In this document: positions 1 to 34,486 of the stretch, piece by piece
Layout: each line of letters begins with the position of its first letter
How positions within the stretch are numbered: position 1 is the first letter of the stretch
Assembly: GCA_016745055.1 (NCBI GenBank)
Contig: JADGDF010000026.1
Span: 1-34,486 of the forward strand
Direction of reading: 5' to 3'
Source of the DNA: Thiotrichaceae bacterium
GTDB lineage: Bacteria > Pseudomonadota > Gammaproteobacteria > Beggiatoales > Beggiatoaceae
DNA: 34,486 bases
Notes under the pieces: generated by a model
Told to the model about the DNA's origin: nothing
The model's input: the letters and a program-made list of their open reading frames with translations, nothing else
Databases searched by the model: none
Program-made: the position numbers and the translations under genes

Positions 1-559
1 AGCACTGAGAGGAAGTTTATATTAACGAAAGGGAAAATGCAATGTGCAGGAATTTCATCCCCGGTTTGTGTCACGCGCGCGGGTCATGGGTAGCTTCTTG
101 GATTTTTATCTACCAACAAATCCGTAAGTCAATCAGCTATAATCCATGAATAGACATCTTGCGAAATAAGTTATTGAAAAATAGAGTTAAATTAAGGCTC
201 AAAGAAACAAAATGAAGCTTAAAATCTTTAAGATTCTTGCTCTTCATTACCGAAATCGTCGTCAATGTTTTGCCCTTTGCTTCAACCTGATTTCTGCTAT
301 ATACAATATATTAATTATTTAACTCGTTATTTTGCAAGTGGTCTAGTTAAGGAGGGAAATTTTTTATGGGATTCAGATATTAATACAAAAGCAAGTTTTA
401 AAAACAGGCGTTCCTTGTCAAACTGCTTTTATCAAATACGTATCAGAAAATTTGTAAAATGTCACAAACAACACTGCAAATCTAATTCTATGTTTGGTGA
501 CCGATTTGCAATATTGTTCTCTATAATTTGATGGACAAAATCAAGAATGAAATGTCCAG
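1..559. other. Non-coding flank, no supported gene
   Basis: No convincing gene is visible. One open frame on the plus strand at 265-531 (88 codons) has no ribosome binding site, no recognisable domain and an odd composition rich in Cys, Phe and Tyr, so it is probably chance. The stretch at 84-99 (TCATGGGTAGCTTCTT) recurs exactly on the opposite strand at 16809-16824, which suggests a fragment of an interspersed repeat. Confidence 0.5.
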
Positions 560-1099
560 TTACGCTACCGTTAACTTATCTGGTTTGGGTTTAGCTAAAC
601 TTGCATGTATCTGGGTAGTTTCTCGGGCATGTTTTTTATCTAGCTCTAATAAGTATGGCACAATAAATCCTGCGTAGGCTTGCTTGCGTTCTTTGGGTAA
701 ATCTTTCCAGCCTGTGATTTTTCCACGGCAATTTGTCGCTCCGCATAGACATTGGCCTGGAAAATATTCAATACGATAGTTACGCATAGCATAATCTAAA
801 GTCAATTCTTCGTCGGGTGTAATTACTTTGCGGGCAATGACATCATGTGCCCCAGAGGCATTAATTTTTATACCACAATTAGGTTCACAAGAGTGATTAA
901 TTTTTTTAATAACGCCGCCATGACGAATAAATTCATTTTCGCCAACTTGAGATGCGTGGGAATCATTACGACTGAGCCGTTCCAAAATATGGCCAATCAT
1001 AATAGTCTCACCAATACCAAAAGTATGAGTAGAAAAAATCCCTTCACCTCGAGGTCCCGTTTTTCTCAATTCATATCCATCGTTTAGTTTCTCATGCAT
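560..1099 (-). CDS. SET-domain protein, likely lysine methyltransferase
   Basis: A SET domain fills most of this protein of about 180 residues. SET enzymes use S-adenosylmethionine to methylate lysine side chains. Visible marks are the N-terminal stretch with GEGIFST, the signature NHSCEPNC, the ELTLDY motif that carries the catalytic-type Tyr, and a post-SET CxCxxxxC (CLCGATNC) that with the NHSC Cys normally binds zinc. The C-terminal tail of about 50 residues is Lys-rich and unassigned. I chose the ATG at 1099 because GAAGTGAGA lies just upstream; an in-frame ATG at 1138 would add 13 residues. The gene stands alone beside an IS remnant in AT-rich DNA. SET proteins occur in bacteria but are patchy. 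The substrate is unknown; the family call is sound. Confidence 0.88.
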   Translation of the reverse strand: MHEKLNDGYELRKTGPRGEGIFSTHTFGIGETIMIGHILERLSRNDSHASQVGENEFIRHGGVIKKINHSCEPNCGIKINASGAHDVIARKVITPDEELTLDYAMRNYRIEYFPGQCLCGATNCRGKITGWKDLPKERKQAYAGFIVPYLLELDKKHARETTQIHASLAKPKPDKLTVA

Positions 1100-1139
1100 A
1101 AATATCTCACTTCTGTTGTTTAAAGATGGCATTCTCATT

Positions 1140-1458
1140 AGCTATACTGCAAACGATTCAATAGTGAATCCCATACTAACAATACAAAAAAATTCAACAT
1201 TTACCCATTCAAAGCATATAACGAGTTTTGCATTTGAAATAAGCTTTTATACTCACCTCTATCTTAAAGCATAGGACATAAATATAAAATAATCAAATAA
1301 AATATTAAATTAAATTTATAATATAAATTATAATAATATATAATTAATTAAAATATTATCCTAATATAGGAGGGTATTTATTAGACGGTTTGAAAATTTC
1401 AATTCAATTTCGGAAGCTCTATTCGATATAAAATACAGCCAAAACCCAAAAAATTAAG
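1140..1458. other. Extremely AT-rich intergenic region
   Basis: About 320 bases with no gene. The part around 1280-1360 is almost entirely A and T. An AGGAGGG-like stretch at about 1369-1375 is not followed by a usable open frame. It probably holds the promoter of the SET gene, but no clear -35/-10 pair stands out. Confidence 0.5.
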
Positions 1459-2258
1459 GGTAGTCCTACTTAGGTAGCGATATAAATAAGATTATAAAGC
1501 TGATAGTGATTTATTATAATAATGAATAAAATTCCAAATAGCGCCTAAGTGGTTCTCAACTTTTTTAGAGAATGACAAAGTATCTCTGACCAAGCGGGAA
1601 AAACGTTGTCTCATGGCACAATTAAAACGTTCAATATGATTATTTAGTCCCGTCTCTTTGCCTAATTTTTCTGGGGAAGACACACTGATAGACTTGCCAG
1701 AAATCAGTATACGAAACAGCCCATTGGCGATAAACAAAAGGGAATAATTCCCATAATTTTTGTGCAGCTTGTTCATTGTGTGCCCCTACGTGAACAGCTA
1801 CAATTTCACGTGTTTCAACATCCAAGGCAAGCCATATCCAATATTTGTTATTTTTATTTTGAACAAAAGACCACATCTCATCATATTCAAGGTGTGAGTC
1901 GTCTTTTAGACTTTTTTGTCACAGTGACCTCATGGTGCTTATATTCCTCATTCACATATTGCTGTAGCCAATTCTCACAAACTCCTGTGACTCGGATAAT
2001 TGCGGCTAACGACATGTGTTCAAGCCATAATTTTTCGATAAACGTTATTGTTGTTTCACAGAGCACTTGATTCGTATTTTCTGGACGTTCGACAAATTGG
2101 TAGTCACAGTCTTTACAGGAATATTTTTGTTTTCCTGTATGGATAATTCCATTTTTTACAATCGCTTATGAATGACAACGAAGGAATGCTATGAAATTAA
2201 TCTATTTTTTGTTGAAAATACCTATTTTAGCATTTATCACTATCTAAGTAGGAATACC
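1459..2258 (-). mobile_element. IS1-family insertion sequence, decayed, 800 bp
   Basis: The element is bounded by imperfect terminal inverted repeats of about 24 bp. The left end at 1459-1482 begins GGTAGTCCTACTTAGG; the right end at 2235-2258, read inward, begins GGTATTCCTACTTAGA. Between them lies a broken IS1-type transposase on the minus strand. The length fits IS1-family elements, which are about 0.7-0.8 kb. No clear target duplication was found; both outer flanks carry an AAAAAATT run, but in inverted orientation. Confidence 0.85.
1492..2200 (-). pseudogene. IS1-family transposase (InsAB-like), frameshifted
   Basis: Translating the three minus-strand frames together recovers an IS1 transposase. 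First comes an N-terminal zinc ribbon (CHS...CKDC), then a helix-turn-helix region, then a DDE-type core with DEMWSF, SYTDFW and NHIERFN. The reading frame is broken repeatedly: a frame change and a stop inside the zinc ribbon near 2165-2175, a one-base shift just before DEMWSF near 1887, and a further shift near 1660 between FPRKI and GKETG. One shift in IS1 can be programmed, but three lesions plus a stop are not. The protein is therefore very likely inactive, although the ends could still be moved by a transposase acting in trans. Confidence 0.85.
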
Positions 2259-2561
2259 AATTTTTTAACTTATCACTGTTATGTTTTGCCTGTAACTACA
2301 AAAATTGCAATGTATGCTGGTGAATTGCATAGAACTCAATGACGTACTAAAAAGAGATAAGTTCAAAAAATACATTACAGATGTGGAACGAATACTATAT
2401 TGTTCAAATATTAATAACTCAAGGTATTTTGCTAGAAGTAACTCACACAATCACTATATTAAGAGGTTGCACTTGTTTTTAAAAGTATTTGGCAATGAGA
2501 ATGATATTTTGCCAGTTTGCCGTGCGACAAAATAAAACTTAAAAAATTGGATTTCTGTCTC
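2259..2561. other. Intergenic gap, no supported gene
   Basis: About 300 bases between the IS end and rimI. A plus-strand open frame at 2305-2535 (76 codons) has no ribosome binding site or domain and cannot be supported. No clear terminator for the rimI operon is visible. Confidence 0.45.
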
Positions 2562-3041
2562 TTATTTTGTAAGAGGTCTTGTTAAGGCAAAAACAAGCGC
2601 ATCCTCTCTTTCTTTCTGATGGCAGGGATAATAACGCCGTCTAATACCCACTTGATTAAAGCTAAACTTATTATATAGATGGATAGCAGCTTGATTAGAT
2701 GCTCGTACTTCTAAAAAAACTGTGTCAATTTGGTATGCACTTGTCATTTTTAGTAATGATTCTATTATGAACGCCCCAAAACCATGGCCTTGATAATTTG
2801 GGTGCACACAAACGTTTAAAATATGTGCTTCTCCAACGGCCATTGATATTACGCTATAACCAATCATTTCATTTTCTAATTCTAAAATTTGAGCATGATA
2901 ACCAACTCGCAAACAATCATTGAAAATACCTAAAGTCCAGGGGAAAAGATAGGCTAATTTTTCAATTTTGATGACTTGTTGTAAATCATTTTCATCCATC
3001 GGACGAAAGTTTAATAAAGATTCTGAAAAAACTGCATTCAT
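2562..3041 (-). CDS. rimI: Ribosomal-protein-alanine N-acetyltransferase RimI
   Basis: A GNAT-fold acetyltransferase of 159 residues, the usual size for RimI, which acetylates the N-terminal alanine of ribosomal protein S18 using acetyl-CoA. The start RPMDENDL and the aromatic YLFPWT segment are RimI-like. The acetyl-CoA loop is NYQGHGFG at about residues 89-96. The C-terminal LEVRASNQAAIHLY and the RRRYYP segment are typical of the RimI group. The start codon overlaps the stop of the upstream glycosylase gene (ATGA), so the two are translationally coupled. This udg-rimI pairing is common in gammaproteobacteria. Confidence 0.92.
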   Translation of the reverse strand: MNAVFSESLLNFRPMDENDLQQVIKIEKLAYLFPWTLGIFNDCLRVGYHAQILELENEMIGYSVISMAVGEAHILNVCVHPNYQGHGFGAFIIESLLKMTSAYQIDTVFLEVRASNQAAIHLYNKFSFNQVGIRRRYYPCHQKEREDALVFALTRPLTK

Positions 3042-3793
3042 GATGGTTGATGGGTTAATACTTGTGTTGCAAGCTGTAAATCTTGCCAGGATTTACGTTT
3101 TTCTGTGGGACGACGTAGTAAATAAGCAGGATGATAAGTGACAACCACTGGAATATTGGTGTCGCTGTAAGTAAATGTTTGTCCACGTAGTTTGCCAATC
3201 GGTGTGTCAGTAGCCAGTAAATAATGTGCCGCAACAGATCCCAATGCTAAAATAATTTTTGGTTGAATTAGCTTAATTTGTTGTTTCAAAAAAGGTGAAC
3301 ATTGTACCATTTCCTCTTGGGAGGGGGTACGATTATCTGGTGGTCGACACTTTAAGATATTAGCAATATATACATTCTCTCGGGGTAACTTGAGAGCATA
3401 CAGCATCGCATTGAGTAACTTACCTGCACGACCGACAAATGGTTCCCCTTGTGAATCTTCATCTGCACCAGGGGCTTCACCAATAATCATCCAAGTGGCT
3501 TGCCGATCACCCACGCCAAATACAGCTTGTTTTCGAGTTTTATGCAGTTCACAGGCAGTACATTGGTTAACCTTTGTTTCCAAATCTACCCAGTCTACCT
3601 TTGGTTGCGCTACGGGCTGTTCTATTTCTGCTGTCATTTGAGGTGTACTTGTTGGAATTGAGGAAGGTGATTCTGTCATGCCAGATTCTGTCAATTCAAC
3701 AGTAGCTGTCTGTAATTCAGGCGACAAACGTTCCTTCCACAGTTGAATACCCATTGTGTTGAGGTAATGTGCAAATTGAATTTGATTGGACAT
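3038..3793 (-). CDS. Uracil-DNA glycosylase, family 4 (Fe-S type)
   Basis: Removes uracil from DNA to start base-excision repair. The 251-residue protein has a variable N-terminal part of about 75 residues rich in Ser, Thr and Pro, then the family-4 core. That core has CTACELHKTR (two Fe-S cluster cysteines), GEAPGADED with GEPFVGRAGKLL, a second Cys pair in LKCRPPDNR...QCSPFL, and the HPAYLLRRP loop near the C-terminus. I chose the ATG at 3793 because it lies just past the stop of the upstream gene; starting earlier would add 18 residues read out of that gene. It is the middle gene of a three-gene unit with 4 bp before it and a 4-bp overlap with rimI after it. Confidence 0.93.
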   Translation of the reverse strand: MSNQIQFAHYLNTMGIQLWKERLSPELQTATVELTESGMTESPSSIPTSTPQMTAEIEQPVAQPKVDWVDLETKVNQCTACELHKTRKQAVFGVGDRQATWMIIGEAPGADEDSQGEPFVGRAGKLLNAMLYALKLPRENVYIANILKCRPPDNRTPSQEEMVQCSPFLKQQIKLIQPKIILALGSVAAHYLLATDTPIGKLRGQTFTYSDTNIPVVVTYHPAYLLRRPTEKRKSWQDLQLATQVLTHQPS

Positions 3794-3797
3794 AACA

Positions 3798-4595
3798 CTA
3801 AGGCGTAGTTTTTTCAGCCGCGTTATCTTTGAGTGTTTGCAACTCAACTAAAAATGTTTGTACAACTTCAGCGTTTTTATGGCCAATCGCTTGAAAACCG
3901 ATTAAACTTTTATTAAACATTTGTGCTGCGTATTCAAAAGCGCCAGCAGCTTGATAGAGCTTACCTAGGTTCGCATATTGTGCTGCTCGATCTTCTTGAT
4001 GTTCAGGCGCCTGGCTCAGTTGTTCACTGAATGTTAGTAGTTTAAGTGCCTCATCAATCTTTTGTCTCTGTGTAATATATAGTTTCCCTAAGTTGTTGTA
4101 TTGTGTTGCAAGCCCTTGTGAATTTTCGGTTGCTTTGTAAAGTTGTACACTTTCTTGAAAGAATTGTTCAGCTTGTTCAAAATTTTGGTTCACTGCTTGA
4201 ATTATCGCCAAATTACCGTATTGGTTTGCAATGCCATCAATATTTTTACTGACCTTAAAAGCTTCAATGCTTTTAACGTACATTTCTTCTGCTTTTAGGT
4301 AAACTTGTTGAGACGCATAAAGCAAGCCTAACTTACCATATTGTTCTGCAATACCGTTAGGATGGTTAAGTGTTTGTAAAGCAGCTAAACTTTTTAAATA
4401 CAGTTTTTCCGCATTTTCGTTATCCCCTTGACGATAATAAAAATCACCAACTTTACTATCTTCAAATGCTTGTTCAAGGTTACCTTTATTTAAGAATTGA
4501 TTTCCAAAAAAGGCTAATATGGCTAAAATCATTAAAATACCAATAGTAATACCAATTTTTTCACTTAAATGAAGCTGTTGCTTTGCTGTATCCAT
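3798..4595 (-). CDS. Membrane-anchored TPR-repeat protein
   Basis: One N-terminal membrane helix (about residues 14-32, IGITIGILMILAILAFF) is followed by five repeats of about 40 residues with the pattern QYxNLGxLY...A...F..S, as in kinesin-light-chain-type TPRs. TPRs bind partner proteins and have no activity of their own, so the role is unknown. The ATG at 4595 is preferred because AGGG lies 7 bases upstream; the longer frame would begin with a TTG at 4616. It is the first gene of the unit with udg and rimI, which probably reflects shared transcription rather than shared function. Confidence 0.8.
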   Translation of the reverse strand: MDTAKQQLHLSEKIGITIGILMILAILAFFGNQFLNKGNLEQAFEDSKVGDFYYRQGDNENAEKLYLKSLAALQTLNHPNGIAEQYGKLGLLYASQQVYLKAEEMYVKSIEAFKVSKNIDGIANQYGNLAIIQAVNQNFEQAEQFFQESVQLYKATENSQGLATQYNNLGKLYITQRQKIDEALKLLTFSEQLSQAPEHQEDRAAQYANLGKLYQAAGAFEYAAQMFNKSLIGFQAIGHKNAEVVQTFLVELQTLKDNAAEKTTP

Positions 4596-4754
4596 GTTGA
4601 CCCTGTATATTTTCAATCTATCAGTGAATTATACTCTGGACTGTTAAGATAAGAAATGGGCTTATTATATTGCATTGTGGCTCACACAATTATGAGTTTC
4701 TTGTATAATGTGAAATGTCAATGTGATTTACCCTAGTCTGCTGAGTGTAAATAA

Positions 4755-4784
4755 TTGACGCAACATCTTTGTTCTTGTTAAAAT
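4755..4784 (+). promoter_or_regulatory. Likely sigma-70 promoter of the lipoprotein gene
   Basis: TTGACG at 4755-4760 and TAAAAT at 4779-4784 are separated by 18 bases. They lie about 50 bases before the start codon, and ATGGAGC sits about 10 bases ahead of that ATG as a plausible ribosome binding site. Confidence 0.6.
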
Positions 4785-4836
4785 AAAAACGTGTGAATGG
4801 TGCATTTAAGTTATTTTTCATGATGGAGCTTAATAC

Positions 4837-6072
4837 ATGAACGGCAAAGTTAAGGCAGTAGGATTAGTGACTGCGTTGGTTGGCAGTTCCCTACTAGGGG
4901 GTTGTAGTAACCTAGTACCGAAGGAAGAAGTAGAACAGCAAATCTCTCAAAAAGAATCAATTATTATTGAGAGGGAAGCTGAAGTTCAAAGTTTGAGGGC
5001 AAGATTATCTGAAACAGAGCAACAACTCCTATCAGAACAAAGTCGTGCCGCGCAATTGCGTGAGGATATAAGTAGTAGTAAGTCAGCGTTAAGCACCCAA
5101 AATGGAAGCCTTGCTTCTCTTCTTCCTCCTCAAGCTCGCCCAGGTGAGTGTTATGCAAAAGTGCTTATCCCACCTTCTTTCCGTACTGAAACTGAACGAG
5201 TTTTAGAACGTGAAGCTGGCGATAGAGTTGAAACTATTCCTGGTAAATATGCTTGGACTGAAAAACGCATCCTCGTAAAAGAAGCTTCAGAAAAAATTGA
5301 AGTGATTCCTGCTAGATATGAGTGGCGTGAAGAAAAAGTATTAGTAAAGCCTGCTGTTACGCGTTTACAGGTTGTACCTGCAAAATACAAAACAGTTACT
5401 GAGAAAATCATTGAAAAACAAGGTCAAATAGCTTGGAAACAAGGTAAAGGTTTGTATACAAAAATTAATGGTAATGCTTCTATCTATAGTAATGCGGCTA
5501 AAAGAATACTTAGCTCAAATTCACTTAGAACTAACGATGGTAGAAAAATTGAGCATACAGGTGAAACAATCTGTCTGGTAGAAGAACCTCCAAAATACAG
5601 AACGATTACCAAGAAAGTTTTGGCTTCTGCAGAAACAACTAGGGAAGCGGTTGTCACACCTGCACAATATAAAACAATTCGCAAAAAAATGATGGTGACA
5701 CCTCCTCAAACGAGGACCATTCCAATTCCTGCAGGGTATAAATCTGTTCGTGTTCAACAAGAAGTAGAGCCACCAAAAACCCGTCGTATTCCTGTGCCAG
5801 CTAAATACAAAACTATTGAAAAGAAAGTTTTTGTTAATGATGGTAGCAGCGAATGGCGTCTTGTTTTATGCGAAACAAATATGACTCCTGATATTGTTCG
5901 TCAGCTACAAGCATCATTGAAGAGGGAAGGTGTTTATAGCGGACCTGTTGATGGTGTGATTGGTACTGCAACCATGCGCTCAGTGGATGCGTATCAACGT
6001 AGAAATAATTTACCTCGTGGCGGTATTACCATATCTGTTTTAGAAAGATTGGGTATATCTACCACAAGATAA
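4837..6072 (+). CDS. Outer-membrane lipoprotein with Tyr/Pro/Lys repeats and peptidoglycan-binding end
   Basis: A 411-residue lipoprotein. The lipobox LGGC puts the lipidated Cys at residue 23, and the Ser after it favours sorting to the outer membrane. Residues 28-85 are a charged coiled coil. Residues 110-335 hold eight degenerate repeats of about 23 residues built on P-A-x-Y-K-T-x-x-x-K-x-hydrophobic, for example PAKYKT at 181-186 and again at 321-326. They are interrupted after the fourth by a segment of about 50 residues (195-248). Residues 350-408 match a peptidoglycan_binding_1 domain (LQASLKREG, YSGPVDGVIGTAT, AVDAYQ-like). The likely role is tethering the outer membrane to the cell wall or supporting an envelope structure. 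The gene has its own promoter and terminator. Confidence 0.8.
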   Translation: MNGKVKAVGLVTALVGSSLLGGCSNLVPKEEVEQQISQKESIIIEREAEVQSLRARLSETEQQLLSEQSRAAQLREDISSSKSALSTQNGSLASLLPPQARPGECYAKVLIPPSFRTETERVLEREAGDRVETIPGKYAWTEKRILVKEASEKIEVIPARYEWREEKVLVKPAVTRLQVVPAKYKTVTEKIIEKQGQIAWKQGKGLYTKINGNASIYSNAAKRILSSNSLRTNDGRKIEHTGETICLVEEPPKYRTITKKVLASAETTREAVVTPAQYKTIRKKMMVTPPQTRTIPIPAGYKSVRVQQEVEPPKTRRIPVPAKYKTIEKKVFVNDGSSEWRLVLCETNMTPDIVRQLQASLKREGVYSGPVDGVIGTATMRSVDAYQRRNNLPRGGITISVLERLGISTTR

Positions 6073-6098
6073 TTTTTAATTTCTTCCCCTTTACTTTT

Positions 6099-6131
6099 AG
6101 GTGTACAAATTTATGTTGTACACCTTTTTTT
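6099..6131 (+). terminator. Rho-independent terminator of the lipoprotein gene
   Basis: A 10-bp perfect stem, AGGTGTACAA (6099-6108) with TTGTACACCT (6116-6125), has a 7-base loop and is followed by a T run. Confidence 0.88.
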
Positions 6132-6235
6132 ATGCCTGATAGAGGTAAAATTTAGCATGAAAGGGGGAACGCTTTAATCCTTTATAAGTTGTGCTAAAAT
6201 AACCTTTTATCACTTAAAGAGGTTATAAATAAATT

Positions 6236-6736
6236 ATGAATGCATTGACAACGCTTTATATTTGGAAACTACAAATTTTAAATTACATTGGTACCTTTCT
6301 ATCACCTCTTGCTTTGAGGTTACTACTTGCATGGGAATTTTGGGAATCTGGCGTTGAAAAATATCAGGGAACTAATTGGTTCAATGGTATTCAAGATAAA
6401 TTTATGTTTCCTTTCAATGTAGTTCCTCCCGAAATTAGTTGGCAAATGGCTACGTGGTTTGAAATGATTGGGGCGATTGCATTAGTACTCGGTCTAGCCA
6501 CACGATTTTTTAGCTTTTCACTCATCATTCTGACCATTGTGGCAATTCATAGTGTTCATTGGCCAGCAGACTGGAGTAGTTTGAATCAACTATTGACAAA
6601 TGGATACGATATTTGTAATAGCAGTGGCGGGAATTTTAAATTACCTCTAATTTTCTTAGTCATGTTTATTCCCTTACTATTTAGCGGTCCAGGTAAACTA
6701 AGTATTGATCATTTGATTTGGCGGGCGTATAAATAG
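6236..6736 (+). CDS. DoxX-family membrane protein
   Basis: A 166-residue integral membrane protein with about four hydrophobic helices (about residues 22-36, 74-90, 94-106 and 136-152). The ALRLLLAWEFWESGVEKY segment and the MIGAIALVLGLATR segment are DoxX-family marks. Members of this family are linked in various bacteria to quinone-dependent or redox functions and to small metal-peptide gene clusters, but no partner of that kind is next door here. The ATG at 6236 follows AAGAGG at some distance. The gene converges with greA across a shared stem-loop. The family call is good; the function is open. Confidence 0.8.
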   Translation: MNALTTLYIWKLQILNYIGTFLSPLALRLLLAWEFWESGVEKYQGTNWFNGIQDKFMFPFNVVPPEISWQMATWFEMIGAIALVLGLATRFFSFSLIILTIVAIHSVHWPADWSSLNQLLTNGYDICNSSGGNFKLPLIFLVMFIPLLFSGPGKLSIDHLIWRAYK

Positions 6737-6755
6737 TTAATATATCGTTGTAAAT

Positions 6756-6789
6756 ACTGTGGTAACAGCTATTTTTCTGTTGCCACAGT
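6756..6789. terminator. Stem-loop between convergent doxX-like and greA genes
   Basis: ACTGTGGTAACAG (6756-6768) pairs with CTGTTGCCACAGT (6777-6789) with one G-T mismatch, and the loop is T-rich. It lies between two converging genes and could end transcription from both sides, though the T runs are short. Confidence 0.55.
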
Positions 6790-6794
6790 GGATA

Positions 6795-7271
6795 TTATAA
6801 ATATTTCACTTCTAAGATTTCATACTCTTTTTCACCTTTCGGTGCTTGAACAACAGCTACATCACCTTCTTCTCGCCCTACAAGCGCACGCGCAATTGGA
6901 GAATTAATAGAAATACGTTTTTCCTTAATATCAGCCTCATCGTCACCCACTATTTGATAGGTCACTTCTTCTTCAGTTTCTGCATCTAATAAATCCACCG
7001 TCGCACCAAAAACAATTCTTCCGCCCGCATTTAACTTTGTAACATCAATAATTTCCGCATTTGACAATTTTGATTCAATTTCGCTAATTCGGCCTTCAAT
7101 AAAACCTTGCTGTTCACGGGCAGCATGATATTCGGCATTTTCTTTTAAGTCACCATGTGCTCGAGCTTCAGCAATTGCTTGAATGATATCAGGGCGCTTT
7201 ACTGTTTTTAATTCGTGTAACTCATCTCTCAGCTTTTGAGCACCTTGTACAGTCATCGGTGATTTGTTCAT
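6795..7271 (-). CDS. greA: Transcription elongation factor GreA
   Basis: A 158-residue GreA, normal size. It enters the RNA polymerase secondary channel and stimulates cleavage of backtracked RNA. The N-terminal coiled coil spans about residues 10-75 and carries the acidic tip in [16 protein letters not shown]. The C-terminal FKBP-like domain includes the [14 protein letters not shown] segment. A strong ribosome binding site (AGGAGG) lies 6 bases before the ATG. In many proteobacteria greA sits next to carB; here it stands alone between a DoxX-type gene and a cold-shock gene. Confidence 0.97.
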
Positions 7272-7507
7272 TTTATCCTCCTGATTAACTCATATTTTTT
7301 AGGAAAATAAAGGTACCATCCCTCTATTCTTTTAGGATTGAGTCAAGATATTTACGGCGTTAAGTAAAAAATTAGGATTGTCTGCTTATTAAGCGGTAAT
7401 TCGATGGATACTTAAGTATCAATAGGCAATAATGATATTGTATAATTTTTGTAGATAAAAATAATACATGTTTAATGGTTTATGTTTATACCTCTCTCTA
7501 AAAATAC

Positions 7508-7530
7508 AAAAAGCCCGCTAAAGCGGGCAA
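7508..7530 (-). terminator. Rho-independent terminator of the cold-shock gene
   Basis: On the minus strand, GCCCGC-TTTA-GCGGGC is followed by TTTTT. The GC stem is perfect, and the hairpin sits just past the stop codon of the cold-shock gene. Confidence 0.93.
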
Positions 7531-7551
7531 TTAAACTAATTTACCACTAAG

Positions 7552-7755
7552 TTAGCGTGGGAAACAAACGGTTGCTTGAGGACCTTTAGGTCCAGCTTGT
7601 GATTCATATTCCACTTTCTGACCTTCTGCAAGGGTTTTGAAACCATCTTGCTTAATGTTAGAGTAGTGGATGAATACGTCTCTGCCTCCATCCTCGGGGG
7701 AAATAAAACCGAAGCCTTTGGCTTCATTGAACCACTTTACAGTGCCTAATTGCAT
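7552..7755 (-). CDS. Cold-shock protein, CspA family
   Basis: A 67-residue single cold-shock domain, the standard length. It binds single-stranded RNA and DNA and keeps RNA unfolded. The RNP1 motif KGFGFI (residues 13-18) and RNP2 motif DVFIHY (residues 26-31) are intact, with the usual VKWFN start. AGAGAGG lies about 8 bases before the ATG. The gap of more than 500 bases upstream leaves room for a long leader, as in many cold-regulated csp genes, but I see no proven cold box. Confidence 0.96.
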
Positions 7756-8292
7756 ACTACTAAACCTCTCTAAATAAAATTCATGCTACCTGTTTCCCCT
7801 TAACATACATATTTAATGCCTATCTATAGGATTCAGGTTACCTTCAAAAAACTGAAATAATCAACAAATAAAACTTTTTACTTATAGTTATTTCACCCAC
7901 GCAGTGTTGCTTCCGTTCAACTAACATCAAATGATCTAGCCACCACGCTAAAAACATAGAATAATGTATTTTTCGGTATTCAGCAAGTCATTATCTTACA
8001 TAACCTTAACCTTTATTAATTTTGAGATAATATGACTTCTTTCTCTTAAGCGCTGATATGGTGTATTTTTAAGAATTTACAGCTGCCTAAGTTTACAATG
8101 AAATGATACAAAATATTTTCCACAAAAAACAAAACTCTCTTAAAAAATGAAATAATATTTCCTATCTTTTTAAGAAGTAAACAAAGTATCAACAAAAATT
8201 TTGGAAAATATATAACAAATAAATTTAGTGGATGAATTGAATTTAAAAAAGCTCATACGCCTAAATAGCCTGCTATCAATTTTTACGCTATT
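7756..8292. other. Long intergenic region upstream of the cold-shock gene
   Basis: About 540 bases, AT-rich, between two minus-strand genes. No open frame, tRNA or strong terminator is visible. It must contain the cold-shock gene's promoter and leader, but no clear -35/-10 pair was found. The size leaves room for a small RNA, which cannot be judged by eye. Confidence 0.4.
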
Positions 8293-9027
8293 TTAACCGA
8301 GCTGTTGGGAAGCTATATCTATCCATGCTTTTTGAACACGCCGATATTGCTTTGGCATGAGTTTGGATTGCGTAATAATTTTGTTAAACAGTAAATGAGC
8401 TTTCTCTGTGTATCCTAGCTTTTTTAAAAGTAGGGCATAACGACATTTGGCCTCATAGCCTGCGTAATAAGAAGCCAATGTTTCATATTCATGCATTGCT
8501 ACCTCATTTTCCTCCAAAGCTTCAAGAGTACGAGCAAATAATAAATGTCCTTCAGAAGATTTAAAGTCAGGATTTGTCTCAATTAATTGAACCAAAGTTG
8601 CTTTAGTTTTCACATAATCGCCATGACAAAACAAAGCTTCTGCTAGCTGTAGCATGATATGAGGATCATGTTTGTAAAGGCCTTGTAATACACTGCTGTA
8701 CAAATCAATTGCTTGCTCATATAAACCTTCGGCTACACATTCCTTTGCTAATTGAATTCTGTTCTCAACATTATCAGAAACTTCTAATGCATTAACGCGC
8801 GCTTTTAAATCACGATGTGGATCAATAACATTAACCAATTTTGTTGCTGTTTTTTTGCCAGTGCGACTACGGCGCAAATCTGGCAGTACTTCTAGCAGAA
8901 AATACACCAAACAGCCTATTCCCGACAAAACTAGAATAATCCATATCCATGATCTATCCCGCCCAGTTTTGATAACATGAATTACAAAAATAATTTGAAT
9001 AAGTAGTAATCCTATGATTATTGGCAT
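8293..9027 (-). CDS. Membrane protein with PLDc_N-like end and TPR repeats
   Basis: A 244-residue protein. Two N-terminal membrane helices (about residues 2-18 and 27-47) are joined by a short KTGRDRSWIW loop, like the PLDc_N module found at the start of cardiolipin synthases. The rest (about 75-240) is helical with TPR-like units such as LYEQAIDLYSSVLQG and HGDYVKTKATLVQLI. It has no phospholipase HKD motif, so it is not a lipid synthase. It is probably an inner-membrane scaffold facing the cytoplasm. The start has AAGGG and AGGA upstream of the ATG. It is divergent from nuoM. Confidence 0.72.
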   Translation of the reverse strand: MPIIIGLLLIQIIFVIHVIKTGRDRSWIWIILVLSGIGCLVYFLLEVLPDLRRSRTGKKTATKLVNVIDPHRDLKARVNALEVSDNVENRIQLAKECVAEGLYEQAIDLYSSVLQGLYKHDPHIMLQLAEALFCHGDYVKTKATLVQLIETNPDFKSSEGHLLFARTLEALEENEVAMHEYETLASYYAGYEAKCRYALLLKKLGYTEKAHLLFNKIITQSKLMPKQYRRVQKAWIDIASQQLG

Positions 9028-9288
9028 ATCCTGATTTCCCTTGACTATGACTAATTATTTAAATCATTCTATTTTAATACTAAAAATATTCTTATCAATA
9101 TCCCCTGTATATAAATTTCAATTATTTCTGCAATAAATGCCAAGATAAGCTTTTTAAAAAGATATATACTCTGATTGAGTTTTGATATACTTTTTTAGGG
9201 CTTTAGCATCGCGCAAAAAATGTTAAAATGCGTTACAAGGCATAGTTTCAGATTTCATTCATAATTAACAATAGAGAGAAAGAAATAC

Positions 9289-10815
9289 ATGTTTACAAAT
9301 CTCCCATTACTTAGCTTGCTAATGTGGTTGCCTATTTTGGGTGGTATCTGGGTCTTATTGGTTAAAGATGCACAAACAGCAAAGCCCATTGCATTAGTGA
9401 TTTCACTCATTACCTTTGCAATGTCACTCCCCTTATTTTTCCATTTCAATACCACAACTGCGGACATGCAATTTACTGAAATGCATGCCTGGATACCCGC
9501 ATTCAGCGCTAATTACCATTTAGGTGTTGATGGTATTTCTATGCCGCTTATCATTTTGACATCTTTTAGTACTGTATTAGTTATTTTAGCGGGTTGGGAG
9601 GTTATCCAATATAAAGCTGCACAATATATGGCTGCCTTTCTGATTATGGAAGGATTAATGATTGGTGTATTTGCAGCGTTAGATGCTTTGTTATTCTATG
9701 TTTTGTGGGAAATCATGTTGGTGCCTATGTTTATTATCATCGGCGTTTGGGGTGGGCCAAAGCGTATTTACGCAACGATTAAATTTTTCTTATACACCTT
9801 TTTAGGTTCAGTATTGATGTTAGTGGCTTTATTATATTTATATAATCAAGCAAACAGTTTCTCTATCCTAGATTACCACCAACAAGCTTTATCCTTGGAA
9901 GCCCAAAAATGGGTTTTCCTCGCCTTTTTTGCCGCCTTTGCTGTAAAAGTACCCATGTGGCCAGTGCATACTTGGTTACCTGACGCTCATGTTGAAGCAC
10001 CCACAGGTGGCTCAGTCATTTTGGCTGCCATTATGTTGAAATTAGGGGCTTATGGTTTTTTACGTTTTAGCCTACCTATTACGCCTGATGCTAGCCGTGA
10101 ATTAGATTGGTTCATCATCACTCTCTCCTTGATTGCCATTGTATATATTGGTTTTGTCGCTTTAGTGCAAAGAGATATGAAAAAGCTCATTGCCTACTCT
10201 TCAATTTCTCATATGGGGTTTGCAACTTTGGGGTTTTTCATTGCCTTTAGAATTTTTGAAAACCCAAGTTTAACCAATGAAGCAGCAATGAGTGGTGCTG
10301 CCATGGGTATGGAAGGTGGACTTGTACAACTCATTTCTCATGGCTTTATTTCTGGTGCCTTATTCCTATGTGTGGGCGTATTATATGACCGTATGCATAG
10401 TCGCGAAATTGCAGATTACGGCGGGGTGGCCAACACCATGCCACGTTTTGCCATGTTTGCCGTGTTATTTGGAATGGCCAATGCGGGTTTACCAGCAACA
10501 TCAGGATTCGTGGGAGAATTTCTAGTCATTTTAAGTAGTTTCAAAGCCAATTTCTGGTTTGCCTTTTTAGCGGCGACTACCTTGATTTTAGGCGCTGCTT
10601 ACACCTTATGGATGATTAAACGGGTTATCTTTGGTCCGGTTGCCAATGATAATGTTGCTAAACTGCAAGATATTGGTTTTCGAGAAACCTTAATTCTAGG
10701 AATTTTAGCCATTGCTGTATTATTTTTTGGCATTTACCCCGCGCCATTATTAGAAGTAATGCATGTAACGGTAGAAAATTTATTGGAACACATTTTACAA
10801 TCAAAAATTATCTGA
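9289..10815 (+). CDS. nuoM: NADH-quinone oxidoreductase subunit M (NuoM), orphan
   Basis: A 508-residue proton-pumping antiporter-like subunit of respiratory complex I, almost the same length as E. coli NuoM. About 14 membrane helices are expected. Functional residues are in place: the Glu in LLFYVLWEIMLVPMF, the Lys in FAVKVPMWPVHTWLPDAH, the Lys in IMLKLGAYGF, and the helix-break region ISHMGFATLG. MPRFAMFAVLFGMANAGLP is NuoM-type rather than NuoL- or NuoN-type. A GAGAG ribosome binding site precedes the ATG. Normally nuoM sits between nuoL and nuoN; here neither is adjacent. It may be an extra copy or part of a dispersed operon. Confidence 0.9.
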   Translation: MFTNLPLLSLLMWLPILGGIWVLLVKDAQTAKPIALVISLITFAMSLPLFFHFNTTTADMQFTEMHAWIPAFSANYHLGVDGISMPLIILTSFSTVLVILAGWEVIQYKAAQYMAAFLIMEGLMIGVFAALDALLFYVLWEIMLVPMFIIIGVWGGPKRIYATIKFFLYTFLGSVLMLVALLYLYNQANSFSILDYHQQALSLEAQKWVFLAFFAAFAVKVPMWPVHTWLPDAHVEAPTGGSVILAAIMLKLGAYGFLRFSLPITPDASRELDWFIITLSLIAIVYIGFVALVQRDMKKLIAYSSISHMGFATLGFFIAFRIFENPSLTNEAAMSGAAMGMEGGLVQLISHGFISGALFLCVGVLYDRMHSREIADYGGVANTMPRFAMFAVLFGMANAGLPATSGFVGEFLVILSSFKANFWFAFLAATTLILGAAYTLWMIKRVIFGPVANDNVAKLQDIGFRETLILGILAIAVLFFGIYPAPLLEVMHVTVENLLEHILQSKII

Positions 10816-10917
10816 TTCACTACATTCAGTGAGCCTGCAAAGTGTAATTAAACATGCAGGTTCCCATTTGTAGAATATTATTGCTAGGTTGGGCTGAATA
10901 ACGTGAAGTCCAGCTAA

Positions 10918-10957
10918 GGAGTGCAAGATTTATCTTGCAAAACAAGTTTTGCACTCC
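10918..10957. repeat. Double-hairpin repeat, copy 1
   Basis: Outer arms GGAGTGCAA (10918-10926) and TTGCACTCC (10949-10957) enclose GATTTATC and a second TTGCAA segment, so the sequence can fold in two alternative ways. Related copies lie at 12312, 12441, 12541 and 16551. Confidence 0.75.
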
Positions 10958-10960
10958 ATT

Positions 10961-11033
10961 AGGAACGGAAACTAAATAAAACCAGAAACAAGACCTGGCA
11001 GGTTTTTAAAACCTGCCAGGTCTGTCTTTTTTC
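10961..11033. repeat. 33-bp palindrome with tail, copy 1 (inverted); possible nuoM terminator
   Basis: The core at 10991-11023 has two perfect 16-bp arms (AGACCTGGCAGGTTTT and its complement) around one T. The tail precedes it at 10961-10990 and matches, as reverse complement, the tails that follow copies 2 and 3. A GTCTTTTTT run after the core means that on the plus strand it could also act as the terminator of nuoM. Confidence 0.85.
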
Positions 11034-11104
11034 AGGAAATAACTATTCCAAATCACTAGGTTTTGCTAAACTTTCTAGGATTATTGTTTGGAGATGACTG
11101 TATT

Positions 11105-12202
11105 ATGATACTAACATTGAAGATGCTGATTTTAGGAATTGTTTTTATTACCAGTGGTGGAGCAGTTTTTGGGAGAATTTTTCGTAATAATTTAGTGCTT
11201 GAGTTTTTGGCAGGTATCGTTGCAAGTACTGCGTTTATCTTTCTTTTACTTGATATTATTGATGAGAGGGTGGAGTCACGATCTCCTCCTACACCAGCAA
11301 TTTCCCAACCAAAATTTGTTGAGCCAAAATCTAATCCAAAACCTGAACCAATATCACCGATAGCTGAATATTCTCCAGGCCAAGTATTTCAACACCCATT
11401 GAAAGATGGTAGTTTAGGGCTAAAAATGGTGGTCATTCCCAAAGGTTCGTTTCGGATGGGGGATATTCAGGGGAGTGGATATGAGAGTGAAAAGCCCGTG
11501 CATCGCGTGACGATTGATTATGAGTTTGCAATGGGGAAATATGAAGTGACTAAGGGTGAGTTTGCTCAATTTGTGAAAGTAACGGGTTATCAAACAGAGG
11601 CTGAAAAGGGTGATGGTTGTTATGGATGGACAGGTAATGGTTGGGGTAAAAAAGTAGGATTTAACTGGCGTAATGTGGGTTTCTCCAATGAAAATAATCA
11701 TCCGGTAGTGTGTGTCAGTTGGAACGATGCTAAAGCCTATGCACAATGGTTAAGTGACCAAACGGGTTATGAGTATCGTTTACCCAGTGAAGCGGAATGG
11801 GAATATGCAGCTCGGGCAGGGACAGAAACTAAATATTGGTGGGGCAATGAGGCTTCGCACAAGTATATGAACTATAGTGGAGATAGTTATGGAGGTTTGG
11901 CAAAAGGCCAGGATAAGTGGAAATACACCGCGCCAGTGGGTTCCTTTCCAGCAAATCCTTTTGGTTTGCACGACATGAATGGTAATGTGTGGGAATGGAA
12001 TGAAGACAGTTGGCATAGTAATTATAAGGGTGCGCCGAGTGATGGAAGTGCCCGCAAAGACCATAAAGAAAATGTGTCATTGCTGCGTGGTGGCTCCTGG
12101 TACTATAAGGCGAATTATTGTCGTTCCGCTTTTCGCAACTGGTACTATCAAGTCAGCAGGTACGACTCTTACGGGGTTCGTTTAGTTGTTTTAGTCTCCT
12201 AG
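11105..12202 (+). CDS. Membrane-anchored SUMF1 (FGE-like) domain protein
   Basis: Two N-terminal membrane helices (about residues 4-22 and 32-50) and a Pro-rich linker (about 60-95) lead to a SUMF1/formylglycine-generating-enzyme-type domain (about 100-363). Typical segments are MVVIPKGSFRMG, YEVTKGEFAQF, PVVCVSWNDAKAYAQWL, RLPSEAEWEYAARAG, GLHDMNGNVWEW and LLRGGSW. In true FGE two cysteines act in the GGSYxCxxxxC segment; here the first is Tyr and only the second remains (GGSWYYKANYC). Formylglycine formation is therefore unlikely. The fold is often reused for other binding or oxygenase roles. I prefer the ATG at 11105, with GGAG upstream; a TTG at 11063 would add 14 residues. No sulfatase gene is near. 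Confidence 0.8.
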   Translation: MILTLKMLILGIVFITSGGAVFGRIFRNNLVLEFLAGIVASTAFIFLLLDIIDERVESRSPPTPAISQPKFVEPKSNPKPEPISPIAEYSPGQVFQHPLKDGSLGLKMVVIPKGSFRMGDIQGSGYESEKPVHRVTIDYEFAMGKYEVTKGEFAQFVKVTGYQTEAEKGDGCYGWTGNGWGKKVGFNWRNVGFSNENNHPVVCVSWNDAKAYAQWLSDQTGYEYRLPSEAEWEYAARAGTETKYWWGNEASHKYMNYSGDSYGGLAKGQDKWKYTAPVGSFPANPFGLHDMNGNVWEWNEDSWHSNYKGAPSDGSARKDHKENVSLLRGGSWYYKANYCRSAFRNWYYQVSRYDSYGVRLVVLVS

Positions 12203-12290
12203 ATTGTTCTTTAAACTTTAAACCTATAGCCCTTTGAGCGATTTTTTAGCGCTTTGTTCTTTTGTTTTTTACACTTAGTCGCGCGATAGC

Positions 12291-12360
12291 GCGATCATGA
12301 TATTTTTGTGCAGGCGTGCAAACTTTAATTTGCAAACAGCAAAATAAATTTTGCACTCCT
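12291..12360. repeat. 70-bp repeat unit with double hairpin, copy 2
   Basis: Positions 12291-12314 match 12420-12443 with two mismatches. The hairpin part at 12312-12360 has arms AGGCGTGCAAA and TTTTGCACTCCT around an inner TTTGCAAACAGCAAA segment. Confidence 0.75.
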
Positions 12361-12419
12361 ACGGGGATGGAGGCAAAAATTTCGTAGGAACTCGTGTAGA
12401 ATGCGCTAAGGAACGAAGC

Positions 12420-12489
12420 GCGATCGCGATATTTTTGTGCAGGAGTGCAAAATTTATTTTGCAAATAGCAAGATAAGTCTTGCACTTCT
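12420..12489. repeat. 70-bp repeat unit with double hairpin, copy 3
   Basis: The same layout as the unit 129 bp upstream: lead-in GCGATCGCGATATTTTTG, then AGGAGTGCAAAATTTATT and a closing arm CTTGCACTTCT. Inner TTTTGCAAATAGCAAGA offers an alternative stem. Confidence 0.75.
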
Positions 12490-12540
12490 ACAGGGGTTAC
12501 AGTTGTTTCGGGAATGGAACGAAGTGAATTTTAAACTCGC

Positions 12541-12587
12541 AGGCGTGCAAAATTTATTTTGCACACGCAAGATAAATCTTGTACTCC
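12541..12587. repeat. Double-hairpin repeat, copy 4
   Basis: AGGCGTGCAAAATTTATT followed by a TTGCACACGCAAGA middle and a closing CTTGTACTCC arm. It lacks the GC-rich lead-in of copies 2 and 3. Confidence 0.7.
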
Positions 12588-12692
12588 AAACTGAAAAAAC
12601 ACGTGCGGAAGGTTGGTTTAACCCTTCTCCCTCAAACTTTTTATTTTAAGCTTTTCTCGTACTACAAACCATCATTGCTATTAATAAATAAA

Positions 12693-13886
12693 CTATAAAG
12701 TAAAAACTTGAATAGGCATAGTTTTTCCTTTTACTTGAATCGCTTGCTGCATTTTGGTTGGCGGGGATAATACGGTATATACATTTTCAGAAATTAAGAT
12801 TTCCCCACTTTTTGCAAAATCACATAAACGTTTGGCCGTATTAACACTGTCTCCAAGAATATCATAGGTTTTCATTTTTTGACTACCGATGAGACCTTCC
12901 ACCAAAGGCCCAATATGAATACCTATCCCAACACCCAAATTGTAATTTGCCAATAGCACATTAATGTCTGTTCTTAGCTTTTTTGCAACGGCTAAGGCAT
13001 GTTGTGGTGTTTGAAATACGATCATAATTTCATCGCCAGTCAATTTAACTTTGATGGCATTCGATTTTTCCCAACAGCTTTCTGCTGTTTCACAATATTG
13101 ATTTATCATCTCCACTACTTTTTCAGGCGGTTGTGATTCACTCCAATGGGTAAAGCCTCGAATATCCATGAATAAAACAGTTCTTTCTCGGCGATTCAAA
13201 GTCAAAGATGTGGGATCAGCAATTGCCATAGCCAAAATATTTTTGCCCAATAACCATTCTGAATAGCGTTTAAATTGTTCACTCGTTTGACGCAATAAAT
13301 TTAGGAATATTTCATTATTGCGATGGGCAATTCCCATCATTAAACCAATTAGATTCAAGGTTAAAGCAAGAAACAAATGCCCACCATCATTGAAAAAATC
13401 TCTGGCTGTATAATATTTTTGTTCGTCAATTGCCTCATAAATCCAATACATAATAAGGATAATATTTGCTTTACCAATACCTTCAAGCACAGTAAATAAA
13501 CCAGCGATACGATGATAATGTAGTTGTAATGCCTGTGTTACAGCAATTACAATCGCAAATCCCCAGTAAGCAATATGATTTGGTGTTTCAAAAAAGGCAA
13601 GTCCATCAAAGCTGATTTCAACGATTGTATACAAACTCGGCGCAATTAAATTACCTAAAAACGGGCGTGGATGGCCGATATATTTTTGATTTCCCAAAAA
13701 GTAAGATTGTATTAAGCAAGCAGATAATAATACATAGAAATCAAGCTTCATAAAAAGCAAAAAACTGTTTGCTAATAAAACTTCTAACAATACATTAATG
13801 ACTGGAAAGTAAGCTGTATTTGTGAAAAATTCAGCTAGAATGTGTTGCTGGCGCGACCCATGTAAGCGTTTGTTAATATTTGTCAT
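12693..13886 (-). CDS. Membrane-bound class III adenylate cyclase
   Basis: Makes cAMP from ATP. The N-terminal half (about residues 20-215) is hydrophobic with roughly six membrane helices. The catalytic domain runs from about 235 to 397. Metal-binding Asp residues are D241 (FMDIRGFT) and D285 (KLTGDE). The pair that reads adenine is present, K281 in the KLTGD segment and the Asp of YDILGD, followed by VNTAKRL with the transition-state Asn and Arg. That combination points to ATP rather than GTP. The frame extends to a TTG at 13940; the ATG at 13886 is preferred, although neither has a clear ribosome binding site. It is the only gene in its transcript as far as can be seen. Confidence 0.88.
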   Translation of the reverse strand: MTNINKRLHGSRQQHILAEFFTNTAYFPVINVLLEVLLANSFLLFMKLDFYVLLSACLIQSYFLGNQKYIGHPRPFLGNLIAPSLYTIVEISFDGLAFFETPNHIAYWGFAIVIAVTQALQLHYHRIAGLFTVLEGIGKANIILIMYWIYEAIDEQKYYTARDFFNDGGHLFLALTLNLIGLMMGIAHRNNEIFLNLLRQTSEQFKRYSEWLLGKNILAMAIADPTSLTLNRRERTVLFMDIRGFTHWSESQPPEKVVEMINQYCETAESCWEKSNAIKVKLTGDEIMIVFQTPQHALAVAKKLRTDINVLLANYNLGVGIGIHIGPLVEGLIGSQKMKTYDILGDSVNTAKRLCDFAKSGEILISENVYTVLSPPTKMQQAIQVKGKTMPIQVFTL

Positions 13887-14004
13887 TGCAATGATGTCAA
13901 TCAAAAATAACTTGGGTGGAAAAAAATACGGCTTAAGCAAAGATTAAATAGTTCTCTGCCAAGGTTTATTTTGTAGGGTATATCTTATGCATCAGGCGTT
14001 TCTT

Positions 14005-14021
14005 GGTGCGTGAGACGCACC
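14005..14021. repeat. Short GC-rich hairpin upstream of the cyclase gene
   Basis: GGTGCGT-GAG-ACGCACC is a perfect 7-bp stem with a 3-base loop. It lies in the 285-base gap between the cyclase and folC genes, both on the minus strand. There is no T run, so it is probably a dispersed palindrome rather than a terminator. Confidence 0.6.
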
Positions 14022-14072
14022 CTATCGTACCCATCAATTCCACATGGACAGAGAAGTCGAAAAAGGAGCTTA

Positions 14073-14171
14073 GGAATGGGAACTAAATAACTCCCATCAG
14101 TTTTCAATCAGACCTGGCAGGTTTTTAAAACCTGCCAGGTCTTGTTTCTGATTTTATTTTGTTCCTGTTCC
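14073..14171. repeat. 33-bp palindrome in a 99-bp MITE-like element, copy 2
   Basis: The palindromic core at 14110-14142 is identical to copy 1. It is flanked by related ends in inverted orientation: GGAATGGGAACTAAATAA at 14073-14090 and TTATTTTGTTCCTGTTCC at 14154-14171. The right end abuts the folC stop codon. The symmetric ends suggest a small non-autonomous element. Confidence 0.75.
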
Positions 14172-15437
14172 TTATTTAACGCATTTTAGCGCAGCAGCGA
14201 CTGTATAAAATGAACCAAACACAATAACACAATCCCCTACACTTGCTTGTTCTAAAGCAGATTGATAACTTTCTTCAATAGAAGCATGGACATAAAAATT
14301 TGAAATGTTTGCTTGTTGCAAAATTGTTTTTAGTGCATCAATGGGCACAGGTTTTAAGGATTTTGATAATTCTGCAATGTACCAAGTATCAATTAAAGCT
14401 TTGATATTTTCAACCATTTGAGCAACATCTTTGGTCGCTAACGCACTAAATACCGCGTGTAATTTACCTTGATGCGAAAACTTCTCAAGTGTTTTCTTTA
14501 ATGTGGCCACACCTTGCGGATTATGGGCAACATCAAAAATACGGGTAACGTCCCCTTCTAAAACTTGAAAACGCCCAGGTAACTGAATTTGGGTTAAGCC
14601 TTGTTTAATATCATTAATTGTCGTAGGTAACTCAGGCTGCAAAAGTAACGCAGCCATTAAGGCTCCTGCAGCATTTTGTAACTGAAAATCACCTTGTAAA
14701 TTGGGTAAAGGCAATGCATTTAACTCATGTTCAAGAAAAGAATGCCATGCCCAGGTTTGCCCAGTTTTTTCATAGTAAAAATGATTATTTAAAACATATA
14801 AATCTGTGCCAAGTGTTTTGGCATGTTGCAACACACTTTGCGGTGGATTGGGATCGCTGCAGACTGCTGTTTGACCTGCACGTAAAATTCCCGCTTTTTC
14901 AAAGCCAATCGTTTCCCGATCATCCCCCAACCAATCCACATGATCAATATCAATGGAAGTAATTAAGGCCAATGTAGGATAAAATACATTGACTGCATCC
15001 AGGCGTCCACCTAAACCAACTTCCAAAATGGCAACATCCACTTTTTGTTGGACAAAAAAGAGGGCTGCGGCTAATGCTGCAAATTCAAAAAAAGTTAGGG
15101 TTGTTTCACCCCGTGCTGCTTCAATTTGGGCAAAAATTTCACATAGTTGCTCGTCGCTAGCGACTTGACCTGTGACACTGATTCTTTCGTTGTAACTAAG
15201 TAAATGAGGCGAGGTAAATCGGCCTACTCGATGTTCTGCTACGGAAAAAATGGCATCTAATGTTGCAACGCTTGAACCTTTGCCATTCGTACCTGCTACG
15301 GTAATAATAGGAAAAGGTAAAGGAAACAGTTTTAATTTTTCAGCAACCTGGCGACAACGTTCTAACCCTAAATCCATACGAATAGGGTGAACAGACTGTT
15401 GCCATTCAAGCCAGTTTTGTAAGTTTTTTTGGGACAT
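14172..15437 (-). CDS. folC: Folylpolyglutamate synthase / dihydrofolate synthase FolC
   Basis: A 421-residue Mur-ligase-type enzyme that joins glutamate to dihydropteroate and to folates with ATP. The P-loop GTNGKGS is at residues 49-55, and the segment LITSIDIDHVDWLG with IGFEKAGILR supplies metal- and substrate-binding residues. RIFDVAHNPQG and the C-terminal VIVFGSFYTV are typical. Length is normal. The ATG at 15437 has no ribosome binding site and lies only 14 bases past the 3' end of the tRNA-Pro gene on the same strand, so its message is probably freed by tRNA processing. Its stop codon touches a palindromic element. Confidence 0.95.
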   Translation of the reverse strand: MSQKNLQNWLEWQQSVHPIRMDLGLERCRQVAEKLKLFPLPFPIITVAGTNGKGSSVATLDAIFSVAEHRVGRFTSPHLLSYNERISVTGQVASDEQLCEIFAQIEAARGETTLTFFEFAALAAALFFVQQKVDVAILEVGLGGRLDAVNVFYPTLALITSIDIDHVDWLGDDRETIGFEKAGILRAGQTAVCSDPNPPQSVLQHAKTLGTDLYVLNNHFYYEKTGQTWAWHSFLEHELNALPLPNLQGDFQLQNAAGALMAALLLQPELPTTINDIKQGLTQIQLPGRFQVLEGDVTRIFDVAHNPQGVATLKKTLEKFSHQGKLHAVFSALATKDVAQMVENIKALIDTWYIAELSKSLKPVPIDALKTILQQANISNFYVHASIEESYQSALEQASVGDCVIVFGSFYTVAAALKCVK

Positions 15438-15451
15438 AAGATAGTATTTTG

Positions 15452-15528
<77 letters not shown>

Positions 15529-15534
15529 AAGAGA

Positions 15535-16503
15535 TTAATGGCTACGATTGATGGCAAAATGAGCAAGTCCATGTAGCGCATCTAAGTAAGGCGAAGGTGG
15601 TAAGTTTGTAAGCGCAGAAATAGCTTTTTCAACTTCCTGCTGTGCAGCTTGTGCAGTATACGCAATTGCATTGGTAGATGCAATGGCTTGTTTCACAGGT
15701 TCAATGTATTCTTTTCCCCCGTCAACAATCGCTTTGCGTAAAAGAGTTTGTTGCTCAGGGGAACTTTTTTTCAGCGCGTGGATTAAGGGTAAAGTGGGTT
15801 TTCCTTCAACCAAATCATCTCCAATATTTTTGCCTATATCCTCAGCCTCTGCACTGTAGTCTAGCACATCGTCAATGAGCTGAAACGCAGTACCCAAATG
15901 CCGACCATAAGTGGCAAGCGTCTCTTCATATTGAAGTTGATTATTAATTACTGCGCCTATTTGTGTTCCAGCTTCAAATAATTTAGCCGTTTTGGAGCGA
16001 ATGACGCGTAAATATTCTTCTTCTGTCGTATCTGGTTCGTGACAATTAATGAGTTGCAGTACTTCCCCTTCTGCAATGACATTGGTTGCATCGGATAAAA
16101 TTTCCATAATGCGCATATTACGGACATTAACCATCATTTGAAAAGAACGGGAGTATAAAAAATCACCGACTAACACACTGGCTTCATTCCCCCACAAATG
16201 ATTAGCCGTTTGTTTACCACGCCTCAATTCGGAAGCATCGACTACATCATCATGTAATAAAGTCGCAGTGTGGATAAATTCAATAATAGCTGCTAAATCA
16301 ATATGATGGATACCCTTGTAGTCAAACACATGCGCGGACAACAATACTAAAGCAGGACGTAAACGTTTGCCGCCACTGTTAACAATGTAGTGACCAATTT
16401 GATTAACCAAAGGTACTTCTGAGTATAAACGCTCATAAATCAAGGCATCCACTGCTTGCATATCTTCCTTGATCAGTGAACGAATTGTCGTAATATCCAT
16501 CAT
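15535..16503 (-). CDS. ispB: Octaprenyl (polyprenyl) diphosphate synthase IspB
   Basis: A 322-residue trans-prenyltransferase that builds the side chain of ubiquinone from isopentenyl and farnesyl diphosphate. The two Asp-rich metal motifs are in place, LLHDDVVD and LIDDVLD, with GGKRLRP near the N-terminus. The length equals that of E. coli IspB. The frame extends to a TTG at 16560, but the ATG at 16503 has AGGA 9 bases upstream and gives the family length; the extra part reads through an interspersed repeat. It begins the ispB > tRNA-Pro > folC cluster. Confidence 0.95.
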   Translation of the reverse strand: MMDITTIRSLIKEDMQAVDALIYERLYSEVPLVNQIGHYIVNSGGKRLRPALVLLSAHVFDYKGIHHIDLAAIIEFIHTATLLHDDVVDASELRRGKQTANHLWGNEASVLVGDFLYSRSFQMMVNVRNMRIMEILSDATNVIAEGEVLQLINCHEPDTTEEEYLRVIRSKTAKLFEAGTQIGAVINNQLQYEETLATYGRHLGTAFQLIDDVLDYSAEAEDIGKNIGDDLVEGKPTLPLIHALKKSSPEQQTLLRKAIVDGGKEYIEPVKQAIASTNAIAYTAQAAQQEVEKAISALTNLPPSPYLDALHGLAHFAINRSH

Positions 16504-16550
16504 GCAACAAATTCCTGAGGTTGTGGTGATGAGAAAGGAAATCTTGTTGA

Positions 16551-16597
16551 AGGCAGGCAAGACTTATCTTGCAAAACGAGCTTTGTGCTTCACTCAT
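16551..16597. repeat. Double-hairpin repeat, diverged copy 5, upstream of ispB
   Basis: AGGCAAGACTTATCTTGCAAAACGAGCTTTGTGCTTCACTC resembles copy 1 but with weaker outer pairing. The inner GCAAGACTTATCTTGC is a good hairpin. It begins 48 bases before the ispB start codon and may lie in its leader. Confidence 0.6.
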
Positions 16598-17197
16598 CTT
16601 AATTTTTTGCTACAAGTCTATCAGATATACCAACGAATTTGGGAATAAATGGTGAGTAAAATATAGTTTGTATAATTAAATTTTAATTATACTTCAACAT
16701 GTTAGCACTTTTAAGTGGGCATCATTCTCAGTTTCATTTTTCAATAATTTTGCACTTTTACAGTCACAGCCATTCAAAATTTTGTAGTACTTTTTCTGGT
16801 TTTGACATAAGAAGCTACCCATGATAGGTTTTCGTGAGACAAATTGAGGATAAAATTCTCTAGGTTGTTTCTTGGATGAGCGAAGCGATTTCCCGAAACA
16901 ACTGTAAGACAGACCTGGCAGGTTTTCAAAACCTGCCAGGTCTTGTTTCTGATTTTTATTTAAGTTGTTTCTCGCTTGCGGCCGCCATTAACAAATGAAT
17001 TAAACACCACTAATAGTTGAAATTCATAGCGATCACCCTCAGAATTAGAGGGTTCACTATAAAAACAGCTAAGAATAAGCATGTAATACCAGTTAAAATA
17101 TCTGAGTATTTACCCATTAGTCTAAAAACATAAATCACTAAATTCACATATAATTATTAATAAAATAAACATTTGTGAAGTCAGCCGGAAAAAGCAC
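16598..17197. other. Divergent intergenic region with repeats
   Basis: About 600 bases between ispB (minus) and the hybrid kinase (plus). No gene is supported. It holds a copy of the 33-bp palindrome, an inverted pair GTTGTTTC (16865) and GAAACAAC (16895) framing a short segment, and the 16-base repeat shared with position 84. Promoters for both flanking genes must be here; none is clear enough to call. Confidence 0.5.
16911..16965. repeat. 33-bp palindrome with tail, copy 3
   Basis: The core at 16911-16943 has the same 16-bp arms as the other copies, with C instead of T at the centre. The tail TGTTTCTGATTTT follows it as in copy 2, so copies 2 and 3 share orientation. Confidence 0.85.
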
Positions 17198-20100
17198 ATG
17201 GATAAGTTAATAGGTGCAGAATATGTGGAGGCAACGTACTTTTTTGCGCAAACTTCTGCATTATTCTGCACGCTTAATTTTAAGGGAGAATTTCAACAAT
17301 TAAATCCTGCCTGGGAAAACCGTTTGGGTTATCCCCTGGAGAATTTATATCAAAAGCCTTATTTAGACAATGTATACCCAAATGATGTAGAAGCCGTGCA
17401 ACAGGCTTTAAACCAGTTAACAACAGGCCATCAACAAGTTATTGAGTTTATCAGTGCTTATCGCCATCAACAGGGGCAGTACCAAAATTTTGCTTGGGAA
17501 GCAACGGTTTCCGTAGAAAAACAACAGATTTATCTTGTCGCTACGCGATTAAACCATTTAGCTTCAGAAATACAGGTTGATCCGCAACTTAATGCGCTCA
17601 AAACCACTTTTCCAAGTGAACATACAGAAGCAACTTTATTTCTGTTTATTAATGCCTTACCCAACCCTATTGTCCTTAAAGATGCGAGTTATCAGCGTCG
17701 TTTCTTCAACGATGCTTTTTGCCAGTTGACGGGTTATACCCGTGAAGAGTTACTTAATACGCCCTCTGAACAGCTATTTCCTCATCAAGAAGTACTGAGC
17801 TTTAGGGAAAAAGACGACTACGTCCTACAAACAGGACGACAAAGCGTCACTGAAGAATCGTTAACTGATGCACATCATGTTGTACATATCGTCCTGACTA
17901 AAAAAGTACGTTACACTGCGCCCAGTGGAGAACAGTTTATCATTGCTGCGTTTACTGATATTACCGACCGCCAGCAAATAGAAAAACAACTGCGTCACAA
18001 TGAAGCCTTACTCTCTGCTATTTTTGATAAAGTCAGTGTTGGCATTTGCTTAACTGATCATCAAGGTATTTTTGTGCAGGTTAACCCTGCGTTTTGCGAT
18101 TTATTTGGCTATCAAGTAGAAGAGCTGTTAGGTAAACCGTTTACAATGGTATTACCGCCCGAAAAACGCAATGATACTCTGCAAGTTCATCATTCATTTG
18201 TGCAAGGACAAGGTAATTGGCAAATTGATTGGCGAGTGAGGCATAAAAATGGTCATTACTTTGACATAGAAATTCGCGTCGATCTGCTCAAGTTTCAAGC
18301 GGATCAAACTTACCAAATTACATTACTCACTGACGTTACAAAACGTAAGCATGTCGAAAACTCGCTGCGACGCAGCGAAGAACGCTATCGTCTTCTATTC
18401 AATAGTGGTTACGACGCTATTTTTGTATACCATGTTGATACTAATGGTATGCCTATGCATATCATCGAAGTGAATGACATTATCTGTCAACGTTTTGGAT
18501 ATAATAGAGAAGCCCTATTACAACAGGCGCCTCAAGTATTATTCGCTGATTTAGACATATTTTCTCAAGAACAAACTCAAAAATTACTGGCAGAAACACA
18601 TCTATTATTTGAAACCACTTTACTGACGCAACAAAACCAAAAACGGCCTTGCGAGATTAATATTCACTTGTTCCAACTTGAAGGTCAGGCCACCGCATTG
18701 GCCATTGTGCGCGACATTAGTGAACGCGAAGCGGCTCAAGCGGCCCTTGCTTCCCAAGAAGCAGAATATCAGCGCCTCATGCAACATGCCAACAGTATTA
18801 TCATTCGCGTCATTCCTAGTGGAGAAATTACCTTCTTTAACGAATTTGCTGAAAATTTCTTTGGTTTTCAACAAAAAGACATTATTGGCAAAAATATTAT
18901 TGGTTCCATCGTCCCTAATCAAGACAGTGAAGGCTTCGATCTCCCGCCAATGATTGAAAGCATGTTGCGTTATCCTGAACATTTTGCACATATTGAATAT
19001 GAAAATATCTGTCAAAACGGCAAACGTGTTTGGATCGCCTGGGCTAACAAACCCATCTATGATCAAAATGGCACATTCACTGAATTACTTTGCATTGGCA
19101 GCGACATTACTGAACGCAAGCAGGTGGAAGATGCACTCCAAAAACGAGATAAAGTCCTTCAAGCTATTGCGCAAGTCACACATTATTTGCTAACCACACC
19201 GAATTACACCGATGCTATTGGTGAAGCTTTACGTACTTTGGCACAACTCACTTTAGTGGATAGAGCTTATATTTACGAAAATCATGTGCATCCTCAAACG
19301 GGTGAACAAGTCATGAGCCAGCGCTTTGAATGGAGCGAACAAAATCAAGAATTATGGATTAACCACCCAGAAATGCAAAATTTACCCTACGGCACGATTT
19401 TGCCTCGTTGGTATGCTCGATTATCAATGGGTAAATCCATGACTGGGATTGTGCGTAAATTTCCATTGGAGGAAAGAAAAAGCTTAGAGGCTAGAAATGT
19501 TATTTCTGTACTGCGAGTACCCATACTATTTGATGGTCAATTTTGGGGGTTTATAGGATTAGACGACTGTCACCAGGAAAGAGAGTGGTCATCACATCGT
19601 CAATTTTTACTCAAAACTGTTGGGGACAGTATTCGCGGTACTATGGCTCGTCGTCAAGCTGAAACAGGTTTGCGACGTAGTGAAACTAAATTCCGGACCA
19701 TGATTGAACATAACAGTGATGGTATTTTAATTCTCAATCAGCAAAATATCATTCTGTTCGCTAATAAAACCGTCGAACACATGTATCAAGTGCCACAGAA
19801 CACACTGGTTGGCAAACATTTCCGTATTCCTAGTTTAACGGCCCAAAAAACTGAGATTGAAATTTTACAAAAACAAGAGCCTCCTTTAATTGCTGAGCTT
19901 AGAGTAGCAGAAGCAGAATGGGAGCACCAAGCCGTATTCATCGTGTCTTTGCGGGATGTCACTGAGCGAAAATCAACCCAAGAAGCCTTGCAAAAAGAGT
20001 ATAAACGAACCCAGTTAATTTTAGAAAATTCGATGGATGGTTTTTTTGTCAATACTTTACAAGGTCAATTAATTGAGGTAAATCGTGCATTTTGCGACAT

Positions 20101-22369
20101 GCTAGGTTATATGCGCAGACAAACCTTATTAGAAACTCACCATGATTTGTTATGCCCAAAAGATAGTTTAAACATAGTGCAACAACACCGGCAACAGGTC
20201 CAGCGTCAAGGTTGGGGTATGCTTGAAACTGAATTGGTGACTAAATCTGGGGCTAAGATTGCGGTTGAAATTAGCAGTAATTACATTCATCAGGAAGATG
20301 AAGGTTTATTTTATAATTTTGTGCGGGATATTACTCGCCGTAAACAAGCTGAAGCTGAACTAGTCACCGCCAAGGAAACGGCTGAAACCGCAAATATGGC
20401 TAAAAGCGAATTTTTAGCCGCTATGAGCCACGAAATACGTACGCCAATGAATGGTATTATAGGTATGACAGATTTGGTACTCAAAACGGCTTTAACTGAT
20501 CAACAACATCGTTATTTAGATACCATTCGTACCTCAGGAGAAAGTTTACTCAGCATTATCAATGATATTTTAGATTTTTCTAAAATTGAAGCAGGTAAAC
20601 TGAATTTAGAACAAACCTCCTTTGATTTACAAAAATTAGTAGAAGAAGTAGTTGATTTATTTGCAACACCTGCCCATAACAAGCAACTAGAGCTAATTTG
20701 TCAATGCCCTCCTTTGAATTATAATGTCACAGGTGATCCGTGGCGATTGAAACAAATTATCAGCAATTTATTGAGTAATGCGATAAAATTCACAGGTCAA
20801 GGAGAAGTAATGCTTAAAGTGTCAGTCCATCATGAAACAGCTGATACAGTGGTATTACATTTTGCCGTTAAAGATACAGGGATTGGCATCAGCGAAACCG
20901 CTCTAAAACGGTTATTCCAAGCATTTTCTCAAGCAGACAGTTCCACCACGCGTCGTTATGGTGGCACAGGATTGGGTTTAGTCATTGTTCAGCGACTCCT
21001 GAAAATGATGCAAGGGGAAATTGATGTCGTTAGTGTGCCACAGCAAGGCAGCATTTTTTGGTTTAGCTTGCCTCTGCCAAAATCTAAGCAAATGGATGAT
21101 AATGCAGCGCCTAAATTAGAAAAACTGCAACAACTTGGTCACAATTTAAAGCTATTATTGATTGATACGCATAAAACAAAATGTGAAATTTTATTAGAAC
21201 AGATACGCTGTTGGGGTCTTAGCATTGATGCTGTCACGACATTGGCAGCTGGCATAGATAAGTTACGTCAGGCAACTCAAGAAAAACAGGCTTATGATAT
21301 TGTTTTGATTGATGAAGCGACGAATGAGATTGAAAAGCTAGAAATTGCAAAGCTCATTCATCACGACCCAAGCATTTTCAATACAACCATTGTGATGTTG
21401 ACTTTTGTGAATGAAGTTTTGCAAGATATAATACAACAAAATATGACTGTACTCAGGTTAAATAAACCTGTTACCCAATCAAAGTTGGTAGAAGTGTTAA
21501 ACCTGGCGTTAGGTTATGACCAAGGGCAACGTTCACTTGATCAAGCAACTCCCATCGTTGCACCCTTTGCGGGTAAACAAATTTTAATCGTAGAAGATAA
21601 TACGATTAACCAAATGGTTGTGAGTGATATGCTGGAACAACTTGGGTGTCAACTAACCTTAGCGGAAAATGGTCAACAGGCATTGGCATGCTTATCTCAA
21701 AATCAACGATTTGACCTAATTTTAATGGATTGTCATATGCCTGAAATGGATGGCTTTGAAGCCACACGTCATATTCGTCAACAGGAAAGGAAGACAACAC
21801 AGCAAATACCCATTATTGCGTTGACAGCCAATGCGATGGCTGGTGATCGAGAAGCGTGTTTAACAGTAGGCATGAATGATTATTTGAGTAAACCGATAAA
21901 ATCAGAAGCCTTATTAACTTGTTTGAAACGTTGGTTGAAATCAGAAGTAGGACAAATTTCTGAGCTTGCGACGTTAAGTACACACTTGAAAACCACCCCT
22001 TCGTCACAAGCACCCTTACCGGTATTGGACAAACAAGTGTTAAATACCTTACAACAAGAAATGCGTGGGCGTAGTATTCAATGGTTAATTGATTTGTTTT
22101 TAAAAGAATCGCCTAACTATGTTGAAGCTGTTTTCCAATCTATACGTGAACAAAATCTTGAGGATTTATATCAAGCAGCCCATAAATTAAAAGGGAGCGC
22201 AGCCAGTTTAGGGGCTAAACGGATTGTTCAACTTTGTTTAACGATGGAAAATTATAGTAAAGAAAATAAATTAAAAGAGGCTACCACAGTCATCACCACT
22301 CAGTTGCCAGAAGAAATTAAACAGCTTCGGCTCGCTTTGGAGAAGGCAAAAAATGATTACGCAAGATGA
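17198..22369 (+). CDS. Multi-PAS/GAF hybrid sensor histidine kinase with two REC domains and HPt
   Basis: A 1723-residue cytoplasmic hybrid kinase with no membrane helix seen. Domain order: PAS units starting near residues 8, 148, 269, 394 and 521; a GAF domain at about 650-820; PAS units near 829 (short) and 934; HisKA with phospho-His H1078 in SHEIRTPMNG; HATPase at about 1175-1295 (KDTGIGIS, GGTGLGL); a degenerate receiver at about 1315-1435; a good receiver at about 1460-1580 with D1511 (LILMDCHMPEMDG); and an HPt domain with H1662 (AAHKLKGSAASLG). All parts of a His-Asp-His relay are in one chain. The next gene starts 17 bp inside this one and encodes a REC-GGDEF protein, the likely phosphate acceptor. 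Signals are unknown. GGA precedes the ATG. Confidence 0.93.
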   Translation: MDKLIGAEYVEATYFFAQTSALFCTLNFKGEFQQLNPAWENRLGYPLENLYQKPYLDNVYPNDVEAVQQALNQLTTGHQQVIEFISAYRHQQGQYQNFAWEATVSVEKQQIYLVATRLNHLASEIQVDPQLNALKTTFPSEHTEATLFLFINALPNPIVLKDASYQRRFFNDAFCQLTGYTREELLNTPSEQLFPHQEVLSFREKDDYVLQTGRQSVTEESLTDAHHVVHIVLTKKVRYTAPSGEQFIIAAFTDITDRQQIEKQLRHNEALLSAIFDKVSVGICLTDHQGIFVQVNPAFCDLFGYQVEELLGKPFTMVLPPEKRNDTLQVHHSFVQGQGNWQIDWRVRHKNGHYFDIEIRVDLLKFQADQTYQITLLTDVTKRKHVENSLRRSEERYRLLFNSGYDAIFVYHVDTNGMPMHIIEVNDIICQRFGYNREALLQQAPQVLFADLDIFSQEQTQKLLAETHLLFETTLLTQQNQKRPCEINIHLFQLEGQATALAIVRDISEREAAQAALASQEAEYQRLMQHANSIIIRVIPSGEITFFNEFAENFFGFQQKDIIGKNIIGSIVPNQDSEGFDLPPMIESMLRYPEHFAHIEYENICQNGKRVWIAWANKPIYDQNGTFTELLCIGSDITERKQVEDALQKRDKVLQAIAQVTHYLLTTPNYTDAIGEALRTLAQLTLVDRAYIYENHVHPQTGEQVMSQRFEWSEQNQELWINHPEMQNLPYGTILPRWYARLSMGKSMTGIVRKFPLEERKSLEARNVISVLRVPILFDGQFWGFIGLDDCHQEREWSSHRQFLLKTVGDSIRGTMARRQAETGLRRSETKFRTMIEHNSDGILILNQQNIILFANKTVEHMYQVPQNTLVGKHFRIPSLTAQKTEIEILQKQEPPLIAELRVAEAEWEHQAVFIVSLRDVTERKSTQEALQKEYKRTQLILENSMDGFFVNTLQGQLIEVNRAFCDMLGYMRRQTLLETHHDLLCPKDSLNIVQQHRQQVQRQGWGMLETELVTKSGAKIAVEISSNYIHQEDEGLFYNFVRDITRRKQAEAELVTAKETAETANMAKSEFLAAMSHEIRTPMNGIIGMTDLVLKTALTDQQHRYLDTIRTSGESLLSIINDILDFSKIEAGKLNLEQTSFDLQKLVEEVVDLFATPAHNKQLELICQCPPLNYNVTGDPWRLKQIISNLLSNAIKFTGQGEVMLKVSVHHETADTVVLHFAVKDTGIGISETALKRLFQAFSQADSSTTRRYGGTGLGLVIVQRLLKMMQGEIDVVSVPQQGSIFWFSLPLPKSKQMDDNAAPKLEKLQQLGHNLKLLLIDTHKTKCEILLEQIRCWGLSIDAVTTLAAGIDKLRQATQEKQAYDIVLIDEATNEIEKLEIAKLIHHDPSIFNTTIVMLTFVNEVLQDIIQQNMTVLRLNKPVTQSKLVEVLNLALGYDQGQRSLDQATPIVAPFAGKQILIVEDNTINQMVVSDMLEQLGCQLTLAENGQQALACLSQNQRFDLILMDCHMPEMDGFEATRHIRQQERKTTQQIPIIALTANAMAGDREACLTVGMNDYLSKPIKSEALLTCLKRWLKSEVGQISELATLSTHLKTTPSSQAPLPVLDKQVLNTLQQEMRGRSIQWLIDLFLKESPNYVEAVFQSIREQNLEDLYQAAHKLKGSAASLGAKRIVQLCLTMENYSKENKLKEATTVITTQLPEEIKQLRLALEKAKNDYAR

Positions 22370-24029
22370 ACAAAAACCTTTGGTGCTTGTTGTTGACGAT
22401 GATGTTTTCATGCGCGGCATGTTGCAAAATCTGTTGGAAGAGCAGGGAAATCGTGTCATTGCAGCGGAAGATGGCCAAAAAGCATTAGAAGAATTTTATC
22501 GTCATTTTCCAGACTTAGTTTTATTGGATGCGGCTATGCCGATTATGGATGGATTTACTGCTTGTGCAGAATTAAAACGTAATGAACTTGCTGCAGATGT
22601 GCCTGTTATTATGATTACCTCTTTAGATGATGAAGAATCTGTCGATAAAGCATTTGCCGCAGGCGCAGTGGAATATATTACCAAACCAGTCCATTGGAGT
22701 GTATTACGTCACCGAGTGCAAGTTGTCCTCCAGGCTCGGCAGGCTCAAATTGCTTTACGCAACAGTGAAGCAAGATTTCGGGGTATTTTTGAACAATCTG
22801 CCATGGGCATTGCTTTATTGAATAAAGAAGGTTATTTATCGGAAGGTAATCCCATTACACAAAAAATGCTGGGTCGCAGCTTAGAAGAGTTACAACAGAA
22901 ACCCTTTAGTCGTTTTTTTTATCCTTTTGATACTAATGTGGAAAAAGAATTTCATCAACAATTGCTAAGTGATAAGCGTACATTTTATCAAATGGAAAAA
23001 TACTTTTTTCGTAAAGATAGCCCGATGTTATGGGCGCGTATCACTACTTCTTTAGTCAAAGATGATAAAGATGAGCCTAAATTTGTGGTTCAAATGGTCG
23101 AAGATATTACCGAACGTAAACGGGCTCAAGCAAAGCAAAGACTAGCGGCTAAAGTATTTGAAACAACCTCTAATGGTGTGATGATCACTAATGCTGAAGG
23201 GCATATTATTGACATCAACCAAGCCTTTTTACTCTCAACTGGTTACAGCTACGAAGAAGCTTTGGACCAAAATCCACGTTTTCTACGCTCAGGCCATCAT
23301 GACAAAGCATTTTATGAAGATATGTGGGTGGGAGCAAGAGAAACAGGTCGTTGGCATGGCGAGGTTTTAAATAAACGTAAAGATGGTGAAGTTTATTCAA
23401 CTTGGCTTTCTTTAAGTGCGGTGCGAGGTGAACATAATGAAATTACGCATTATGCTGCCGTTTATTCTGATTTGGCCCCTTTAAGAGAAGATGATGCCCG
23501 CTTGCGTTTACTCACCCATTACGATACCTTGACAGAATTACCTAATCGATTACTGTTCCACGAACATTTAACGCGGGCTTGTCGTCAAGAAGATAAAGTT
23601 GCTTTGTTGTATATTGATTTAAATGACTTTAAAAGTGTGAATGAAGACTTCAGTTTTGACATTGGTGACGAATATTTAAAACAATTTGCCAAAAAACTGA
23701 GTCAATGTGTACGTGATGGTGATATTGTTGCCCGTTTAGATGGGGATGAATTTGGTATTGTACTTGCCCCCATTGACCAAGAATATGATGCCTGTACTAT
23801 TGCAGAAAAGGTATTAGAGACCGTCACTGTTCCTATGTCAATTCAAGGAAATATTATTCAAGTTGACTGTAATATTGGCATTAGTTTATATGCAAATTCC
23901 CAAAACGAAGAGGGTGTAGCGGACAATATCGATATTCTCATTCAATATGCTGATATGGCGATGTACCTTGCTAAAGAGTCAGGTAAGAATAGTTACCATG
24001 TATATTCTGAGGTGACACTTGAAAATTAG
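22353..24029 (+). CDS. Response regulator diguanylate cyclase, REC-PAS-PAS-GGDEF
   Basis: A 558-residue protein. The receiver (about 8-125) has VDDD, phospho-site D59 in LVLLDAAMP and the KP pair in YITKPVHW. Two PAS domains start near residues 139 and 264. The GGDEF domain (about 385-555) has its signature as DGDEF at 463-467, with Asp in place of the first Gly, and a complete inhibitory RxxD site (RDGD) at 454-457. The D-for-G change leaves the metal and catalytic acids in place, so activity is possible but not certain. No EAL domain follows. The gene overlaps the hybrid kinase by 17 bp, with GGAG ahead of the ATG, so the two are translationally coupled and probably form one pathway to c-di-GMP. 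Confidence 0.92.
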   Translation: MITQDEQKPLVLVVDDDVFMRGMLQNLLEEQGNRVIAAEDGQKALEEFYRHFPDLVLLDAAMPIMDGFTACAELKRNELAADVPVIMITSLDDEESVDKAFAAGAVEYITKPVHWSVLRHRVQVVLQARQAQIALRNSEARFRGIFEQSAMGIALLNKEGYLSEGNPITQKMLGRSLEELQQKPFSRFFYPFDTNVEKEFHQQLLSDKRTFYQMEKYFFRKDSPMLWARITTSLVKDDKDEPKFVVQMVEDITERKRAQAKQRLAAKVFETTSNGVMITNAEGHIIDINQAFLLSTGYSYEEALDQNPRFLRSGHHDKAFYEDMWVGARETGRWHGEVLNKRKDGEVYSTWLSLSAVRGEHNEITHYAAVYSDLAPLREDDARLRLLTHYDTLTELPNRLLFHEHLTRACRQEDKVALLYIDLNDFKSVNEDFSFDIGDEYLKQFAKKLSQCVRDGDIVARLDGDEFGIVLAPIDQEYDACTIAEKVLETVTVPMSIQGNIIQVDCNIGISLYANSQNEEGVADNIDILIQYADMAMYLAKESGKNSYHVYSEVTLEN

Positions 24030-24201
24030 ACATCAGCAATTAACATAATTTCTAAACTTATCTTATCCACTACTTTTTACTGAATTCTGATTGCTGACTC
24101 CTGAATTCAGTACGCTACATTTTTTCTAAATTCTTGCAACTAACTGTTTGCTAAAAATTTAAATCAATAAGCTGCTATACTCTTTAAAAAACTGCAAATT
24201 T

Positions 24202-26268
24202 ATGAAAATCCTCATGACTACTCGTGAAAACCATATGGATAAACGTTATGGTTTAGGCAAAAGTTTGACGCCTATCATTGATGAATTGACTTTGCGTGGC
24301 ATTGAAGTTGGCTATCTTTGTCAAACGGATGCAGGTGAAAAAAGTCGACGATGGTTGCGTCATTTGCATACTATTCTCGTTAAATTATTTGCACGTTTTT
24401 TTAAAGAAACCGAATTTATTTCTTTGGCCTGGGGTATTTTGGAACGTATCAATATGGGTCGGTTGGCAGCAAAAGTCATGGTGCGTGATAAATATACACA
24501 TGTTCATTGCCACGATCCACTTATCGGCGCAGGTTACCGTTGGTTTGCACGCATTCGTTGGTTTGCCACTCTGCGTTTGGGACATATTGCAAGATGGGGT
24601 GTGACTGAGCATGGTTTTGGCTGCTATGCCCAAGCCTTTCATGAAGATGGTGCGCGTTTGGGCACTTATGTCATGCGCTGGTTGCGTAAATGGGAAGCTA
24701 AAATCTTACTTAAAGCGCATTGGGTGATTACGCCAACTCAATTGGGTTTAAATCAGTTAGCGCGAGATTTATCCATTTATCCTACCCCTAAAACTTGGCA
24801 TGTAATTCCTCATACCCGTCCAATACTTAATTTGTATGATAAAACAACGGCGCGACAACAATTGGTCTGGTCACCTAATTCACTCTATATTATAGCGGTT
24901 GGCCGGTTTGCCCCACTTAAACAGTTTCCAGAGCTCATTCAAGCTTGTGCGCAGCTAGGAAAGCTGGACTTCCAATTAGTATTTATTGGCGAAGGAGAGC
25001 GTGAACCTCTGCAATATTTGGCTGAAGAGCTAGGTATAGGGAATAAAATTAGTTTTGCTGTATCAAATGATATGGGTTTGTACTACTCAGCGGCAGATAT
25101 TTACGTGAGTACTTCAACGACTGAATCATTTGGGTTAGCCAATTTAGAAGCTTTGGTGATGGAATTACCCACAGTATGCACTGCGGTGGGTGGTGTGCCA
25201 GAAGTGATGGGTAGTGGTGGCTGGTTGATTCCTCCTCAAAATATACCCGCTTTGGTGGGCGTATTACAAATTTTAGCTGCCAATGAAACTCTGCGTATCC
25301 ACTGGCAACAACAGGCAAAACAGTGGGCACAATCTTGTTTGGATATAAAAACGGTAGTGGATGCTTATTTGAGGGCTTATGAAGGCAGGCATTCAGAAAC
25401 TAGCCTTCAGACGTCAGAATTCAGAAATAAGAATGATTTAGGCGGAATGGAGTTTATAACTCCGTCCAAAGCGTTTGCAGGAAGCATTGCGTCCACCTTC
25501 GAACAATGGCATCAGCAAATACAACAGTGGCAATTATGTCCTTTGCCTAAACCGCTTGAATTACCTGATCAAGCAAACATTTTATTAATTGCCCCACATC
25601 CTGATGATGAAGTTTTAGGTTGTGGAGGAACTTTGTCATTACTCCAACAAAATGGTTGCCATGTAAAAGCGGTTGTGATTACCGATGGTAGTCAAGGTGA
25701 TCCCCTAAATTTTAGTGATGAACCCATCGTTCCACGTCGTCAACAAGAATCTAGAGAAGCATTAGCAATTTTAGGCATTCAAGATGTAACTTTTTTCACG
25801 CAACCTGATGGTGAGTACCAACATTCTGAAGAGATAACCCAGCAACTTCACGAACTATTAAATGATTTTTCTCCAGATTGGTTACTGCTTCCCTCAATTT
25901 TAGATTACCACCGTGATCATGTCGCGATTTGTTTATCTCTACTTGATGTTTGGCAACAAAGGGGTTGCCAAGCACGTTTGCTGATGTATGAAGCTTGGGG
26001 AACTATTCCCGCGACTTGGATAGTGGATATTAGCCAAGTATTTGAACGCAAAAAAGCCGCCATTCGTTGCTATCAATTGCCTTTGCAATACGTAGATTAC
26101 TTTGCAGCCTGTATTGGCATAGCTAGCTACCGTGGTTTATACCTCACAGAAGCCCATCAAGGCGAATATGCAGAAGCTTTCGTAGAATTGCCAGCGACTC
26201 AATGGCAAGCCACTTTGACGCATTTATATCAAATTCGGGAATATCAAGAAAGATTTTTACAGTCTTAG
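24202..26268 (+). CDS. Fusion of GT4 glycosyltransferase and PIG-L (LmbE) deacetylase
   Basis: A 688-residue two-enzyme chain. Residues 1-390 are a GT-B glycosyltransferase of the GT4 type: a sugar-nucleotide region around GRFAPLKQFPELI and the EX7E motif E308-E316 (ESFGLANLE), followed by VGGVPEV. Residues 455-688 are a PIG-L deacetylase with zinc-site motif PHPDDE (465-470) and HRDH (His 570 and 573); such enzymes remove the acetyl group from GlcNAc-type sugars. The linker (about 393-435) is low-complexity and encoded by repeat-like DNA. A cytoplasmic enzyme adding and deacetylating an N-acetylhexosamine on one acceptor is a reasonable inference; the acceptor is unknown. No ribosome binding site is clear. 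It runs 1 bp from the next gene. Confidence 0.88.
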   Translation: MKILMTTRENHMDKRYGLGKSLTPIIDELTLRGIEVGYLCQTDAGEKSRRWLRHLHTILVKLFARFFKETEFISLAWGILERINMGRLAAKVMVRDKYTHVHCHDPLIGAGYRWFARIRWFATLRLGHIARWGVTEHGFGCYAQAFHEDGARLGTYVMRWLRKWEAKILLKAHWVITPTQLGLNQLARDLSIYPTPKTWHVIPHTRPILNLYDKTTARQQLVWSPNSLYIIAVGRFAPLKQFPELIQACAQLGKLDFQLVFIGEGEREPLQYLAEELGIGNKISFAVSNDMGLYYSAADIYVSTSTTESFGLANLEALVMELPTVCTAVGGVPEVMGSGGWLIPPQNIPALVGVLQILAANETLRIHWQQQAKQWAQSCLDIKTVVDAYLRAYEGRHSETSLQTSEFRNKNDLGGMEFITPSKAFAGSIASTFEQWHQQIQQWQLCPLPKPLELPDQANILLIAPHPDDEVLGCGGTLSLLQQNGCHVKAVVITDGSQGDPLNFSDEPIVPRRQQESREALAILGIQDVTFFTQPDGEYQHSEEITQQLHELLNDFSPDWLLLPSILDYHRDHVAICLSLLDVWQQRGCQARLLMYEAWGTIPATWIVDISQVFERKKAAIRCYQLPLQYVDYFAACIGIASYRGLYLTEAHQGEYAEAFVELPATQWQATLTHLYQIREYQERFLQS
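25381..25500. repeat. Repeat-like DNA inside the glycosyltransferase/PIG-L linker
   Basis: Between the two enzyme domains the DNA contains CAGAATTCAG-type sequence at about 25416-25425 and the hairpin GGAGTTTATAACTCC at 25449-25463 within a GGCGGAATGGAG...CCGTCC context. The similar CTGAATTC motif occurs twice in the gap upstream of the gene (24080-24110). This looks like an interspersed palindrome carried in frame within a tolerant linker. Confidence 0.5.
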
Positions 26269-26269
26269 T

Positions 26270-29200
26270 ATGTTCACTATTCCCAATTATCATATCCTAA
26301 ATAAAATTCACGAAGGTCCAAACTCAACTGTTTATCGTGCTCAGAGATTATTGGACCAAGTGGCTGTTATACTCAAAGTTGTACAAAACGATTACCCCTC
26401 CCAAGAAGAGGCTAATCGCTATAAACAAGAGTATGATATTGCCCAATTGATTGATAGTGACCATATTGTAAAAATTTATGCATTGGAACAATGCCAAAAC
26501 AAACCTTTTATTGTTTTAGAAGATTTTGGCGGTGAATCTCTTAAAGTATTACTCAATATCTATCCTTTTAGCTTTATTGAATTGTTGACAATTTCAATTA
26601 AGCTCGTTGAAGCTCTTGCCATTGTTCACCGTGCCAAAATTATTCATAAAGATATTAATCCAAGCAATGTTATTTTCAACCCTAATACCCAACAAGTTAA
26701 ACTCACTGATTTCAGTATTTCAACGCTGTTACCCAGTGAAAATCCAGTCCTAAAAAGTCCCATTGCCTTAGAAGGAACGATTGCCTATATGTCTCCTGAA
26801 CAGACAGGTAGAATGAATCGTCCGATGGACTACCGTACTGACTACTATGCACTTGGGGTTACGCTGTATGAACTTTTTACCAGCAAATTGCCTTTTGATG
26901 CTAATGATGCGATTGAGCTAGTTCATTGTCATCTAGCCAAACAACCAGTCCCCCCTTATGGACTCATGCACGTCAGTGCAGATAGGCAAATCCTAAGAAA
27001 CTTATCAGCAATTATTTTAAAATTGCTGGAAAAAACACCTGAAAATCGTTACCAAAGTCTATGGGGCATCAAAACTGACTTGCAGGCTTGCTTAGACCAA
27101 TTTCAAGCAGGAAAAATTAATACCAACTTCATTGCAGGCCAACATGATGTTTCCAATAAATTTCATATTCCTCAGAAATTATATGGCCGTAATTTAGAAA
27201 TAAAAATGTTGCTAGATGCTTTTGAATGGGCCTGTTTTGGCAATAGTGAAATGCTACTTGTCTCTGGCTATTCCGGCATTGGTAAAACCTCATTGGTCAA
27301 AGAAATTTATAAGCCTGTCACTGAAAAAAGAGGATATTTTATCAATGGTAAATTTAATCAACTACAACGCAACGTTCCCTATTTTGGTGTCGTGCAGGCC
27401 CTTCGTAACCTCATACAACAACTGCTGACTGAAGAAGAAACTCAACTACAGCATTGGCAAAAAACTATTCAAAATGTATTGGGAAAAAATCGCACCTTGA
27501 TGACAGACATTATCCCCGAACTTGAATGGATTATCGGTAGCCAAACCAGCCAGCAGGAAGTTATTTCGAGTGAATTACGCAACCGTGTTAACTTGGTGTT
27601 CAAAAAACTCATACAAATTTTTTGTCGACCTGAACATCCGCTCGTAATTTTTTTAGACGACCTACAATGGGCCGATGCTGCCAGTTTAAAATTACTTACC
27701 TTGATTGCCGCTGATATTCCCTACCTATTTTTGATTGGTGCCTATCGAGATAATGAAGTGAGTCCCACGCATCCTCTGCGTCTAACTCTGGAAAAAATTC
27801 AACAAGCTGGTGTAACTGTTAATACGATTCACCTTACGCCTTTAACATTACCCTACATTGTTCAGTTTATTGCTGATACGCTCAATGCCAGCGTACAAAG
27901 TGTCAAGCCACTTGCCAAACTCATTGTCACCAAAACTGCGGGCAACCCCTTCTTTATGGGAGAATTTCTCAAATCTCTTTATGCAGAAAAACTTCTTAAT
28001 TTCAACGAACAACAACGTATTTGGGAATGGCAGCTAGAACACATAAAACTAAGGGATATTACCGACAACGTCGTTGAACTCATGACGGATAAGGTGCGTA
28101 AACTTGGAGACAAAACCCAACAAGCCCTTAAACTTGCCGCTTGTGTTGGCAACCAATTCAGTTTACATATCCTCGTTATTTTCTACGAAAGAAGTCCACA
28201 AGAAATTTCCAAACATTTATGGGAAGGCATAGAATACGGCCTCATACAACCGCTACCCATCAATCAATTTCAAGCTGCGTCTTCTCATACCGTTACCACG
28301 GAGTACAAATTCTCGCATGACCGCATTCACCAAGCAGTTTACTCCCTGCTAACTGAAGAAGAAAAACAGGCAAATCATTGGCAAATTGGGCAATTACTCC
28401 TGGACACTATGCCTGTCGAGCCTCGCAAACAAAACATCTTTGCTATCGTTGACCAGCTTAATGAAGGCATGGCCATGATCGATCACGACTCAGAGCGAGA
28501 CGAATTGGCCCAACTTAACCTTATCGCCGGAAAAAAAGCCAAAATTTCTGCTGCCTATGAACCGGCATTTGAATACCTTGATATTGGCATGAAACTGCTT
28601 GCCGATAGTGGTTGGCAAAGACAGTATGAACTCACACTTGCTTTGATAGTTGAAGCCATTGAAATTGCTTACCTCAATGCCAACTTTGATGAAGTCGAAA
28701 AACTGGCGGCTATAGTTTCTCACAAAACCAGGAAATTGCTTGATAAAGTCAAAGTTTATGAAATTCAAATAAAATCTTATACGGCGCAAAACCGCTTATT
28801 AGAAGCCATTCAAACGGGACTCAATGTTTTAAAATTACTTGGCTTCAAATTTCCTCAATATCCCACAGCCTATCACACCTTGCAAGGTAAACTTTCAACT
28901 AAATGGCATCTGCAATTTTACCCCATACAGGCTGAAAACATTGAGTTAACAGAAGCAATTAAAACTGATGGTCGCCAAATTAAGCACCTTATTTATCTAC
29001 CCAAGATGAAAAATCCACTTAAATTGGCAGCCACCCGTATTCTAATGAGTGTTGGATTAGCCGCCTATTCTGCGATGCCAAAACTATATACGTTAGTAAC
29101 TTGTAAGCAGGTAAATCTGTCCCTATGTTACGGCAATACGCATTTATCTGCTTATGCTTACGCTGCTTATGGCCAATATTTATGCGGTAATGAAGGCGAT

Positions 29201-31819
29201 ATTCACGCGGGTTGCCAATTTGGCCACTTGGCTTTAAAAGTGTTAGATCGTTTTGAAGCTAAAGAGCTAAGAGCTAGAACAGCTTATATTGTCAACAGCT
29301 TTATTCGTCATTGGAAAGTTCATTTGCGTGATACGCTGCAACCCTTATTGGATACCTGGCAAATCGGTTTAGAAACGGGTGAATTAGACTTTGCAGGTTA
29401 TGCAGTGTTTAGTTATGCAGCCCATGCCTACTTTTGTGGGGAAGATTTAGCTCGTTTGAGCGCTAAAATGGCTGATTACAGCCAAAGTATTCGTAAATTT
29501 AGGCAAGAACGTGCGTTACATCTGCATGAAATCTATCGCCAGGCTGTATTAAATTTACAAGATGCTGAAACAAAGCAACCCACACAATTGATTGGAGAAG
29601 CTTGTAACCAGCAAAAAATGATCACGCTTTATCAACAAGCTAATGATCGTAGCGCTCTATATCATGTGGCGTTTAACCAATTAGTGTTAAATTATTTATT
29701 TGAAGATTATAAAACTGCTTCCAATAGTGCGGCTTTGGCAGCCAAGTATCTTGATGGTACCCATGGTTCATTACCTTTTGCCTTGTTTCACTTTTATGAT
29801 GCCCTCAATAGATTAGCGTTATATCCTAGTACAGCTATTGCTAAACGCAAACGATGGCTAAAAAAAATCAAAGCACATCATCAAAAAATCAAGCAATGGG
29901 TTAAATACAACCCTATGAATTACAGTCATAAATCTGCATTGTTATCAGCAGAAATTGCACGCGTTTATCATCACGAGAAAGAAGCTCGAGAATATTATGA
30001 TCAAGCAATTTCCCTTGCAAAACAGCATCGTTATCTTAATGAAGAAGCCTTGGCCTATGAGTTAGCTGCTAAATTTTATTTAGGTAGAAAACAATTTCAT
30101 GTAGCGCGTTATTATTTGCATAATGCCCATTATGCTTATTTGCGTTGGGGTGCAGCCGCCAAAGTGAGGCAGTTGGAAACCCGCTATGCTCGTTTTTTGG
30201 CGCCGCATGATAATCAACTTTTTTATCCTAATCCCTATGTCACCAGCACCACCACGCAACCGAATAAAAGCATTGATTTCATCAGCATTTTAAAAGCCTC
30301 TCAAGCCATTGCTGGCGAGATCATGCTTAATCAATTATTAGAAAAATTGATGCAAATTGTGATGGAAAATGCAGGTGCACAACGCGGTGTATTAATTTTA
30401 GAAAAAAATGGGCAATGGGTGATTGAAGCGCAAGGGTCATTAGAGCGGCATGAAATTAAAGTATTACAATCGGTTCGTTTAGAAGATATTCCTCTAGAGG
30501 ATGCCACCTTGTCTATTCCGCTGACCTTGGTTAATTATGTGATGCGGATTCAAAAAAGCATGGTGTTAAATAATGCAGCGCAAGAAGGTAAATTTACCCG
30601 CGATCCGCATATGGCAAGATATCAAATAAAATCTGCTTCCTGTGTTCCGCTTCTAAATCAAGGGAAATTAACGGGTGTCTTATATTTAGAAAATAATTTA
30701 ATTGCCAATGCATTTACACCTGAATATTTAGAAGTTTTGAACCTATTATCGTTACAAATGGCTATTTCAATTGAAAATGCCAAATTATATGCAGATACCA
30801 AAGGTTTAAATACGCAACTCCAACAAAGTGAAGAACGATTTAGGATTATTGCTGAAACAACCCCTGTGGCCTTGCTTATTAGTCGTTTTTCAGATGGCTT
30901 AATTCTCTATGCCAATGCTCAAGCAGCTACTTTATACGGAGTGCCAACACAACAGCTCATTGAAAATTATGCCACCACGGATTTCTATTACTATCCAGAA
31001 GATAGAGAAAAATTATTAGAAAAATTTAGTGAACATCGTTATTTACGCAATTATGAAGTAAAATTTAAAAAAATTGATCAAATGCCTTTTTGGGTTGCCA
31101 TTTTTTTACAGCCTATTTTATTTAAAAATCAACAGGCTTTGTTTGCCGCAATCCATGACATTACCGAGAAAAAGCAAGTTGAGCAAGAAAGAATTCGTTT
31201 TACTCAAGAGTTAGCAAGCTTAAATAAAAAATTAGAAAATTATTCTTATACGTTAGAACAAAAAGTTGAAGAACGTACCCGAGAATTACGCAAAGCTAAT
31301 CAAGAATTACAACGATTAGCAACGTTGGACGGCTTAACGCAAGTGGGTAATCGACGGCAATTAGATGCTTATTTAGATGAAATGTGGCAAAAATTAGGTA
31401 AAGCCAAACAACCTTTATCTTTAATTTTATGTGATATTGACTATTTTAAGGCCTATAACGATACTTATGGCCATCAAGCGGGAGATGATTGTTTAAAAAG
31501 AGTTGCTCAGGCAATGGATCAAACGGTTAACCACCCTGATTTGATTGCACGCTATGGGGGGGAAGAATTTACTATCATTTTACCCAACAAAGTGTTAGAT
31601 CAAGCAGAAAAAGTGGCTCAAGCAGTTCATGAAGCGGTTGCCCAACTTAAAATTCCACATGCTAACTCTCAAGCTAATGAATTTATTAGTTTAAGCATGG
31701 GGGTGGCTAGCATGATACCCACCATCGAGCGTAGCGAAAGTGTGCTGAGTAATACAGCAGATCAATCCTTGTATCAGGCTAAAAACAGTGGTAGAAACAA
31801 AATTGTTTGTGCCAGATAA
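26270..31819 (+). CDS. Ser/Thr kinase-AAA ATPase-GAF-PAS-GGDEF multidomain signalling protein
   Basis: A 1849-residue protein. Order: protein kinase fold (about 1-275) with K36 (VILKVV), catalytic-loop D128 in HKDINPSN and metal D147 in DFS (Ser for the usual Gly); AAA_16-type ATPase with Walker A GYSGIGKT (333-340) and Walker B FLDD (463-464); a long helical TPR-like region (about 660-1330); GAF (about 1333-1510); PAS (about 1520-1640); coiled coil (1640-1680); GGDEF (about 1685-1849) with signature GGEEF at 1763-1767. The Arg of the inhibitory RxxD site is replaced (NHPD), so product inhibition at that site is probably lost. Similar kinase-AAA-GAF proteins in cyanobacteria usually end in a histidine kinase; this one ends in a diguanylate cyclase. 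The ATG is 1 bp past the previous stop. Confidence 0.92.
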   Translation: MFTIPNYHILNKIHEGPNSTVYRAQRLLDQVAVILKVVQNDYPSQEEANRYKQEYDIAQLIDSDHIVKIYALEQCQNKPFIVLEDFGGESLKVLLNIYPFSFIELLTISIKLVEALAIVHRAKIIHKDINPSNVIFNPNTQQVKLTDFSISTLLPSENPVLKSPIALEGTIAYMSPEQTGRMNRPMDYRTDYYALGVTLYELFTSKLPFDANDAIELVHCHLAKQPVPPYGLMHVSADRQILRNLSAIILKLLEKTPENRYQSLWGIKTDLQACLDQFQAGKINTNFIAGQHDVSNKFHIPQKLYGRNLEIKMLLDAFEWACFGNSEMLLVSGYSGIGKTSLVKEIYKPVTEKRGYFINGKFNQLQRNVPYFGVVQALRNLIQQLLTEEETQLQHWQKTIQNVLGKNRTLMTDIIPELEWIIGSQTSQQEVISSELRNRVNLVFKKLIQIFCRPEHPLVIFLDDLQWADAASLKLLTLIAADIPYLFLIGAYRDNEVSPTHPLRLTLEKIQQAGVTVNTIHLTPLTLPYIVQFIADTLNASVQSVKPLAKLIVTKTAGNPFFMGEFLKSLYAEKLLNFNEQQRIWEWQLEHIKLRDITDNVVELMTDKVRKLGDKTQQALKLAACVGNQFSLHILVIFYERSPQEISKHLWEGIEYGLIQPLPINQFQAASSHTVTTEYKFSHDRIHQAVYSLLTEEEKQANHWQIGQLLLDTMPVEPRKQNIFAIVDQLNEGMAMIDHDSERDELAQLNLIAGKKAKISAAYEPAFEYLDIGMKLLADSGWQRQYELTLALIVEAIEIAYLNANFDEVEKLAAIVSHKTRKLLDKVKVYEIQIKSYTAQNRLLEAIQTGLNVLKLLGFKFPQYPTAYHTLQGKLSTKWHLQFYPIQAENIELTEAIKTDGRQIKHLIYLPKMKNPLKLAATRILMSVGLAAYSAMPKLYTLVTCKQVNLSLCYGNTHLSAYAYAAYGQYLCGNEGDIHAGCQFGHLALKVLDRFEAKELRARTAYIVNSFIRHWKVHLRDTLQPLLDTWQIGLETGELDFAGYAVFSYAAHAYFCGEDLARLSAKMADYSQSIRKFRQERALHLHEIYRQAVLNLQDAETKQPTQLIGEACNQQKMITLYQQANDRSALYHVAFNQLVLNYLFEDYKTASNSAALAAKYLDGTHGSLPFALFHFYDALNRLALYPSTAIAKRKRWLKKIKAHHQKIKQWVKYNPMNYSHKSALLSAEIARVYHHEKEAREYYDQAISLAKQHRYLNEEALAYELAAKFYLGRKQFHVARYYLHNAHYAYLRWGAAAKVRQLETRYARFLAPHDNQLFYPNPYVTSTTTQPNKSIDFISILKASQAIAGEIMLNQLLEKLMQIVMENAGAQRGVLILEKNGQWVIEAQGSLERHEIKVLQSVRLEDIPLEDATLSIPLTLVNYVMRIQKSMVLNNAAQEGKFTRDPHMARYQIKSASCVPLLNQGKLTGVLYLENNLIANAFTPEYLEVLNLLSLQMAISIENAKLYADTKGLNTQLQQSEERFRIIAETTPVALLISRFSDGLILYANAQAATLYGVPTQQLIENYATTDFYYYPEDREKLLEKFSEHRYLRNYEVKFKKIDQMPFWVAIFLQPILFKNQQALFAAIHDITEKKQVEQERIRFTQELASLNKKLENYSYTLEQKVEERTRELRKANQELQRLATLDGLTQVGNRRQLDAYLDEMWQKLGKAKQPLSLILCDIDYFKAYNDTYGHQAGDDCLKRVAQAMDQTVNHPDLIARYGGEEFTIILPNKVLDQAEKVAQAVHEAVAQLKIPHANSQANEFISLSMGVASMIPTIERSESVLSNTADQSLYQAKNSGRNKIVCAR

Positions 31820-33041
31820 ATCTCCATTTTATCTCAGCATTTTTTTGGCTACTGCTTTAAGTTGTGTATTAGTGGTTGGGTTATTTAATTGGCTTATTGA
31901 TCCATTTGGTATTTACCAAAACGTTAAAATTTCACGCCTTAATGCAGCCAAACCCCATATGGATGTGATTGGTAAATATAGCCTTAAAGCGATTTGTTTA
32001 TTAGCCGATGATTATAAAGTTGCTATTTTAGGTACTTCTCGTTCAAATAGAGGTATTTCCCCCTTTCACGCTGCATTTAAGCCTAAAGGTAAAACTTACA
32101 ATACTTCCCTGGTTGGCGCTTATATCAATGAACTTGATAAAGTTGTTAATTACATTATTCGTTATCAAAAGCAGGTAAAACTCATTATCTTTTCTTTAGA
32201 TTTTTTTACCTTTAACGAATATAATATTACCAATATTCACTTTGAACAATCCCCTTTTGCTGGTAAACACTATTTTTTCAAAAAACTCCCTCAGTTATTT
32301 ACTTTAGATGAAGCTTATTATGCTTCGCAAACTTTGCTACATAATTTAACGACTCAATCAGAAATAACTTCTTTGTGTCATAAACAAGGTTTTTCAACTC
32401 GCCCATTTTTATTGCCTCACCGTCATTTATTCACTAATACTTTGGAAAAGTTTTTTCGTGGTAAACCTTTGTATGCAGGATTTTGTTACAGTCCTAAAAA
32501 ATTGCAAAAATTTAAGCTTATTTTACAAAAACTGCATCAACATCAAATAAAGGCAAAATTTTATATTTCTCCTGTTCATGCATTACAGTTGGAAGCCTTA
32601 CGAGTAGCTAATTTATATCCTACTTTTGAACAGTGGAAGAGAGATTTAGTACATATTTTTTCTGACGATGCTCAATTATATTCAAATGTAGCCTATCCAT
32701 TATGGGATTTTAGTGGCTATAACACAATTACCACAGAATCAATCCCTAGTGACTTGCAACCCATGCGTTGGTATTGGGAGTCGTCTCATTTTAAACAACC
32801 CGTGGGAGATTTAGTCATTGACAAGGTTTTTGGTTATAGGGATGAAAGTCGTCAAATACCATTAGATTTTGGTATTTTATTGACATCAGATAATATTGAA
32901 ACTCATTTATACCATACGCGTTTAGCACAACAACAATATCATCAAACCCATTCTCAGGAAGTTAAAATGGTTGAAAATTTGGCAAATAAAGTGTTACGCA
33001 GAGAAAATAGGGCATGTTTAAGCAATCTTCTAGTAAATTAA
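31788..33041 (+). CDS. Membrane-anchored SGNH/DltD-like protein
   Basis: A 417-residue protein with one N-terminal membrane helix (about 14-36) and a large domain probably outside the membrane. The LGTSRSNRGI segment (81-90) looks like the GDS-type block of SGNH hydrolases, with S84 as candidate nucleophile, and WYWESSHFKQPVGDLVID (328-345) looks like the closing His block (H334). This layout resembles DltD, AlgJ and AlgX, which modify or transfer acyl groups on envelope polymers. That function is inferred from short motifs. The GTG start at 31788 overlaps the upstream cyclase gene by 32 bp; TTG and GTG codons slightly downstream are alternatives. Its stop lies 4 bp from that of the converging gene. 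Confidence 0.62.
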   Translation: MVETKLFVPDKSPFYLSIFLATALSCVLVVGLFNWLIDPFGIYQNVKISRLNAAKPHMDVIGKYSLKAICLLADDYKVAILGTSRSNRGISPFHAAFKPKGKTYNTSLVGAYINELDKVVNYIIRYQKQVKLIIFSLDFFTFNEYNITNIHFEQSPFAGKHYFFKKLPQLFTLDEAYYASQTLLHNLTTQSEITSLCHKQGFSTRPFLLPHRHLFTNTLEKFFRGKPLYAGFCYSPKKLQKFKLILQKLHQHQIKAKFYISPVHALQLEALRVANLYPTFEQWKRDLVHIFSDDAQLYSNVAYPLWDFSGYNTITTESIPSDLQPMRWYWESSHFKQPVGDLVIDKVFGYRDESRQIPLDFGILLTSDNIETHLYHTRLAQQQYHQTHSQEVKMVENLANKVLRRENRACLSNLLVN

Positions 33042-33045
33042 GCGT

Positions 33046-33708
33046 CTATTTACCATTAATATAGCATTTATCGCTAAAACTACTGACCCACTGAGGACGA
33101 AAAACAACGAGGATGGTAATTAACATACCGTTTAAAAAAGCTTCAGGAAACAACATTACAATGATAAATAATGGCTCATCACCTAATTGTGTCCAACGGT
33201 AAGTATCGCTCAACAGCAAAATACCCATCCCAGTCAGTCGACTGGCTAACATGGCTAGTGCGCCACCAAAAAAAGCGCTGGCATAAATATAAATAAAGAA
33301 ATGTTTGGGTAAAAATAAAAAAGCCAACCAATAAATACCATAGGTCACCCAAATAGGGACAATACCATTACAAAGTGTATTTAGAGAAAAGCTTGTCCAA
33401 TCAGCGTGTCCACTTATTGTGAGTCCTAATTGCACCAATGTGACATTCAAGATTGCAAATTGCCAACCAAACATCAATGTAACAGTTGTCACTAGCAATA
33501 GGTGAAATTCTAACCCGAGTGTGATACCTCCGCTGAGTTGCCAAATTAGCCATAGGATAATACAGCTGGCAAAAAAAACATTGGCATCATTTGTATTTTT
33601 TAAATGATGCCAAGGGGCTTGCCAAATAGCAAATATTAAAAGAGGAAAGTAGAAAAGATGGCTTCCCCATAGCCAAATATTGGGTAGGAGAGACGTCGAA
33701 AAATTCAT
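33046..33708 (-). CDS. CbiM-like integral membrane protein (energy-coupling permease family)
   Basis: A 220-residue protein with about six membrane helices. The closing LFPEAFLNGMLITILVVFRP is the signature of a predicted membrane protein group related to CbiM, the substrate-side subunit of cobalt/nickel ECF transporters. The classical N-terminal metal-binding MHIxxG start of CbiM is absent, and no CbiN, CbiQ or CbiO is nearby, so metal import is not established. The gene lies 27 bp after the next gene upstream on the same strand. A different role for this family in membrane maintenance cannot be ruled out. Confidence 0.65.
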   Translation of the reverse strand: MNFSTSLLPNIWLWGSHLFYFPLLIFAIWQAPWHHLKNTNDANVFFASCIILWLIWQLSGGITLGLEFHLLLVTTVTLMFGWQFAILNVTLVQLGLTISGHADWTSFSLNTLCNGIVPIWVTYGIYWLAFLFLPKHFFIYIYASAFFGGALAMLASRLTGMGILLLSDTYRWTQLGDEPLFIIVMLFPEAFLNGMLITILVVFRPQWVSSFSDKCYINGK

Positions 33709-33735
33709 GTTTCAACTAAATGACGTTATTTATCC

Positions 33736-34278
33736 CTAATTAGTTTCGGGCGCTGTTGGTTTTTGAGGTATCTTATTCAAAATATCCTTGGTTGAAAACA
33801 TTTTAGCCAGCTGTTGTTTTTCTACATGGTACAAATGGACGAATTTGTCATCAATTTTTTTCCACCATTGACGTAAAGTTGAACGCACTAATTTATTTCT
33901 TGGGATAAAAGCAGGTACGTTTTTGGAAATTGTGTGACGGACCCAAACAAGGGCTTCATATTCACCATTCTCTTTGGGTGTAATTTTTGTCACTTTATAC
34001 TCTTTAACTTGAAAATCTGTATCAAACCCTTGTATGTATTCAATCTCTGATAATTTTTCACCATCTTGCCAATTTTCAAAAGCATACATACTTTTATAAT
34101 CTGGTTTGGCTTTTGACCACTCAGCCATGTAATCACCAATTGTTTGGGTCAACATAGTATCAACAGATTGCACAGCTTCTTTTTTGGCAACTTCGGGCTT
34201 GGCCTTGTCTTCAGCAAAAAGTGACGTATTTGACATACCAAACGCAATAGCAATGACTAATATTAATTTATTCACCAA
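33736..34278 (-). CDS. Secreted protein of unknown function
   Basis: About 180 residues with a signal peptide (KLILVIAIAFG...SLFA, likely cut before EDKAK). The mature part is Lys- and Glu-rich, with W-containing segments (MAEWSKAKPDYKSMY, RQWWKKIDDKFVHLYHVE) and an alternating pattern around 75-125 that suggests a beta-rich fold such as NTF2-like, which is only a guess. The start is taken as the TTG at 34278, 7 bases after GGGAG; a GTG at 34275 is equally possible. The longer frame to 34311 has no support. It probably shares a transcript with the CbiM-like gene 27 bp downstream. Confidence 0.7.
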   Translation of the reverse strand: MVNKLILVIAIAFGMSNTSLFAEDKAKPEVAKKEAVQSVDTMLTQTIGDYMAEWSKAKPDYKSMYAFENWQDGEKLSEIEYIQGFDTDFQVKEYKVTKITPKENGEYEALVWVRHTISKNVPAFIPRNKLVRSTLRQWWKKIDDKFVHLYHVEKQQLAKMFSTKDILNKIPQKPTAPETN

Positions 34279-34486
34279 TATAAAACTCCCTAAACTTATG
34301 ATTGATGACAATTCTAACAGCTTTTTAATACATTAGTGGTTAGATTTATTTATCTTAGGCATGAAAAGTTATTTCAGTTACAGATACTAACGCGATGCTC
34401 GACTTAATAATCTAGAAAAGAGTTTAAAACGGCATGTTTCATTGCTATATTTTTATGACCACAACAAGAATATAGAGGAAAAAGAA

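Follow-up and report, generated by a model that had tools for sequence, protein, structure and literature searches.

The locus lies in a 34,486-nucleotide stretch of DNA (hereafter the window) from contig JADGDF010000026.1 of a Thiotrichaceae bacterium. Three genes follow one another head to tail on the plus strand: a GT4/PIG-L fusion gene, a kinase-AAA-GAF-PAS-GGDEF gene and an SGNH membrane-protein gene. All three open reading frames are long and intact (688, 1849 and 417 aa), and the domain calls of the initial annotation proved right, by Pfam for the first two genes and by the predicted model and homologues for the third. The features of the region are as follows.

17198-22369, plus strand: hybrid histidine kinase carrying several PAS, receiver and Hpt domains (Pfam); context, outside the claimed system
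22353-24029, plus strand: response regulator-PAS-PAS-GGDEF protein with a DGDEF site and an RDGD inhibitory site (Pfam, motifs); context
24030-24201, plus strand: 172-bp gap ahead of the trio, where a promoter would most obviously lie (sequence)
24202-26268, plus strand: 688-aa fusion of a GT4 glycosyltransferase with a PIG-L-type de-N-acetylase (Pfam; 10 full-length family orthologues)
26270-31819, plus strand: 1849-aa protein with the order Ser/Thr kinase-AAA ATPase-long middle region-GAF-PAS-GGDEF (Pfam; motif scan; paralogues)
31788-31819, plus strand: overlap of the kinase-GGDEF and SGNH genes, whose length of 11-32 bp varies with the start codon chosen (sequence, homologue N-termini)
31788-33041, plus strand: SGNH/DltD/PatB-like membrane-anchored protein, 417 aa if read from GTG 31788 (homologues, fold, MBOAT adjacency elsewhere and co-occurrence)

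The 1-bp gap reported earlier between the first two genes is exact, at position 26269. The overlap reported between the last two genes is also real, and its stated size of 32 bp is the upper bound of a range that begins at 11 bp. Most SGNH homologues carry just 5-6 residues before Tyr15, the first conserved tyrosine, and because of these short N-termini TTG 31803 (overlap of 17 bp) or GTG 31809 (overlap of 11 bp) is a better start codon than GTG 31788. Scans for promoter-like and terminator-like sites across the region gave nothing above chance. Directly upstream of the trio and on the same strand, we noticed the hybrid histidine kinase gene and a second GGDEF gene, which overlap each other and were absent from the initial annotation; judged by its sequence, the protein encoded at 22353-24029 is a possible second source of c-di-GMP. 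The end of a convergent gene lies 4 bp past the end of the SGNH gene.

The sensor gene and the linkage of the trio

The 1849-aa protein matched Pfam models for Pkinase (3.7e-36), AAA_16 (1.3e-36), GAF (1.1e-14), PAS_9 (8.2e-11) and GGDEF (3.4e-50). From motif readings, its GGEEF site is intact, its kinase motif is DFS in place of DFG, and the arginine of the inhibitory site is replaced (NHPD versus RxxD of relatives). The window genome encodes nine kinase-AAA-type proteins including this one, and on sequence grounds the gene is one of nine HstK-like paralogues. HstK itself is a cyanobacterial (Anabaena) protein with a Ser/Thr kinase and a C-terminal histidine kinase domain (PMC2176072). The five other full-length paralogues that we read have histidine kinase-like C-termini (HELRTP in three, HEINTP in two) and, by motif scan, no GGDEF motif; Pfam found no histidine kinase domain in the window protein, which thus lacks the HstK-type C-terminus. 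GGDEF-bearing relatives were found in three other genomes (G002, G007 and G011), beside other genes than in the window. The nearest kinase-GGDEF relative in the finished genome G002 is 2.1 Mb from the fusion gene, and the SGNH gene is absent there; in G007 and G011 the relatives are on contigs other than that of the fusion gene.

The initial annotation had taken the three genes for one glycan pathway under c-di-GMP control, and conserved adjacency in related genomes was among its proposed checks. That core claim fails the adjacency test, as the three genes are not neighbors in any related genome examined. The flanks that we read around the 11 fusion orthologues in the family span roughly 6-9 kb on most sides and are shorter at contig ends; one of the two in G033 measures 1.5 kb. 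A pattern scan detected no GGDEF or SGNH motif in any of these flanks, BLAST at the settings applied detected no homologue of the window GGDEF or SGNH protein in them, and GGDEF was absent too from the further loci scanned. A diguanylate cyclase conserved beside the glycan genes was therefore seen at 0 of the 11 loci. Fusion and SGNH genes are both present in only three of the 58 genomes in the relatives set (G000, which is the window genome, G003 and G033), on different contigs in the latter two. Not even two of the three genes are kept together in any related genome examined, and the complete arrangement occurs, among the genomes examined, in the window genome only. As this sample holds no other congeneric genome, the arrangement may reflect recent selection. 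Because relatives keep each gene elsewhere with other partners, joint function of the trio in a c-di-GMP-controlled glycan system is unsupported.

Nevertheless, the trio is plausibly co-transcribed in the window organism. The 1-bp gap, the short overlap and the lack of a plus-strand terminator-like site at either junction in our scan suggest this, and co-transcription would be odd for wholly unrelated genes, which counts to some extent against separate histories for the three. A lineage-specific operon, in which the kinase-GGDEF protein raises c-di-GMP and thereby governs how the flanking enzymes N-deacetylate and O-acylate one surface glycan, would account for the shared strand and tight junctions and for the position of two glycan enzymes around a diguanylate cyclase whose GGEEF site appears intact. 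We nonetheless consider it unlikely, given that no related genome examined has any two of the genes together, that elsewhere the fusion neighbors Wzt and GNAT genes and the SGNH protein is partnered by an MBOAT, and that Pfam matched no PilZ domain in the window proteins scanned, though a receptor of another type may act instead. A more specific version is more doubtful still, namely that the kinase-AAA-GGDEF sensor was captured in this lineage between a glycosyltransferase-deacetylase and an O-acyltransferase half, with c-di-GMP or kinase signals tuning how one surface glycan is N-deacetylated and O-acylated through an unrecognised receptor. Our literature search returned, in titles and abstracts, no direct precedent for Beggiatoa with c-di-GMP or GGDEF or for a diguanylate cyclase and an SGNH gene in one operon, absences which are weak evidence.

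The SGNH protein and its probable MBOAT partner

The third protein has no Pfam match. Its predicted model (pLDDT 74.6) found SGNH proteins, including DltD and PatB, as best matches in Foldseek and VIA-align, with Z 11.7 and rmsd 4.5 over 228 residues for DltD (6o93) and Z 10.9 and rmsd 4.5 over 177 residues for PatB (7trr). The Foldseek E-values were weak (best 4e-3), and a PDB sequence search with the SGNH alignment returned nothing. Across 8 homologues, Ser84 and His334 do not vary, and residue 331 is either Glu or Asp.

Homologues of the SGNH protein were present in 6 of the 58 genomes (G000, G003, G023, G027, G033 and G051). The window genome also encodes an MBOAT protein (G000:C193:2219-3736, PF03062) with the C-terminus FLYFQF, and the genomes with a match to this protein above 500 bits are precisely those six. 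The chance of an identical set is 2.5e-8 if the two are independent, a figure that ignores relatedness and depends on a 500-bit threshold picked after seeing the data. Across a broader set of 369 genomes from the class, SGNH homologues turned up in 14 that lie outside the family. An ORF ending in FxYFxF lies directly upstream of the SGNH gene in 13 of these; in the remaining genome (L209), the end of an ORF of this kind is about 0.75 kb upstream. The SGNH gene is directly preceded by an ORF of this kind in G003 and G027 too. The preceding ORF is identified as an MBOAT by Pfam in G003 and G027, by protein match in G051 and by the terminal motif only in the others. An FXYXXF shuttle motif, found in PatA and DltX, and an acyl-Tyr mechanism have been published for PatA/PatB (PMC12148441).

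The SGNH gene of the window, its paralogue on C109 and the G023 and G033 copies all lack an adjoining MBOAT. A likely role for the window gene is that of displaced partner to the C193 MBOAT. An SGNH protein working alone as an esterase, which removes O-acyl groups instead of adding them, would fit the solitary genes of the window genome, G023 and G033, and esterases are common among SGNH folds; against this stand the exact co-occurrence with a close MBOAT in 58 genomes, the near-universal adjacency outside the family and the finding that the best structural matches include DltD and PatB, and we regard the esterase role as improbable. The window genome has two SGNH copies (window and C109) for one MBOAT. 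A 508-aa ORF at 9289 of the window was considered as an MBOAT and rejected, being a proton-antiporter/NADH dehydrogenase subunit.

The fusion protein and its neighbors in related genomes

Pfam identified both halves of the fusion protein (Glycos_transf_1, 1.8e-30; PIG-L, 2.9e-28). The E-x7-E motif of GT4 enzymes is present at E308/E316, and the HxDD and HxxH motifs of PIG-L enzymes at H466, D468, D469, H570 and H573, all invariant across the aligned orthologues. The predicted model (pLDDT 62, pTM 0.43) was too weak for a fold search. Relatives of the whole fusion occur in 11 of the 36 other family genomes; ten orthologues aligned in full with 56-63% identity, and in G018 the GT4 and PIG-L halves are separate reading frames. 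Named records place the fusion in Thiomargarita, Parabeggiatoa and Thioploca, and both halves are also encoded in Nitrosomonas, in Methylobacter and in some Burkholderiaceae, where they mostly form separate ORFs that adjoin or overlap each other.

The recurrent neighbors of the fusion orthologues are genes for a Wzt-type ABC ATPase, GNAT proteins, methyltransferases and glycosyltransferases. In G003, the Wzt, GNAT and methyltransferase genes extend as far as the fusion gene itself. A Wzt gene and a methyltransferase-GNAT protein are found near the orthologue in each of G017, G018 and G032; Wzt was not seen within the flanks read at 7 of the 11 family orthologues. A Wzt gene is also near the separate GT4 and PIG-L genes of Nitrosomonas and Methylobacter, together with an ABC-2 permease gene in several of these loci (identified by Pfam in L073). 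In G027, which belongs to the same genus as G003, a different PIG-L gene directly adjoins GNAT and Wzt genes. The window holds no Wzt gene, and the window genome encodes a Wzt-type ATPase at C27:11353-12570 and a GNAT protein at C231. Since this ATPase occurs in most of the family, its co-presence in the window genome is weak evidence, and adjacency is the stronger. In the LPS core cluster of Pseudomonas, neighboring genes annotated as an RfaB-family glycosyltransferase, a PIG-L deacetylase and a GNAT protein are PA5001-PA5003 (PMC8005017), and de-N-acetylation of core GalNAc by DnpA (PA5002), with alanylation afterwards, has been proposed, not shown (PMC10579960). Our literature search found no direct precedent in titles or abstracts for PIG-L with Wzt, an absence which is weak evidence.

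A fused BshA/BshB or MshA/MshB equivalent, making the glucosaminyl-malate or glucosaminyl-inositol precursor of a low-molecular-weight thiol, is very unlikely and was rejected: GT4 transfer followed by PIG-L deacetylation is indeed the logic of bacillithiol and mycothiol synthesis, and the best partial NCBIfam matches were BshA for the fusion and BshB1 for its second half, but the scores fall far under the equivalog cut-offs (84 versus 273.7 bits for BshA, 70 versus 182.5 bits for BshB1) and the recurrent neighbors of the orthologues are those described above.

Probable separate histories and likeness to known systems

Our preferred reading, to which we give a probability of about 0.65, is that the locus represents a stacking, specific to this lineage, of three genes that each have a history of their own, with two surface-glycan enzymes around a sensor diguanylate cyclase. 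The surface-glycan assignment of the first and third genes in the initial annotation agrees with independent context, namely the Wzt, GNAT and methyltransferase neighbors of the one and the MBOAT partner of the other. With the observed gene structure, domains, catalytic residues, contexts in relatives, MBOAT co-occurrence and lack of conserved linkage as a basis, we infer the following activities, substrates and order of reactions. The fusion protein would be a cytoplasmic glycosyltransferase-deacetylase of a surface glycan of the LPS core or O-polysaccharide type. Its GT4 half would attach an N-acetylhexosamine to the growing glycan and its PIG-L half would strip the acetyl group from this sugar, leaving a free amine, which the GNAT-like transferase encoded on C231 may acylate again; a Wzm/Wzt-type transporter, with the Wzt-type ATPase at C27 as the candidate, would then export the glycan. 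The SGNH protein would act in the periplasm as one half of an MBOAT-SGNH O-acyltransferase, in which the C193 MBOAT would load an acyl group onto the tyrosine of its C-terminal FLYFQF, from which it would pass to Ser84 of the SGNH protein and then to an envelope polysaccharide. The kinase-AAA-GAF-PAS-GGDEF sensor would make c-di-GMP in response to a signal.

Each part of the locus is fairly ordinary alone; seen in comparative context, the locus falls apart into three genes of known kinds, each with partners of its own. This indicates that tight packing in one genome is a poor guide to function here. The transfer-then-deacetylate step is still unproven for Pseudomonas DnpA, and the fusion kept in Thiomargarita, Parabeggiatoa and Thioploca offers a single-protein test case for the step proposed for LPS-type glycans. 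An SGNH family that has no Pfam model can now be named as an MBOAT partner.

In comparison with known systems, the sensor resembles HstK-type proteins in its N-terminal Ser/Thr kinase, its GAF domain, its very large size and the several paralogues per genome, whereas in the window copy GGDEF replaces the C-terminal histidine kinase. The fusion shares with BshA/BshB and MshA/MshB the sequence of GlcNAc transfer by a GT4 enzyme and de-N-acetylation by a PIG-L enzyme, and differs in being fused, in scoring below the cut-offs and in its genomic partners. By published annotation, the gene set around the fusion orthologues resembles PA5001/PA5002 (dnpA)/PA5003, where glycosyltransferase, PIG-L and GNAT genes are neighbors in an LPS cluster, although in the window a single protein combines glycosyltransferase and PIG-L, and GNAT is encoded elsewhere in the genome. 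The SGNH protein differs from PatA/PatB, AlgI/AlgJ/AlgX and DltB/DltX/DltD in that MBOAT and SGNH genes stand at separate loci in the window genome and in having Glu, not Asp, three residues before the histidine. It shares with these MBOAT-SGNH acyltransferases the SGNH fold, an N-terminal membrane helix, the conserved Ser and His, and a partner MBOAT with a C-terminal FxYxxF in the same genome.

Base composition and second copy of the SGNH gene

The G+C content of the SGNH gene (31809-33041) is 32.7%, falling to 22.9% at third positions, and lies below the 37.7-42.2% of the eight window genes with which it was compared, which is compatible with a later arrival of this gene. A second SGNH copy, 43% identical, is carried by the same genome on contig C109 (L057:7032-8249), close downstream of recA with a single 151-aa ORF in between.

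Neighbouring genes and kinase-AAA paralogues

Immediately upstream of the three-gene run lie two genes (17198-24029) that overlap by 17 bp, one for a hybrid histidine kinase rich in PAS domains and one for a response regulator-PAS-PAS-GGDEF protein; they likely constitute a two-component c-di-GMP pair. Two further genes were recorded in the window:

33046-33708, CbiM-like membrane protein (PF01891, 52 bits), convergent with the SGNH gene and 4 bp from it
560-1138, SET-domain protein encoded here by a bacterium (PF00856, 38.8 bits)

Elsewhere in this genome, highly alike kinase-AAA paralogue genes form tandem pairs at L187 and L188 (contigs C346 and C326), e.g., 1809 and 1822 aa spaced by 6 bp on C326.

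The GT4/PIG-L fusion in Burkholderiaceae

At a Burkholderiaceae locus (L071:9791-11929), a single 712-aa frame covers both GT4 and PIG-L; therefore, the fusion may have arisen more than once or may have spread.
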